This document shows, in pieces, positions 1-64,000 of a stretch of 64,000 nucleotides of DNA. The translations under genes were made by a program, and so were the position numbers. The first letter of the stretch is position 1, and each line of letters starts with the position of its first letter. The notes beneath the pieces were generated by a model that was not told the DNA's origin, searched no databases, and saw nothing but the letters and a program-made list of their open reading frames with translations. Source of the stretch: an uncultured delta proteobacterium (GTDB taxonomy: Bacteria; Myxococcota_A; UBA9160; JAFDET01); NCBI GenBank assembly GCA_947259215.1, contig CAMYLJ010000023.1, forward strand, positions 1-64,000, read 5' to 3'.

Positions 1-160
1 CGACGAGGGCGATGCTCTCGGCCTCGGTGCCGAACCAGAGCGCGATTCCGGCCTCGATCACGTTGTAGGCGAGGGTCGCGCCGACCAGCCAGAGGCCGAC
101 CCGGGCCCAGTCTCGACGCGGCCGCGCCGCTCGAGCCGGCTCCGATTCGACGGTGCTCAT
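1..160 (-). CDS. Cation-transporter-like protein, N-terminal part (runs off the window)
   Basis: Reading from an ATG at 158-160 toward the window edge gives 53 residues: a short Arg/Glu-rich cytoplasmic leader, then a hydrophobic segment containing LWLVGATLAYNVIEAGIALW and then ESIALV. A transmembrane helix with an internal N-x-x-E, followed by a small-residue Ser-Ile-Ala-Leu stretch, is what the first membrane segment of cation diffusion facilitator family (CDF) metal/proton antiporters looks like. The metal-binding helices lie outside the window, so neither the substrate nor the family can be proven here. The gene sits on the distal side of the integrase from the tRNA, so it may be cargo of an integrated element. 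Confidence 0.5.
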   Translation of the reverse strand, partial: MSTVESEPARAARPRRDWARVGLWLVGATLAYNVIEAGIALWFGTEAESIALV

Positions 161-587
161 GTCACCCCGGGCCTCTGGCGGATCGGTGGCCGCACCGCGA
201 ATGATCCGCGATTGGAGACCGGAAGCCACCGCCAACGCGCAGGGGGCCGGACCGGCCCCCTGTGAGGGTAACCGCCCATGAGATCCCCTTGCAGATCGGG
301 CGGTTTCTCTTGCTTCGGCCCCCGCTTATCTTGCCGTAGAGAGTTCCCCGAGGGCGGGCGTTCTCCGCAGCGAAACGGTCACCTGCTTTGCGCTCCTGCC
401 GCCCGCACCTCGTTCCTCGCGCTACCACCACGCTGCACACCACCTGACCGCGCGCGTGCCGTTGCGTTGCGGTCCGATCGCTCGTTCAGCTGCCGCGCAG
501 TGGCCCGAACGAAGAGCAGCTCGGCGCCCGCACGGGCGCTTCTTCGCAGTGATCATTGCACGCAGGCGGCACCGGGGCGGCGCCATC
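161..587. other. Intergenic stretch without a supported gene
   Basis: No reading frame here shows recognisable domains or a convincing start; the frames that remain open look like products of high GC. The only clear structure is the perfect inverted repeat at 240-262, annotated separately. The stretch separates the cation transporter start from the integrase stop, and it may hold promoters or element DNA that cannot be assigned from sequence alone. Confidence 0.4.
240..262. repeat. Perfect 11-bp inverted repeat (hairpin)
   Basis: CAGGGGGCCGG and its exact reverse complement are separated by a single A, so the DNA can fold into a very GC-rich hairpin. There is no T-run on either side, so it is not a canonical intrinsic terminator. 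It lies between the divergent cation transporter start and the end of the integrase gene. It could be a factor-assisted terminator for the integrase or an operator, but the function is unknown. Confidence 0.5.
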
Positions 588-1775
588 TCAGCGACGGAGC
601 GGAAGCACCTTGGCCGGCTGTTGACCCGCCAGGGCCGAGGCGATCCGGCCCTGCACCACGCTCGCGGCGGCGCGCTGGGCGTCGTCGACCAAGTGCGCGT
701 AGCGCTCGGTGGTGGCCGCCCGCCGGTGGCCGAGCAGCGAGCCGATCAGCTGCAGCGAGAGGCCCGACGCGGCGCCCACGCTGGCATGGGTGTGGCGCAG
801 GTCGTGGAGTCTCAGACCCGGAAGCTCTCCGCGCTCGAGGACGCGCCACCATGTCTTGCGGATGTCGCGCAGCGGGAGCCCGGCGTGGGTCCGCGACGGG
901 AAGACCCACGGACCCTTGCGTGGCAGACCGGCCAGCAGGGCAGCCGCGGCATCGTCCAGCAGGATGACCTTCGCACCCGTCTTCGAGTCCGGGAGGCGCA
1001 GCACCCGGCGCCCGAGATCGACATCCTCCCAGCGCAGGCGCAGGACCTCTCCGCGGCGGGCGCCTGTCAACACCAGTAGCCGGATCGCCGCGAGCGCCGC
1101 CTTGTTCGAGTCCTTCTCGCGCTCGACCTGGGCCAGCGCCTGACCGAGCCGCCCGAGCTCCGCGTCGCTGAGGAAGCGCTCGCGCTTCTGCTCCCGGAAG
1201 CGCGGGACGTGTCGGCACGGGTTGGTGCCCTCCCCTCTCAGCCCCCAGCGCTCGGCCAGGTTGAAGAGGGTGGAGACGAGGAAGAGGACGCGGTTGGCCA
1301 TCACCGGCGTCGCGCGCAGCGAAAGGTGAAGCCGCGCGACATCGCTCTGGCGCACATCGCCGAGCTTGCGCTTCCCGAGGGCCGGCAAGACGTGCTTCCG
1401 CAGCATGCGGCGGTCCTCGCGGGCGCTGCTGGCCTTCTTCGTGGGGAGGTGCTCCTCGATGTAGCGGGCGACCAGATCGGCCACGGTGAGCGAGCGGCGC
1501 GACTCCTGGCGCTCGGCGGCCGGGTCCTGGCCGGCGCGCGCCGCGGCGAGCTCGCTGGCGGCGATGCGCCGCGCCTGCTCGGGGGTGAGGACACCGTGCG
1601 AACCGAGGCTGAGGCGCCGCGAGCGGCCGTCGGCGTTCCGATACTGGACGACGTAGACCTTGCGTCCGCTCGGGTGCACGAGGAGCCCGAAGCCCGGGAG
1701 CGCCTCGTCCCAGAGGAAGCGCGGCTTCGCAGCCGGCTCCGCTCCGTCGACGCTGCGCTTCGAGAGCCGCGGCAT
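588..1775 (-). CDS. Tyrosine recombinase (phage/island integrase)
   Basis: A 395-residue integrase starting at the ATG that gives MPRLSKRSVDG; the open frame further upstream only translates the tRNA. The N-terminal ~80 residues match the DUF4102 arm-binding domain of P4-type integrases (LPGFGLLVHPSGRKVYVVQY). A SAM-like core-binding domain follows. The catalytic domain has a full RKHRHY set: Arg in LTGARRGEVLRL, Lys in DSKTG, HxxR in HDLRHTH, His in LLGH and the nucleophile Tyr in TERYAH. It therefore looks active. It lies 171 bp downstream of the 3' end of tRNA-Pro on the same strand, the classic position for an element integrated into a tRNA gene. The matching distal att site is not in the window. 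Confidence 0.93.
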   Translation of the reverse strand: MPRLSKRSVDGAEPAAKPRFLWDEALPGFGLLVHPSGRKVYVVQYRNADGRSRRLSLGSHGVLTPEQARRIAASELAAARAGQDPAAERQESRRSLTVADLVARYIEEHLPTKKASSAREDRRMLRKHVLPALGKRKLGDVRQSDVARLHLSLRATPVMANRVLFLVSTLFNLAERWGLRGEGTNPCRHVPRFREQKRERFLSDAELGRLGQALAQVEREKDSNKAALAAIRLLVLTGARRGEVLRLRWEDVDLGRRVLRLPDSKTGAKVILLDDAAAALLAGLPRKGPWVFPSRTHAGLPLRDIRKTWWRVLERGELPGLRLHDLRHTHASVGAASGLSLQLIGSLLGHRRAATTERYAHLVDDAQRAAASVVQGRIASALAGQQPAKVLPLRR

Positions 1776-1946
1776 TTCTCCCCCGCGTGAGCGCACCTGA
1801 ATTCTGCTCAGGCGCGCCTCAGCCCGCTCACAATAAGCACATAGTAAGCAAGTGGACCGAAATATCGGCGGATGGGGGCGTAAGCGAGCGCACGCGATCG
1901 CAGTGCAACCCGTCGGGAAACAAACGAGTTTCGGGGAAGAAGCTGG

Positions 1947-2020
1947 TCGGGCCGGCGAGATTCGAACTCGCGACCTCCTGAACCCCATTCAGGCGCGCTA
2001 CCAAGCTGCGCTACGGCCCG
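1947..2020 (-). tRNA. tRNA-Pro, anticodon GGG
   Basis: A full cloverleaf can be drawn by hand. The acceptor stem is CGGGCCG/CGGCCCG with an A discriminator, the D arm is GCGC/GCGC, the anticodon stem is CCTGA/TCAGG with loop ATGGGGT (anticodon GGG, decoding CCC), and the T arm is GCGAG/CTCGC around TTCGAAT. CCA is not encoded. The 3' end faces the integrase gene, so the T arm and acceptor stem are the likely attachment site. Confidence 0.95.
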
Positions 2021-2076
2021 ACCTGGGAACGAGTAGCCGCAGCGGGGGCCGCTGTCGACCGGAGCCGGCGGGCGCC

Positions 2077-2460
2077 CTACCCCTCTGGCCCTGCGTCCCG
2101 GGTGGCCTTCTCGTGGACCGCCTGCACCAGCCAGACGCTGGCCTCGACGAAGCCCTTGCGGGCGGCAGGCGGGTCGTCGGCCTGGGCGATGGAGAGGGCG
2201 GCCTCCTGGACGCCGCTGAGCAGGATGCGGGCGAGGGGCTCGAGCAGCGGGTCCGGGACGCCGGGGCTCCAGGGGAAGCGCCCCAGGATGCGGCGCACGG
2301 CGATGAGGGAGTTCTCGACCCAGAGCTGGTCGAAGTGCTCGCGGCCGAGGATGGCCGGACCGTCGACCAGGAGGACGCGGTGGGTGGCGGGGTCGCCGAG
2401 CTCCTCCAGGAAGATCTCGAGGGCTGCGGCCAGGCGCTCGATGCCCCGGCGCGGGTCGGC
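2077..2460 (-). pseudogene. TetR-family regulator remnant (C-terminal ligand domain only)
   Basis: The frame reads about 128 residues of a TetR C-terminal domain (HRVLLVDGPAILGREHF, then a helical tail) up to a normal TAG stop. It lacks the N-terminal helix-turn-helix of about 60-80 residues that every TetR protein needs. Near position 2460 recognisable sequence ends and a transporter fragment begins on the opposite strand. A divergent regulator/transporter pair that lost its shared centre explains both halves. It is unlikely to make a functional repressor. Confidence 0.75.
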
Positions 2461-2896
2461 GCTGGTCTTCCTGACCCTGGAGCCGCTGCTGGCCGTGGCG
2501 CTCTACTCCGTCGGGCCCGTGGTCTTCGTGCCCGCCTACGTGGGCTGGGTCTTCGCGTCCGTCGCCAACGACGTTCTCGGGCGCACCTATCAGGGCGAGC
2601 TCTTTCCCACCTCGGCCCGCGCCACGGCGCTCGGGGGCATCACGATCTTCGCCACCGCGGGCGGCGTGGCGGGTCTGGCGATGGAGGCGGCGCTCTTCAG
2701 CGTCTTCGGCGCCCACTGGACGCCGGTGCGACTCGTAGCGGCAGCGGGCCTCGCCATCCCGGTCATCGTGGCCGTCGCCTACCCGGAGACGAGCGGGCGC
2801 ACGCTCGAGGACATCGCACCCGACGAAGCCGCGGCGCCCCAGGCGGGCGAAGCGATCCGGATCGATCCCGCGCCGAGCCCCGCGCGCGGCCGCTAG
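2461..2896 (+). pseudogene. MFS transporter remnant (C-terminal half)
   Basis: From about 2461 the plus strand encodes about 145 residues of a major facilitator superfamily protein. Four hydrophobic segments, the family loop motif GELFPTSARATALG and the terminal sugar-porter-like signature PETSGRTLEDI are visible, followed by a normal TAG stop. The first six to eight membrane helices are missing. The reading frame remains open upstream only because it crosses antisense TetR sequence. Together with the adjacent truncated tetR it marks a deletion that fused two divergent genes head to head. Confidence 0.78.
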
Positions 2897-2930
2897 GGCA
2901 ACCCGCGCGGGACTGGACTACCACTACCCC

Positions 2931-3431
2931 ATGAGTGTCGAGCTGAACGGCATCGCCCACATCCAGCTCAGCGTGAACGACCCCGAGCGCGGCATCCCGT
3001 TCTGGGAGGCGCTCTGCCACTTCCTGGAGATGAAGACCCTGATCAAGGGCGAAGGGGTCCTCTACTGCATCGGGAGCCGCACGGGCATCCTGGTGCGGGC
3101 AGCGGGTTCGGAGCAGCGGGGGGGCGCCTTCGACCAGGACCGCGCCGGCCTCCACCACTTCTGCTTCCGCGCGCGGCGCCGCGAAGACGTGGACGCCGTG
3201 CACCGCTTCCTGGTGGACGAGCTCGGCGCGCACGTCGTGCATCCGCCGGAGGAAGGCCCGCAGTTCGCCCCCGGCTACTACTCGGTCCTGTTCGAGGACC
3301 CGGACGGAATCCGCGTGGAGGTGAACCACGTCCCCGGCAAGGGGCACCTCGGCCCCGGCGGGCGGCTCGGCCCGGGTGGCTCCGGTCCGGCCGATCGCTA
3401 CGGAAGCGGAGGTCTCGGGGACGTTGGTTAA
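2931..3431 (+). CDS. VOC-superfamily protein (glyoxalase/dioxygenase fold)
   Basis: A 166-residue protein with one vicinal oxygen chelate module: GIAHIQLSVNDPERGIPFW at the start, LHHFCFR in the middle and the typical closing YYSVLFEDPDGIRVEVNH. The His and Glu positions usual for metal binding are present, so a metal-dependent lyase, isomerase or dioxygenase activity is possible; the substrate is unknown. The last ~30 residues are Gly/Pro-rich and unlike the family. The final codons GGG GAC GTT GGT TAA lie inside the palindromic element that starts at 3417, so the element supplies both the C-terminus (GDVG) and the stop. Confidence 0.85.
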   Translation: MSVELNGIAHIQLSVNDPERGIPFWEALCHFLEMKTLIKGEGVLYCIGSRTGILVRAAGSEQRGGAFDQDRAGLHHFCFRARRREDVDAVHRFLVDELGAHVVHPPEEGPQFAPGYYSVLFEDPDGIRVEVNHVPGKGHLGPGGRLGPGGSGPADRYGSGGLGDVG

Positions 3432-3509
3432 GAAGTTAAGAAACTGCTCTTGGAGCAGTTTCTTAACTTCTTATTGGAGCAGTTTCTTAACTTCTTAACC
3501 AACGTCCCC
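3417..3509. repeat. Long palindromic element, copy 1, with internal 24-bp tandem duplication
   Basis: The ends are exact inverted copies of GGGGACGTTGGTTAAGAAG, continuing with TTAAGAAACTGCTC. The right arm carries a second copy of a 24-bp unit (3450-3473 and 3474-3497), so the hairpin has an extra repeat. The element is much more AT-rich than its surroundings. It shares 31 of 33 end bases with the element at 63738-63800. It begins inside the 3' end of the VOC gene and stops one base before the stop codon of the convergent ExeA-like gene. Size, palindromy and intergenic position suggest a REP-like or MITE-like mobile element; no transposase is nearby. Confidence 0.88.
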
Positions 3510-3510
3510 T

Positions 3511-4509
3511 CTACGGCAGTGCGCGGGTCAGCCAGACGGCCAGCGCGGGCAGGCTGGCGGCCAGAGCCGCCACCACCAGCGCGGCCACGGCGATGCGCTG
3601 GAGCGAGGGCATCGGTGCCAGGCGCCGGGAGCGCACGCGTTCGCGCACGTCGCGCGCCACCACGTGCTGCTCGAAGGCGGCGGCGTCCATCAGGTCGCCG
3701 GGCCCGAGGAAGGGCTGCGCATCCGACGCGGCGGCCTCGTCCAGCTCCAGCGGCTCCCGGGCGGGCGCCGCCGTGGGATCGGGCGGCGGTGTGAAGCCGA
3801 GCTCGCGGCGCTCCTGCTGAAGCAGTTGCAGCGATGCCATCTGGTCCACCAGGCGCGGCACGCCGGCGGACTCTGCGTACAGGTCGGCCACCGCCCGGTC
3901 GTCGAAACGCAGACGCAGCTCGCGCGGCGCGTGGGCGAGCGCCAGGCGATCGCGCACGTAGGCCGCCGTCTCCGCCGCGCTCATGGGGGCGTTGAGGCGC
4001 ACCTCGCGCAGCGCGGGACCGAAGGCCGCCAGGATGGGCCCGCAGCGCGAATCGTCGGAAGCCGCCACCAGCAGGCGCAGGGCTCCACGCGCCTCGCCGC
4101 ACAGGTCCACCAGACCGCGGGCCGTGGCCGGCGGGAGCGCCGTCCCCTCGTCGAGCAGCAGCAGGAGCGGGTGCCCGCTGGCAGCCAGGCGCCGGGCCAG
4201 GGCCACGAACTCGGCCTCGGGGTTCGGGCCCGGCGCGGCCGAGAGCACACGCAGCGCCCAGGTGCAGATCCCCTCCGGCGGAAGCGCCGTGTAGGGCAGG
4301 TAGACGGTCTGGAAGCGACCGACCAGCTCCTGCTCGACGCGCCGCAGGAGCATGGTCTTGCCGAGGCCCGGCGGCCCCGTGAGGGCGACGGGCGCGCTCG
4401 ACTCCAGGAGCAGCCGCACCAGCTCCGCCAGCGCCCGCTCGGTCGCCTCGCGCCGCACGTAGGCCGCGGGATCGGCGGTCATGGCGAACGGATCGAAACT
4501 GGACTCCAA
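3511..4509 (-). CDS. ExeA/GspA-like AAA ATPase with C-terminal membrane anchor
   Basis: About 332 residues. The N-terminal SSFDPFAMTADPAAYV resembles the opening of ExeA/GspA-type ATPases, followed by Walker A GPPGLGKT, Walker B LLLLLDEG and an AAA+ lid region. Near the C-terminus a single hydrophobic helix (IAVAALVVAALAASLPALAV) would anchor it in the membrane. The TTG at 4507-4509 has a GGAG upstream and keeps the conserved N-terminus; the first ATG (4482) would cut into it. ExeA proteins act with peptidoglycan-binding partners in type II secretion assembly, but no partner is seen here. The gene converges on the palindromic element and is divergent from the gene at 4628. Confidence 0.72.
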   Translation of the reverse strand: MESSFDPFAMTADPAAYVRREATERALAELVRLLLESSAPVALTGPPGLGKTMLLRRVEQELVGRFQTVYLPYTALPPEGICTWALRVLSAAPGPNPEAEFVALARRLAASGHPLLLLLDEGTALPPATARGLVDLCGEARGALRLLVAASDDSRCGPILAAFGPALREVRLNAPMSAAETAAYVRDRLALAHAPRELRLRFDDRAVADLYAESAGVPRLVDQMASLQLLQQERRELGFTPPPDPTAAPAREPLELDEAAASDAQPFLGPGDLMDAAAFEQHVVARDVRERVRSRRLAPMPSLQRIAVAALVVAALAASLPALAVWLTRALP

Positions 4510-4627
4510 GACGCTGTGACTCCAGAGGGTGGGGGATTCCCTCCACGGCGGGGCCGGGTTGACCCCAACCCCCTGCGGCCCATACTGTTCGCGGCTTCTT
4601 CGAATCATCGTCCGGGAGCGTCCTCGC

Positions 4628-5110
4628 TTGAACGCAGCTTCGCGCCAGACCCTGCGCCGGATCGTCATCGACGTCGAGATGGGAAAAGACCGCATGGCGG
4701 CCAGCGACGATCCCGTCTTCCTGGGGCTTCGCGGCCCCGAGGGCCGCGAGTTCCGGCTGGCCTACGCCAAGGGCCGCCAATGGCGGCGTGGCGCCCAGGA
4801 GCGCTTCGTGCTGGCCGCGCCGGGCGCCTCGGACGTCAACATCGCGCGACCGGAGCTGAACGACCCCACTGTACCGGAGATCGACGTCGCGCGGATCCGC
4901 GGCGTCTACCTGCGCAAGGACCAGGACCCGATCCCCAACGTGCGTGGTCACGGCGAGATGGACGACCGGCTCGAGCTCGCGGCCGTCGCGGTGGAGCTTC
5001 ACGCCGACGGGCTCGAGGCGCCGCTGCGCTTCAGCCGCCAGGGACCGATCTGGCTCGGGCTGGTCTGCGGGACCTTGCTGGAGATCGCCGGCGCGGACGC
5101 GGGGGAATGA
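4628..5110 (+). CDS. Unknown protein, weakly PLAT-like
   Basis: 160 residues from a TTG start with a GGGAG ribosome site; the open frame continues upstream but is shared with the divergent promoter region. The pattern RRIVIDVEMGKDRMAASDDP, FLGLRGPEGREFRLAY and later beta-rich segments ending in VAVELHADG recalls a PLAT/LH2 beta-sandwich, though I cannot confirm this. There is no signal peptide. The stop overlaps the ATG of the next gene (ATGA at 5107-5110), so the two are translationally coupled. Function unknown. Confidence 0.6.
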   Translation: MNAASRQTLRRIVIDVEMGKDRMAASDDPVFLGLRGPEGREFRLAYAKGRQWRRGAQERFVLAAPGASDVNIARPELNDPTVPEIDVARIRGVYLRKDQDPIPNVRGHGEMDDRLELAAVAVELHADGLEAPLRFSRQGPIWLGLVCGTLLEIAGADAGE

Positions 5111-5688
5111 AGCGAGCCGCGCTGGTCGCCGCCGCCCTGCTCGGCCTGGGCGCTGCCGGGGACCCGAACGCGCCCGGCGCCTACTGCCCGCTGCCCGAGG
5201 GCGACGAGCCCCCGGCCTGCCTCCAGGACGCCACCGAGAGCTACGGCAGCTTCTTCGCGGGGCTCGAGCAGGGCGAGGTCCCGGCCGACGCGCTGGCCCG
5301 GGTGGAGGACGACCTCGCCGGAGAGGAGCGCTACCGGGCCCTCTCCTCCCTCTCCTACGCCTACTACGTCCTCTCGCTGCGGGCGTCGCAGAGCGAGCAG
5401 GCGGACGCGCAGATCGCCGCGCGCCTCGAGCACTGGAACCAGCTACTGGGCACCGCCTACGTGACCAGCGACGACGTCGCGTTCCGCAGCGCGCTGCGCG
5501 AGGCGGCGGGCGACCTCCAGGAGCGCGCCCCGGGCGTGCGGGTGCGCTGCACGGACGCCAAGGGCAACCAGACCGAGTGCACCAGCACCCAGGTGATGGT
5601 GGCGAGCATGACGGACACGCGGGACCGCACCGGGCTGCGGGGCGTCGTGGGCCGGCTGCTGGAGGCCATCTTCGGAGGCGGCGGCTGA
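5107..5688 (+). CDS. Exported protein of unknown function
   Basis: 193 residues beginning with a clear cleavable signal (MKRAALVAAALLGLGAAG). The mature part is mainly helical, has four cysteines (YCPL, PACL, VRCTD, TECT) that could form disulfides, and ends in a Gly-rich tail. It overlaps the preceding gene by 4 bp and the next gene by one base (TGATG), so it is the middle member of a three-gene unit with the gene at 4628 and the Yip1-like membrane protein. I do not recognise the family. Confidence 0.65.
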   Translation: MKRAALVAAALLGLGAAGDPNAPGAYCPLPEGDEPPACLQDATESYGSFFAGLEQGEVPADALARVEDDLAGEERYRALSSLSYAYYVLSLRASQSEQADAQIAARLEHWNQLLGTAYVTSDDVAFRSALREAAGDLQERAPGVRVRCTDAKGNQTECTSTQVMVASMTDTRDRTGLRGVVGRLLEAIFGGGG

Positions 5689-6236
5689 TGGCCGACCGCT
5701 CGCTCCTGCGCCGCATGGGGCGCGCCATCACGCTGGAAGCCGACTTCTACGAAGAGGTCGAGGCGGACACGTCCTCGATCCGCCAGGCCATCCTGGTGGT
5801 CCTCGTCGCCTGCTGCGCCGGTGCGCTCGGCACCTGGCTGCGCGACGTGGCCCTGGCGCCGGTCCCGCTGGAGAACGCGCCCTTCCGCATCGTGCTGGAC
5901 CTGGTGGAGCCCCTGGTCCTCTGGCTGATCGGCTCCGCCTTCGCGTACATGGTGGGAGCCACGTTCTTCCGCGGCCCGGAGACCGAGACGGACTACCCCG
6001 AGGTCCTGCGCACCACGGGCTTCGCCTTCACGCCCGGCCTGCTACGGGTCTTCGCGTTCGCGCCGGCGCCGCTGGGCCTGACGCTCACGGTCGTCGGAGA
6101 CTTCTGGATGCTGGTGTGCGGCGTGGTGGCGGTGCGCCAGGCGCTCGACTTCACGACCGCGCGGGCGGTGGGCACCTTTGGGGTCGCCTACGCCCTGATG
6201 TGGCTGATCCTGACGGGGCTCGTGCTCGTCCTGTAG
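5688..6236 (+). CDS. Yip1-family integral membrane protein
   Basis: 182 residues. The soluble N-terminus contains FYEEVEADTSSIRQA, which is typical of bacterial Yip1-domain proteins (PF04893), followed by about five hydrophobic helices ending in LMWLILTGLVLVL. The start ATG overlaps the stop of the preceding exported protein, so the two are probably made together. The biochemical role of bacterial Yip1 proteins is not established. Family assignment is by pattern only. Confidence 0.7.
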   Translation: MADRSLLRRMGRAITLEADFYEEVEADTSSIRQAILVVLVACCAGALGTWLRDVALAPVPLENAPFRIVLDLVEPLVLWLIGSAFAYMVGATFFRGPETETDYPEVLRTTGFAFTPGLLRVFAFAPAPLGLTLTVVGDFWMLVCGVVAVRQALDFTTARAVGTFGVAYALMWLILTGLVLVL

Positions 6237-6267
6237 CGACCGAGCGCCCCATTCCCGGGAGGACTCC

Positions 6268-6729
6268 GTGCCGAAAGCCCCGAGCTACCACACCCTGCTG
6301 GTGGGAGTGGACTTCTCTCCGGCCTCGCGCCGGGCCGTGGCCCACGCCGCCGTGCTGGCGCGCGCCCTGAAGGCGCGGATCGAGCTGCTGCACGTGGTGC
6401 CGAAGCTGAAGCCGGCGATCCCGTTCAGCGGCACGAACCGCCAGGTGGTGGCGCGGCTTCAGAGACAGTCGCGCGACCAGGCGGAGAAGAGCCTCAAGCA
6501 GCTGGCGGCCGGCCTGAAGGGCCTGCGCGTGACCACGACCGTCCGCCAGGGCAAGCCCAGCGAGCAGATCCTGAACCAGGCAGGCCGCTGCAAGGCGGAG
6601 ATGGTGGTCATCGCCGAGCGCAGCCAGGGTGCGGCCGAGCACCTCCTGCTCGGCTCCACCGCCGAGCGCGTGGTGCGCCACGCGCGCGGGGTCTCGGTGC
6701 TCGTCGTGCCCAGCAACGACGGCGGCTAG
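6268..6729 (+). CDS. Universal stress protein, UspA family
   Basis: 153 residues from a GTG with a strong GGGAGGA site. It starts YHTLLVGVDFSPASRRAV (the first Usp strand with the nucleotide-contacting Asp) and ends in LLLGSTAERVVRHARGVSVLVVP, the Usp ATP-loop region. The usual first Gly of GxxG is altered (AERSQGAAEHLLLGS), so ATP binding is uncertain. It is separated by 31 bp from the Yip1-like gene. Its TAG stop overlaps the TAG stop of the convergent merR gene in the four bases CTAG (6726-6729). Confidence 0.88.
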   Translation: MPKAPSYHTLLVGVDFSPASRRAVAHAAVLARALKARIELLHVVPKLKPAIPFSGTNRQVVARLQRQSRDQAEKSLKQLAAGLKGLRVTTTVRQGKPSEQILNQAGRCKAEMVVIAERSQGAAEHLLLGSTAERVVRHARGVSVLVVPSNDGG

Positions 6730-7085
6730 AGCCGGGAGCGGATCTCGGCCAGCTCGTCGCGGATGCGCTTGTAGCGGGCGCGGTGGTCCATCGGCAGCTC
6801 GGTCTCCAGCTCCGGGCCGCCCTCCAGCGCCTTCGACAGGCCGAGCTCGCGCAGCTTCTTGCGCGCGCCCGCGATCGTGAAGCGCTGCTCGTGCAGCAGC
6901 TTCTTGATCAGCTGGATGGTCTCGATGTCCTTCTGGCGGTAGAGACGCTGGTTCGAGCGCGACTTGGCGGGCGCCATCCAGCGGAACTCGGACTCCCAGT
7001 AGCGAAGCACGTACGGCTTCACGCCGGTGATCTTGCTCACCTCTCCGATCCGGTAGTAGCGCTTGCCCCGCTCCGCCGTCGCCAT
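6726..7085 (-). CDS. MerR-family regulator of the ihfA-pheT operon end
   Basis: 119 residues. The N-terminal winged helix YYRIGEVSKITGVKPYVLRY, then WESEF and NQRLYRQKDIETI, is the MerR DNA-binding domain. A short coiled-coil segment follows, but there is no effector domain and no metal-binding cysteines. Small MerR proteins of this type regularly follow ihfA in deltaproteobacterial genomes. It lies 28 bp downstream of ihfA on the same strand and probably shares its transcript. The effector, if any, is unknown. Confidence 0.88.
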   Translation of the reverse strand: MATAERGKRYYRIGEVSKITGVKPYVLRYWESEFRWMAPAKSRSNQRLYRQKDIETIQLIKKLLHEQRFTIAGARKKLRELGLSKALEGGPELETELPMDHRARYKRIRDELAEIRSRL

Positions 7086-7113
7086 GCGACCCCCCCCTGC
7101 GAGGCGACGGTGG

Positions 7114-7422
7114 CTAGGAATCGGCTCCGGGGCCGCCGCCGACCGGCTCCTCGTTCAGGATATTCTTTAGCACGAGGCTGGGCTTGAAGGTGAGGACTCT
7201 GCGCGCCGGCAGCCGGATTTCTTCACCCGTCTGCGGATTGCGGCCCTTGCGCTCGTTCTTCTTGCGCACCACGAAATTGCCGAAGCCCGAGATCTTCACC
7301 TTCTCGCCGTCGGCGAGGGTCTCCTTGATGATGTGGAAGACGGTCTCCACGAGATCGGCGGACTCCTTCTTGGAGAATCCCACCCGCTCGTAAATCGTCT
7401 CGACGATCTCGGCCTTCGTCAT
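7114..7422 (-). CDS. ihfA: Integration host factor alpha subunit
   Basis: 102 residues with the full HU/IHF fold: MTKAEIVETIYERVGFSKKE, the dimer core KVKISGFGNFVVRKK, and the DNA-intercalating arm GRNPQTGEEI with its Pro. The placement just after pheT is the usual ihfA location, and the arm sequence is the IHF type. IHF bends DNA as an alpha/beta heterodimer; the beta gene is not in this window. The last ~10 residues are a Gly-rich tail beyond the fold. Confidence 0.93.
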   Translation of the reverse strand: MTKAEIVETIYERVGFSKKESADLVETVFHIIKETLADGEKVKISGFGNFVVRKKNERKGRNPQTGEEIRLPARRVLTFKPSLVLKNILNEEPVGGGPGADS

Positions 7423-7444
7423 GGCTCTTGATCTCCCCCTCGGG

Positions 7445-9862
7445 CTAACGGAGCTGGCCCCCGAAACGGTGGGCCAGCATCTTCACCACGCGGTCCGTGA
7501 GCTTGGCAACTTCCTCGTCCTTGAGCGCCCGGTCGCCGCGCTGGAAGACCAGTCGGAACGCCAGGCTCACCTGCCCCTCGGGCACGCCCGCACCCTCGTA
7601 GCGGTCGAAGATCTCGGCGCCGGCGAGCGCGTCGCCGGCGGTCTTGGCGATGGCATCGACGATCTCGCCGGCGGACCGCTCGCGATCCACGAGCACCGCG
7701 AGGTCGCGCCGGGCGCTCGGCTGGCGCGAGACCTCGCGGAAGGCGGGCGCGCGCCGGGGCAGCCGGGCCAGCGCGTACAGGTCGAGCTCGAAGACGGCGC
7801 ACGCCGCTTCGACTCCGAAGCGCCGGGCGGCCTCCGGATGAAGCTCGCCGACCGATCCGATCACCTGGTCCCCCACCCCGATCCGGTTCGCAGCCCCCGG
7901 ATGCTGGTACGGCTCTGCGGTTTCCTCATCCGCAGGTCGGCACCACCCGGCGTAGCCTAAATCGAAAAGCACCCGCTCGGCGACCCCTTTTGCGAGAAAA
8001 AACAGCGGGATCCGATCCCGAGGCTCCCACAGGCCCGGCTTGTCCCCGCGGGTAACGATCCCGGCCACGTGCAGGGGCTCGGCGGGCAGGCCCTCCTCCC
8101 CACCGCCGGCGAGGAACACCGGGCCCACCTCGAAGAGCCGCACCCGGTCCACCTGCCGGTCCAGGTTCTGCTGGGCCGTGCGCACGAGCGAGGGCACGAG
8201 GCTGGTGCGGAGCAGCGCCTCGTCCTCCACCAGGGGATTGTGCAGGCGCACGCCGCGCCGGCGGGGGTCGTCGGCCGCGAGCCCCAGCCGCTCCCAGTCC
8301 GCGGGGCCCCCGAACGGGAAGGTGATGCACTCCATCAGGCCCTGGTCGGCCAGGCTGGTGCGGGCGCGCTCCACCAGCCGCTGGCGCAGCGGTCGCTCCA
8401 CGGGCGCGAGTGCCACCACCGGCAGGGTCGTCGGGATGCGGTCGTAGCCGTGGATGCGGCCCACCTCCTCCACCAGGTCGTGGGAGGCGGTCACGTCGTG
8501 ACGGTAGGAGGGCGATCGCGCCACCAGCTCGGCGCCGTCCCGGCGCACGGCGAAGTCGGCGCGCTCCAGCAGCTCCGCCACCGCGTCGGGCGCGAGGTCC
8601 GTGCCCAGCAGGCGGTTCACCCGCGCCGGATCGAGGCGCACCTCGTCGCTGTGGGGGAGCGCGTCGCCGCGCGCCTCGACGCGGCCGGGGGCGACCTCGC
8701 CGCCGGCCAGCTCGGCCAGCAGGAGCGCCGCGCGGTCCGCCGCGCGCGCCACGCCCTCGGGATCGATCCCGCGCTCGAAGCGGTACGACGCCTCGGAGTG
8801 CAGCCCCAGGCGCCGGGCCGTGCGCCGGACCCGGGTCGGGTGGAAGTGGGCGCTCTCGATCAGCACGTCGCGCGTGCCCTCGCAGACCTCGGTCTCGGCG
8901 CCGCCCATCACGCCCGCCACCGCCACGGGGCGCTCGGCGTCGGCAATCACCAGGTCGTCGGCCTGGAGCTCGCGGGTCTGGCCGTCCAGGGTCACGAGCT
9001 TCTCGCCGGGTGCGGCGGCCCGCACGCGAATCTCCGCGCCGCGCAGGCTGGCGAGGTCGAAGGCGTGGAGCGGCTGGCCCAGCTCCAGCCGCACCAGGTT
9101 CGTCACGTCGACGATGTTGTTGATCGGACGCTGGCCCGCGGCCTCGAGCTTGCCCGCCAGCCAGTCCGGCGAGGGCCCGACGCGCACGCCGCGCACGATC
9201 CGCGCCACGTAGTGGGGGCAACCCTCCGCGTCCTCCACCCGTACCGCCACCGCGTCGGCAGCCGCTGCGCCGGCCTCCTCGGGCTCGAGCGGGGGTAGCC
9301 GCAGCGCGCCGCCGAAGTGCGCGCGCACCTCGCGCGCGATCCCGAGCAGGGAGGCCCAGTCGCCCCGGTTGGGCGTGATCTCGAGGTCGAGCACGGGCTC
9401 GCTGCCCGGCAGCACCTCGACCAGGGGCGTCCCCGGGGCGGCACCGGGATCGAGCACCAGGATGCCCTCGTGGTCGTCGCCGAGTCCGAGCTCGCGCGTG
9501 GAGCAGATCATGCCGTTCGAGACCACGCCCCGGATCTTCGAGCGCTTGAGCTTGCTGCCGTCGGGAAGCCGGGTGCCCGTCGGCGCGAAGGCGATCTTCT
9601 GGCCGGCGGCCACGTTGGGCGCGCCGCACACGACCTCCACGGGCTCGCCGTCGCCCGGGTCCACGCGGCAGAGCGACAGGCGATCCGCGTTCGGGTGCGG
9701 GCCGCACTCGACCACCTTCCCGACCACCACGCCGGCCAGCTCCGGCCCGCTGCGGATCACGTCCTCGATCTCGAGGCCGCCGAGCGTGAGGCGCTCCATC
9801 AGCTCGTCACGGGACGCCGGCAGGTCGATCCACTCGGCGAGCCAGCCCAGGGGAACCCGCAT
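7445..9862 (-). CDS. pheT: Phenylalanine-tRNA ligase beta subunit
   Basis: 805 residues, normal length. It starts [15 protein letters not shown] and has the EMAP-like tRNA-binding domain early (VVVGKVVECGPHPNADRLSL), then B3/B4 (HYVARIVRGV, INNIVDVTNLV), B5, the inactive synthetase core (ELVEEVGRIHGYD-type segment) and the C-terminal FDX-ACB anticodon-binding domain (REVSRQPSARRDLAVLVD). The ATG overlaps the pheS stop (TGATG), coupling the two subunits of the heterotetramer that charges tRNA-Phe. Confidence 0.97.
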   Translation of the reverse strand: MRVPLGWLAEWIDLPASRDELMERLTLGGLEIEDVIRSGPELAGVVVGKVVECGPHPNADRLSLCRVDPGDGEPVEVVCGAPNVAAGQKIAFAPTGTRLPDGSKLKRSKIRGVVSNGMICSTRELGLGDDHEGILVLDPGAAPGTPLVEVLPGSEPVLDLEITPNRGDWASLLGIAREVRAHFGGALRLPPLEPEEAGAAAADAVAVRVEDAEGCPHYVARIVRGVRVGPSPDWLAGKLEAAGQRPINNIVDVTNLVRLELGQPLHAFDLASLRGAEIRVRAAAPGEKLVTLDGQTRELQADDLVIADAERPVAVAGVMGGAETEVCEGTRDVLIESAHFHPTRVRRTARRLGLHSEASYRFERGIDPEGVARAADRAALLLAELAGGEVAPGRVEARGDALPHSDEVRLDPARVNRLLGTDLAPDAVAELLERADFAVRRDGAELVARSPSYRHDVTASHDLVEEVGRIHGYDRIPTTLPVVALAPVERPLRQRLVERARTSLADQGLMECITFPFGGPADWERLGLAADDPRRRGVRLHNPLVEDEALLRTSLVPSLVRTAQQNLDRQVDRVRLFEVGPVFLAGGGEEGLPAEPLHVAGIVTRGDKPGLWEPRDRIPLFFLAKGVAERVLFDLGYAGWCRPADEETAEPYQHPGAANRIGVGDQVIGSVGELHPEAARRFGVEAACAVFELDLYALARLPRRAPAFREVSRQPSARRDLAVLVDRERSAGEIVDAIAKTAGDALAGAEIFDRYEGAGVPEGQVSLAFRLVFQRGDRALKDEEVAKLTDRVVKMLAHRFGGQLR

Positions 9863-10848
9863 CAGACCTGCTCCAGCACCCGCACGTCGCCCTCGAACAG
9901 GTGCCGGATGTGGGGAATGCCGAAGCGCTGCATGGCCGTGCGGTCGAGCCCCATGCCGAAGGCCCAGCCCTGCCAGCGGTCCGGATCGATGCCGCAGTTC
10001 GCCAGGACGTGGGGATGGATCATTCCGCAGCCCCCCCACTCGAGCCAGCCGCCCGGCCAGCTGAAGTCGATCTCGGCGGACGGCTCCGTGAAGGGGAAGA
10101 AGTGCGCGCGGAAGCGCAGCTCGGTGTCCGCGCCGAACATGTGGCGCGCGAAGGCGTAGAGCACGCCCTTCAGGTCCGCGAAGGTGGTGCGGTCGTCCAC
10201 CAGGAAGCCCTCCACCTGGTGGAACATGGGCGCGTGGGTCGCGTCGTTGTCGTAGCGGTAGACGCGCCCGGGCGCGATGAAGCGGAAGGGCGGCGTGCGG
10301 CCCGTCATGGTGCGGACCTGCACCGGCGAGGTGTGGGTGCGCAGCACGTGGCCGCCCTCGACGAAGAAGGTGTCCTGGACGTCGCGGGCCGGATGGTCGT
10401 CGGGGAAGTTCAGGGCCCCGAAGTTGTTCCAGTCCGTCTCCACCTCGGGCCCCTCCTCCACGGAGAAGCCGAGCGCGGAGAAGAACTCCACCGCGTCGCG
10501 CAGCACCCAGGTGAGCGGGTGCAGGCGCCCGTGCGGCGCTCCGGCGCCGGGGAGGCTGGTGTCGTAGCGGTGCTCCGCCAGGGAGCGGCCGGTGGCGTCG
10601 CGCTCCAGCTCGGCGCGCCGCGCCGCCACCCAGTCCTCGATCCGCTGCTTGGCCGCGTTGGCCGCCTGGCCGGCGGGCCCGCGCGCCTCCGGCGCGAGCT
10701 TGCCCACGCCGCGCAAGTACGCCGCCACGGAGCCCTTGCGCCCCAGGTAGCGCGCGCGCACCTCGACCAGCTGCTGCACGCCGTCGGCGCCAGCGATCGC
10801 CTCCCGGGCCTCGCTCTCGAGGGCCTCGAGGGACTCGAGCTCGCTCAC
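9862..10848 (-). CDS. pheS: Phenylalanine-tRNA ligase alpha subunit
   Basis: 328 residues from a GTG that overlaps the rplT stop (GTGA). The N-terminal coiled coil is followed by the class II catalytic core: motif 1 around [17 protein letters not shown], motif 2 [19 protein letters not shown], and motif 3 [14 protein letters not shown]. It makes the aminoacyl-adenylate and carries the Phe pocket. It is translationally coupled on both sides, to rplT and pheT. Confidence 0.97.
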
Positions 10849-11210
10849 GCCGCCTCGGTGGCCTGCTTCTTCGCCAGCTCCACCAGCTCGGCGAAGCCCG
10901 CCGGGTCCGCCGTCGCGAGGTCGGCCAGGTTCTTGCGATCCACCTCGACGCCCGCGCGAACGAGCCCCGCGATGAACCGGCTGTAGGACAGCCCGTGCTC
11001 GCGGGTCGCCGCGTTGATGCGGGCGATCCACAGCCGCCGCATCTCCCGCTTGCGCTGGCGGCGGTCGCGGTAGGCGTACTGCCAGCCGCGGTGCACCGCC
11101 TCGCGCGCCGTCTTCAGCAGGCTGTGACGGGTTCCCTCGTATCCCTTGGCGGCTTTGAAGATCCGCCGCTTGCGCTTGTGCGCCATCGTGCCGCGTTTCA
11201 CACGGGGCAT
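10845..11210 (-). CDS. rplT: 50S ribosomal protein L20
   Basis: 121 residues, the usual length. Starts [19 protein letters not shown] and contains [17 protein letters not shown] and [20 protein letters not shown], the L20 signatures. The basic N-terminal arm threads into 23S rRNA during early assembly. It is 9 bp after rpmI and overlaps pheS. No L20-binding leader could be recognised upstream of infC by eye. Confidence 0.97.
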
Positions 11211-11219
11211 GTCGTCCTC

Positions 11220-11417
11220 CTAGAGCGTCGGAACCATCTGCTTGACGCGCTTGGCGTCGACGCTGGCGACGACCGCGTCCTTGCGCAGCCGCCGCTTCCG
11301 CTTGCTGGTCTTCTTCGTGAGGATGTGCTGCTTGTTGCTCTTCGCCCTCACGACCTTGCCGGTTCCAGTCTTCTTGAATCGCTTCGCGGCCCCTCGCCGC
11401 GTCTTCATCTTGGGCAT
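11220..11417 (-). CDS. rpmI: 50S ribosomal protein L35
   Basis: 65 residues, almost entirely basic: [20 protein letters not shown] at the start, then [16 protein letters not shown] and a short C-terminal tail. Length and sequence are typical for L35. It sits between infC and rplT with 9-bp gaps on both sides, the standard infC-rpmI-rplT order. Confidence 0.97.
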
Positions 11418-11426
11418 GGCCCTCTC

Positions 11427-12146
11427 CTAGCTCGCCGCCTCGGCGGTGTCGCTCTTCTCGTCTTCAGCCTCGGCCTCGGCTTCCGCCTCCGCCGCCTCGG
11501 GCTTCGGCGCCTCGGTCTCCGCAGCCTCGGCCTTCGGCGCCTCGGCCGACGCTTCCGTCACGGCGTCCTTGGCGGCCTCCGCCTTCTTGGCTTCCAGCAC
11601 GCCCTCCCGGTTCGGCACCAGGATCATGGACAGGAACCGACCCTCCATGCGGGGCGGGTTCTCCACCGACGCCAGGTTGCCGAGCAGATCGTTCACGTGG
11701 TCGAGCTGCTGGTAGCCGAGCTTCCGGTGCACGATCTCGCGGCCGCGGAACATGATGGTGACCTTCACCTTGTCCCCCTCGATCAGGAACTTGCGCACGT
11801 TCCGCAACTTGAACTCGAGGTCGTGCTGATCCGTGCGCGGGCGAAGCTTCACCTCCTTCAGGCCGGCCGCGTGGCCCTTGCTCTTGCCGGTCTTCTTCTT
11901 CTGCTCGTACTTGTAGCGACCGTAGTCCATGATCCGGCACACCGGCGGCTGTGCGTTGGCGGCCACCTCGACCAGGTCGAGGCCCACCTCCTGCGCCTGG
12001 GCCATGGCATCCTCGGGGGTCATCACCCCGAGCTGCTCGCCTTCGGCGCCGATCACCAGGATCTCGCGGGCACGGATGCGCTCGTTGATCCGGGTCGTGT
12101 CCTTCCGGGGCTCGGGCCTCTCGAATCTTCTTCTTCGGGCGGGGAT
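11427..12146 (-). CDS. infC: Translation initiation factor IF-3, probable AUC start
   Basis: 239 residues if begun at the ATC at 12144-12146. The conserved IF-3 N-terminus (RINERIRAREILVIGAEGEQ) lies upstream of the first in-frame GTG (12056), so a canonical start would delete it. An exact AAGGAG sits 6 nt before the ATC, and no ATG, GTG or TTG occurs in frame there. AUU or AUC starts are known in infC of many bacteria, where they let IF-3 repress itself. The C-terminal domain (GDKVKVTIMFRGREIVH) is intact, and the tail of ~50 residues is Ala/Glu-rich low complexity. Confidence 0.93.
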   Translation of the reverse strand: MPARRRRFERPEPRKDTTRINERIRAREILVIGAEGEQLGVMTPEDAMAQAQEVGLDLVEVAANAQPPVCRIMDYGRYKYEQKKKTGKSKGHAAGLKEVKLRPRTDQHDLEFKLRNVRKFLIEGDKVKVTIMFRGREIVHRKLGYQQLDHVNDLLGNLASVENPPRMEGRFLSMILVPNREGVLEAKKAEAAKDAVTEASAEAPKAEAAETEAPKPEAAEAEAEAEAEDEKSDTAEAAS

Positions 12147-12158
12147 AGGGCTCTCCTT
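12144..12158 (-). promoter_or_regulatory. infC ribosome site with non-AUG start (AAGGAG-6 nt-AUC)
   Basis: Shine-Dalgarno AAGGAG at 12153-12158, spacer AGCCCT, start ATC at 12144-12146. The site decides the infC start. Discrimination against AUC by IF-3 itself would give negative feedback, as established for AUU in enterobacterial infC; its operation here is inferred. Confidence 0.75.
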
Positions 12159-12174
12159 GGCGTCGGGATGGGAT

Positions 12175-14124
<1,950 letters not shown>

Positions 14125-14167
14125 CGCGGTGCGGACGACATGGTTCGCTCGGCATCCCTCACGGTGG

Positions 14168-14240
14168 TAGGCACGGGCGGGATTGAACCGCCGACCTCCG
14201 CCGTGTCAAGGCGGCGCTCTAGCCACTGAGCTACGTGCCT
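14168..14240 (-). tRNA. tRNA-Val, anticodon GAC
   Basis: The cloverleaf closes well: acceptor AGGCACG/CGTGCCT with discriminator A, D arm GCTC/GAGC, anticodon stem CCGCC/GGCGG with loop TTGACAC (anticodon GAC, reading GUC and GUU), and T arm GGCGG/CCGCC around TTCAATC. CCA is not encoded. It lies 43 bp upstream of thrS on the same strand. Confidence 0.95.
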
Positions 14241-14280
14241 TAAGGCTAGCTAACTGCGCGGGACGGATACCGATTTGGCT

Positions 14281-15039
14281 TCAGGGTGTCAAATCGGAGG
14301 CGGCCGCTTCGGAGCCCTCTCCCGGCAGCTCCAGCCGCAGCACCAGCCCGTCGCGATCCATCGCGAGCGCGTCGATCCGGCTCCCCGGAGGGGCGGCGCG
14401 GCGAAGGGCCTGCAGCAGCTCCAGGGGATCCAAGGGCGTCTCCACCGCCAGCACGGCCCGCTCGCGGGACAGCTCCTCGGGGACGGCCGAGCGGGCCCGG
14501 CCCTCCTCGAGCGCCGCCGTGCGCAGCCAGGCGTAGGTCCGGTAGGAGCCGAGCGGTTCCAGCACGACCCGCACGCGCCCGACGGGCGCCGCCGGTCCGC
14601 GCTCCTCCAGCAGGAGACCGGCCGAGCGCAGCTGGCCGCGTACGCGGTCCAGGTCCACGTACACCTCGGCCAGCACGACGTACTCCTCGCTCGCGGCCGG
14701 GTCGTCGCTCAGCTGGGCCGGGCGCCGGCCCCGGTCCTCCAGCACCCGGAAGCGCGCCGTGTAGTCGATCCGGGCCGGTCCGAGCACCTGGGTCAAGGCC
14801 TGGGAGCCGAAGTCCGGGGGCAGCCGCTCCGCCTCGTAGAGGACGCCCAGGGCCGCGCTGTCCACCGCCCGGACGATGGCCGCGTCCAGCGCCCGGCGGC
14901 GCAGGCTGCTGGCGCTCGGCGCCCGGTCGCCGACGGCGACGACCCCCTCCACCTCGAGGCGCTCGAGCTCGGCCCGGGCGGGCGCCGCCAGCGCGAGGCC
15001 GAGCGCCAGGACCGAGGCGACGATCCGTGTCCGCCTCAC
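14281..15039 (-). CDS. Exported protein of unknown function, FlgT-N-like
   Basis: 252 residues from a GTG overlapping the dnaE stop. A signal peptide (RIVASVLALGLALAAPARA) is followed by LERLEVEGVVAVGDRAPSAS and RRRALDAAIVRAVDSAAL, a pattern like the N-terminal domain of FlgT/LPP20-type periplasmic proteins. A Val-rich beta region (EYVVLAEVYVDLDRVRGQL) and a C-terminal ferredoxin-like part follow. No flagellar genes are nearby. The family link is weak and the function unknown. Confidence 0.6.
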   Translation of the reverse strand: MRRTRIVASVLALGLALAAPARAELERLEVEGVVAVGDRAPSASSLRRRALDAAIVRAVDSAALGVLYEAERLPPDFGSQALTQVLGPARIDYTARFRVLEDRGRRPAQLSDDPAASEEYVVLAEVYVDLDRVRGQLRSAGLLLEERGPAAPVGRVRVVLEPLGSYRTYAWLRTAALEEGRARSAVPEELSRERAVLAVETPLDPLELLQALRRAAPPGSRIDALAMDRDGLVLRLELPGEGSEAAASDLTP

Positions 15040-18000
15040 AGCGTGAGCTCCGCCACCGAGCGCCCGAAGAGCGCGTCCACCTCCCGCAGCAGCTCGTCGC
15101 TCGGCTCCACCGCCGAGGCGTCGGGCAGGGCCACCAGCGTCTCGCTCTCGCCCGGGATCACCAGGTGGAGCTGCACGGAGCAGTCGCCGCGATGGGCCGC
15201 GATCACGCCGCGCAGGGCCTCCAGCCGATCCCGCGAGAGATCGGCGGCCACCACGCGCAGGCTGAGCTTCGAGGCGAGCCGCTCGCGCGCCTGGGACAGC
15301 TCGAGCGCGTCCCGCACCAGGATCTTCGGCGGATCGCCGGACTCGAGCGTCCCGGTCACGAGCAGGGGCTCGGGGTGCTCGCCGTCCAGGGCCTGCTTCA
15401 GCAGCGGCCGCAGGCGCTCGTAGGGCTCGTTGAAGATCACGAGGTCGAAGCTGCCCTCCAGGTCCTCCAGGGTCGCGAAGGCCATCAGGGCGCCGCGGCG
15501 GGTGCGCGTCTCGCGCAACGAGGCCAGCAGCCCCCCGCTCCGCACCTCGTGGCCCTCGCGCAGCCCGCCGTCCGCGGTGCGGGCGTCGCTGTAGCGGCGC
15601 AGCTCGCCGGCGTGGGCCGCCAGGGGATGGCCCGTCACATAGAGACCCAGGATCTCCTTCTCGCCGGCCAGTCGCTCGCGGTCGGTCCAGGCCGCGGCTT
15701 CGGGCAGGCCCGGCTCGGGTGCGCCCCCGCCCGAGCCGCTGCCGCCGAAGAGGCTCTCCTGGCCGATCTCCCGGTCGCGCTGGGCCGAGGCGCCGAACTC
15801 GAGCGCGCCGTCCAGGGCCCCCCAGACGCGCGCCCGCTCCGGGTGCAGCGAGTCGAAGGCGCCGCACTTGGTGAGACTCTCCACCACCCGCCGGTTCACG
15901 CGCCGGGCGTCCACCCGCGCGGTGAAGTCGTAGAGGCTCGTAAAGCGCTCCTCGGCGCGCGCCTGCAGCACCGCGTCGATGGCGCCCTCCCCCACGTTCT
16001 TCACGCCCGCCAGGCCGAAGCGGATGCCCTCGGGCACCACCGTGAAGTTGCGGTCGGACTCGTTCACGTCCGGCGGCAGGACCTCGATCTTCTGCTCGCG
16101 GGCGTGGACGATGATGCGGGCCAGCTTGTCGTGGTTGGCCGTCTCCGACGACATCAGCGACGCCAGGAACTCGCGCGGATGGTTGGCCTTGAGATACGCC
16201 GTCTGATAGGTGATCAGCGCGTAGGCGGTGGAGTGGGCCTTCGGGAAGCCGTAGCCCGCGAACTCGGCCATCAGGTTGAAGACCTTGGTCGCCGTCGCTT
16301 CCTCGATCCCGCGCCCGGTGCAGCCGGAGACGAAGCGTTCGCGCTGCTTCTCCATCTCCTCGGGCACCTTCTTGCCCATGGCGCGGCGCAGGAGGTCCGC
16401 CTCGCCCAGGCTGTAGCCCGCCATCTGGTTGGCGATCTGGAGCACCTGGTCCTGGTAGACGATGACGCCGAGGGTGCTGCGGGTGAGCTCCTCGATGTCC
16501 GGGTGGAGGTACTCCACCTTGGTCAGGCCGTGCCGGCGGCTGATGTAGTCCTCCACCATGCCGGAGTTGAGCGGCCCCGGCCGGTAGAGCGCCACGATCG
16601 CGATCAGCTCCCGGAACTCCCGCGGCCGCAGCTTCCCGGTGAGCTCGGTCATGCCCGCCGACTCGATCTGGAACACGCCCACCGTGTCCCCGCGGCACAG
16701 CAGGTCGTAGGTGGGCTCGTCCTCGAGCGAGACGTCCTCGATCCGGAAGTCCGGCAGCTGCTGGCGGATACGCTCCTCGGCGTCGGCGACGACCGTGAGC
16801 GTGCGCAGCCCGAGGAAGTCGAACTTCACGAGGCCGATCTTGTCGACGGCCTTCCAGTCGATCTGGGTGACCACGTCGCCCGAGCGCGGGTCCTTGTAGA
16901 GCGGCACCACGTCGATCAGCGGCCGGTTTCCGATCACCACGCCGGCGGCGTGGGTCGAGGCGTGGCGTGTGAGGCCCTCCAGGCGCTGGGCCACCTCGAT
17001 CAGGCGGGCCACCTGGCCGTCGGCCTGCATGCGCGCGCGCAGGTCCGGCGACTGCTCGATGGCCTGGGCGAGCGTGATCCCCAGGGTCTCCGGGATCAGC
17101 TTGGCGATGCGGTCCACGTCGCCGAAGGCCATCCCCAGCACCCGGCCCACGTCGCGGATGGCCGCCCGCGCCTGGAGCTTCCCGAAGGTGATGATCTGCG
17201 CCACGCGCCGGCCGTCGTCGCCCTCCTCCGGCACGTCGTACTTCTCGCGCACGTACTGGATCACCTGGTCCCGCCCGCGCATGCAGAAGTCCACGTCGAT
17301 GTCCGGCATGGAGATGCGCTCGGGATTCAGGAAGCGCTCGAAGATGATGTCGTACTCGATCGGGTCGACGCCGGTGATGCCGAGCGCGTAGGCCACCAGG
17401 CTGCCGGCCGACGAGCCGCGGCCGGGCCCCACGGGCACGCCGTTGCGCCGGGCGTAGTCGATGAAGTCGCCCACGATCAGGAAGTAGCCCGGGAAGCCCA
17501 TGCTCTGGATCACGCCGAGCTCGTGCTGCATGCGCGCCGTGTACTCGGCGTGGCACTTCGGGTCGAAGGGCGCGTCGGGCTCCATCCCCAGGCGCCGGCG
17601 CAGCCCGGCCCAGGACTGCTCCTCCAGCACCGCCTCGCGGGTGGTGGACACCGGCACCTGGAACTCCGGCAGGTGGTAGGTGCCCATGGGGATCTCGACG
17701 TTGCAGCGCTCGGCGATCTCGATCGTGCTGGCCAGGGCCGACGGGTGGTCGTGGAAGACCTCGCGCATCTCGTCGGCGCTCTTCAGGTAGAAGCCCTGGC
17801 CGTCGAACTTGAAGCGCTTCGGGTCGTCCAGGTTGCTGCCGGTGCCGATGCAGAGCAGCGCCTCGTGGGGCTCGTGGTCGTGCTCGTGCAGGTAGTGGGC
17901 GTCGTTGGTGGCCAGCAGCGGCACGCGCAGGTCCGCGTGCATCTTCACCAGCTCGGCGTTCACGCGGTCCTGGTCCGGGATCCCGTGGCGCTGGATCTCC

Positions 18001-18536
18001 AGGTAGTAGCGGTCGCCGAAGAGCTGCGAGAACTCCTCCACCAGGCCCCAGGCCCGGTTCACCTCGCCCCCGGTGATGGCGCGGCACACCATGGAGGAGA
18101 GGCAGCCCGAGGTGGCGATCAGGCCCTCGTGGTGCTGGCGCAGGAGATCCAGGTCGATCCGGGGCTTGTAGTAGAACCCCTCGAGGTATCCCTTCGAGAC
18201 CAGGTGGATCAGGTTCCGGTAGCCGGTCTCGTTCATCGCCAGCAGCAGCAGGTGGTTGATGGCGTCGAACCCGCTCTCGTCGCGCTCGCGCTTCTCCTTG
18301 TCGAAGCGCGAGCGCGAGGCGATGTAGACCTCGCAGCCGATGATGGGCTTCACGCCCGCCGCCATGGCCTTCTCGTAGAACTCGACCACCCCGAAGAGGT
18401 TGCCGTGGTCCGTCATGGCCACGGCGGGCATGCCCAGGGCCTTGCACTGCTCGAAGAGGGGCGCGTGTTGGATGGCGCCGTCGAGGAGCGAGTACTGGGT
18501 GTGGAGGTGGAGGTGGACGAACGGAGCGTGGGACAC
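15036..18536 (-). CDS. dnaE: DNA polymerase III alpha subunit
   Basis: About 1166 residues, typical of DnaE1. The N-terminal PHP domain begins FVHLHLHTQYSLLDGA; the polymerase active site PDIDVDF supplies two catalytic Asps; the fingers, beta-binding and helix-hairpin-helix regions follow, and an OB-fold domain lies near the C-terminus (LLVTGTLESGDPPKILV). I prefer the GTG at 18534-18536, which has GGGAG five bases upstream, over the GTG at 18548 that overlaps the guaA stop. It is the replicative polymerase catalytic subunit. Confidence 0.96.
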   Translation of the reverse strand: MSHAPFVHLHLHTQYSLLDGAIQHAPLFEQCKALGMPAVAMTDHGNLFGVVEFYEKAMAAGVKPIIGCEVYIASRSRFDKEKRERDESGFDAINHLLLLAMNETGYRNLIHLVSKGYLEGFYYKPRIDLDLLRQHHEGLIATSGCLSSMVCRAITGGEVNRAWGLVEEFSQLFGDRYYLEIQRHGIPDQDRVNAELVKMHADLRVPLLATNDAHYLHEHDHEPHEALLCIGTGSNLDDPKRFKFDGQGFYLKSADEMREVFHDHPSALASTIEIAERCNVEIPMGTYHLPEFQVPVSTTREAVLEEQSWAGLRRRLGMEPDAPFDPKCHAEYTARMQHELGVIQSMGFPGYFLIVGDFIDYARRNGVPVGPGRGSSAGSLVAYALGITGVDPIEYDIIFERFLNPERISMPDIDVDFCMRGRDQVIQYVREKYDVPEEGDDGRRVAQIITFGKLQARAAIRDVGRVLGMAFGDVDRIAKLIPETLGITLAQAIEQSPDLRARMQADGQVARLIEVAQRLEGLTRHASTHAAGVVIGNRPLIDVVPLYKDPRSGDVVTQIDWKAVDKIGLVKFDFLGLRTLTVVADAEERIRQQLPDFRIEDVSLEDEPTYDLLCRGDTVGVFQIESAGMTELTGKLRPREFRELIAIVALYRPGPLNSGMVEDYISRRHGLTKVEYLHPDIEELTRSTLGVIVYQDQVLQIANQMAGYSLGEADLLRRAMGKKVPEEMEKQRERFVSGCTGRGIEEATATKVFNLMAEFAGYGFPKAHSTAYALITYQTAYLKANHPREFLASLMSSETANHDKLARIIVHAREQKIEVLPPDVNESDRNFTVVPEGIRFGLAGVKNVGEGAIDAVLQARAEERFTSLYDFTARVDARRVNRRVVESLTKCGAFDSLHPERARVWGALDGALEFGASAQRDREIGQESLFGGSGSGGGAPEPGLPEAAAWTDRERLAGEKEILGLYVTGHPLAAHAGELRRYSDARTADGGLREGHEVRSGGLLASLRETRTRRGALMAFATLEDLEGSFDLVIFNEPYERLRPLLKQALDGEHPEPLLVTGTLESGDPPKILVRDALELSQARERLASKLSLRVVAADLSRDRLEALRGVIAAHRGDCSVQLHLVIPGESETLVALPDASAVEPSDELLREVDALFGRSVAELTL

Positions 18537-18538
18537 CG

Positions 18539-20101
18539 CTACTCCCACTCGATGGTCGAGGGCGGCTTCGACGAGATGTCGTACACCACCCGGTTCACGC
18601 CCTTCACCTCGTTGATGATGCGGGTCGAGATCGTGCCCAGCACGTCCCCCGGAAGCCGCGCCCAGTCGGCCGTCATGGCGTCCACCGAGTTCACGGCCCG
18701 CACCGCGATCACGTTCTCGTAGGTGCGCGCGTCGCCCATCACGCCCACGCTCTGCACCGGCAGGAAGACCGCGAAGGCCTGCCAGAGCGAGTCGTAGAGG
18801 CCCGCCCGCCGGATCTCCTCGGTCACGATGGCGTCGGCCCGGCGCAGGCAGGCCAGCCGCTCGGGCGTGATCTCGCCCACGATCCGCACCGCCAGGCCCG
18901 GGCCCGGGAAGGGATGCCGCCCGACCACGGTCTCCGGCAGCCCGAGGTTGCGTCCGACCTCGCGCACCTCGTCCTTGAAGAGCTCGCGCAGCGGCTCCAC
19001 CAGCGAGAGCTTCATCACCTCGGGCAGCCCGCCCACGTTGTGGTGGGTCTTGATGGTGGCGGCCGGGCCGCGCACCGAGACGCTCTCGATCACGTCGGGA
19101 TACAGGGTGCCCTGCACCAGGTGCAGCGCATTGCTCCCCAGACGCTCGGCCTCGTGCTCGAAGATCTCGATGAAGAGGTGGCCGATGATGCGCCGCTTCC
19201 GCTCCGGATCCGTGACGCCCGCCAGGGCCTGGACGAAGCGCGCCGCGGCGTCGGACACCACCAGCGGGATCCCGAGCGCCTGCCGGAACACCGACTCCAC
19301 CTCGCCCCGCTCGGCTTCCCGCAGGAGGCCGTTGTCCACGAAGATGCAGGTCAGCTGCTCCCCGACGGCGCGGTGCACCAGCGCCGCGGCGACGGCGGAG
19401 TCCACGCCGCCCGAAAGACCGCAGACCACGTGGTCGTCACCCACCTGCTGCTTGATCTTGTCGACGGCCTCGTCGATGAAGGCGTCCATCGTCCACGAGG
19501 CCGCGCAGCCGCAGATCCCGTGCACGAAGTTCGCCAGGATGCGCTCGCCCCCGTCGGTGTGCACCACCTCGGGGTGGAACTGGAGCCCGTAGAGCGGCCG
19601 CTCGGCGTGGCGCACCGCCGCGAAGGGCGAGCCCTCGCTGGTGCCGAGCACCGTGAAGCCCGGCGGCAGGCTGCGGACCCAGTCACCGTGGCTCATCCAC
19701 ACGGTCCGCCGGGTCGCGTCGGACAGGCCCTCGAAGAGCGGATCGCTGCGCTCGATCACCAGCTCGGCCGGCCCGTACTCCCGCCGATCCGCCGGCTCGA
19801 CCCGGCCGCCGAGGATGCGGGCCACCAGCTGGAGGCCGTAGCAGATCCCGAGGATCGGCAGGTCCAGGTCCAGGATCGCCGGGTCCAGGTCCGGGGCGTC
19901 GTCTTCCAGCACGCTCGCGGGGCCACCCGACAGCACGATCCCGGCCGGGTTCCACGCGCGCACGGCGGCGGCGTCGAGCGTCGGCGGATGGATCTCGCAG
20001 TAGACCCGCTGCTCGCGGATGCGGCGGGCGATGAGCTGGCTGTACTGCGATCCGAAGTCCAGGATCAGGACTCGGTCGCGATGGGCGTCACGGGGGGCCA
20101 T
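18539..20101 (-). CDS. guaA: GMP synthase (glutamine-hydrolysing)
   Basis: 520 residues. The N-terminal class I amidotransferase has its nucleophile Cys in [10 protein letters not shown] and the His/Glu pair in [10 protein letters not shown]. The ATP pyrophosphatase domain has [13 protein letters not shown], and the C-terminal dimerisation domain ends in PPSTIEWE. It converts XMP to GMP. The gene lies 52 bp downstream of guaB, so the two steps from IMP to GMP are encoded together. Confidence 0.97.
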
Positions 20102-20153
20102 CGTCGGTCCTCACGGAGGAAGGGTGCGCGCTGGGGGGGCGGCGCCGACGATT

Positions 20154-21603
<1,450 letters not shown>

Positions 21604-21617
<14 letters not shown>

Positions 21618-22062
21618 CGTTGACGGCCGAGGGTAGCGTCTGCCGCAACCCGGGCAATCCCTCGCGCAGGTCCGACGCGACGCTGCGCAGAATCGACTCC
21701 AGCAGGCGACCGGCGAGGGCCGGCGAATCGCTCATCAGGCGCCGGAAGGCCGTGCGCTCGAGCCAGGCGATGCGGGCCGGCTCGGCGACCAGGGCCGTCA
21801 GCTCGCGGCGGCCGGCCATCACGAGCGACAGCGCGCCCAGGGTGCGGCCGGGGCCGAGCCTTCCCAGGGTGCCCCGCTCGCGGGTCTCGAGGGACAGGGC
21901 GCCGTCGAAGACGAACAGCATGCCGTCGGCCTCGGACCCCTCCTCGAAGAGGGCGCGCCCCGCGACCACCTGCTCGTCCTCGAGCTCCTCGGCCAGCAGC
22001 TCGCGCTCCTCCTCGGACAGCTCGTCCAGCAGGGCGAAGCCCTTCAGGTCCGCCCCCGTCAC
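21604..22062 (-). CDS. Cyclic-nucleotide-binding-domain protein
   Basis: 152 residues from a GTG overlapping the upstream stop. A single CNB (CRP-like) domain: [17 protein letters not shown], then [20 protein letters not shown] and [20 protein letters not shown]. The phosphate-binding-cassette Arg and Glu of true cAMP receptors are not obvious, and there is no DNA-binding domain. It probably works as a small sensing or adaptor module. The gene end overlaps the guaB start by 14 bp and is the last of three consecutive signalling genes. Confidence 0.8.
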
Positions 22063-23606
22063 GGCATGACCCTCGCCAGGAGCGAGCGCAGGATCTCCGA
22101 CGGCTCCTTGCCGCTCTCCAGGGGCACCAGGAAGAGCGAGGCCTCGTCGATCAGGCTCAGGTTGTCGCGCAGCTCGTCCGGCAGGGCGCGCTCGCCCTTG
22201 CGCAGCAGCATCACGTGAAAGATCCGGGTCCGGGGCACGCTGCGCAGGAGCTCCAGGGGCGCCGCGACGGCCGCGCTGGCGTCGGCGACCGGACCCTCCA
22301 GCAGGATCAGGGCTCCCAGGGCGCCGTGGGCCGCCAGCGGCCAGATCGGGGCGTTGGCGCCGGACACGGGCACGTGGATCAGCTGGATTCCGAGCTCCGC
22401 GTCGACCGGCACCCGCCCCACGCTGGCCAGGTCGTCGGCGGCGAAGGTGCCGCCGGCGAAGGCGCCCTCCAGCCGCACGCCCTCGAGCCCGCGCAGCAGG
22501 CGCACGAAGTCCGCGGTGGCGCCGGGACCGGCCGACAGCAGCAGCAGCTTGGCATCGCGGACCGGCGTGCCCCGCGGCCGACCCGCTTCGAGCCAGTCGC
22601 GCAGGCGCCGGGCCTGGGCCGGCGCGAACAGGCCGCGCCCGCCGCGGCGGGAGGCCGGCTGCGGACCGCGCCGCACCTCGACCATGCCGCGCTCCTCCAG
22701 GGCCTGGAGGGTGCGCAGCACCTGGTAGTCCGGGAAGGAGCAGCGGTCCACCACCTCCTGCACCCGGGAGTAGATCTCGAGCAGCAGTAGCACCTCCTGG
22801 GTCAGGGGGTGCACCATGTTGGGCAGGTCGGCGCTCTTCAGCCGCAGGGCCACGTGGGCGTCGAGGGGCGGCAGCGAGCCGTCCACCCGGTTGGCCTCGT
22901 CGAGCTGGCGCATGCCCTCCATCAGGAGCGCGCGCAGGGGCTTCTGGATGGCCGGGACCACGTCGATCCGGCGCGGCGTGAAGGCGAAGGCGCCGTCGTT
23001 CCACGCCAGCAGCCGGAAGAGCGCCTTCTCACCCACCACGTGGCCCGCGCCGGCCTGCACGATGTTGCCCTGGTCCAGGTGGATGACGCCGGTCTCCCCG
23101 CGACCGCTCGGATCGCGCCGGGAGAGCTCCAGGCTGCCGGTCTTGCCGTTCTGGTTGAAGAGCTGGAGCAGGTCGGCCAGGCCGATCTTCGAGAGCTTGC
23201 CCTCGACCTCGGCGTCGTCCTCGACCGGGACCACCTCGTCCAGGCCGGCCAGGCGCGACACCAGGCCTTCCACCCGTCGCGCCACCTCGCCGGCCTCCAG
23301 GTCGGCGGGCACGATCTCGTCCCCGGGCCCCGGCTCGCCCAGCCCCGCCGCCCGGCGGCCCAGGAAGACGAAGCGGACCGCCTGAGTCCGCGGGTTGGCG
23401 CGCAGGATGTCGGCCAGCTTGGCGCCGTCGATCAGCGGCAGGTCGAAGGGCGCCACCACCACGTCGGGCATCTCGGCCAGGGCCATCTCCAGGGCCGCGG
23501 CGCCGTGGGACGCGCTGCGGGTCTCGAACGCCAGCCGGGCGCAGGCCTCCTCGGTGCGCTTGGCGCGCTCGGCGTCGGCGTCGGCGATCAGCACGGTCCG
23601 GGCCAC
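22059..23606 (-). CDS. Receiver-like/PATAN (DUF4388) signalling protein with a degenerate GTPase-like end
   Basis: 515 residues from a GTG with GGAG upstream. Residues 1-~115 look like a response-regulator receiver, but the usual phospho-Asp position appears to be lost (VVVAPFDLPLIDG). A PATAN/DUF4388 domain follows (KIGLADLLQLFNQNGKTGSL, VIHLDQGNIVQA), then a winged-helix-like stretch (YQVLRTLQALEERGMVEV). The last ~180 residues (AKLLLLSAGPGATADFVRLL onward) resemble an MglA-like G domain lacking a true P-loop. Such proteins are adaptors in deltaproteobacterial signalling. The partners here are the flanking GGDEF-like and CNB proteins. Confidence 0.75.
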   Translation of the reverse strand: MARTVLIADADAERAKRTEEACARLAFETRSASHGAAALEMALAEMPDVVVAPFDLPLIDGAKLADILRANPRTQAVRFVFLGRRAAGLGEPGPGDEIVPADLEAGEVARRVEGLVSRLAGLDEVVPVEDDAEVEGKLSKIGLADLLQLFNQNGKTGSLELSRRDPSGRGETGVIHLDQGNIVQAGAGHVVGEKALFRLLAWNDGAFAFTPRRIDVVPAIQKPLRALLMEGMRQLDEANRVDGSLPPLDAHVALRLKSADLPNMVHPLTQEVLLLLEIYSRVQEVVDRCSFPDYQVLRTLQALEERGMVEVRRGPQPASRRGGRGLFAPAQARRLRDWLEAGRPRGTPVRDAKLLLLSAGPGATADFVRLLRGLEGVRLEGAFAGGTFAADDLASVGRVPVDAELGIQLIHVPVSGANAPIWPLAAHGALGALILLEGPVADASAAVAAPLELLRSVPRTRIFHVMLLRKGERALPDELRDNLSLIDEASLFLVPLESGKEPSEILRSLLARVMP

Positions 23607-23620
23607 GGCTCCCTCTCTCG

Positions 23621-25462
23621 TCACACGCTCAGCGAGATGCCGAGATCCCGCTGCAGTTGGAAAGCCAGATGCTCCACCAGCGGACGATCGCTGGTGTGGA
23701 ACCAGGGGGGCGAGCCGCTGCGCTCGTTGCGATCGCGCACCAGCGCGTAGGCCGGGCCCTCCCCGAAGTAGACGATGAAGGGCGCGCGCGTCCCCGCGCG
23801 GCGCGCCGACACGCAGGTGACGGGCAGCCCGGCCAGGCTCTCCGGCTTGCCGTCGCCGACCAGCACGATCTCGGTGCGCGGCGAGAGCCCGCGCAGGCCC
23901 TCCAGACCCTCGCGCAGGGGCGGCGGGACCGCCGTGCCCGGCGCCACGAAGAGCAGGCCGCGGTCCCTCGGTCGCCGGCCGACCTCGTCCACGACGAAGC
24001 GCATCACCTGCTCGGGCGTCTGGGCGTGCCCGGGCCCCGCCCGCTCCAGCAGGGCGTCCACGGCCCCGGCGAACGACTCGCCCTCGATCTCGAGCTCGCG
24101 CACCAAGGTCTGACGGTCCTGCTCGAGACGCTCGTTCAGGGCGCGCGCCAGGGCGTCCACCTGGGAGCCGTCCGCGGGGTAGCTGGCGGCGGCGGCCAGC
24201 AGCCCGGGCCGCTCCGCGGGCGCCAGGGGAGTCAGCAGGTCGCTCTCCAGGATGGCCTCGCGGATGCGCCGCTTCAGGACCGCCGCACCGAGCGAGTCGG
24301 TCTCCGGCAGCAGGATCCGGAAGCGGTGCTCGCTCTCGGCGGCCAGCAGGTCCGTGGAGCGGAGCGCCCGGCCCACCTGGAAGACCACGCCCTCGAGCCA
24401 ACGGGCCAACTCCGCTTCGCCGAGGCGCCGCTTCAGCGGCTCGAGCGGGTCGACCTCGAGGGTCAGCAGGCCGAAGCTGCGGCCGAAGCGGTTCGCCTTC
24501 TGGATCTCGTTGCGAACCACGTCTTCGAAGTAGGCCACGGTGTAGGCCTGGGTCACCGGGTCCCGGAAGGAGCGGCGCTCGAGGGTGCGCACGCGGAGCG
24601 CGTTGCCGAAGGCCCCGGAGGCCAGCTCGGCGATCTTGTCCGCCACCAGCCGCTCTCCGTCGCCGAAGGGCGCGTCCTCGACCCGATCCGACAGGCGCAC
24701 CACGCCGAGCACCCGGCCCGCGTGGCGCAGGGGCACCACCAGGGCGTTGAGGCCCTCCCGGCGCGAATCCGGCGCGATCTGGGCGCCCGCGCCGCTGGCC
24801 GTCATGCCCGCGAAGCCCGGCGGCAGGGCCTCTAGGTCGAGCGCCTCGGGCTCGTCGCCCACCTCGACCAGGCCCCGGGCCGCGAGCAGCGTGAAGCCCT
24901 CGGCACCCTCGTCCGCCAGGGCCCACAGCACGCCGCTCTGGGCGCCGGTCTCGAGGCAGAGCGCCTCGACGGTTCGTTCGGCCAGGGGCTCGAGGGTGAG
25001 CGTCCCGTAGAGGCCCAGGGCGCGCTCGTAGACCCCGAGCACGCCCATGAACTCGAGGTTCTCGCTCATGAGCTTCTCGTGCTCGACCCGCAAGCGCCGG
25101 GCACCGAGCAGGTTGTCCACGGCCCGCAGCAGGGCCGTCCGCTCGATCGGCTTGAGCAGGTAGTCGTCGGCGCCGTACTTCATGGCCTCGACGGCCGTCT
25201 GCACGTCGCCCACGCCGGACACGATGATCACGTCCTGGTCCGGCCAGCGCTCCTTCATGCCGCGGATCAGCTCGGCGCCGTCCATCTCCGGCATCACCAG
25301 GTCGGTGACGACCACGTCGAAGCGGTCGCGCTCGAGGATGTGGAGCGCCTCCGCGCCCCCCGCCGCCGTCTCCACGGCGTACCCCTCCTCGCTCAGCAAC
25401 CCCTCCAGGAAGGTCCTGAAGTAGAGCTGGTCATCGACCACCAGGACACGGGCCTTCGGCAT
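23621..25462 (-). CDS. Response regulator with GAF and degenerate GGDEF domains
   Basis: 613 residues. The intact receiver (VLVVDDQLYFRTFLEGLL, phospho-Asp in VVVTDLVMPEMDG, Lys in LLKPIER) occupies residues 1-~120. A GAF domain follows (~150-310). A GGDEF-like domain comes next (FRDPVTQAYTVAYFEDVVRN onward), but the catalytic GGDEF reads ESEHRF, so cyclase activity is unlikely. The last ~110 residues (GLLFVAPGTAVPPPL to the end) are not recognised. It may bind GTP or c-di-GMP without making it. It is the first signalling gene of a tract leading to guaB-guaA. Confidence 0.83.
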   Translation of the reverse strand: MPKARVLVVDDQLYFRTFLEGLLSEEGYAVETAAGGAEALHILERDRFDVVVTDLVMPEMDGAELIRGMKERWPDQDVIIVSGVGDVQTAVEAMKYGADDYLLKPIERTALLRAVDNLLGARRLRVEHEKLMSENLEFMGVLGVYERALGLYGTLTLEPLAERTVEALCLETGAQSGVLWALADEGAEGFTLLAARGLVEVGDEPEALDLEALPPGFAGMTASGAGAQIAPDSRREGLNALVVPLRHAGRVLGVVRLSDRVEDAPFGDGERLVADKIAELASGAFGNALRVRTLERRSFRDPVTQAYTVAYFEDVVRNEIQKANRFGRSFGLLTLEVDPLEPLKRRLGEAELARWLEGVVFQVGRALRSTDLLAAESEHRFRILLPETDSLGAAVLKRRIREAILESDLLTPLAPAERPGLLAAAASYPADGSQVDALARALNERLEQDRQTLVRELEIEGESFAGAVDALLERAGPGHAQTPEQVMRFVVDEVGRRPRDRGLLFVAPGTAVPPPLREGLEGLRGLSPRTEIVLVGDGKPESLAGLPVTCVSARRAGTRAPFIVYFGEGPAYALVRDRNERSGSPPWFHTSDRPLVEHLAFQLQRDLGISLSV

Positions 25463-25490
25463 GCGGGGTTCCCCCAACCCAACTGCGATT

Positions 25491-26921
25491 CTACGCGCTG
25501 AAGCTGCCGGTCCGTGAGGCAATCTTCACGGACTCGGCCCTTCTACGCTTCGCTTCATCGGCCTGACCGTGGGTTTCCTTCACCGCAAGCTCTGCAATCA
25601 GCGAGTGGGGGGTGGCCTCGACCAGGCGGACCGGCAGCAGCTCGCCCGGGCGGGGATCGAGCCCGGCGGGCGGGCTGAGGTTCACGACCCGGTGGTAGGG
25701 GTCGCGCCCCATGACCTGTCCCGGGCGGCGGCTCGCGCCCTCCAGCAGGATCTCGGTCGCCTGGCCCACCCGGGCCCGGTGGGCCGCCAGGGTGAGGCCC
25801 CGCTGGAGCGCCTGGAGCTCCTGCAGCCGGGCCTGGGCCTCCTCGGCCGGCACGCACCCGGGCAGCTCGGCGGCGCGGGTCCCGGGCCGCGGCGAGTACT
25901 TGAAGGAGTACGCGTCCACGAACCCGATCTCGCGCACCAGCTCCAGGGTGTCGCGAAAATCGGCGTCGCTCTCGCCCGGGAAGGCCACGATCAGGTCGGT
26001 CGTCAGGGCCACGTCGGGGCGCGCCTCGCGCAGCCGCTCGGCCAGGCGCCGGAAGTCGTCCCGGGTGTGGCGCCGGCGCATCTGCTCGAGGATGCGGTCG
26101 GACCCGCTCTGGAGCGGCAGGTGGACGTGGGGGCAGAGGTTCTCGAGTTCCCGGTGGGCGCGCACCAGGTCGGCGTCGAAGAAGATCGGGTGCGGGCTCG
26201 TGTAGCGGATGCGCGCCAGGCCCGGGATCGTGGCCAGGCGCCGCACCAGCGCCGCGAAGGGCACCTGCGAGCGGCCGCGGCGCACGTCGTGGCGCCCGTA
26301 GGCGTTCACCGTCTGGCCGAGGAGCGTGATCTCCCGCACGCCGCCCGCCGCCAGTCCCCTCGCCTCGGCCTCGATGGCGTCGGCGGACCGGCTGATCTCG
26401 CGGCCGCGGGTCGTCGGCACGATGCAGAAGCTGCAGAACATGTCGCAGCCCTCCATCACCGTGACCCAGGCGCGGCCCGGAGTGGCCCCCGCGTACGCCG
26501 GATGGCGCTCGGGCAGGTCGAAGCGCGCCGGATCGCGCACCTCGGCCAGGGCTGCCCGCCGCCGCCCGGCCTCGGCCCCGGCCACCAGCGCCGGCACCCG
26601 GCGCAGGTTGTGGGTGCCGAAGACGAAGTCCACCTGGGGGAAGCGCCGCAGGATCTCGTCGCCCTCCTGCTGGGCCACGCAGCCCCCGACCCCGACCAGG
26701 CGACCGGGCGCCGCCGCCTTCCAGGCGCGCAGAGCGCCGAGGTCGCTGTAGAGGCGGTGCTCGGCCTTCTCCCGGATCGAGCAGGTGTTGACGACCAGGA
26801 GGTCCGCCTCGTCCTCCCGCGCCGCGGGGCGCCAGCCGCCGTGGTGCAGCAGGTTCGACACCTTCTCGGTGTCGTGCTGGTTCATCTGACAACCGTAGGT
26901 GCGGACCGCGAACCGCCTCAC
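25491..26921 (-). CDS. miaB: tRNA-2-methylthio-N6-dimethylallyladenosine synthase
   Basis: 476 residues. The N-terminal UPF0004 domain has three cluster Cys (TYGCQMN, VNTCSIRE, GGCVAQ), the radical-SAM motif is CDMFCSFC, and a C-terminal TRAM domain is present. It adds methylthio groups at position 37 of UNN-reading tRNAs. A polar, Arg/Lys-rich tail of ~30 residues (KETHGQADEAKRRRAESVK) extends past TRAM. It starts with GTG and is the first gene of the minus-strand block. It is divergent from the small RNA at 27.1 kb. Confidence 0.95.
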   Translation of the reverse strand: MRRFAVRTYGCQMNQHDTEKVSNLLHHGGWRPAAREDEADLLVVNTCSIREKAEHRLYSDLGALRAWKAAAPGRLVGVGGCVAQQEGDEILRRFPQVDFVFGTHNLRRVPALVAGAEAGRRRAALAEVRDPARFDLPERHPAYAGATPGRAWVTVMEGCDMFCSFCIVPTTRGREISRSADAIEAEARGLAAGGVREITLLGQTVNAYGRHDVRRGRSQVPFAALVRRLATIPGLARIRYTSPHPIFFDADLVRAHRELENLCPHVHLPLQSGSDRILEQMRRRHTRDDFRRLAERLREARPDVALTTDLIVAFPGESDADFRDTLELVREIGFVDAYSFKYSPRPGTRAAELPGCVPAEEAQARLQELQALQRGLTLAAHRARVGQATEILLEGASRRPGQVMGRDPYHRVVNLSPPAGLDPRPGELLPVRLVEATPHSLIAELAVKETHGQADEAKRRRAESVKIASRTGSFSA

Positions 26922-27051
26922 GCGGGCACCCTACCGCAGCACTTTCCCCGGTCCAACGCGGGCGAATCCGCACATCCCTCCAGTAGCTTCGTGCAGACCT
27001 GAACCGAACACTCTGGAATCGTGAGGTTTTTCATATTTCGCAAAAAGGTGT

Positions 27052-27079
27052 TTGACATCGCAGCCGGGCACTGCATAAT
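27052..27079 (+). promoter_or_regulatory. Strong sigma-70-type promoter of the candidate small RNA
   Basis: A perfect -35 TTGACA (27052-27057), a 16-bp spacer and a -10 CATAAT (27074-27079). An AT-rich tract upstream (GTTTTTCATATTTCGCAAAAA) stands out in this GC-rich genome and could act as an UP element. Transcription would start near 27086. Confidence 0.72.
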
Positions 27080-27085
27080 GGGCAA

Positions 27086-27237
27086 GTCACGGGGAGGTCA
27101 GCGACTACAACGAGTTTACGGAGCGGCGGCGGATACAGACATTTCTGACCGAAATGTCCAACCTCTCACCCCCCATAATCCATCCGCCGCCCTCCCCCTC
27201 GTAAACGCCCCGCCTGCAAGGCGGGGCGTTTCTCTTT
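27086..27237 (+). ncRNA. Candidate structured small RNA, about 150 nt, unclassified
   Basis: It is bounded by a consensus-like promoter and an intrinsic terminator, with no plausible reading frame: the only ATG frame has no stop before the terminator. The body folds strongly. GTTTACG and GGCGGCGGAT (27114-27134) pair with ATCCGCCGCC and CGTAAAC (27182-27206), enclosing a perfect 8-bp hairpin GACATTTC/GAAATGTC (27138-27158). The 3' part of the long stem overlaps the left arm of the terminator by three bases, so two folds compete. It stands alone between divergent miaB and a convergent pseudogene. I cannot match it to 6S, SRP, tmRNA or a riboswitch by eye. Confidence 0.62.
27204..27237 (+). terminator. 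Intrinsic terminator of the candidate small RNA
   Basis: An 11-bp perfect stem AACGCCCCGCC/GGCGGGGCGTT with loop TGCAA, followed by TCTCTTT. It is oriented to end plus-strand transcription from the promoter at 27052. Confidence 0.85.
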
Positions 27238-27263
27238 GGTGGACCCCGCCGCAAGAGGCAGCA

Positions 27264-27324
27264 CGAGGGGACGTTCCTCGAAACGTGCGTGAGGGGACAC
27301 CCCTCGGTCGAGGACTGTCCCTCG
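27264..27324. repeat. Cluster of three small hairpins with GGGGAC motifs
   Basis: Three short inverted repeats follow each other: CGAGG/CCTCG (27264-27280), GAGGGG/CCCCTC (27291-27305) and CGAGG/CCTCG (27309-27324). GGGGAC occurs twice, and its near-complement GACTGTCCC follows. GGGGAC-type short palindromes are typical of REP elements linked to REP-associated tyrosine transposases. The first GGGGACGTT also matches the ends of the long palindromes at 3417 and 63738. No transposase is nearby. Confidence 0.5.
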
Positions 27325-27365
27325 GCGCAAATCGCATGGAACCGTCTGCGGGATCCGCCCCGGGA

Positions 27366-27957
27366 TCAGGCGGAGAGGAGGAGGGCCTCCTGGGCGATGG
27401 TCGCCAGCAGGCTGTCGTCGCGTTCCAAGATCCGGCGCCGGGTCAGGACGCGGCCTCCCGCGGCCAGGTCCGCCTCCGAGGCCATCCACCAGAAGTCGCT
27501 ACAGCGCGGCGGCCGGTGGAGCCAGGTGGCCTGGTCCGGGCTCACGAAGCGCTCGCGAGCGAACTCGAAGCCCAACCTTCGCCACAGCGACCAGCCCGTC
27601 ATCGCGTCGCTGAGGAAGAGGAGCGCCGCGGCGTGCAGACCCGGGTCTTCCTCGCCCAGGGGGACCGCCGGACGCACCGAGCCGCCCCAGGCCGAAGACG
27701 CCGCCGCGCGATCGAGAGCACCGCCAGCTCCACCGGGCGGTCCGGGGGCACCGGGCGCAGGAAGCTCGCGTGGAAGGCGTGCAGCGCGCGGGCTTCGCCG
27801 GACGGGGCGACGGCCCGCGCCGCCAGCCCCATCACGTGGCCCCCGAAAGTCGCCCCCCGCCCGGGACGCTGCCGAGGCAGGCGCGGAAGCGCCCCTCGCC
27901 CGCCGGCTCCAGGGCCATCACGTCCTCGAAGGACTCCCGCCCCCCGGGCGCGTCCAC
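27366..27957 (-). pseudogene. Decayed acyl-CoA thioesterase (TesB-like)
   Basis: Three frames must be joined to read a thioesterase. The start region gives SFEDVMALEPAGEGRFRACL. After a G-run near 27855 the second frame gives GATFGGHVMGLAARAVAPSG and HAFHASFLRPVPPDRP. After about 27715 a third frame gives LFLSDAMTGWSLWRRLG and ends at a TAG at 27366. These are the two hot-dog halves of TesB-like enzymes. The joined product is about 200 residues versus ~280 normally, so the linker between domains is also shortened. Two frame breaks plus a deletion mean a pseudogene, unless the G-run break is an assembly error. The gene follows the VWA gene by 3 bp. Confidence 0.65.
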
Positions 27958-27960
27958 GGG

Positions 27961-29382
27961 CTAGAGGACCAGCTTGTCCACCACCTTGGAGAGCTGGCGG
28001 AGGTTCCGGACCTCCTCGGCGATGTCGGTGTGGGGCAGGTACTTGTCCATCACGCTGTCGCCGAAGCCCCAGGCGCCGGGGCTCTCGGGGTTCAGCCACA
28101 GCAGGTTCTTGGCCTTGTTCTTGATGTCGGCCAGGCACCAGGCGCGCGGGTCGTTGTAGTTGTTGCGCGCGTCCCCGATCACGATCACGGTGGTCTTCTT
28201 GTCGATCGACGCCAGGTGGTTCTTCCAGAACTCGTGGAAGGCGTAGCCGAAGTTCGAGCGGGTGTAGACGTTGATCACGTCGCCGCCCTCGAGCGCCATG
28301 TCGATGGCCTCGTTGATGTCCTTCTCCTGGAAGACGTGGGTCACGTCGCCCAGCTCCGCCACGAACACGAAGGTGCGGATCTTCGTGAAGGCCTCCTGCA
28401 GGCTGTACATGAACTGGAGCATGAAGCGCGAGACGTTGGCCACCGAGGAGGAGACGTCGCACAGGATCACGAGCTTCGGCCGGTCCTTGCGGCGTTCCTT
28501 GAAGATCAGCTCGAAGGGCACCCCGCCGTGGTGCATGTTCTTGCGCAGGGTCTGGTGCAGGTCGAACTTGCCGCGCTTCAGGCGCCGGCGCCGGATCGAG
28601 AGGATGTTCTTGACCTTCTGGGCGAGGCGCGTCACCACCTCGCGCATCTTGGCGATGTCCGCTTCCGTCAGGCTGTAGAAGCTCTTCTCCAGCAGGGTCT
28701 CGCGGCGGAACTTCTCGATGTAGTCGAAGTTCTGCTTCTGGAGCTCGCGCTGGGTGAAGTCGCGCACGCTGGCGCGGAGCGCCTCCTGGAGCTTCTCCAG
28801 CAGCTCGCGCAGGGCCCCCAGGTCCTCGTCGGACATCCCCATGCCCGCCAGGCGCTGGAACAGGCCCTCGAGCTCCTCGCCCGCCCCCTGGGCGCCGAGC
28901 TGCTCCAGGATCCGGCGGGTGAAGAAGCCCACCTGGAGCATGTTCTCGATGCGACCCACGTCGGCCTGCTCACCCGCCTGGCGGATCATCTGCTCCAGCA
29001 CGCTCAGATCCTGGGAGAGCAGGGCCTGGGCCAGCTGCGAGAGATCGAGGTCGCCCTCCCCCATCTGCTCCAGCTGCTGCTTCAGCCGCTCCATCAGCTC
29101 GTCCAGGTCGAGGCCCCGGGCCTCCATGCCGGCTCCCGCCTCGTCGAAAGACTGGCGCAGGCCGTCGTAGAAGCCCGACCAGTAGAGGTCGAAGAGGCGG
29201 TCGTAGGTGGGGACGTCGAGCGAGCGCTTCACCATCGTGGCGCGGAGCGCGTCCTTGAAGACCTCGCGGTCCTCGAGCGGCAGCTCGTCCAGCGCGATGA
29301 AGGCGTCGATGGACTCCGCCGTCGAGACGCGCACCCCGCTCTTGCGCAGCAGGTTGGCGAACTCGAGGACGCGCTTCTGCAC
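27961..29382 (-). CDS. VWA-domain protein of the MoxR/CoxE type
   Basis: 473 residues from a GTG that overlaps the MoxR stop. The N-terminal half is helical (RVLEFANLLRKSGVRVSTAE, typical of CoxE-like proteins). The C-terminal von Willebrand A domain has an intact MIDAS motif (ILCDVSSSV) and TVIVIGDARNNY. Together with the adjacent MoxR ATPase it should form a chaperone pair that remodels or metallates a target complex. No carbon monoxide dehydrogenase or other obvious target is in the window. Confidence 0.88.
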   Translation of the reverse strand: MQKRVLEFANLLRKSGVRVSTAESIDAFIALDELPLEDREVFKDALRATMVKRSLDVPTYDRLFDLYWSGFYDGLRQSFDEAGAGMEARGLDLDELMERLKQQLEQMGEGDLDLSQLAQALLSQDLSVLEQMIRQAGEQADVGRIENMLQVGFFTRRILEQLGAQGAGEELEGLFQRLAGMGMSDEDLGALRELLEKLQEALRASVRDFTQRELQKQNFDYIEKFRRETLLEKSFYSLTEADIAKMREVVTRLAQKVKNILSIRRRRLKRGKFDLHQTLRKNMHHGGVPFELIFKERRKDRPKLVILCDVSSSVANVSRFMLQFMYSLQEAFTKIRTFVFVAELGDVTHVFQEKDINEAIDMALEGGDVINVYTRSNFGYAFHEFWKNHLASIDKKTTVIVIGDARNNYNDPRAWCLADIKNKAKNLLWLNPESPGAWGFGDSVMDKYLPHTDIAEEVRNLRQLSKVVDKLVL

Positions 29383-30422
29383 TAGTGGAGGCGGCCCTTC
29401 TTGGCCGCCGGCGCGGGCTCCCCGGGCTTGGCGGGCGTCGCGGGCTTGGCCGGCGCGTCCGCCGCGGGCTCGGCCGGCCCGGCCACGGCGCCCTCGCCCT
29501 CCTGGGGCACGCTCTTGCGCACCAGCAGGCGGCCGAGCTCGCCCTGGGCCTTCCGGATGTCGCCCTCGTACTTGAGGATCACGTTCAGGGTGTCTTGGAC
29601 CAGGCCCTCGTCGAGCTCCGTGGCGTTCAGCGCCAGCAGGGCCCGCGCCCAGTCGAGGGTCTCGCTGATGGAGGGCGCCTTCTTCAGGTCGAGCTTGCGC
29701 AGGCCCTGCATCAGCTCCACCAGGTCCTCGGCCAGCCGCTGGTCCACGCCCGGGACCTTGCTCTCGAGGATCTTCACCTCCTGCTCGGCGTCCGGGAAGT
29801 CGATCCAGAGGTGGAGGCAGCGGCGCTTCAGGGCGTCGCTCATCTCGCGGGCGTCGTTCGAGGTGAGGAAGACCACCGGCTTCTGCTTGGCGTCGAAGGT
29901 GCCGACCTCGGGCACCGAGACCTGGTAGTCCGACAGCACCTCCAGCAGAAAGGCCTCGAACTCGGGGTCCGACTTGTCCACCTCGTCCACCAGCAGCAGC
30001 ACGGGCTCGTCCGAGGTGATGGCGGTCAGCAGCGGCCGCGGCACGATGAAGCGCTCCGAGAAGAAGACGCTGTCCTCGCGCCCGATGCGCTCGGCGGCGT
30101 CGCGCACGCTGGTGGCGCCCGCCATGGCCTCGGTGAACTTCTCTTTCAGGATCTGGGTATAGAGCAGCTGCTTCGAGTACTCCCACTCGTAGAGCGCCTT
30201 GGCCTCGTCCAGCCCCTCGTAGCACTGGAGCCGGATCAGCTTCCGTCCCAGGGCCGTAGCGGTCACCTTGGCCAGCTCCGTCTTGCCGACGCCGGCGGGA
30301 CCCTCCACCAGCACGGGCTTCTCGAGCTTCGTGGCCAGGTAGACCACCGTCGCCACGCTCTTGTCGGCGATGTAGCCCTGCTCGGAAAGGCGGGCCAGGA
30401 CGTCGTCGGTGTTCTCGAACAT
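29382..30422 (-). CDS. MoxR-family AAA ATPase
   Basis: 346 residues. Walker A EGPAGVGKTE near residue 40, then the MoxR-specific QCYEGLDEAKALYEWEY, Walker B VLLLVDEVDKSD, sensor 1 FLTSNDAREMSD and a helical lid. The last ~50 residues are Ala/Pro/Lys-rich and disordered. It is encoded 7 bp after ribBA and overlaps the VWA gene, its presumed partner. Confidence 0.92.
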   Translation of the reverse strand: MFENTDDVLARLSEQGYIADKSVATVVYLATKLEKPVLVEGPAGVGKTELAKVTATALGRKLIRLQCYEGLDEAKALYEWEYSKQLLYTQILKEKFTEAMAGATSVRDAAERIGREDSVFFSERFIVPRPLLTAITSDEPVLLLVDEVDKSDPEFEAFLLEVLSDYQVSVPEVGTFDAKQKPVVFLTSNDAREMSDALKRRCLHLWIDFPDAEQEVKILESKVPGVDQRLAEDLVELMQGLRKLDLKKAPSISETLDWARALLALNATELDEGLVQDTLNVILKYEGDIRKAQGELGRLLVRKSVPQEGEGAVAGPAEPAADAPAKPATPAKPGEPAPAAKKGRLH

Positions 30423-30429
30423 GGAGCTC

Positions 30430-31689
<1,260 letters not shown>

Positions 31690-31786
31690 GGGACCTCCCG
31701 CGTACGGACCGCACGCGGCGGTTCCGTCGGCTTGCGCGCGGCCCCCGCTGGCCCCCACGGAACGGCAATTCGTGAGCCGTTACGGG

Positions 31787-31815
31787 AAGCTACCCGTCGT
31801 TGATTCTGGTGTCAA
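31787..31815 (-). promoter_or_regulatory. Possible ribBA promoter
   Basis: On the minus strand TTGACA is followed after 17 bp by TAGCTT. The -35 is perfect and the -10 is poor (three of six). It lies between the GTPase gene and ribBA and would give a leader of about 90 nt. Confidence 0.3.
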
Positions 31816-31822
31816 ACGCGAG

Positions 31823-32494
31823 TCAAACGGACTCGGGGTCAGGCTTCTGCTCGCCGAAGGCGTCGAGAACGCCGGCCACGAAGGCCTCTTCGCCGACCCC
31901 GAACTTCTCGCTGAAGGAGTGCATCTTCTCGAGGTAGCGATGCAGCTCGCGCATGAGGGCGCTGAACGTCTCGAGCACGCCCTCGCCACGGGTGGCGACC
32001 CCCGGGAAGGCCGGGATGTCCTTCCACTGCTCCTTGATCTCCTCGAGCGGCTTCACGTCGTCGAGGTCGCGCTTGTTGAACTGGCAGACCTTCGGCATGG
32101 CTTCGAAGTCGATGCCGTTGGAGCGGAGGTTGGCCTCCATGTCGCGCCAGGAGTAGGCGTTGGCGCTGGCCGAGGAGCGCGAGGAGTCGGCGACGAAGAC
32201 CACCGCGTCCGCACCCGCCAGCACCACCTTGCGGGTGGCCTTGTGCATCACCTGGCCGGGCACGGTGAAGAGCTTGAGCTTGACCGAGAAGCCGCTCTGG
32301 GTCTCGAACTCGATCGGCAAGAAGTCGAAGTAGAGCGTGCGGTCGTCGGCGGTGTCGAGGGTGACCATCTTGCCCCGGGCCGACGCGTCGATCATCTCGT
32401 GCAGGGACTGGAGGTTCGTGGTCTTGCCGGAGAGAGCCGGCCCGTAGTAGACGACCTTCAGCGTGATTTCGCGCTCGCCCATGTTGATCTGCAT
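31823..32494 (-). CDS. MglA-type small Ras-like GTPase
   Basis: 223 residues. The P-loop [14 protein letters not shown], switch region [28 protein letters not shown] and base-recognition NKRD are those of bacterial MglA GTPases, which set cell polarity in Myxococcota and occur widely in deltaproteobacteria. The second P-loop Gly is Ala (GPALSGKT rather than GPGLSGKT). The C-terminal ~30 residues ([20 protein letters not shown]) are an extra helix. No MglB (roadblock) gene is adjacent. Confidence 0.9.
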
Positions 32495-32630
32495 CGCGCC
32501 CTCTCCACCAGCCCACAGCGCGGGACGAGGGCTTCATCGGCAGATCGGGGCAATAGATGTAGGGGCCTTCTCACCCCGGCTTCCATCGCGCGCACGCAAG
32601 GCAGCCGCAGCCCGGGCGCAGGCGGGGGGC

Positions 32631-33617
32631 TCAGCCGCCCTGGGAGGCCTTGCGGAAGGCGTCGAGCAGCGCCCGGGCGGCGGCGGCCGGCGTGGTGCGG
32701 CGCTCCGCCACCTCGCGCTCGAGGGACGGCAGGCGCCGGGCCACCTCCGGGTGGGCGCGGAAGGCGTCCTGGAGGCCCTCCTCCACCAGCGCCCACATCC
32801 AGGCACGGGCCTGCCCCTCGCGTCGGCCTTCGAGCTCGCCGTGCTCCGTGAGCACACGGCGATGGTCGAGGACCGCCTGCCAGACGGCGTCGATCCCGTC
32901 TCCCGCGAGTGCGCTCACGCTGAGCACCCGCGGCCGCCAGTGGGGGCTGGCCGGACGCAGCAGCTCCAGGGCCTGGGTGTGCTCGCCTCGGGTGCGCTCC
33001 GCGATGGCCTTCTGGTCGCCGTCGGCCTTGGTCACCACCAGGGCGTCGGCCAGCTCGAGCACGCCCTTCTTGATGCCCTGGAGCGCGTCGCCCGCACCCG
33101 GCTGGAGCAGCACGCAGAAGAAGTCCACCATCGAGGCGACGGCCACCTCCGACTGGCCGATCCCGACGGTCTCCACCAGCACCACGTCGTGGCCCGCCGC
33201 TTCGCAGACCAGCATGGCCTCGCGGGTGCGGTGCGCCACGCCACCGAGCGAGCCGGACGACGGCGAGGGCCGAATGTAGGCCTCCTCGCGCCGGGCCAGG
33301 CGCTCCATGCGCGTCTTGTCGCCGAGGATGCTCCCGCCCGAGACGGGACTGCTCGGGTCCACGGCCAGCACGGCCACCCGGTGTCCGGCCTCGATCAGGG
33401 CCAGGCCGAAGGCCTCGATGAAGGTGCTCTTGCCGACGCCCGGCGGGCCGGTGATGCCGACCCGCACGGAGTGCCCGGTCCCCGGCACCAGCGCTTCGAG
33501 GATCGCTTGTCCCTCGGCCGCGTGATCGGGGCGCGTGCTCTCGAGCAGCGTGATGGTGCGCGCCAGCGCGCGGCGATCGCCGGCGCGGATGGCCTCGCAC
33601 GCGGCCTCGGGGTTCAT
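32631..33617 (-). CDS. meaB: Methylmalonyl-CoA mutase-associated GTPase
   Basis: 328 residues. G3E P-loop [34 protein letters not shown] and [10 protein letters not shown] (switch), base recognition TKAD and a C-terminal dimerisation helix. MeaB gates adenosylcobalamin loading and protects the mutase. Its ATG overlaps the mutase stop (33614-33617), so the two are coupled. Confidence 0.95.
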
Positions 33618-35749
33618 CGGCGCCGCCGGTCCCGGATCACCTGGAGCACTTCGCGAGCCGCCTTCGGGACCGCCGTCCCGGGTCCGAAGATCGCGGCGGC
33701 GCCGCGCTCGCGCAGGGCGGCGTAATCCTTGGGCGGCACGATCCCGCCCACCACGACGGCGATCTCCGGCACGCCCTGGCGCCGCAGCTCGTCCACCAGC
33801 GCGGGCACCAGGGTCATGTGCCCCGCCGCCTGGCTCGAGACGCCCACCACGTGCACATCGTTCTCGATCGCCTGGCGGGCGGCCTCTTCCGGGGTCTGGA
33901 AGAGCGGGCCCACGTCCACGTCGAAGCCCATGTCGGCGAAGGCGGTGGCGATCACCTTGAGCCCGCGGTCGTGGCCGTCCTGGCCGAGCTTCACCGCCAG
34001 CATGCGCGGCCGGCGGCCCTCCTCCCGCGCGAAGGCCTCCACCTCCGCGAGCACCGTCTCGAACTCCTCGTCCGCCACGTAGGCCCCCCGGTAGACGCCC
34101 GAGACCGTCTTCACCTCGGCGCGGTGACGGCCCCAGGCGCGCTCCATGGCCTCGGAGATCTCGCCCACGCTGGCCCGCGCTCGCGCTGCGGCCACCGCCG
34201 CCTCCAGCAGGTTGCCCTGGCCGGACTCGGCCTGGCGCGTGATCTCCGCCAGCGCGGCCTCGACCGCGCCGGCGTCGCGCGCCGCCCGGATGGCCTCGAG
34301 GCGCTGCACCTGGGCCTCGCGCACGGCGGTGTTGTCGATGTCGCGGACCTCGAGCTGCTCCTCTTCGCCGAGGCGGTACTTGTTGACGCCGACGATCACG
34401 TCCTCGCCGCTGTCGACCCGGGCCTGACGCCGGGTGGCCGCCTCCTCGATGCGCAGCTTCGGCATGCCGGCCACGATCGCCTTCGTCATGCCGCCGAGGG
34501 ACTCCACCTCGTCGATGAGCGCGTTCGCCGCCCGGTGGACGCTCTCGGTCAGCGACTCCATGAAGTAGGAGCCGCCCCAGGGATCCACCACGGCCGGGAT
34601 GCCGGTCTCCTCCTGCAGGATCAGCTGGGTGTTGCGCGCCACCCGGGCGGCCGTGTCGGTCGGCAGGGAGACCGCCTCGTCGTAGCCGTTGGTGTGCAGC
34701 GACTGGGTGCCGCCGAAGACCGCCGCCATGGCCTCGATGGTGGTGCGGATGATGTTGTTCATGGGGTCCTGCTCGGTCAGGCTCGCCCCGGAGGTCTGGC
34801 TGTGGGTGCGGAGCATCAGCGAGCGCTCCTGCTTGGGCGCGAACTCGGCCCGCATGCGCTCGGCCCAGATGCGGCGCGCGGCGCGCAGCTTGGCGATCTC
34901 CAGGTAGAAGTTCATGCCGATGCACCAGAAGAACGACAAGCGCCCGGCGAACTGGTCCACGTCCAGGCCCTTCGAGAGCGCGGCGCGCACGTACTCGAGC
35001 CCGTCGGCGATGGTGAAGGCCAGCTCCTGCACCGTCGTCGCCCCGGCCTCCTGCATGTGGTAGCCGGAGATCGAGATCGAGTTGAACTTCGGCATCCGCT
35101 GGGACGCGTACTCGATGATGTCCGCCACCAGGCGCATGCTCGGCTCCGGTGGGTAGATGTACGTGTTGCGGACCATGAACTCCTTGAGGATGTCGTTCTG
35201 GATCGTCCCGGCGAGCTTCTCCGCCGGCACGCCCTGCTCCTCGCCCGCCACGATGAAGCTGGCCAGCACGGGAATCACGGCGCCGTTCATGGTCATGGAC
35301 ACCGTCACCTGGTCGAGCGGGATCCCCTCGAACAGGATCTTCATGTCCTCGACGGAGTCGATGGCCACCCCCGCCTTGCCGACGTCGCCGGTGACGCGCG
35401 GATGGTCCGAGTCGTAGCCGCGGTGGGTGGCCAGGTCGAAGGCCACGGACAGGCCCTGCTGGCCCGCCGCCAGGTTGGCCTTGTAGAAGGCGTTCGACTC
35501 CTCGGCGGTGGAGAAGCCGGCGTACTGGCGCACGGTCCAGGGCCGGTTGGCGTACATGGTGGCGCGCGGCCCGCGCAGGAACGGGAAGAAGCCCGGCAGC
35601 GTGTCGGTCGCCTCGAGACCTTCCAGATCCTCGGCGGTGTAGAGCGGCTTCACACGCAGCCCGTCGGGCGTCGTGCGCACGAGCTCGTCGAGCGAACGCC
35701 CCCGGAGGTCCTTGCTGGCAGCGGCTTCCCACGCGTTGCGGTCGGTCAT
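33614..35749 (-). CDS. Methylmalonyl-CoA mutase-type acyl-CoA mutase
   Basis: 711 residues: a TIM barrel ([18 protein letters not shown], then [17 protein letters not shown]-like and [12 protein letters not shown]) and a C-terminal B12 domain with [13 protein letters not shown], which holds the cobalt-binding His. It interconverts (R)-methylmalonyl-CoA and succinyl-CoA or a closely related pair. It is a single-chain form (scpA/mutA large-subunit type) followed by meaB. Substrate choice between methylmalonyl-CoA and related mutases cannot be settled by reading alone. Confidence 0.93.
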
Positions 35750-35785
35750 GATGCGTCTCGCTGGTTCGGGGCCCGGAATCCTAGC

Positions 35786-38700
35786 CTACATGCAACGGCG
35801 GTAGCGGCCGCCCACCTCGAAGAGCGCGTCGCTAATCTGGCCCAGGCTCGCGACCTTCACCGTCTCGAGCAGCTCCTCGAACACGTTGTCCCCCGCCAGC
35901 GCCACCTCATGCAGCCGCGCGAGCGCCCCGGGCGCCCGCTCGGCATGGCGCGCGTGGAAGGCCTCGAGCTCGTCGAGCTGCGCGCGCTTCTCGTCATCGC
36001 TGGAGCGGATCAGGCGCTCGGCCTGGGGCGTCGGCTCGGGCGTCGGGCTCTCGAAGGTGTTGACGCCCACCACCGGCAGCTCGCCGGAGTGCTTCTTCTC
36101 CTCGTAGCGGAGGCTCTCCTCCTGGATCCGCCCGCGCTGGTAGAGCGTCTCCATCGCGCCGAGCACCCCGCCGCGCTCGGACAGGCGCTCGAACTCGGCC
36201 AGCACCGCCTCCTCCACGGCGTCGGTGAGCCACTCCATCACGTAGGCGCCCTGGAGCGGGTTCTCGTTCTTCGAGATCCCGAGCTCGCGGTTGATGATCA
36301 GCTGGATCGCCAGGGCGCGGCGCACCGACTCTTCGGTGGGCGTGGTGACGGCCTCATCGTAGGCGTTGGTGTGCAGGCTGTTGCAGTGGTCCTGGAGGGC
36401 GGTCAGCGCCTGGAGCGTGGTGCGGATGTCGTTGAAGGCCATCTCGCGGGCGTGGAGCGAGCGCCCCGACGTCTGCACGTGGTACTTGAGCTTCTGGCTG
36501 CGCTCGCCCGCCCCGTAGCGCTCGCGCAGGGCCACCGCCCAGATCCGCCGCGCCACCCGCCCGAGCACCTGGTACTCGGCGTCGAGCCCGTTGCTGAAGA
36601 AGAACGAGAAGTTCGGCGCGAAGTCGTCTACGGCCAGACCGCGGGCCAGGTAGTACTCCACGTAGGTGAAGCCGTTGGCCAGCGTGAAGGCCAGCTGCGT
36701 GATCGGGTTCGCCCCCGCCTCCGCCATGTGGTAGCCGGAGATCGAGACCGAGTAGAAGTTCCGCACGTCGTTCGCGCAGAAGTACTCCTGGATGTCGCCC
36801 ATCACCTTGAGCGAGAACTCGGTGGAGAAGATGCAGGTGTTCTGGGCCTGGTCCTCCTTCAGGATGTCCGCCTGCACGGTGCCGCGGACCTGCCGCAGCA
36901 CGTCCGCCTTGATGCGCCGGTAGACCTCCGGCTCCACGACCTCGTCGCCCGAGACGCCGAGGAGCGCCAGCCCCAGGCCGTCGTGGCCCTCGGGCCGCTC
37001 GCCCCGGTAGCGGGCCCGCGGCTCGATCTGCGCCAGCCCCCCGGTCTCGCGCAGGTGCTTCTCCACGCCCTGGTCGATGGCGGCGTTCAAGAAGAATGCC
37101 AGCACGGTCGGCGCCGGGCCGTTGATCGTCATGGAGACCGAGGTGCGCGGGTCGGCCAGGTCGAAGCCCGAGTACAGGCGCTTGGCGTCGTCCAGCGTGC
37201 AGACCGAGACGCCGGAGTTCCCGACCTTGCCGTAGACGTCCGGCCGCAGCGCGGGATCGCGGCCGTAGAGGGTCACGCTGTCGAAGGCGGTGGAGAGCCG
37301 GCTCGCCGGGTGGCCCCGGGAGAGCAGGTGGAAGCGCCGATTGGTGCGCTCGGGCAGGCCCTCGCCGGCGAACATGCGCGCCGGGTCTTCGCCCTCGCGC
37401 TTGAACGGGAAGACGCCCGCGGTGAACGGGAAGTGCCCCGGCAGGTTTTCCAGGCGCAGGAAGCGCGCCAGCGCGCCCCACTCGTCGTCGGGCGGGAGCG
37501 CGACCCGCGGCAGCTTGGTGCCCGCCAGGGTCTCGGCGCGGTTCGCGACCGGGATGTCCCGCTCGCGGACCGTGTAGTGCTGCTCGTCGGCTTCGTAGCG
37601 GGCGCGGGTGGCGGGCCACGCCTCGAGGCGCGCGCGCCAGTCGGCGTCCAGCTCCGCGCGCTCGCGCAGGGCGTCGTCTCCCGTGAGGGCCGCCGCCCGC
37701 TCCAGCGCCCAGGCGTCGCGAGAGCGCTCCGCCAGCCGCTCGCTCTCGCGCCGGTAGTCGCGCGCCCGCTCCGCGATCTCCGCCAGGTAGCGCCGGCGCG
37801 CGCCGGGGATCACCACCGGCGCCCCGATCTCGCCCGCCGGCGCGATCGAGCGAACGCCCCGCACGCGGTCGCGCAGGGCGCTGTAGAGGCGCGTCGTCCC
37901 CGGGTCGCCCCAGAGGCGCGCCACCGTCGGGAAGACCGAGCCGGGATCGCCGCCGTTGCGCTGCACCTGCTTGCGCACGTCGCGCAGGGCGTCCTCGGAG
38001 CCGTGGCGGTCGAACTTGTTCAGCACCACCAGGTCGGCCAGGTCGAGCATGTCGATCTTCTCGAGCTGGGTGGGCGCTCCGTACTCGGGCGTCATCACGT
38101 AGAGCGCGTGGTCGACCCGGTCGACGATCTCCGAGTCGCTCTGTCCGATGCCCGCGGTCTCGACGAAGAGCAGGTCGCAGCCCGCCGCCTGGAGCACGCG
38201 CACGGCGTCGCCCACCGCCGTCGAGAGCGAGCGGTGCGCGCGCCGGGTGGCGAGGGAGCGCACGAAGACGTGCTCCGGATCCAGGGCGTTCAGGCGGATG
38301 CGGTCGCCGAGGAGGGCCCCGCCGGAGCGACGGCGGGTCGGGTCCACCAGCACGAGGCCGATGCGCCAGTCCGGATGCTCGAGCCGAAAGCGCCGCACCA
38401 GCTCGTCCACCACGCTCGACTTGCCGGCGCCGCCCGTCCCGGTGAAGCCCACCACGGGCGCGGGCTCGGGCCGCCGGGCGTCGAGCGCGGCGCGCAGCTC
38501 CGCGCCCTGGTCCGGGTGGAGCTCGAGCCAGCTGATGAGCTGCGCCACCTGCGTCTGCGAGTCGAGCCGCTCGAGTACGTCGTCCGCCAGCACGCGCTCG
38601 CGCCCGCCGCACTCCGCCAGGATCAGGCGGATCATGCCCGCGAGCCCGAGGTCGCGGCCGTCCTCGGGCCCGAAGATGCGCGCCACGCCCGCGGCCTGGA

Positions 38701-39046
38701 GCTCCAGGCCCTCCTGGGGCGTGATCGTCCCGCCCCCGCCGCCGTAGACCCGCACGTGGCCGGCGCCGCGCTCGCGCAGGCGCTCCACCAGGTAGCGGAA
38801 GAACTCCATGTGGCCGCCCTGGTAGGAGGAGACCGCCAGCGCGTCGGCGTCCTCCTGGACGGCGGCGTCCACCAGCTCGTCCACCCCGCGGTCATGGCCC
38901 AGGTGGATCACCTCGGCGCCCTGGGCGAGGAGCAGCCGGCGCATGATGTTGATGGCCGCGTCGTGCCCGTCGAAGAGCGACGCCGCGGTCACGACCCGCA
39001 CCGGCGCGCCGGACACGGGCGCGCGTGCGACGGCGGGATGGCTCAT
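35786..39046 (-). CDS. icmF: Fused isobutyryl-CoA mutase
   Basis: 1086 residues, the IcmF layout. An N-terminal B12 domain (residues ~15-150, DGHDAAINIM with the cobalt-ligand His) is followed by a MeaI-type G domain (~190-430; GFTGTGGAGKSSVVDE, NKFD) and a C-terminal mutase barrel (~500-1086; RFHLLSRGHPASRLSTAFD, NTCIFSTEFSLK). IcmF interconverts isobutyryl-CoA and butyryl-CoA and carries its own chaperone GTPase. It overlaps the merR stop and is followed after 36 bp by the second mutase. Confidence 0.95.
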   Translation of the reverse strand: MSHPAVARAPVSGAPVRVVTAASLFDGHDAAINIMRRLLLAQGAEVIHLGHDRGVDELVDAAVQEDADALAVSSYQGGHMEFFRYLVERLRERGAGHVRVYGGGGGTITPQEGLELQAAGVARIFGPEDGRDLGLAGMIRLILAECGGRERVLADDVLERLDSQTQVAQLISWLELHPDQGAELRAALDARRPEPAPVVGFTGTGGAGKSSVVDELVRRFRLEHPDWRIGLVLVDPTRRRSGGALLGDRIRLNALDPEHVFVRSLATRRAHRSLSTAVGDAVRVLQAAGCDLLFVETAGIGQSDSEIVDRVDHALYVMTPEYGAPTQLEKIDMLDLADLVVLNKFDRHGSEDALRDVRKQVQRNGGDPGSVFPTVARLWGDPGTTRLYSALRDRVRGVRSIAPAGEIGAPVVIPGARRRYLAEIAERARDYRRESERLAERSRDAWALERAAALTGDDALRERAELDADWRARLEAWPATRARYEADEQHYTVRERDIPVANRAETLAGTKLPRVALPPDDEWGALARFLRLENLPGHFPFTAGVFPFKREGEDPARMFAGEGLPERTNRRFHLLSRGHPASRLSTAFDSVTLYGRDPALRPDVYGKVGNSGVSVCTLDDAKRLYSGFDLADPRTSVSMTINGPAPTVLAFFLNAAIDQGVEKHLRETGGLAQIEPRARYRGERPEGHDGLGLALLGVSGDEVVEPEVYRRIKADVLRQVRGTVQADILKEDQAQNTCIFSTEFSLKVMGDIQEYFCANDVRNFYSVSISGYHMAEAGANPITQLAFTLANGFTYVEYYLARGLAVDDFAPNFSFFFSNGLDAEYQVLGRVARRIWAVALRERYGAGERSQKLKYHVQTSGRSLHAREMAFNDIRTTLQALTALQDHCNSLHTNAYDEAVTTPTEESVRRALAIQLIINRELGISKNENPLQGAYVMEWLTDAVEEAVLAEFERLSERGGVLGAMETLYQRGRIQEESLRYEEKKHSGELPVVGVNTFESPTPEPTPQAERLIRSSDDEKRAQLDELEAFHARHAERAPGALARLHEVALAGDNVFEELLETVKVASLGQISDALFEVGGRYRRCM

Positions 39047-39453
39047 CGCCGGCGCCTCCCGGTGATGCGAACGCCCACGTGGTCGCGGTACTTCTCGATC
39101 TCGTCGCGCAGGTCCATCAGCTCCCGCAGCCGCGTATCGACCTCCTGGAGGTGTCCCTCCAGCAGCTCGTTCAGGCGCCCCAGCATGGCCGCGGTGCCGC
39201 CCTCGATGCCGTGGACCGCGTTCAGGTCGCGGATCTCGTCCAGGGACAGGCCCAGGCTCTTGAGGCGCCGGATGAAGCTCAGGCGCTCGAGCTCGTCGCG
39301 TCCGTAGACCCGGCGGCCGCCCTCGCGCCGGCGCACGCCCGGCAGCAGGCCGAGCTCCTCGTAGTACCGCAACGTGCGGGCCGAAACGCCCGTCTTCTCG
39401 GAGACTTCACCGATCGAGGCGAGCTTTTCGTCGGCGACGCTTTGCCAGCTCAC
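39043..39453 (-). CDS. MerR-family regulator of the mutase operon
   Basis: 136 residues. MerR helix-turn-helix ASIGEVSEKTGVSARTLRYY and RRVYGRDELERLSFIRRLKSL, then a coiled-coil dimer helix (EVDTRLRELMDLRDEIEKY). There are no metal-ligand cysteines. Its stop overlaps the icmF start, so it is the first gene of the icmF-mutase-meaB operon and probably controls it, perhaps by sensing an acyl-CoA. MerR proteins of this kind often accompany fatty-acid or leucine degradation genes. Confidence 0.88.
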   Translation of the reverse strand: MSWQSVADEKLASIGEVSEKTGVSARTLRYYEELGLLPGVRRREGGRRVYGRDELERLSFIRRLKSLGLSLDEIRDLNAVHGIEGGTAAMLGRLNELLEGHLQEVDTRLRELMDLRDEIEKYRDHVGVRITGRRRR

Positions 39454-39521
39454 GTTAACTGGCTAGCACAGCCCTCCCGGGCCAGCCAGCCGCCGCCGCC
39501 GGCCCGCTATGCTCGCCTTTC

Positions 39522-41504
39522 GTGGCCGCGCTCCCCGAGCTCACCCGCCGCATCTTCCTGTCGCGAAGCCTCCAGGCCGTGGGGATGCTGGCCGTCGGGC
39601 CGGCCTGCGCGCCGAGCGGGCGGACCCGGGCCCCGGCCGAGCTGGCAGTGCTCTCGCCCGGCAGCTGGGAGATCCTGGCCGCGGCCGCCGACACCTTCGT
39701 GCCCCGCGGCGGCGCCTTCGCGCTCGGCGCCCGGGACGTGGATCTCGCGACGCGCATCGACGCCTTCCTCGCGGAGGGCGACCCCGAGCTGGTGTCGGGC
39801 CTCGAAGGGGGACTCGTGCTGCTCGAGTGGGCGGGGCCGGTCCTGGCGGGACGCCTCGGCCGCTTCTCGCACCTCGGACCGGAGGATCGCGCGACGGTGG
39901 TGGCCGCCCTCCCCCGCCGCGGCGGCCCCGGCCGGACCCTCTATGCGGGCCTGAAGCAGGTCTGCCTGTTCGCTGTAGTCGAGGGTCGCGAGATCACGCG
40001 CCCGCTCGAGCGGCGGACCCACACGCTGGTGGTCGGCTCCGGCGCCGGGGGCGCGGTGGTGGCGCAGACCCTGGCGGCGGGCGGCGTCGAGGTGACCGTG
40101 CTGGAAGAAGGCGGCCGCTTCGGCGCCCGGGACTTCAGCCAGCGCGAGGACGAGATGTTCCCGGCGCTCTACCGCGCCGGCGCCCAGCAGTTCACGGCCG
40201 ACGGCATGATCAACGTGCTCCAGGGCTCGTGCCTCGGCGGCGGCACCGTGATCAACATGGCCGACTGCACGCCGAGCCCGCCGGAGGTCTTCGCGCACTG
40301 GAAGCGCCTGCTCGGTCTGGACGCGATCGACGAGCGCTCCCTCGAGCCCTCGCTGCGCCGCGTCTCGCGCCGGCTCCAGGTGAACCGCATCCGCAGCTCC
40401 CAGGTGAACGGCAACAACCGCAAGATCCTGACCGGCGCGCGTCGCCTGGGCCTCGCCGCGGGCACCTTCGACAACAACCGGGTCGGCTGCACGGGAAGCG
40501 GCTACTGCCTGATCGGCTGCGCCTACGACGCCAAGCAGGGCGCGCACATCACCTACCTCCCCGCCGCGGTCGAGGCCGGGGCCGAGATCCTGACCGACTG
40601 CCGGGTGGAGCGGCTCGAGGGCCGAGCGCGCGGGGGCTGGATCGTGCACGGCGAGGTGGTGGAGCGCGGTTCGCGGCGGGCACGGCTGCCCCTGCGCGTC
40701 GAGGCGGAGCGCGTGGTGCTGGCGGCCGGCGCCGTGCACTCCCCCGCCATCCTCGCGCGCTCGGACCTGGGGCGCGGCCTGCCCCAGCTCGGTCACAACC
40801 TGACGCTCCAGCCGCAGATCGGGGTGGTGGCGGTCTTCCCCGACGAGGTCGGTCTCTGGCGCGGGATCCCCCAGGCCAGCTACTGCGACGCCTACGACGA
40901 CAACCGCGCCGAGCACGGCCTCGGGGGCTTCCGGCTGGAGGGCGTCCAGGGCGGCATCGCCAACGGCGCCGGCATGCTGGCCGGATTCGGCGCGGACCAC
41001 AAGCGCGCCGTGGCGGACCTCCCGCGCACCGCCATGGGCCTGGTGCTGGTCCCCGACCAGCCCTCGGGCCGCATCCGCTGGCGCTGGCGCGAGAAGCGCG
41101 GCGTCGCGCCGAAGATCGAGTACTGGCTGAAGCGCGAGTGGCGGGCGCGCCTGCGCCGCGGGATGCGCCACGCCGCCGAGCTCTACTTCGCCGCCGGCGC
41201 GCGCCGGGTGAGCTTCCCGAGCGAGCTCTTCCCGCCCCTGACCGCGCCGGACCAGCTCGACCGCATCGCGGAGTTCCCGATCGCGGCGGGCGTCACCAAC
41301 TTCATCTCCGCCCACGTGCAGGGTACCTGCCGCATGAGCCTGGACGCGCGCCGCGGCGTGGTGAACCAGGACCACCGGGTGCACGGGCTCCCCGGGCTCT
41401 ACGTCAGCGACGCCTCGGTCATGCCCACCAGCGCCTCGACCCACACCATGATCCCGATCATGGCCATGGCGGACCGGGCGGCCCGGCGCATGCTCGACGC
41501 CTGA
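39522..41504 (+). CDS. GMC-family oxidoreductase, Tat-exported
   Basis: 660 residues from a GTG. The N-terminus TRRIFLSRSLQAVGMLAVGP ends in a Cys (PAC), so it is a twin-arginine signal that may be processed as a lipoprotein. Residues ~35-150 resemble the small gluconate-2-dehydrogenase subunit. The FAD domain starts LVVGSGAGGAVVAQTLAAGG. The C-terminal GMC signature contains SAHVQGTCRMS and VSDASVMPTSASTHTM. It oxidises an alcohol or sterol in the periplasm; the substrate is unknown. It converges on the AhpD-like gene with an 8-bp gap. Confidence 0.88.
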   Translation: MAALPELTRRIFLSRSLQAVGMLAVGPACAPSGRTRAPAELAVLSPGSWEILAAAADTFVPRGGAFALGARDVDLATRIDAFLAEGDPELVSGLEGGLVLLEWAGPVLAGRLGRFSHLGPEDRATVVAALPRRGGPGRTLYAGLKQVCLFAVVEGREITRPLERRTHTLVVGSGAGGAVVAQTLAAGGVEVTVLEEGGRFGARDFSQREDEMFPALYRAGAQQFTADGMINVLQGSCLGGGTVINMADCTPSPPEVFAHWKRLLGLDAIDERSLEPSLRRVSRRLQVNRIRSSQVNGNNRKILTGARRLGLAAGTFDNNRVGCTGSGYCLIGCAYDAKQGAHITYLPAAVEAGAEILTDCRVERLEGRARGGWIVHGEVVERGSRRARLPLRVEAERVVLAAGAVHSPAILARSDLGRGLPQLGHNLTLQPQIGVVAVFPDEVGLWRGIPQASYCDAYDDNRAEHGLGGFRLEGVQGGIANGAGMLAGFGADHKRAVADLPRTAMGLVLVPDQPSGRIRWRWREKRGVAPKIEYWLKREWRARLRRGMRHAAELYFAAGARRVSFPSELFPPLTAPDQLDRIAEFPIAAGVTNFISAHVQGTCRMSLDARRGVVNQDHRVHGLPGLYVSDASVMPTSASTHTMIPIMAMADRAARRMLDA

Positions 41505-41512
41505 GCGGCGCC

Positions 41513-42631
41513 TCAGGCGCCGGGCGTGTTGGCCGAGGAGCCGAAGCGCGCCAGGTCGAGCTCTTCGCGCACCGCCGCGCTCATCATCAGCAGCGCCGGG
41601 TCGAGGGGAATGCCCGTAGCGTCGGCGATCCGGTCCACCACGTTGAAGGCCCCGATGACCGCGCAGGCGTCCAGGAAGGCCGCGTCGCCGAGCACCTCCC
41701 GCAGGGCCGCCCGCTCCCGGGCGAGGGCCGCGTCGTCGGCGCCCATCACGGCTTCGGTGAAGGCCAGAAGCCGGGCGCCGTGCTCGACGCCACCGTCCCC
41801 CGCGTCCGAGCCGTGGACCCCGGCGAGTTCGACGCTCGCGCCCTGCGTCTCGCCGCTCGCCCGGAGCAGCGTTGCATGGGCGGTGGTTCAGTAGAAGCAC
41901 TCGTTCAGCGCCGAGACGCGCGAGGCCACCAGCTCCATCTGCGGCCGGTCCAGGTCCCGGCGCACGCTCGGGTCGGCGATGGCCTCGACCGCCACGTAGT
42001 GGGCGTTCGAGCTGGCCTGGAGGGCGCGCGCGTGGTCCGGCACCAGCGAGAGCGCGCGCATGATGTTGGGGATCATCGGCGCTTCGGGGTAGAGGTCCGC
42101 CTCGGGCCCCTCGGCGTCCTCGAGCGCGATCATCGGCACCCAGGCCTCGCCGGGCTTCGCGCCGAGCGGGCGCTGCCGTGACGGCTCGCCGGCGAGCGGC
42201 TCGGGCAGCCGGAAGACCGGGATCCCGAGCGCCCGGCAGAAGTAGTCGGCGCCGGCCAGGAGCGTCACCACGCCGACCGCCTCGACGTACTCCGCATCGC
42301 TCAGCCCGGCGTCGAGGGTCTCCTCGAACCAGCGGCGGGAGAGCCGGGCGGGATCGTTGCGAACCCGGTGGGCAACCTCGACCAGCGGATCGGACAGATC
42401 GCTCAGCGCGTCGTGGCTGCCCTGCACCGCCGCGGGGGAGACCGCCTCCTTGCGCTCGCGGCAGAGGCGGCAGTGCGCGGCGTTCCGGCTCTCGGCGGCG
42501 ATCGCCAGGCGCTGCGCCCCGCTGAACCAGCTTCCAGGCCCGCGCAGGTGCTCCAGGATCCGCGCGTGAGCCTCCCGCAGGTCGTCCCGGACGGGGACCG
42601 GGGAGGCGCTGTAGTCGGCCGTCGGCGGCAT
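41513..42631 (-). CDS. AhpD-like (CMD family) protein, candidate selenoprotein with CxxU
   Basis: Two open segments in one frame, 42631-41891 and 41887-41513, are separated only by a TGA at 41888-41890. Read through, they give a 372-residue alkylhydroperoxidase-D-like protein with two carboxymuconolactone-decarboxylase modules. The TGA is codon 248 and falls exactly on the second residue of the active-site motif: ALNECFY, then U, then TTAHATLLR, that is CxxUxxxH. Homology continues on both sides, and the downstream part has no start of its own. A SECIS-like hairpin follows the TGA. AhpD-like proteins with CxxU are a known bacterial selenoprotein group. An N-terminal HCRLC adds another CxxC. 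A Cys-to-stop mutation is the alternative. Confidence 0.78.
41851..41871 (-). promoter_or_regulatory. Bacterial SECIS-like hairpin after the in-frame UGA
   Basis: In the mRNA, 16 nt after the UGA, CGCUGCUC pairs over 8 bp with GAGCGGCG around the loop CGGGC. The loop begins 25 nt after the UGA and has G at its second position. This meets the general description of bacterial SECIS elements: a short stem, a small apical loop with an early G, and a loop some 16-37 nt downstream. Confidence 0.6.
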
Positions 42632-42673
42632 GCCGCTCCCTCCGAGTCCCCAAAGTCTACCAGACCGCCATCG

Positions 42674-43360
42674 TCATACGGCGGCTCGCGCCATGCAGCA
42701 CTCCGACCCTCGCACGCAGCGGCAGCCGACCACCGCGAGGCCCGCCCCGACCGCGGGACCGAGCAGGTAGACCCAGACGTGCTGGAGCTGCCCGCCGACC
42801 AGTGCCGGAGCCAGTGATCTCGCCGGGTTCATCGAGGCCCCGGAGATGGGCCCGGCGAAGAGCGCCGCGAGCCCGACCACGGCCCCGATGGCGAGGCCTG
42901 CGGTGATGCCCTTCTCCTTGGCTCCGGTCGAGACGCTGAGGATCGTGAACATCAGCAGAAAGCGCAGGACGGTCTCCAGGGCGAAGGACTGCCCGACGCT
43001 GCCCGCGGGCAGGGTGGCACCCAGGTTCGAAGCCGTCCCGAACAGGACCCGGACGAGCAGGCTGGCCACGAGCGCACCCGCAAGCTGACTCCCAACGTAG
43101 GGAGCGACGTCCACTCCCGGGAGACGCCGAGCGACCCAGAAGCCGAACGTGACGGCGGGATTGATGGGAGCGCCCGAGATGTCGCCGACTGAGTAGATCA
43201 TCGCCGTCACGACGAGCCCGAAGGTCAGCGCGACCCCCACGTGGGACACCGCGCCTCCGCTGAGGTCATTCACCACGATCGCGCCGGTCCCCGCGAAGAC
43301 CAGGGCGAACGTCCCGATACCTTCCGCCACGAACCGCGCTGCCGGCGTCGGTTGCCTCAA
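42674..43360 (-). CDS. Aquaporin / glycerol facilitator (MIP family)
   Basis: 228 residues, six hydrophobic helices and both NPA half-helices (GAPINPAVT and GASMNPARS). The residues around the second NPA and the short loops favour a water channel over a glycerol channel, but this is not firm. The C-terminal tail is unusual: CRCVRGSECCMARAAV holds four cysteines in eleven residues, which could bind metal or form disulfides. It lies 42 bp upstream of the AhpD-like gene on the same strand. Confidence 0.9.
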   Translation of the reverse strand: MRQPTPAARFVAEGIGTFALVFAGTGAIVVNDLSGGAVSHVGVALTFGLVVTAMIYSVGDISGAPINPAVTFGFWVARRLPGVDVAPYVGSQLAGALVASLLVRVLFGTASNLGATLPAGSVGQSFALETVLRFLLMFTILSVSTGAKEKGITAGLAIGAVVGLAALFAGPISGASMNPARSLAPALVGGQLQHVWVYLLGPAVGAGLAVVGCRCVRGSECCMARAAV

Positions 43361-43396
43361 GGACGCCGATGCTGGCGCGGCGGCCGCGCCGAGCCC

Positions 43397-43858
43397 TCAG
43401 GTGGGCACGGCTCCGAAGAGGCGGCGCAGGTTTCGGTGACGCAGGCGGAACACCGCCTGGAAGACGGGCGCGTAGAGCGGAGCGAGGGCCTGGATCCGTG
43501 GCTCGAAGCGGACCCGGTCGGTGAGGCGACTCCCGCCCGGCACCGGCTCGATGGTGCGCTCGTGCTCCCAGACGCGCTGGGTGAGGAGCGTCGAGCGCTC
43601 GAGGAAGCGCCGGCCCGGCTCCACCTCGACGAACGTGACGTCGTCGTAGTCCACTGGCAAAATGCCGCCCACGAGGAGCCAGCTCCGGCAGCGCCTCTCC
43701 CCGGGCCGCCACGACGCGAAGAGATCGTCGAGGTCCGCTGGGAAGGTCATGCGCAGCAGCGGGCGGAACTCGCGGTTCAGGTCGGCCGGCCGCGACGCGT
43801 GCGCCCAGAGCCGCCCGGGTGCTACCGCGAGGCGCGAGGAGACGACGAACTCGGGCAG
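43397..43858 (-). CDS. SRPBCC-domain protein, start uncertain
   Basis: The frame is open from just after the preceding gene's stop. Homology to START/SRPBCC lipid-binding proteins ([20 protein letters not shown], later RRFLERSTLLTQRVWEHERT and LRHRNLRRLF) begins at about 43855, well before the first ATG (43750). No ATG, GTG or TTG is available there. A CTG at 43856-43858 with GAGGT upstream is the likeliest start and gives 153 residues; the ATG would give 117. The function is unknown, probably binding a hydrophobic ligand. Confidence 0.6.
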   Translation of the reverse strand: MPEFVVSSRLAVAPGRLWAHASRPADLNREFRPLLRMTFPADLDDLFASWRPGERRCRSWLLVGGILPVDYDDVTFVEVEPGRRFLERSTLLTQRVWEHERTIEPVPGGSRLTDRVRFEPRIQALAPLYAPVFQAVFRLRHRNLRRLFGAVPT

Positions 43859-43870
43859 GGAAGCGTGACC

Positions 43871-45418
43871 TCAGTCCGGCAGGAGGGTCAAGAGCTTCGC
43901 GACCGCGACGACCACCGCGAGCATCACGATCCAGAACCCCACGATCTGGCGGCCGCGCAGCCACGCCACGTGGTAGCCGCGGATCTCCTCGGCGTCCGGC
44001 GTCCCGATCCGCTGCTCGCGCAGGAATTCCGCGACGCGGGCGCGATCGGCCGGGGGCAGGAAGCCGAGATCGAAGTAGGTGACCCGTCCCTCGGTCAGCC
44101 GGAACACGATCCCGGACCGCCGCGCCCGCCAGGCCCGGATCCGCCCGTAGCGGAGCTCCCGGTCCGGGAAAGGCCAGCGCTGCTGGACCAGGCGGTCGGG
44201 CGCCAGGGTGAGGACCGGCCGCTCGTGACGCCACTGGATCCCGAGGACAACCAGCATGCCGACGAGCAAGCCGAGCGTCGGGTCGACATTTCCCCGCAGC
44301 GCAGACGACACCACGGCGAAGGCGAGGATCGCCATGATCATCACGCGATGGGCGGTGACCCACCGCGAACGGTCCTGGAACTCGATCGAAGGAAGCGACC
44401 CTGCCTGGTGACCCATCACGAGCCCTCCGGGGTGCCGCTCCAGCGTACCACGCCGGTGCCGCGATCCGCTGCAGCGTCGCGTCCGGCGGCGCTCCGCGAC
44501 GGGCAGGGAGGCCGGCAGCGGTGCGCCGAGGAACCGCGACAGCTCGTCCACGAAGCAGTCCGGTGCGTCGAGCATCAGGTAGTGGCTGCCGTCCTCGACG
44601 CTCACGAGCTGGCTGCTCGGGAGCCGGTCGTGCAGCCGCACGGCCGTCCAGTGGGGCACCTCTCCGTCCCGGGTGCCGTGCAGCTGGAGGATCGGCAGCC
44701 GCAGGGACGCGAAGGCAGCCGACAGCCCGGCCGCCGCGAACGGCGACCCGCGCGTGTACCGGAGCAGCGCCTGCCGGGTCCCCCGGACCCGGTACGCGCG
44801 GCGCACACGCGCGCGATGCGCCTCCGAGAACCGGGGCTGCACACCCCACGCGGCCGACGATCCCAGGAGAAGCTCGCCAACGCCCGGGGTGAGCCAGGCG
44901 ACGAAGTACCACGGCACCCACTCGGCGCTGCCGACCAGGACCAGGCGCCGGACCCGCTCGGGATGGCGCGCGGCCAGGAAGGCCCCGACGGTGCCTCCGA
45001 GGGAGTGACCGACCACGTCGGCCCGCTCGATGCCCAGCGCATCGAGCGTCGCGACGGCCTGCTCGCTCCACAGCTCCCAGCCGTAGGCGAACGACGCGCT
45101 CCGCTCGCTCAGACCCATGCCGTAGTAGTCGATCGCCACGACGCGCCGCGAGCGCGCGAGCGCCGGAAGCACGCTCTCCTCCCAGTCCATCGAGCTCGCC
45201 CCGAGCCCGTGGAGCAGCAGGATGGGAGGCCCGCTGCCGCGGGTGACGGTGTGGCTGCGATGGCCGTCCAGGTCGAGGTACACCCCGCTGGGCGGGTCCT
45301 CCGGGAGCTCCGCATCCTCGCGCGCGTCGATCGTCAGCCGGCCGGCACCCCACGCGAGCGCCAGCACGACCCCGACCACGGCGATCGCGAGGACGGACCT
45401 CCTGGCGAGCACCCGCAC
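43871..45418 (-). CDS. Alpha/beta-hydrolase read in frame into a membrane protein
   Basis: An open frame of 515 codons. Residues 1-~320 are an alpha/beta-hydrolase: an N-terminal membrane helix (SVLAIAVVGVVLALAWGAG), LLLHGLGASSMDWEE, the nucleophile elbow VGHSLGGTVG, and the acid and His in GTRDGEVPHW and DGSHYLM. The final ~180 residues, from MGHQAGSLP (ATG 44416), have two or three membrane helices and a middle beta region. There is no stop between the parts. However, a strong GGAGGG lies 7 nt before ATG 44416, and the ~30 linking residues are Arg-rich nonsense-like sequence. Either this is a fusion, or the hydrolase lost its stop and a second protein starts inside. Confidence 0.68.
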   Translation of the reverse strand: MRVLARRSVLAIAVVGVVLALAWGAGRLTIDAREDAELPEDPPSGVYLDLDGHRSHTVTRGSGPPILLLHGLGASSMDWEESVLPALARSRRVVAIDYYGMGLSERSASFAYGWELWSEQAVATLDALGIERADVVGHSLGGTVGAFLAARHPERVRRLVLVGSAEWVPWYFVAWLTPGVGELLLGSSAAWGVQPRFSEAHRARVRRAYRVRGTRQALLRYTRGSPFAAAGLSAAFASLRLPILQLHGTRDGEVPHWTAVRLHDRLPSSQLVSVEDGSHYLMLDAPDCFVDELSRFLGAPLPASLPVAERRRTRRCSGSRHRRGTLERHPGGLVMGHQAGSLPSIEFQDRSRWVTAHRVMIMAILAFAVVSSALRGNVDPTLGLLVGMLVVLGIQWRHERPVLTLAPDRLVQQRWPFPDRELRYGRIRAWRARRSGIVFRLTEGRVTYFDLGFLPPADRARVAEFLREQRIGTPDAEEIRGYHVAWLRGRQIVGFWIVMLAVVVAVAKLLTLLPD

Positions 45419-45435
45419 GCCGGCAGCCCGCCGCC

Positions 45436-46974
45436 CTAGACCGGCGTCACGCTGCGGCGCTTGAGCGCCGGGCGGTCGCGCGGGCGGTCGGCGACGCGCG
45501 CCAGCTGGGCGGCCACCTCCTCGCGCAGGCGCGCGGGCTCGACGATGGCGTCGATCACGAGCTCGCTGGCCAGGTGCTGGATGTCCACGTCCTCGCGGTA
45601 CTCCTCGCGCAGCTTCGCGACCAGCGCCTCGCGCTCGCTCTCGGGCGCGGCCTGGATCTTGTTGTAGTAGACGGCGTTCACGGCGGCCTCGGGGCCCATC
45701 ACGGCGATCATGGCGCTCGGGAGGGCCAGGCAGGCGTCGGGCTGAAAGCCCGGCCCGCTCATGGCGTAGAGCCCGGCTCCGTAGGCCTTGCGCAGGATCA
45801 CCGACACGCGCGGGACCGTCGTCTCCGAGACGGCCATGATCATCTTGGCGCCGGCGCGGATGATGCCCTGGCGCTCCACCTGCTTGCCGATCATGAAGCC
45901 CGGGACGTCGGCCAGGTAGAGGAGCGGGATGCCGTAGGCGTCGCAGAGCCAGATGAAACGCGCGGCCTTGTCGGCCGAGTCCACGAAGAGCACCCCGCCC
46001 TTCACCTTGGGCTGGTTGGCCAGGATCCCTACCGGGCGCCCGTCGATGCGCGCCAGGCCGGTCAGGATCTCGCCCGCGAAGCGCTTCTTGATCTCGAAGA
46101 AGGAGTCGGCGTCCACCAGGCGCTCGATCACGCCGCGCACGTCGAAGGGCTTGTTCTCCTCCGGCGGGATCAGGTCGGCGAGGTCGTCGCAGGACGCGGA
46201 GGGTGCCCGGGTGTCGGTCCGGGGCGGCGCGGCCTCGCAGCTCGACGGGAGGTAGCCCAGGTATTCGCGCGCCGCGTCGATGGCCTCTTCCTCGCTCCCG
46301 GCCAGCAGGTCGCCGCAGCCCGAGACGGAGCAGTGCATGCGCGCGCCGCCCATCTCCTCGAGCGTCACCTCCTGGCCGATCACCATCTCGGCCATGCGCG
46401 GCGAGCCCAGGTACATGGAGGCGTTGCCTTCGACCATGAAGACGACGTCGCAGAAGGCCGGGATGTAGGCGCCACCGGCCGCCGAGGGACCGAAGAGCAG
46501 GCACACCTGGGGGATCCAGCCCGACAGGCGGCACTGGTTGAAGAAGATCCGCCCCGCGCCGCGGCGTCCCGGGAACATCTCCACCTGGTCGGTGATGCGC
46601 GCGCCCGCCGAGTCCACCAGGTAGACGAGCGGCGCCCGCAGGCGCTCGGCCGTCTCCTGGATGCGCAGGATCTTCTCCACCGTGCGCTTGCCCCAGGAGC
46701 CCGCCTTCACCGTGGAGTCGTTGGCCATCACGCAGACGGGGCGACCGCCGACGCGCCCGCTCCCGATCACGACGCCGTCCGCGGGGAGGTCGGGCTCCAG
46801 GCTGTTGGCGAAGGCCGCGTCCTCCAGGAACGAGCCCTCGTCCAGGAGCCGCGCCAAGCGGTCGCGGCAGAAGAGCTTGCCCTGCTCCGCCGCCTTGGCG
46901 TGGTACTTCGCATCGCCGCCCCGGCGGATCCGCTCCAGGGTCTCGCGCACGTCCTTCACCGCTCTCGCCTCCAC
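45436..46974 (-). CDS. Acyl-CoA carboxylase, carboxyltransferase subunit
   Basis: 512 residues from a GTG. Two crotonase-like halves: N-terminal DGVVIGSGRVGGRPVCVMAN and SAGARITDQVEMFPGRRGAG; C-terminal GILANQPKVKGGVLFVDSADKAARF, DVPGFMIGKQVE and AYGAGLYAMSGPGFQPD. This is the beta subunit type of propionyl-, methylcrotonyl- or geranyl-CoA carboxylases; which one cannot be read. The biotin carboxylase/BCCP alpha subunit is not adjacent, so it must be elsewhere. Linked function with the mutases at 33.6-39 kb (propionyl-CoA to succinyl-CoA) is plausible. Confidence 0.9.
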   Translation of the reverse strand: MEARAVKDVRETLERIRRGGDAKYHAKAAEQGKLFCRDRLARLLDEGSFLEDAAFANSLEPDLPADGVVIGSGRVGGRPVCVMANDSTVKAGSWGKRTVEKILRIQETAERLRAPLVYLVDSAGARITDQVEMFPGRRGAGRIFFNQCRLSGWIPQVCLLFGPSAAGGAYIPAFCDVVFMVEGNASMYLGSPRMAEMVIGQEVTLEEMGGARMHCSVSGCGDLLAGSEEEAIDAAREYLGYLPSSCEAAPPRTDTRAPSASCDDLADLIPPEENKPFDVRGVIERLVDADSFFEIKKRFAGEILTGLARIDGRPVGILANQPKVKGGVLFVDSADKAARFIWLCDAYGIPLLYLADVPGFMIGKQVERQGIIRAGAKMIMAVSETTVPRVSVILRKAYGAGLYAMSGPGFQPDACLALPSAMIAVMGPEAAVNAVYYNKIQAAPESEREALVAKLREEYREDVDIQHLASELVIDAIVEPARLREEVAAQLARVADRPRDRPALKRRSVTPV

Positions 46975-47025
46975 TCGATCAAAGCCGAAGATCCCAAGCG
47001 ACTTCAGGCAGTTGGTTCACGATAG

Positions 47026-47892
47026 CTAGACATAGCCCAAGGCTTCGCGACGCTTGCGCTGCTTCATCCAACCGGGCTCGACCTTCACCCACAGCTCGAG
47101 GTGCACCTTCTCGCCCACCAGCTCCTCGATGGCCTGCCGCGCCCGGGTGCCGATCTCCTTGATCTTGCTTCCGCCGGCGCCGACCACCATGCCTTTGTGG
47201 GACTCGCGCGCCACGATCAGGTTGGCACGGATGCGCACGAGCCCGGCCCGGGACTCGTCGTACTCCAGCACCTCCACCGCCACGCCGTAGGGCAGCTCGT
47301 CGCCCAGGCCTCGGAACGCGGACTCGCGCACCAGCTCGGCAGCCAGGAAGCGCAGGGGCCGATCCGTGAGCTGGTCCTCGGGATAGAACGGCGGGCCCTC
47401 GGGCAGGCGCGCGAGCACGTCGGCCAGCAGGGCGTCGCAGCCCTCCCCGGTGCGGGCGCTGATGCGGAAGTTCGGGCGCCCGGCGAGCTCGGGCGGCGGC
47501 CACGGCGCGTCGCGATTGCGGTCGAGCTGGGTCCCCACCGCGACGAGCGGCGTCGTGCCCACCAGCTCCACGAGCTCCGCGTGGGCCTCGCGCCAGCCGC
47601 GACCCAGATCGACGAGCAGCAGCGCCACGTCGGCGTCCTGTGCGGCCGCGGCCACGGCCTTGCGCATGGGCTCGTCGAGGGGACCGCGACCGCCGCGCAC
47701 GAGGCCCGGGGTGTCCAGCAGCAGCGCCTGGGCGCCGGGCTGCGAGAGGATCCCGAGGATCCGGCTGCGCGTGGTCTGGGGCTTCGGGGTGACGATCGCC
47801 AGGCGCTCGCCCACCCAGCGGTTCAGCAGGGTGGACTTGCCGGCGTTGGGCAGGCCCAGCAGCGCCACCACGCCCGAGCGGTGGGCGCTCAC
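47026..47892 (-). CDS. era: GTPase Era, with an altered base-recognition motif
   Basis: 288 residues from a GTG overlapping the rnc stop. G1 is GLPNAGKSTLLN, G3 DTPGL, and the KH domain (VVGAGGSKIKEIGTRARQAI) and C-terminal LELWVKVEPGWM are typical of Era, which binds the 3' end of 16S rRNA. The G4 motif, normally NKxD, reads VGTQLDRN. Gln at that place is tolerated in few GTPases, so nucleotide specificity may be changed. Order rnc-era is the classic one. Confidence 0.93.
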   Translation of the reverse strand: MSAHRSGVVALLGLPNAGKSTLLNRWVGERLAIVTPKPQTTRSRILGILSQPGAQALLLDTPGLVRGGRGPLDEPMRKAVAAAAQDADVALLLVDLGRGWREAHAELVELVGTTPLVAVGTQLDRNRDAPWPPPELAGRPNFRISARTGEGCDALLADVLARLPEGPPFYPEDQLTDRPLRFLAAELVRESAFRGLGDELPYGVAVEVLEYDESRAGLVRIRANLIVARESHKGMVVGAGGSKIKEIGTRARQAIEELVGEKVHLELWVKVEPGWMKQRKRREALGYV

Positions 47893-48554
47893 TCCCCCAC
47901 CCGGTCCAGGGCCGCGCGCGCCGCGGCGCGCTCCGCCTCGCGCTTCGTGCGCCCACTGCCGCGCCCGCGCTCGGCGTCCCCCACCCGCACGGCGGCGGTG
48001 AAGCGCTCGGGATCCTCCTCGTCGCCGCTGTCGCCCACGGTCTCGTAGTGCGGGGTCATCCCCAGCTCCGCGTGCGCCCACTCCTGGAAGTGGGTCTTCG
48101 GGTCGCGTTCCAGGGACGGGGCCGCCAGGTCGTCGGCGAACAGACGCACCACCAGCGCGCGGGCCGCATCGAGCCCGCCGTCCAGGTAGACCGCCGCGAG
48201 CACCGCCTCGAAGACGTTGGCCAGGACCGAGTCCTTGCGCGCGCCACCGCCCTTCTGCTCCGTGCGCCCCAGCCGGGCGTGCTCGCCGAGCCCGAGCGCG
48301 CGGGCGCGAAGCGCCAGGGCGCGGGTGTTCACCAGGCCCGCGCGAGCGCGGGTGAGGTGGCCCTCCGCCCAGTCGGGGTGCGACTCGAAGAGCGCGTGGG
48401 CCACGGCCACGTCGAGCACGGCGTCGCCGAGGAACTCGAGGCGCTCGTTGCCCCGGCTGCCGTCCTCCTCCCGCGAGCGCGAGGGATGGGTCAGGGCGCG
48501 CTCCAGCAGGCCCGGGTCCTCGAAGCGGTAGCCGAGAGCCTCCTCGAGGCTCAC
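47889..48554 (-). CDS. rnc: Ribonuclease III
   Basis: 221 residues. The catalytic signature NERLEFLGDAVLDVAVAHAL and the second acidic site VFEAVLAAVYLDGG precede a C-terminal double-stranded RNA-binding domain (DPKTHFQEWAHAELGMTPHY, RTKREAERAAARAAL). It processes rRNA and mRNA. It overlaps mnmA upstream and era downstream by 4 bp each. Confidence 0.96.
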   Translation of the reverse strand: MSLEEALGYRFEDPGLLERALTHPSRSREEDGSRGNERLEFLGDAVLDVAVAHALFESHPDWAEGHLTRARAGLVNTRALALRARALGLGEHARLGRTEQKGGGARKDSVLANVFEAVLAAVYLDGGLDAARALVVRLFADDLAAPSLERDPKTHFQEWAHAELGMTPHYETVGDSGDEEDPERFTAAVRVGDAERGRGSGRTKREAERAAARAALDRVGE

Positions 48555-49600
48555 GCCAGGGCCTCCGCGATGGTGCCTCCGCCGACCACGGCGTCGCCAT
48601 CGTAGATCACCGCCGCCTGGCCCGGCGCCACGGCGCGGACCGGCTCGTCGAAGACGACTCGCGCCCCGCCCTGGCCCAGGACCTCGACCGAAGCCTTGGC
48701 GCCCGCGTGGCGGTGGCGCACCTGCACCTCGGCGCGCAGCGGCGCGGACGGCGGTGTGCCCGCGATCCAGGCGCAGTCGCGCAGGCGAAGGCCGGGCGCT
48801 GCCAGCTCGTCTGCCGGGCCGACGCGCACGCGCCCGCTCGCAGCGTCGATGCCGGTCACGTAGAGCGGCTCTGCCGCCGAGAGACCGAGTCCGCGGCGCT
48901 GGCCGACGGTAAAGCGGTGAACGCCCGGGTGGCGACCGAGCTGCGTCCCGTCGGCGTCCACGAACGCGCCGGGCCGTGTCGCGGCCGGCCGCAGCGCCTC
49001 CACCACTCCGGCGTAATCACCGCCGGGGACGAAGCAGATCTCCTGGCTGTCGGGCTTGTCGGCGGTGGCGAGCCCGCGGCGCCGCGCCTCGCGGCGCACC
49101 TCGTCCTTGGTGATGTCGCCGAGCGGGAACCAGGCGCGCGCCAGCTGCTCCTGGGTCAGGCGGAAGAGGAAGTAGCTCTGGTCCTTGTCCCGGTCGCGAC
49201 CGCGGCGCAGGCGCCGCAGGCCCGTCGTGGAATCCGTCTCGACGCGCGCGTAGTGCCCGGTCGCGATCCGCTCGGCACCGAAGAGGCGCGCGCGCTCGAG
49301 CAGCGGATCGAACTTGAAGCGCCGGTTGCAGGCCACGCAGGGAATCGGGGTCTCGCCCGCGAGATAGGAATCCGCGAAGGCCTCCATCACCTCGCGTCGG
49401 AAGGCCTCGCTGCGGTTCACCACGTAGAAGCGCATGCCGAGGTCGCGCGCCACGGCGCGTGCGTCCTCGATGGAGCAGCAGCGCGACGCACCCTCGGACA
49501 GGTGGATCAGGACGCCCACGGCCTCCCAGCCCCGATCGACCGCCAGGGCCGCCGCCAGCGACGAGTCCACGCCGCCCGACATGGCCACGATCGCCCTCAT
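48551..49600 (-). CDS. mnmA: tRNA-specific 2-thiouridylase
   Basis: 349 residues. PP-loop MSGGVDSSLAAAL, the first catalytic Cys in TPIPCVACNR, the second in SQEICFVPGGDY, and the C-terminal beta domains are in place. It thiolates U34 of tRNAs for Lys, Glu and Gln. The sulfur donor is probably the cysteine desulfurase encoded immediately upstream with a 4-bp overlap. Confidence 0.96.
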   Translation of the reverse strand: MRAIVAMSGGVDSSLAAALAVDRGWEAVGVLIHLSEGASRCCSIEDARAVARDLGMRFYVVNRSEAFRREVMEAFADSYLAGETPIPCVACNRRFKFDPLLERARLFGAERIATGHYARVETDSTTGLRRLRRGRDRDKDQSYFLFRLTQEQLARAWFPLGDITKDEVRREARRRGLATADKPDSQEICFVPGGDYAGVVEALRPAATRPGAFVDADGTQLGRHPGVHRFTVGQRRGLGLSAAEPLYVTGIDAASGRVRVGPADELAAPGLRLRDCAWIAGTPPSAPLRAEVQVRHRHAGAKASVEVLGQGGARVVFDEPVRAVAPGQAAVIYDGDAVVGGGTIAEALA

Positions 49601-50682
49601 CGGATCCGCTCGAGCAGCATCGCCACCCGCTCGAGGGCGGCATCCACCTGGGCCTCGTCGTTTCCGAGGCCGACGCTCCAGCGGATCGAGCCGCGTGCCT
49701 GGTCCGGCGTCCGGCCCATGGCGGCCAGCACGTGGGAGGGCGTCACCGAGCCGGCGTGGCAGGCGGCGCCGAGCGATACCGCCACGCCCTCCAGGTCCAG
49801 GGCCTGCACCAGGGCATCGCCCTCGACGCCCGGGAACTCCGCGTTCACGGTGTTCGGCAGCACGGCGTCGGCGGCGCCGTTGCGGCGCGCGCCGAGGGCC
49901 GCGAGACCCGCCCACAGGCGATCGCGGAGCGCCGCGCTGCGGGCCGCACGCTCCCGCAGATCGCGCCGCGCCAGCGCGCACGCGAGCCCGAAGCCCACGA
50001 TCCCGGCCACGTTCTCGGTGCCGCCGCGACCGCCCCGCTCCTGCCCGCCGCCGTGCACCAGCGCCGACACCGGGCGCCGCGCCACCAGGCAGCCCGTGCC
50101 CTTGGGTCCGTTCAGCTTGTGGGCCGAGGCGGACAGGAAGTCCCAGCCCGACTCGATCGGGATCTTGCCGAGCGCCTGGGTCGCGTCCACGTGGAGGGGC
50201 ACGTCGCCGGCGGCGGCCCGCAGCGCCGCCAGGTCCTGCACCACCCCCGTCTCGTTGTTGGCCCACAGGATCGAGACCAGGTCCGTCTCCGGGCAGAGCG
50301 CCTCGGCCAGGGCGCAGGCGCCGACGTGACCGTCGGCGTCCACCGGGACCCGGGTCACGCGCACGCCGCGCTTCTCCAGCACCTCCGCCGGAGCCAGCAG
50401 CGAGGGGTGCTCCGCGGTGGTGGTCACCAGGTGGCGGGTCACGCCCGCCAGGATCGTGTTGTTGGCCTCGCTGGCGCCGGCGGTGAAGCGCACCTCGTCG
50501 GGCGCCGCGCCCACCAGGGCGGCCACCTGCCCGCGCGCCGCCTCCACGGCGTCGCGCGCCGCAGCACCCTCCGCGTGCGTGCTCGACGGGTTGCCCCACG
50601 TCTCGGCGAGACAGCGGGCCATCGCGTCCACCACGTCCGGGTGCAGGGGCGTGGTGGCGTTGTGGTCGAGGTAGATCCTCAT
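49597..50682 (-). CDS. Cysteine desulfurase (NifS/IscS family)
   Basis: 361 residues. MRIYLDHNATTPLHPDVV, the PLP Lys in SASAHKLNGPKGTG, and the active-site Cys in GAACHAGS are visible. The Cys loop reads ACHAGS instead of the common ACSSGS. It is short and lacks the IscS-type C-terminal scaffold-binding tail; no iscU is adjacent. Position before mnmA suggests it feeds sulfur to tRNA thiolation. Confidence 0.93.
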   Translation of the reverse strand: MRIYLDHNATTPLHPDVVDAMARCLAETWGNPSSTHAEGAAARDAVEAARGQVAALVGAAPDEVRFTAGASEANNTILAGVTRHLVTTTAEHPSLLAPAEVLEKRGVRVTRVPVDADGHVGACALAEALCPETDLVSILWANNETGVVQDLAALRAAAGDVPLHVDATQALGKIPIESGWDFLSASAHKLNGPKGTGCLVARRPVSALVHGGGQERGGRGGTENVAGIVGFGLACALARRDLRERAARSAALRDRLWAGLAALGARRNGAADAVLPNTVNAEFPGVEGDALVQALDLEGVAVSLGAACHAGSVTPSHVLAAMGRTPDQARGSIRWSVGLGNDEAQVDAALERVAMLLERIR

Positions 50683-51950
50683 CCGCGCAGCAGGTCGGCC
50701 AGGGTCTGTTGCTCCGTGAGCTCGCGCTGGCGCTTCTCCAGCTCCTCGAAGACGCCGTCGATGGAGGGCGTCACCGGCAGCCGCTCGCCCCGGACGGCGC
50801 GCAGCACCTGGCCCACCGGGATCCGCTCGGCCGGGCGGGCGAGCTGATAGCCCCCGCTGCGGTCGTCCTCCGCGCGCTCGGACACGATGCCGGCGGTCTC
50901 GAGAGCGTCGAGCACGTCACGCACGGTCCGGATCCGGACGTCCAGGGCGTCGGACAGCTCGTCGGCGGTGCAGGGATCCGCGCCCAGCTCGAAACGGCGC
51001 GCCACCTCGACCGCGATGGCCAGGCCGATGGCCTCGCGGCCCGCGGGCCCGGGAATCACGCCCTTCACCTCGCGCCGGTAGCGGCCCACGTTCTGGTAGG
51101 CGAACGACACTTCGGAGCCCAACAGCACGATCGCCCACATGAAGTAGGTGAAGACCAGGAAGAGCGGGAACTGGGCGAAGCCGCCGAAGATGGCGTTCAT
51201 CCGGGCCGCGCCGACCGCGAACCCCACGTAGCCCCACAGCAGGATCGGGAAGAGCAGCCCCGCGACGAGTCCCCCGACGGCGGCCGAGTCGACCCGGACC
51301 TTCGTGTTGGGCAGGAACCAATAGAGGAACATGAACCCGAGCACGAAGAGCACCAGCGGGAGCTGCTGCAGGCCGTAGCCCCACAGCGTCGCGAACAACG
51401 GGACATCGAGCAGGAACTGCACGGCGGCCGGGCTGCGGAGCGTGGTCCCGAGCGAGAGCGCCACGCCCAGCACCACGGGCGCGATCATGATGACGAACAG
51501 GTAGTCCGGAATGCGGCGCATCCAGCTGCGCTGCTTGCTGACCCCCCAGATGTGGTTGAAGCTCACCTCGACGTTCCCCACCGCCAGCACCGTGGTCAGG
51601 AACAGGAAGGAGCCGCCGAGCGCACCGAGGCTGCCGAAGTCGAAGCCCTCCACCAGGTCGCGCAGGGTGCCCGCCACGTCCGGGGCCACCGTCCCCATGC
51701 GCAGGAAGATCTGCGCGGCCACGCGCTCCCGCAGCCCCAGCATGCCCGCAATCCCGAGACCCAGGGCCAGCAGCGGGATCAGCGACAGCACCGTGATGTA
51801 GGTGAGGGAGTGGGCCCGCAGCAGCAGCTGGTCGCGCACGAAGCCCTCGACGACCATCACGCAGCCCTGGAGGAGCCGGACCCACCAGGCGTCCCGGCGC
51901 CAGAGCTCCTCCCGGAAGAAGCGCTCGACCCGCGCCACGAGCTCGCTCAT
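50679..51950 (-). CDS. YihY/BrkB-family membrane protein with winged-helix tail
   Basis: 423 residues. After a short amphipathic start, six membrane helices carry the YihY/BrkB pattern (LRAHSLTYITVLSLIPLLAL, FNHIWGVSKQRSW, YWFLPNTKVRV, AAVGGLVAGLLFPILLW). Residues ~290-423 form a winged-helix-like domain (DELSDALDVRIRTVRDVLDA), the longer form of the family. It was once called RNase BN, which is now known to be wrong. Function unknown. It overlaps its neighbours on both sides by 4 bp. Confidence 0.87.
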   Translation of the reverse strand: MSELVARVERFFREELWRRDAWWVRLLQGCVMVVEGFVRDQLLLRAHSLTYITVLSLIPLLALGLGIAGMLGLRERVAAQIFLRMGTVAPDVAGTLRDLVEGFDFGSLGALGGSFLFLTTVLAVGNVEVSFNHIWGVSKQRSWMRRIPDYLFVIMIAPVVLGVALSLGTTLRSPAAVQFLLDVPLFATLWGYGLQQLPLVLFVLGFMFLYWFLPNTKVRVDSAAVGGLVAGLLFPILLWGYVGFAVGAARMNAIFGGFAQFPLFLVFTYFMWAIVLLGSEVSFAYQNVGRYRREVKGVIPGPAGREAIGLAIAVEVARRFELGADPCTADELSDALDVRIRTVRDVLDALETAGIVSERAEDDRSGGYQLARPAERIPVGQVLRAVRGERLPVTPSIDGVFEELEKRQRELTEQQTLADLLRG

Positions 51951-52231
51951 CGCACCTCCACCCGATCGCGCAGGCGGCGCACGGTCGCGGGACCGAGCCC
52001 GGGGACGCGCTCCAGCTCGCCCACGTGCGCGAAGGGCCGCGCCGCCGCGATCGCGCCGGCGCGCGCGGGCCCGATGCCGGGCAGGGTCTCCAGCCAGACC
52101 GCAGGCGTCGCGTTCAGGTCCAGCGGCTCGCCGCAGAGGGGACCGGCCTCGCAGGGTGCGGGTGCCGGGGCCGGGCGCGCCAGCGCCAATCCCCACACCA
52201 CGACGGCCAGCACCAGCGCCCCGCGGCTCAC
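51947..52231 (-). CDS. Small exported helix-hairpin-helix protein, ComEA-like
   Basis: 94 residues. Signal peptide ALVLAVVVWGLALARPAPA, then two cysteines (CEAGPLC), then the helix-hairpin-helix pair LDLNATPAVWLETLPGIGPA and LERVPGLGPATVRRLRDRV. This resembles the DNA-binding domain of ComEA, the competence DNA receptor, but short proteins of this type also exist without competence systems. No comEC is in the window. Confidence 0.78.
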   Translation of the reverse strand: MSRGALVLAVVVWGLALARPAPAPAPCEAGPLCGEPLDLNATPAVWLETLPGIGPARAGAIAAARPFAHVGELERVPGLGPATVRRLRDRVEVR

Positions 52232-53469
52232 GACTCCGCCACCGGCTCCGCCGCGCCGTCCTCCACGAACGCGGCATGCAGGGCGCGGACGGCGAGCTCC
52301 GCGTACTTCTCCTCGATCACCACCGAGACCTTGATCTCGCTGGTGGAGATGAGCTGGATGTTGATGCCCTCCTCCGCCAGGGTCTGGAACATGCGCGTCG
52401 CGACACCGGCGTGGTCCTTCATGCCGAGGCCCACGATCGAGACCTTCGCGATCTCGCCGTCGCCCTCCACCTGGTCCGCACCGATCTCCGCCGCGATCTC
52501 CTGGGCCTGGGACAGCGCCCGGGCGTAGTCGTGCCGCGGCACGGTGAAGGTCATGTCGGTCGAGCCGTCATGACCCAGGTTCTGCACGATCATGTCCACC
52601 ACCACGCCCGCTTCCGAGAGCGGCGTGAAGAGCTTCGCCGCCACGCCGGGCTGGTCCTTGACGCCGCAGACCCGGATCTTGGCCTCGTCGCGGTTGTAGG
52701 TGACCCCCGAGACCACGGGCCGCTCCATCACGTCCTCCTCCGCCACCACCCAGGTGCCCTCGCCCTCGTGGAAGGACGAGCGCACGTGCAGCGGCACGCC
52801 GTAGCGCTTGGCAAACAACACCGAGCGGATCTGGAGCACCTTCGCGCCCAGACTCGCCATCTCGAGCATCTCGTCGTAGGAGACCCGCTCGAGCTTGCGG
52901 GCGGCCGCCACGAGGTTGGGGTCGGTGGTGAAGACCCCGTCCACGTCCGTGTAGATCTCGCACACGTCCGCCCCCAGGGCGGCCGCCACCGCCACCGCGG
53001 AGGTGTCCGACCCGCCGCGCCCGAGCGTGGTGACGTTGCCCTGCTCGTCGATGCCCTGGAAGCCCGCGAGCACAGCCACCCCGCCCTCGTCGAGGGTCTC
53101 GCGGATCCGCGTCGCCTCGACGCGCTCGATCCGCGCGCGGGTGTGACTGCGGTCGGTGCGCATCCCCATCTGCATGCCGGTGAACGACTGTGCGGGCAAC
53201 CCGTGCTCCTGGATCGCCATGGCCAGCAGCGCGATGGTCTTCTGCTCGCCGGTGGAGACCAGGGCGTCGTACTCGCGCGGGTCCGGCGCGTCGCCGCCGA
53301 GCTCGCGGGCCAGCGCCACCAGGGCGTCGGTCTCGCCCGCCATGGCGGAGACCACCACCGCCACGCGGTTGCCCGCACGCTGGGTCTCCACCACCCGGCG
53401 CGCCACGTTCCGGATGCGCTCGGGGTCGGCGACGCTCGTGCCGCCAAATTTCTGGACGATCAAGGCCAC
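52228..53469 (-). CDS. lysC: Aspartate kinase
   Basis: 413 residues from a GTG. IVQKFGGTSVADPERI starts the kinase fold, FTGMQMGMRTDRSH and TLGRGGSDTSAVA follow, and two ACT domains end the protein (VCGVKDQPGVAAKLFTPLSE, IVGLGMKDHAGVATRMFQTL). Monofunctional, feedback-regulated type; it starts the lysine, methionine and threonine pathway. It overlaps tsaE upstream by 10 bp. Confidence 0.96.
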   Translation of the reverse strand: MALIVQKFGGTSVADPERIRNVARRVVETQRAGNRVAVVVSAMAGETDALVALARELGGDAPDPREYDALVSTGEQKTIALLAMAIQEHGLPAQSFTGMQMGMRTDRSHTRARIERVEATRIRETLDEGGVAVLAGFQGIDEQGNVTTLGRGGSDTSAVAVAAALGADVCEIYTDVDGVFTTDPNLVAAARKLERVSYDEMLEMASLGAKVLQIRSVLFAKRYGVPLHVRSSFHEGEGTWVVAEEDVMERPVVSGVTYNRDEAKIRVCGVKDQPGVAAKLFTPLSEAGVVVDMIVQNLGHDGSTDMTFTVPRHDYARALSQAQEIAAEIGADQVEGDGEIAKVSIVGLGMKDHAGVATRMFQTLAEEGINIQLISTSEIKVSVVIEEKYAELAVRALHAAFVEDGAAEPVAES

Positions 53470-53933
53470 ATCTGTCTCCAGCGCGCCATCGCCTTCTGCG
53501 AGGCCGGGCCGAGAGCCCGGATCTCTAGCACGCGGTCCCCGGCTCCGCCGGAGAGGGCCACCTCCAGCCGATCCCCGGGCAATGCCTCGGGAAACCGGTC
53601 CGCCCACTCCACCGCCAGCAGGGTCCCCGGCTCGAGCCAGTCCCGCAGCCCCGCGGCCTCGAGCTCGGCTTCCGACTCGATCCGGTAGAGGTCCGCGTGC
53701 ACCAGCCGCCGCAGCGGGCCCGCCGCCACAGGATACTCGCTCGCGATCACGAAGGTGGGGCTGGCCACGGCGTCCGGGTCGAGCCCCAGCCCCTCGGCCA
53801 GGCCCTTGGCAAAGACCGTCTTGCCGGCGCCGAGGGGACCGACCAGCGCGACCACGAGGCCCGCGTCCAGGCTGCGCGCCAGGCGCGCCGCCGCAGCGCG
53901 GGTGGCCTCAGGACCCGGGGAAGGCCAACGCAA
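53460..53933 (-). CDS. tsaE: tRNA threonylcarbamoyladenosine biosynthesis ATPase TsaE
   Basis: 157 residues from a TTG. P-loop LVGPLGAGKTVFAKGLAEGL, SPTFVIASEY, VHADLYRIES and LLAVEWADRFPEAL are the TsaE signatures. It stimulates the TsaB/TsaD complex that makes t6A37. The last 8 codons of the upstream nnr gene overlap its start (53908-53933). Confidence 0.93.
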   Translation of the reverse strand: MRWPSPGPEATRAAAARLARSLDAGLVVALVGPLGAGKTVFAKGLAEGLGLDPDAVASPTFVIASEYPVAAGPLRRLVHADLYRIESEAELEAAGLRDWLEPGTLLAVEWADRFPEALPGDRLEVALSGGAGDRVLEIRALGPASQKAMARWRQMWP

Positions 53934-55452
53934 GCGCGGGCTCCGGCTCCGGCGCCCCGTCCAGGGAGGCCAGCGCCTCGGGCACGGCGTCGGCCAGCTC
54001 GCCGGCCAGCAGGCCGAAGTCGCCCCGCGCGATGCGATCGGCAGCCCGCCCGTGCACGTACGCCCCGAGCGCGGCTGCGTCCCGGGCCGCGAGCCCCTGG
54101 GCCAGGAAAGCCGCCACCACCCCGGTCAGCACGTCGCCGGTGCCGCCGCTCGCCAGCGCCGGGCCGCCGGTGGCATTCACGAGCGGCGGCGCCGCGCCGT
54201 CGTCGATCACGCTGGCCGCGCCCTTCAGCAGCACCACGGCACCGGTCGCCTGCGCCAGGCTGCGCGCGGCCGCCAGGCGGTCGGCCTGCACGGCGGCGCT
54301 GTCGCAGCCCAGCAGCCGGGCCGCCTCGCCCGGATGCGGGGTCAGGACCGTCGCCGCCGGACGCGCGCGCAGCTCCTCGGCGGCGCCCTCGAAGGCGTTG
54401 AGGCCGTCCGCGTCCAGCACGAGCGGCCGCTCCACCCGGGGCACGAGCGCCCGCACGAGCTTGACGGTGTCGGCGGCGCGGCCGATGCCCGGGCCGAGCG
54501 CCATCACGTCGCGCTCCCCCGCGAGGGCGGCCAGCAGCTCCTCGCCCGCCGCCGCGAAGGCGCGCTCCGGCGTGTCGGGGACGGGCACCGTCATGGCCTC
54601 GGTGCACTTCTGCTCGAGGATGTCGTTCAGGCCGGCGGGACACGCCACGGTGACGAGACCCGCGCCGGCGCGGCCGGCCGCCAGGGCGGCCAGGGCCGCG
54701 GCCCCGGTCTTGCCCTCCGACCCCGCCACCACCAGCACGTGACCGAAACGGCCCTTGTGCCCGTCCCCCGGGCGCCGGGGGCGTCGCCGCGCCGCCTCGG
54801 CCGCGGTCCAGAGCTCGGCGTCGCGAGTCACACCGGGCGCCTCGTCGGCGATGCCGATGCGCGCCACGCGCACCGCACCGGCCAGGCCGCGGCCCGGCTC
54901 GAGCGCGAGGCCGAGCTTCGGCAGGCCGAAGGTCACGGTCTCGGCGGCGCGCACCGCGGAGCCGTGCACGTGGCCCGTGTCGGCGTCGAGCCCCGACGGC
55001 AGGTCCACCGCCAGCACCGGCGCCGCGCCCGCGTTCATGCGCCCGATGGCGTCGGCGGCGTCGCCCGTCACCTCCCGGGCCAGCCCGGTGCCGAAGAGCG
55101 CGTCCACCACGAGCTCGGCGTCGAGCCAGGCGCCCCAGGGCGCCACCGGCACGCCGAAGGCCCGCGCCCGGGCGAGCTGGCGCGCGGCATCGCCCTGCGG
55201 CTCGCCCACACACACCGCGTGCACCGCGACCCCCGCCACGGCCAGATGGCGCGCGGCCACGAGCCCGTCGCCCCCGTTGTTGCCGGCGCCGCAGACCACC
55301 AGCACCGAGGCCGGCCGGCGCGCCAGCACCGCCTCGGCCACGGCGCGACCGGCGCTCTCCATCAGCACCTCGCCGGGCACGTCCAGCGTCTCGATCGTGT
55401 GTCGGTCGAGGGCGCGCATGCTGGCGGCCCCGACCAGCGGCCAGATCCTCAT
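53908..55452 (-). CDS. nnr: Bifunctional NAD(P)H-hydrate epimerase/dehydratase
   Basis: 514 residues. N-terminal YjeF epimerase (EVLMESAGRAVAEAV, VVCGAGNNGGDGLVAARHL, LPSGLDADTG). C-terminal carbohydrate-kinase-like dehydratase (HVLVVAGSEGKTGAAALAAL, ALGPGIGR, GGTGDVLTGVVAAFLAQG). It repairs hydrated NADH and NADPH. In related genomes acpS commonly sits between pdxJ and nnr; here only 19 bp separate them. Confidence 0.95.
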   Translation of the reverse strand: MRIWPLVGAASMRALDRHTIETLDVPGEVLMESAGRAVAEAVLARRPASVLVVCGAGNNGGDGLVAARHLAVAGVAVHAVCVGEPQGDAARQLARARAFGVPVAPWGAWLDAELVVDALFGTGLAREVTGDAADAIGRMNAGAAPVLAVDLPSGLDADTGHVHGSAVRAAETVTFGLPKLGLALEPGRGLAGAVRVARIGIADEAPGVTRDAELWTAAEAARRRPRRPGDGHKGRFGHVLVVAGSEGKTGAAALAALAAGRAGAGLVTVACPAGLNDILEQKCTEAMTVPVPDTPERAFAAAGEELLAALAGERDVMALGPGIGRAADTVKLVRALVPRVERPLVLDADGLNAFEGAAEELRARPAATVLTPHPGEAARLLGCDSAAVQADRLAAARSLAQATGAVVLLKGAASVIDDGAAPPLVNATGGPALASGGTGDVLTGVVAAFLAQGLAARDAAALGAYVHGRAADRIARGDFGLLAGELADAVPEALASLDGAPEPEPALALAFPGS

Positions 55453-55471
55453 GCGCCCTCCGGCGCGGCCC

Positions 55472-56161
55472 TCACGGGATCCGCGCCCGCAGATCCCGGA
55501 CGGCGCGATCCATGCCCACGAGCAGCGCCCGCGCGATCACCGCCCGGCCCACGGTCACGCGCTCCGCGGCCGGCGCGCGCTCCAGGAAGGCGCCGACGTT
55601 GCGGTCGTCGAGACCGCCCGCCAGCGCCGTCGGGATGCGCAGCTTGGCAGCCAGCCGCGCCGCATCTCCCAGGCGCTCGAGCAGCGCCCATTGGCTCTCC
55701 GTGGGCAGGTCCACCACGTGGCCGGTGAAGAGCTCGAGGCCCGCCAGCCCGACGCCGTGGGCGCCCTTGACCGCATCCACGTCCGGCGCCACCGCGGCCA
55801 GCGCGGGAATCCCGGCCTCGCCCAGGGTGCGCAGCACCGCCGGCAGGCTCGTCTCGGCGGCGTGGTCCAGCGGCCCGAAAGCCGGCACACCACCGCGGAT
55901 CTCGGAGCCCAGCACCACGCGGTCGGGCTGCACCTCGAGCGCCAGCTTCAGGGCGGCCGGCGAGGGAGCCAGCTTGAGCTCCAGGCAGCGCGCGGCTCGC
56001 CGCAGATCGTGCACGGCGGCCTCCCGCGGCCCGGCGCCGCCCTCCGGCACGCCGACGCGGATCGCGTCGGCGCCAGCCAGCTCGGCCAGCTTGACCGCAG
56101 CCACCGCGTCCACCCCCGGCAGCGCGACCAGCGCGTCCACGGCAATCACGAGCCCGCTCAC
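55472..56161 (-). CDS. PdxJ-like protein lacking most catalytic residues
   Basis: 229 residues. Overall it aligns with pyridoxine 5'-phosphate synthase: LELKLAPSPAALKLALEVQP, LAGLELFTGHVVDLP, ERVTVGRAVIARALLVGMDR. The active site does not fit. The NVDH start reads AVDAL (Asp9 kept, His lost), the HLREDRRHI segment is replaced by RVGVPEGGAG (residues 35-44), and AGHGL reads AGGLD, losing another His. Two Glu positions remain. It may have another substrate or be a structural relative. It is tightly coupled to glmM by a 4-bp overlap. Confidence 0.75.
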   Translation of the reverse strand: MSGLVIAVDALVALPGVDAVAAVKLAELAGADAIRVGVPEGGAGPREAAVHDLRRAARCLELKLAPSPAALKLALEVQPDRVVLGSEIRGGVPAFGPLDHAAETSLPAVLRTLGEAGIPALAAVAPDVDAVKGAHGVGLAGLELFTGHVVDLPTESQWALLERLGDAARLAAKLRIPTALAGGLDDRNVGAFLERAPAAERVTVGRAVIARALLVGMDRAVRDLRARIP

Positions 56162-57522
56162 TCCGGCGCCCCCAGGTGGCGCTGCACCACCTCGGCCAGG
56201 TGCTGGGCGATCTCGCTGACCCGCGTCTCGTCCTCGCCCTCCACCATCACGCGCGCCTTGGGCTCGGTGCCGCTGTAGCGCAGCAGCACGCGGCCGCGGC
56301 GGTCGAGCTCCTGCTCCACCTTGCGCACCGCTTCGACGACGGCGGGCACCTCTTCGAAGGGCCGCTTCTCTCCCACGACCACGTTCAGCAGCACCTGGGG
56401 GTAGCGCTGGAAGCCGGCCACGAGCTCCGACAGCGGCCGCTCGCTCCGGCGCATGATCGCCAGGGCCTGGAGCGCCGTGATGAGACCGTCGCCCGTGGTG
56501 TTGTGGTCCAGGAAGATCAGGTGGCCCGACTGCTCGCCGCCGACGTTGAAGCCGCCGGCCCGCATGGCCTCCACCACGTAGCGGTCACCGACCTGGGTGC
56601 GGACCAGTCCGATCCCCATGCCCTCCAGGGCCCGCTCGAGCCCGAGGTTGCTCATCACGGTGGCCACGACGGAGCCGCCCTTGAGGGCGCCGCGCTCCAG
56701 GTGGTCGCCGGCCACCAGGGCCAGCAGCGCGTCGCCGTCGACGATCTCGCCATTCTCGCACACGACGACGCAGCGGTCGGCGTCGCCGTCCAGGGCGATC
56801 CCCAGGTCGGCGCGCACCTCGCGCACCTTGGCCACGGTCTGCTCGGGGTGCAGGGAGCCGTAGCCCTCGTTGATGTTGCGCCCGTTGGGCTCCACGCCCA
56901 GGGTGAAGACCTCGGCGCCGAGCTCGCGCAGCATCGTGGGGCCCACCTTGTAGGAGGCGCCGTTCGCGCAGTCGAGGACCACCCGGATTCCGTCCAGGGT
57001 GAGCTTCATGGGAAACGTGTTCTTCAGGAAGACCACGTAGCGGCCCTGGGCGTCGTCGATGCGCTGGGCCTGCCCCACCTCGCCCGGGTCGGCGCGCACC
57101 GAGTCCAGGGCCCCGGAAGAGATCAGGTGCTCGATCCGCTCCTCGATCGCGTCGTCCAGCTTGTAGCCGTCGCGCGAGAAGAACTTGATGCCGTTGTCCT
57201 GGAAGGGGTTGTGGCTGGCGGAGATCATGATGCCGGCGTCGCAGCGCATGTCGGCCGCCAGGAAGGCCATGCCCGGAGTGGGCATGGGTCCGACCATCAG
57301 CACGTCGCCGCCCATGGAGCAGATGCCCGCCGCCAGGGCGTTCTCGAACAGGTAGCCCGACAGCCGGGTGTCCTTGCCGATGATGATGCGGTGGCGCTCG
57401 TTGCTACGCGCACGGAAGACGTGGGCCACCGCCTGGCCCAGCGCCAGCGCCGTCTCCGCGGTCATCGGGTAGCGGTTGGCGGTCCCGCGCACCCCGTCGG
57501 TTCCGAACAGCTTGCGACTCAC
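56158..57522 (-). CDS. glmM: Phosphoglucosamine mutase
   Basis: 454 residues from a GTG overlapping the cdaR stop. RKLFGTDGVRGTAN start, phospho-Ser loop GIMISASHNPFQDNGIKFF, metal loop DGDADR and C-terminal phosphate-binding RYSGTEPKARVMVEG. It makes glucosamine-1-phosphate for peptidoglycan and LPS. The cdaA-cdaR-glmM order is the one in which CdaA-type cyclases are known to be coupled to GlmM. Confidence 0.96.
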   Translation of the reverse strand: MSRKLFGTDGVRGTANRYPMTAETALALGQAVAHVFRARSNERHRIIIGKDTRLSGYLFENALAAGICSMGGDVLMVGPMPTPGMAFLAADMRCDAGIMISASHNPFQDNGIKFFSRDGYKLDDAIEERIEHLISSGALDSVRADPGEVGQAQRIDDAQGRYVVFLKNTFPMKLTLDGIRVVLDCANGASYKVGPTMLRELGAEVFTLGVEPNGRNINEGYGSLHPEQTVAKVREVRADLGIALDGDADRCVVVCENGEIVDGDALLALVAGDHLERGALKGGSVVATVMSNLGLERALEGMGIGLVRTQVGDRYVVEAMRAGGFNVGGEQSGHLIFLDHNTTGDGLITALQALAIMRRSERPLSELVAGFQRYPQVLLNVVVGEKRPFEEVPAVVEAVRKVEQELDRRGRVLLRYSGTEPKARVMVEGEDETRVSEIAQHLAEVVQRHLGAPE

Positions 57523-58172
57523 CCTTCCTCCACCGGCTCGACCTGCACCCGCACGATCACGCTGTCGGGCTGCTCCACCCACACGTGCTGGCGGCCCAGG
57601 TTGAGCTTCACTTCGTGCTCTACGGTTTGATCCACACCACCGATGTCGATGGCCTCGGTCACGGCCTCGTTGAGCCGCAGGACCTCGCGGCGCGCTCCCG
57701 TCACCGAGACCCGGGGCGGCTCGATCTCGACGTTCGCGACCCGGAAGCCTTCCGCGGGGTCACCCGACAGGTCGGCGCGCACCTGCATCACCTTCGTCCC
57801 GCGACGCTCGAACTTGACGTCGAGACGCGAGGGCGAGCGGCTGCGCACCTGGGCGCCCCGGGGCACGTCGATGGGACTCTGCTCCACCTCGAACTCCGCG
57901 CTGCCGCGGCGCGCCTCGGAGACGTCCACCGCGTACTCGAGCGCCTCGCCCCCGAGGTTGCGCAGGGCCGCACGGCTTCCGAGGACGCGCACGTTCACGA
58001 CGTCGCTGTTGCGCTCGGTGATGACCAGCTCCGCCGGCACGTTCTTGAAGACCACCGGCACGTCGAAGCCCTTCTCGACGTCCCGCGAGCCGTGGGCCAC
58101 CACCCAGAGCAGCGCCGCCAGCACCAGCGCCACCACGAGATACCCGCGACTTCCGTCCGTGCGGCGCGCCAT
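57519..58172 (-). CDS. cdaR: YbbR-domain protein, CdaA regulator
   Basis: 217 residues. One N-terminal membrane helix (GYLVVALVLAALLWVVAH), then YbbR repeats outside the membrane (KGFDVPVVFKNVPAELVITE; RVSVTGARREVLRLNEAVTE). CdaR proteins bind CdaA and tune c-di-AMP synthesis. Two or so YbbR repeats rather than the four of Bacillus. It is directly adjacent to cdaA with no gap. Confidence 0.88.
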   Translation of the reverse strand: MARRTDGSRGYLVVALVLAALLWVVAHGSRDVEKGFDVPVVFKNVPAELVITERNSDVVNVRVLGSRAALRNLGGEALEYAVDVSEARRGSAEFEVEQSPIDVPRGAQVRSRSPSRLDVKFERRGTKVMQVRADLSGDPAEGFRVANVEIEPPRVSVTGARREVLRLNEAVTEAIDIGGVDQTVEHEVKLNLGRQHVWVEQPDSVIVRVQVEPVEEG

Positions 58173-59045
58173 CTAGGAGTCGCCCCCGGAGACGGAGCGG
58201 AGCTGGAGCTGCTCGGGCTCTTCGTCGCCCGCCTCGTCCTCGCCCACGCCCTCGCGCGCGCCGGCCAGCAGGTCGCGCAGCACCCCGCGCAGCCGCGGCG
58301 CGTCGAGATCGTGGATCATCTCCCCGGCGACCACCACGGAGATGGCCGCCGTCTCCTCGGACACCACCACCACCACGGCGTCGCTGTCCTCGGTCACCCC
58401 CACGGCGGCGCGATGGCGGGTGCCGACGCCCTCGGGCAGGTCGCTGCGCAGGGTCAGGGGCAGCACGCAGCCCGCGTGGGAGATGCGGCCTCCCTTCACC
58501 ACCACCGCGCCGTCGTGCAGCGGCGAGTACGGCAGGAAGATCGAGGTCAGGAGCTCCTTGCTGACCGCCGCATCGAGGGGGAGCCCCGCCTCCACCAGGT
58601 CGTCCAGGCTGGTCTCGCGCTCCAGCACCATCAGCGCCCCGACCCGCTTCTGGGACAGGCTCTGGGCCGCGCGCACCACCTCCTCGAGCATCTGGGTCTC
58701 TTCGCCGCGGGCCACCGCAGGGAAGAGGCCGCCGCCCATGCGCGCCAACGCGCGCCGGATGTCGTTCTGGAACAGCACGATGATGATCAGCACGGCGGAT
58801 GCCAGGAAGTTGTCCAGGATCAGGCCCACCGTGGCGAGCTGGAACCAGTCCGAGAGCAGGCGCACGGCGATCAGGATCAAGAGGCCGATCAGCATCTGCA
58901 CCGCCCGGGTGCCGCGGATCAGGAGCAGCAGCCAGTAGATCGCCAGCGCCACCGCCACGATGTCGAGCGTGTCCCAGACCGGGTGGAAGTTGTCCTGGAG
59001 ATAGCTCCAGAACGTCAGCAGCTCCTGCCAGAGGAACTGGATCAC
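58173..59045 (-). CDS. cdaA: Diadenylate cyclase (CdaA type)
   Basis: 290 residues. Three N-terminal membrane helices (residues ~25-100) and a cytoplasmic DAC domain with both catalytic motifs, LHDGAVV and GTRHRAA. It condenses two ATP to c-di-AMP. A charged ~50-residue C-terminal tail (EGVGEDEAGDEEPE) follows the DAC fold. The start overlaps the folP stop by 4 bp. Confidence 0.95.
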   Translation of the reverse strand: MIQFLWQELLTFWSYLQDNFHPVWDTLDIVAVALAIYWLLLLIRGTRAVQMLIGLLILIAVRLLSDWFQLATVGLILDNFLASAVLIIIVLFQNDIRRALARMGGGLFPAVARGEETQMLEEVVRAAQSLSQKRVGALMVLERETSLDDLVEAGLPLDAAVSKELLTSIFLPYSPLHDGAVVVKGGRISHAGCVLPLTLRSDLPEGVGTRHRAAVGVTEDSDAVVVVVSEETAAISVVVAGEMIHDLDAPRLRGVLRDLLAGAREGVGEDEAGDEEPEQLQLRSVSGGDS

Positions 59046-59863
59046 GGCGTGGCGTTCCCGGCCGCGCCGCGCAGGGCTCCGGCCACCGCCACGGCGCGCG
59101 CGGCGCCCGCCACGTCGTGCACCCGCACGGCGTCGGCGCCGGCGAAGACGGCCACGGCCGCTGCCGCATGGCTCTCGAGATCGCGGTCCTCGACCGGGCT
59201 CCCGGTCAGCTGGCCGAGGAACGACTTGCGCGAGACGCCCACCAGGACGGGCACGCCCAGGGCCCGCTTCAGCCGGGTCAGCCCGGCCAGCAGCGCCAGG
59301 TTGTGCTCGGCGTGCTTGCCGAAGCCGATGCCGGGATCGGCCACCAGCTCGCTCACGCCCGCGCGCCGGGCGCGCTCCAGCGAGGCGCCGAGCTCGTCGA
59401 TCACCTCGGCCAGGACGTCGTCGAATGCCACCGCGTCCTGCATGCCGGCGGGCTCGCCGCGCAGGTGGCCGAGAATGAGCGCGGCACCCGCGGCCGCCGT
59501 CACCTCGAGCAGCTTGGGATCGTGGCGGCCGCCGGACACGTCGTTCACCGCCGCGGCGCCCGCCGCCAGCGCGGCCTCGGCCACGGCGGCCTTGCGCGTG
59601 TCCAGCGAGACGGCGATTCCCTCGGCGGCCAGGGCGGCGACGACGGGCCGGGTGCGGCCGATCTCGACCTCCGCCGACACCTCGCGGGCTCCCGGCCTCG
59701 TGGATTCCCCCCCCACGTCCACCACGTGCGCTCCTTGCGTCGCGAGCTCGCGCCCGCGCGCCACTGCGGCCTCCGCATCCTCGAAGCGTCCGCCGTCCGA
59801 GAAGGAATCCGGCGTCGTGTTCAGGATCCCGACCAGCGTGACGCGGTCCCCCGGGACGATCAC
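59042..59863 (-). CDS. folP: Dihydropteroate synthase
   Basis: 273 residues from a GTG. LVGILNTTPDSFSDGG, VVDVGGESTRPGA, VSLDTRKAAVAEAAL, VNDVSGG, VADPGIGFGKHAEHN and GVSRKSFLG are the complete pterin and phosphate sites. It joins pABA to the pterin in folate synthesis. Placement between ftsH and cdaA matches deltaproteobacterial gene order. Confidence 0.96.
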   Translation of the reverse strand: MIVPGDRVTLVGILNTTPDSFSDGGRFEDAEAAVARGRELATQGAHVVDVGGESTRPGAREVSAEVEIGRTRPVVAALAAEGIAVSLDTRKAAVAEAALAAGAAAVNDVSGGRHDPKLLEVTAAAGAALILGHLRGEPAGMQDAVAFDDVLAEVIDELGASLERARRAGVSELVADPGIGFGKHAEHNLALLAGLTRLKRALGVPVLVGVSRKSFLGQLTGSPVEDRDLESHAAAAVAVFAGADAVRVHDVAGAARAVAVAGALRGAAGNATP

Positions 59864-59867
59864 GGGG

Positions 59868-61793
<1,926 letters not shown>

Positions 61794-61806
61794 CCGAAAA
61801 CCCTCG

Positions 61807-62772
61807 CTAACCCCTCAGCTTAGCACGCAGGAGGCAGCTTCCCCGCTCGCGGACCAGCTCGAGCCCCCCGGGGAGCTCGATCCGGGTCCCGGGACGCCCC
61901 TCGGCCAGGAACGCGGTCACCCGCCCCAGGTGGGCGCGGCTCACGTCCCGCGCCGCTCCCACACGGCGGAGCGCCTCCCGCGCCAGCCGGCGCTGGAGCG
62001 ACACCGGCAGCCCGTTCCAGTCCTTGGCTTCGATGACGAGGCCCTCCGGTCGTTCCTCGAAGCGCGCCGCCGCCTCGCGCGCCACCAGGTCCGCGATCCA
62101 TTCGCGGTCCCTCTGTTGCGCTTCGGCCAGATCCCCGATCGCCCTGAGGAGACGCGGGTTGAAGTCGGCCTCGAGCCGGCGGAGCCAGCCGCGCAGGCGG
62201 TTGCGGGCGTAGGCCGGGCTCCGGTTCGAAGAGTCCTCGCGCCAGCGCAGGCCCCGCCGGCGCGCGTAGGCCTCGATCTCGGCGCGGGGCACCCGGAGCA
62301 GCGGGCGCACGACCCGGCCCGACACCTCGGGGATCCCGGCCAGGCCGTCGGGGCCGGCCCCGCGCAGGAGCCGCAAGAGGACCGTCTCGGCCTGGTCGTC
62401 CAGGGTGTGGGCGGTGGCGATCGGTCCGTCGCCCATGCAGGCCAGGGCGTCGTAGCGCGCGCGCCGGGCGGCCTCCTGCAGGGTCGGTCGCTCGCGGCTG
62501 GAGCGGCCCTCGCGCAGGGCCTGGGGCGCGACCCGGGCGACCTCCACCGGCAGCCCCCGGGCCTCGGCGAAGGCGCGCACGAACTCCGCGTCGGCGTCGG
62601 CCTCGGCCCCGCGCAGGCCGTGGTTCACGTGGCCCAGGCGCAGGTCGAGCCCCGCCTGGTGCAGGGCGTCCGCCAGGACCGTAGAGTCGATCCCGCCGGA
62701 GCAGGCCACCACCAGGGTCCGCCCCCGCAGACCGAGACGCTCCACCGCCTCTGCCACGCTGCGAGCTACCAT
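61807..62772 (-). CDS. tilS: tRNA(Ile)-lysidine synthase
   Basis: 321 residues. PP-loop [48 protein letters not shown] and [17 protein letters not shown] are TilS signatures. It converts C34 of tRNA-Ile(CAU) to lysidine. It is shorter than the enterobacterial form and ends after the first C-terminal region. It is the first gene of the long run down to era; the divergent ParB-like gene begins only 26 bp away. Confidence 0.94.
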
Positions 62773-62798
62773 GCCCCGGACTCTGCCCCGAAATCCCC

Positions 62799-63752
62799 AT
62801 GGCCGCCCGCAAACGCCGCACCGCCGTCCAGCCCGAGTCCCAGGGCCTCACCGCCGCCGAGTCCGCTGCGGTGCCCGAGACGCCCGAGGTGGCGGCGCTC
62901 GAGAAGGCCGTCAGCGAGGCCGAGGGATCGGTCCTGGCCCGCTACCGCGACCCCTGGGGCGGCGCGCCCCTCGTGCTGGCGGCGCTTCCGGTCTCCGCCG
63001 TGGAGCCCACCCCCTTCCAGCGCGACCTGTCCGACACCCACGTGAAGAAGCTGGAGGACGTGATCCGCCGGGTCGGGACCTTCCTCGACCCGATCGTGGC
63101 GGTGCCCGCGAAGGAGGGCTTCTGGACGCCGAACGGGCACCACCGGCTCTCGGCGCTGAAGCGCCTGGGTGCCCGCACGGTGACCGCGCTGGTCTCGCCC
63201 GACCCCGCCCTCGCCTATCGCATCCTGGCCCTCAACACCGAGAAGGCCCACAACCTGAAGGAGCGCGCGCTCGAGGTGGTGCGCATGGCGCGCGGCCTGG
63301 CCGAGGCCGACCCGACGCGCCCCGAGAGCGACTACGCCCTCGAGCTGGAGGACCCGTCCCTCGTCACCCTGGGCTTCGCCTACGAGGGGCGCCCGCGCTT
63401 CGCCGGCAGCGCCTACGGCCCGGCCCTGAAGGCCAGCGACGCCTTCGAGGACGCGCCGCTCGCCGACGTGCTCCCCGTGCGCGAGGCGCGCGCGACCCGG
63501 CTGCTCGAGATCGACGACCGCGTGGCCGAGATCGTGAAGGACCTGAAGGCGCGCGGCTTCGAGAGCCCCTACCTCAAGAACTTCGTGGTCGCGCGCATCC
63601 GCCCCTTCATCCCGCGCGGCAAGCAGCCGCCGGGCCCGGACGCGCTCCTCGACCGCATGCAGGAGAAGGCCAGCGCCTTCGACACCGGCAAGATCAAGAC
63701 CGACCAGATCGCCAAGACCGGTGGCGCCAGCACGAGCGGGGACGTTGGTTAA
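62799..63752 (+). CDS. ParB/sulfiredoxin-fold N-terminal domain protein
   Basis: 317 residues. Residues ~65-150 are ParB-like: VSAVEPTPFQRDLSDTHVKK, PIVAVPAKEGFWTPNGHHRL, SALKRLGARTVTALV. The helix-turn-helix and centromere-binding parts of true ParB are not recognisable; the remaining ~170 residues are helical (RATRLLEIDDRVAEIVKDLK). There is no parA neighbour, so a segregation role is doubtful. The last codons GGG GAC GTT GGT TAA lie in the palindromic element, as for the VOC gene 59 kb away. Confidence 0.75.
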   Translation: MAARKRRTAVQPESQGLTAAESAAVPETPEVAALEKAVSEAEGSVLARYRDPWGGAPLVLAALPVSAVEPTPFQRDLSDTHVKKLEDVIRRVGTFLDPIVAVPAKEGFWTPNGHHRLSALKRLGARTVTALVSPDPALAYRILALNTEKAHNLKERALEVVRMARGLAEADPTRPESDYALELEDPSLVTLGFAYEGRPRFAGSAYGPALKASDAFEDAPLADVLPVREARATRLLEIDDRVAEIVKDLKARGFESPYLKNFVVARIRPFIPRGKQPPGPDALLDRMQEKASAFDTGKIKTDQIAKTGGASTSGDVG

Positions 63753-63807
63753 GTAGTTCAGAAACTGCTGCAGTTTCTGAACTACTCAACCAACGTCCCC
63801 GCTCGTG
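63731..63807. repeat. Long palindromic element, copy 2, 37-bp arms
   Basis: The arms 63731-63767 and 63771-63807 are inverted copies with one mismatch and a 3-base centre. The core GGGGACGTTGGTTAAG and ACTGCTG match copy 1 at 3417; the outer CACGAGC on both sides is extra. It lies between two convergent genes and gives both their stop codons: TAA in the plus-strand ParB-like gene and TAG in the minus-strand MaoC-like gene. Confidence 0.9.
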
Positions 63808-64000
63808 GCCCGCTCGTCGCGCTGGCGTCGCCGATGAGGACGCGGCTGCCGTCGTCCTTCTCGACCCAGACGTCGCAGAAGACGCGGGTGCGGTCGCCCT
63901 CGCGCGCTTCCTCTCGCACCTTGGCGTGGGCCGTGACGGTCTCGTCCACCCACAGGACGTTGGTCAGCTTCAGCGACATGCGGCCGCCCTGGAGCCAGCC
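63782..64000 (-). CDS. MaoC-like/hot-dog acyl dehydratase, C-terminal part (runs off the window)
   Basis: The open frame continues past the window edge. The visible 72 residues (WLQGGRMSLKLTNVLWVDET, VTAHAKVREEAREG, VFCDVWVEKDDGSRVLIGDA) fit the second half of a MaoC-type hot-dog domain, which hydrates enoyl-CoA or binds acyl thioesters. The last codons GGG ACG TTG GTT GAG TAG are encoded by the palindromic element, so the native C-terminus has been replaced or extended by it. Confidence 0.6.
   Translation of the reverse strand, partial: GWLQGGRMSLKLTNVLWVDETVTAHAKVREEAREGDRTRVFCDVWVEKDDGSRVLIGDASATSGPRAGTLVE

Follow-up and report, generated by a model that had tools for sequence, protein, structure and literature searches.

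The catalytic tetrad of AhpD, which in mycobacteria is an alkylhydroperoxidase, has the spacing E-x11-C-x2-C/U-x3-H. Among selenoproteins related to AhpD, hypothetical protein 1 was first reported in 2005 in the Sargasso Sea study, where Cys homologues of it are also tabulated (PMC1088965). In a review published in 2026, NF041238 appears under the entry 'AhpD-related protein (hypothetical protein 1, Sargasso Sea metagenome)', with a CxxU motif (PMC13188914).

The gene described here (Table 1) lies on the minus strand of a 64-kb window, by which we mean the whole stretch of DNA analysed, and is a further member of this already described selenoprotein family; the family itself is not new. Its product scores 464 bits against the NF041238 model ('AhpD_rel_CFYUT, alkylhydroperoxidase-related (seleno)protein'; cut-off 175), and the match extends over residues 14-364 and model positions 1-356 of 357, covering both halves of the protein. 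The CFYUT motif of the model's name is present with an in-frame UGA, the CxxU, the conserved UGA and a downstream hairpin are likewise shared, and no difference from the family was found, the N-terminal CxxC being its common form. TIGR01926-type AhpD-like selenoproteins (COG2128) share the CMD/AhpD core with CxxU, but our protein falls below that cut-off (59.2 vs 81.8 bits) and, with a further module at its N-terminus, has twice the length. The active-site spacing is also that of mycobacterial AhpD, from which the protein differs in its greater length and in having a predicted Sec in place of the peroxidatic Cys. We regard the selenoprotein reading and the assignment to NF041238 as very nearly certain, with Sec incorporation itself predicted from sequence.

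Table 1. Features of the selenoprotein gene, in window coordinates
Feature	Position	Strand	Evidence
AhpD-related CFYU selenoprotein gene (NF041238), 372 codons including predicted Sec248, then TGA stop	41513..42631	-	translation with TGA=U; NF041238 464 bits
In-frame UGA codon 248, predicted selenocysteine of CxxU	41888..41890	-	sequence; at CFYU in all homologues read
Active-site motif C245-F-Y-U248	41888..41899	-	invariant in 38 aligned homologous copies
bSECIS-like hairpin, 8 bp, 5-nt loop CGGGC, 16 nt after UGA	41851..41871	-	consensus fold, compensation, synonymous constraint
Glu233, candidate AhpD proton-relay residue (E-x11-C-x2-U-x3-H)	41933..41935	-	invariant in alignment; putative role by analogy with AhpD
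His252, candidate AhpD proton-relay residue	41876..41878	-	37/38 aligned copies; putative role by analogy with AhpD
N-terminal C54-R-L-C57 motif	42461..42472	-	CxxC in 36/45 copies; in register with CFYU
Ribosome-binding site GGAGG, 7 nt upstream of ATG	42639..42643	-	sequence

Reading frame across the internal UGA

An earlier note on this DNA held that two in-frame segments join into one AhpD-like protein on read-through of a TGA placed where the redox Cys of a CxxC belongs. Translation with TGA as U bears this out, giving a single protein of 372 residues that runs to a normal TGA stop. The internal TGA is the sole interruption of the frame and falls in the context ...SALNECFYUTTAHATLLRASGE..., whereas the product of the ordinary code stops early, at 247 residues. 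Past this codon the earliest in-frame start is a GTG at codon 295, and the 18 nt preceding it contain no GGAGG-like site, leaving the C-terminal half without a start of its own, as the note had also stated. What is very probably a true selenoprotein gene was thus recovered by naive reading, where ordinary-code annotation would truncate it at codon 247.

Taken alone, an open frame beyond a TGA is unremarkable in this GC-rich window: of 93 long ORFs with a TGA stop, 28 can be extended past it by 120 or more codons. Moreover, when the single sequence is folded, neither the 40-nt stretch proposed in the note nor a 48-nt stretch has the hairpin as its minimum-energy structure. For these reasons one sequence alone proves little; it is conservation across homologues that lifts the observation above chance.

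Conservation of the UGA, the active site and the hairpin

The source genome encodes a paralogue, 52% identical, which likewise has one in-frame TGA. When 284 genomes of the phylum are searched with the NF041238 model, 37 of them yield a total of 61 matches over the curated cut-off, and all 61 contain exactly one internal TGA. In every homologous copy read, this TGA is located at CFYU, and neither a Cys form nor any other residue at codon 248 was found among the 61 members. This Sec-only pattern suggests that Cys cannot adequately replace Sec in the phylum; if so, the family would be a reasonable case in which to test why Sec has been kept. A scan of genome contigs gives two relatives only, one of them ending just past the Sec site, and tblastn finds none in plasmids. 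In two genomes (L062, L063), two CFYU selenoprotein gene copies lie close together on opposite strands.

Conservation extends to the surroundings of the UGA. Across 38 aligned copies E233, C245, F246, Y247, position 248 and T249 do not vary; 37 of these copies extend to H252 and all of them have it, the 38th being cut off by a contig end. E233, C245, U248 and H252 together reproduce the AhpD tetrad spacing. The downstream half is conserved at the protein level up to the stop, in keeping with the earlier claim that it retains family sequence.

The hairpin, which the note had described with its 8 bp, its loop and its distance from the UGA, is present and conserved in 36 homologues. In a 54-nt alignment of these sequences 96.9% of the pair cells are kept, and RNAalifold independently returns seven of the eight pairs. 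Column pair 22/38 changes from C-G to A-U in 13 sequences and column pair 23/37 from U-G to U-A in 16, so that a double-sided, compensatory change is seen at one pair only. Because related sequences inflate such pair counts, we place the main weight on two other results. In a slid-partner control 26-60% of cells are paired, and in a codon-level analysis of 37 homologues the peak of synonymous constraint, at codons 255-261, lies exactly under the hairpin. The best 10-codon window there is 0.52 above expectation against a gene median of 0.05, with CTG (22/22), CTC (36/36), GCG (28/28) and AGC (32/32) codons invariant within 255-261. A hairpin just past the UGA with a small apical loop containing G, as expected of a bacterial selenoprotein gene, is found here, and the loop is conserved among homologues as CGKGC. 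Rfam returns nothing meaningful over the gene.

The machinery for Sec insertion, whose absence the note had named as grounds for rejecting its reading, is present in the source genome (5.7 Mb in 128 contigs, an estimated 96% complete). A tRNA-Sec scores 73.7 bits (gathering score 47), with the anticodon UCA assigned by ARAGORN, and it is accompanied by SelA (505 bits; Pfam SelA), SelB (over the cut-off, with SelB winged-helix domains) and SelD (324 bits; L017:1435-2490, genome contig C5). We further note that this SelD is a Sec protein itself, with UGA at the GGUARKL position.

Alternative readings and proposed mechanism

The truncated product of the ordinary code and the frequency of open frames after TGA in the window are both what would be expected of a pseudogene or a sequencing error, in which the TGA is a mutated or misread Cys codon and the downstream half is decaying. 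A decaying half is, however, at odds with protein-level conservation to the stop and with invariant synonymous codons in the hairpin, and the same error would have to recur not only in the paralogue but in each of the 61 homologues over the threshold across 37 genomes. This independent conservation of the TGA rules the explanation out, and what probability it keeps is negligible. An open frame across the UGA would also follow if UGA were read as Cys or Trp, through general reassignment of the code or a suppressor tRNA. Yet TGA terminates the selenoprotein gene itself and many of its homologues, the genome has a full Sec system including tRNA-Sec, and a conserved hairpin adjoins the internal UGA. 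We reject reassignment, which is highly improbable, on the conservation of the UGA and the Sec machinery of the genome.

A further alternative concerns the chemistry only and leaves the selenoprotein assignment untouched. The protein could be a thiol/selenol oxidoreductase of the CMD fold with a different substrate, for example a lipid or a small-molecule disulfide. The CMD superfamily includes non-peroxidases, no conserved partner gene or peroxide or detoxification neighbourhood appears across 20 family loci, and some family copies adjoin short-chain dehydrogenase or enoyl-CoA hydratase-like genes. Against this stand the tetrad spacing shared with AhpD and the closest solved structures, which are AhpD-type proteins, found with modest E-values; an AlphaFold2 model built from a 3-sequence alignment (mean pLDDT 36) is too poor for use. 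On this evidence a non-peroxidase is a credible, less favoured possibility, while peroxidase chemistry is somewhat favoured, and the most likely role is that of a selenol-dependent peroxidase or thiol/selenol redox exchanger.

Under the selenoprotein reading, ribosomes would start at ATG 42631 and reach the UGA at 41890-41888, where SelB, docked on the hairpin (41871-41851), would deliver Sec-tRNA(Sec), and translation would run on to the TGA at 41515-41513. The predicted product consists of two tandem AhpD/CMD-like modules, with the putative tetrad in the C-terminal one. There, the selenolate of U248 would replace the peroxidatic Cys and C245 would resolve it through a Se-S bond, to be reset by a thiol reductant. 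Reduction is possibly relayed via the N-terminal C54 and C57.

The N-terminal module and the gene neighbourhood

The earlier note had further suggested that the double-module form with an extra N-terminal CxxC (HCRLC) may be a new variant. A CxxC at the position of C54-R-L-C57 is found in 36 of 45 distinct family copies, which makes it the usual form and the standard NF041238 architecture rather than a new variant. The interpretation of the locus thus stands in its central part, a selenoprotein with Sec machinery in the genome and a conserved UGA and hairpin, and not in its claim of novelty. The nine copies in which no N-terminal CxxC is recognised comprise six short ones that form one well-supported clade (L072, L073, L074, L077, L078 and the minus-strand copy of L062), the divergent L070, which falls outside that clade, L071, which has CPFN instead, and the isolated L057. 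The six short copies and L070 keep CFYU.

When the two halves are compared as profiles, about 100 columns align colinearly, with CRLC opposite CFYU (probability 50%, P 1.6e-4). The N-terminal half alone gives a weak match to TIGR01926 (E 0.0027) and matches no Pfam family. These similarities make it likely, if not proven, that the N-terminal half arose by internal duplication of the AhpD module and has since degenerated. A broader scenario, which we consider rather unlikely, is that Myxococcota hold an expanded, effectively Sec-only redox family with several copies per genome, in which the N-terminal CxxC module would pass electrons within the protein to the CxxU site and would have been lost in the distinct short subgroup.

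Directly upstream of the selenoprotein gene, on the same strand and 42 nt before its ATG, lies an aquaporin-family (MIP) gene (42674-43360), which is not a conserved neighbour. A GMC oxidoreductase gene on the plus strand (39522-41504) is convergent with the selenoprotein gene, with 8 nt between the stops. Since this context is not conserved, we do not take these neighbours as evidence on function. Farther along, a long minus-strand ORF (35786-39046) resembles by eye a fused methylmalonyl/isobutyryl-CoA mutase, and it is overlapped by a gene for a MerR-family regulator (39043-39453, minus strand; Pfam).
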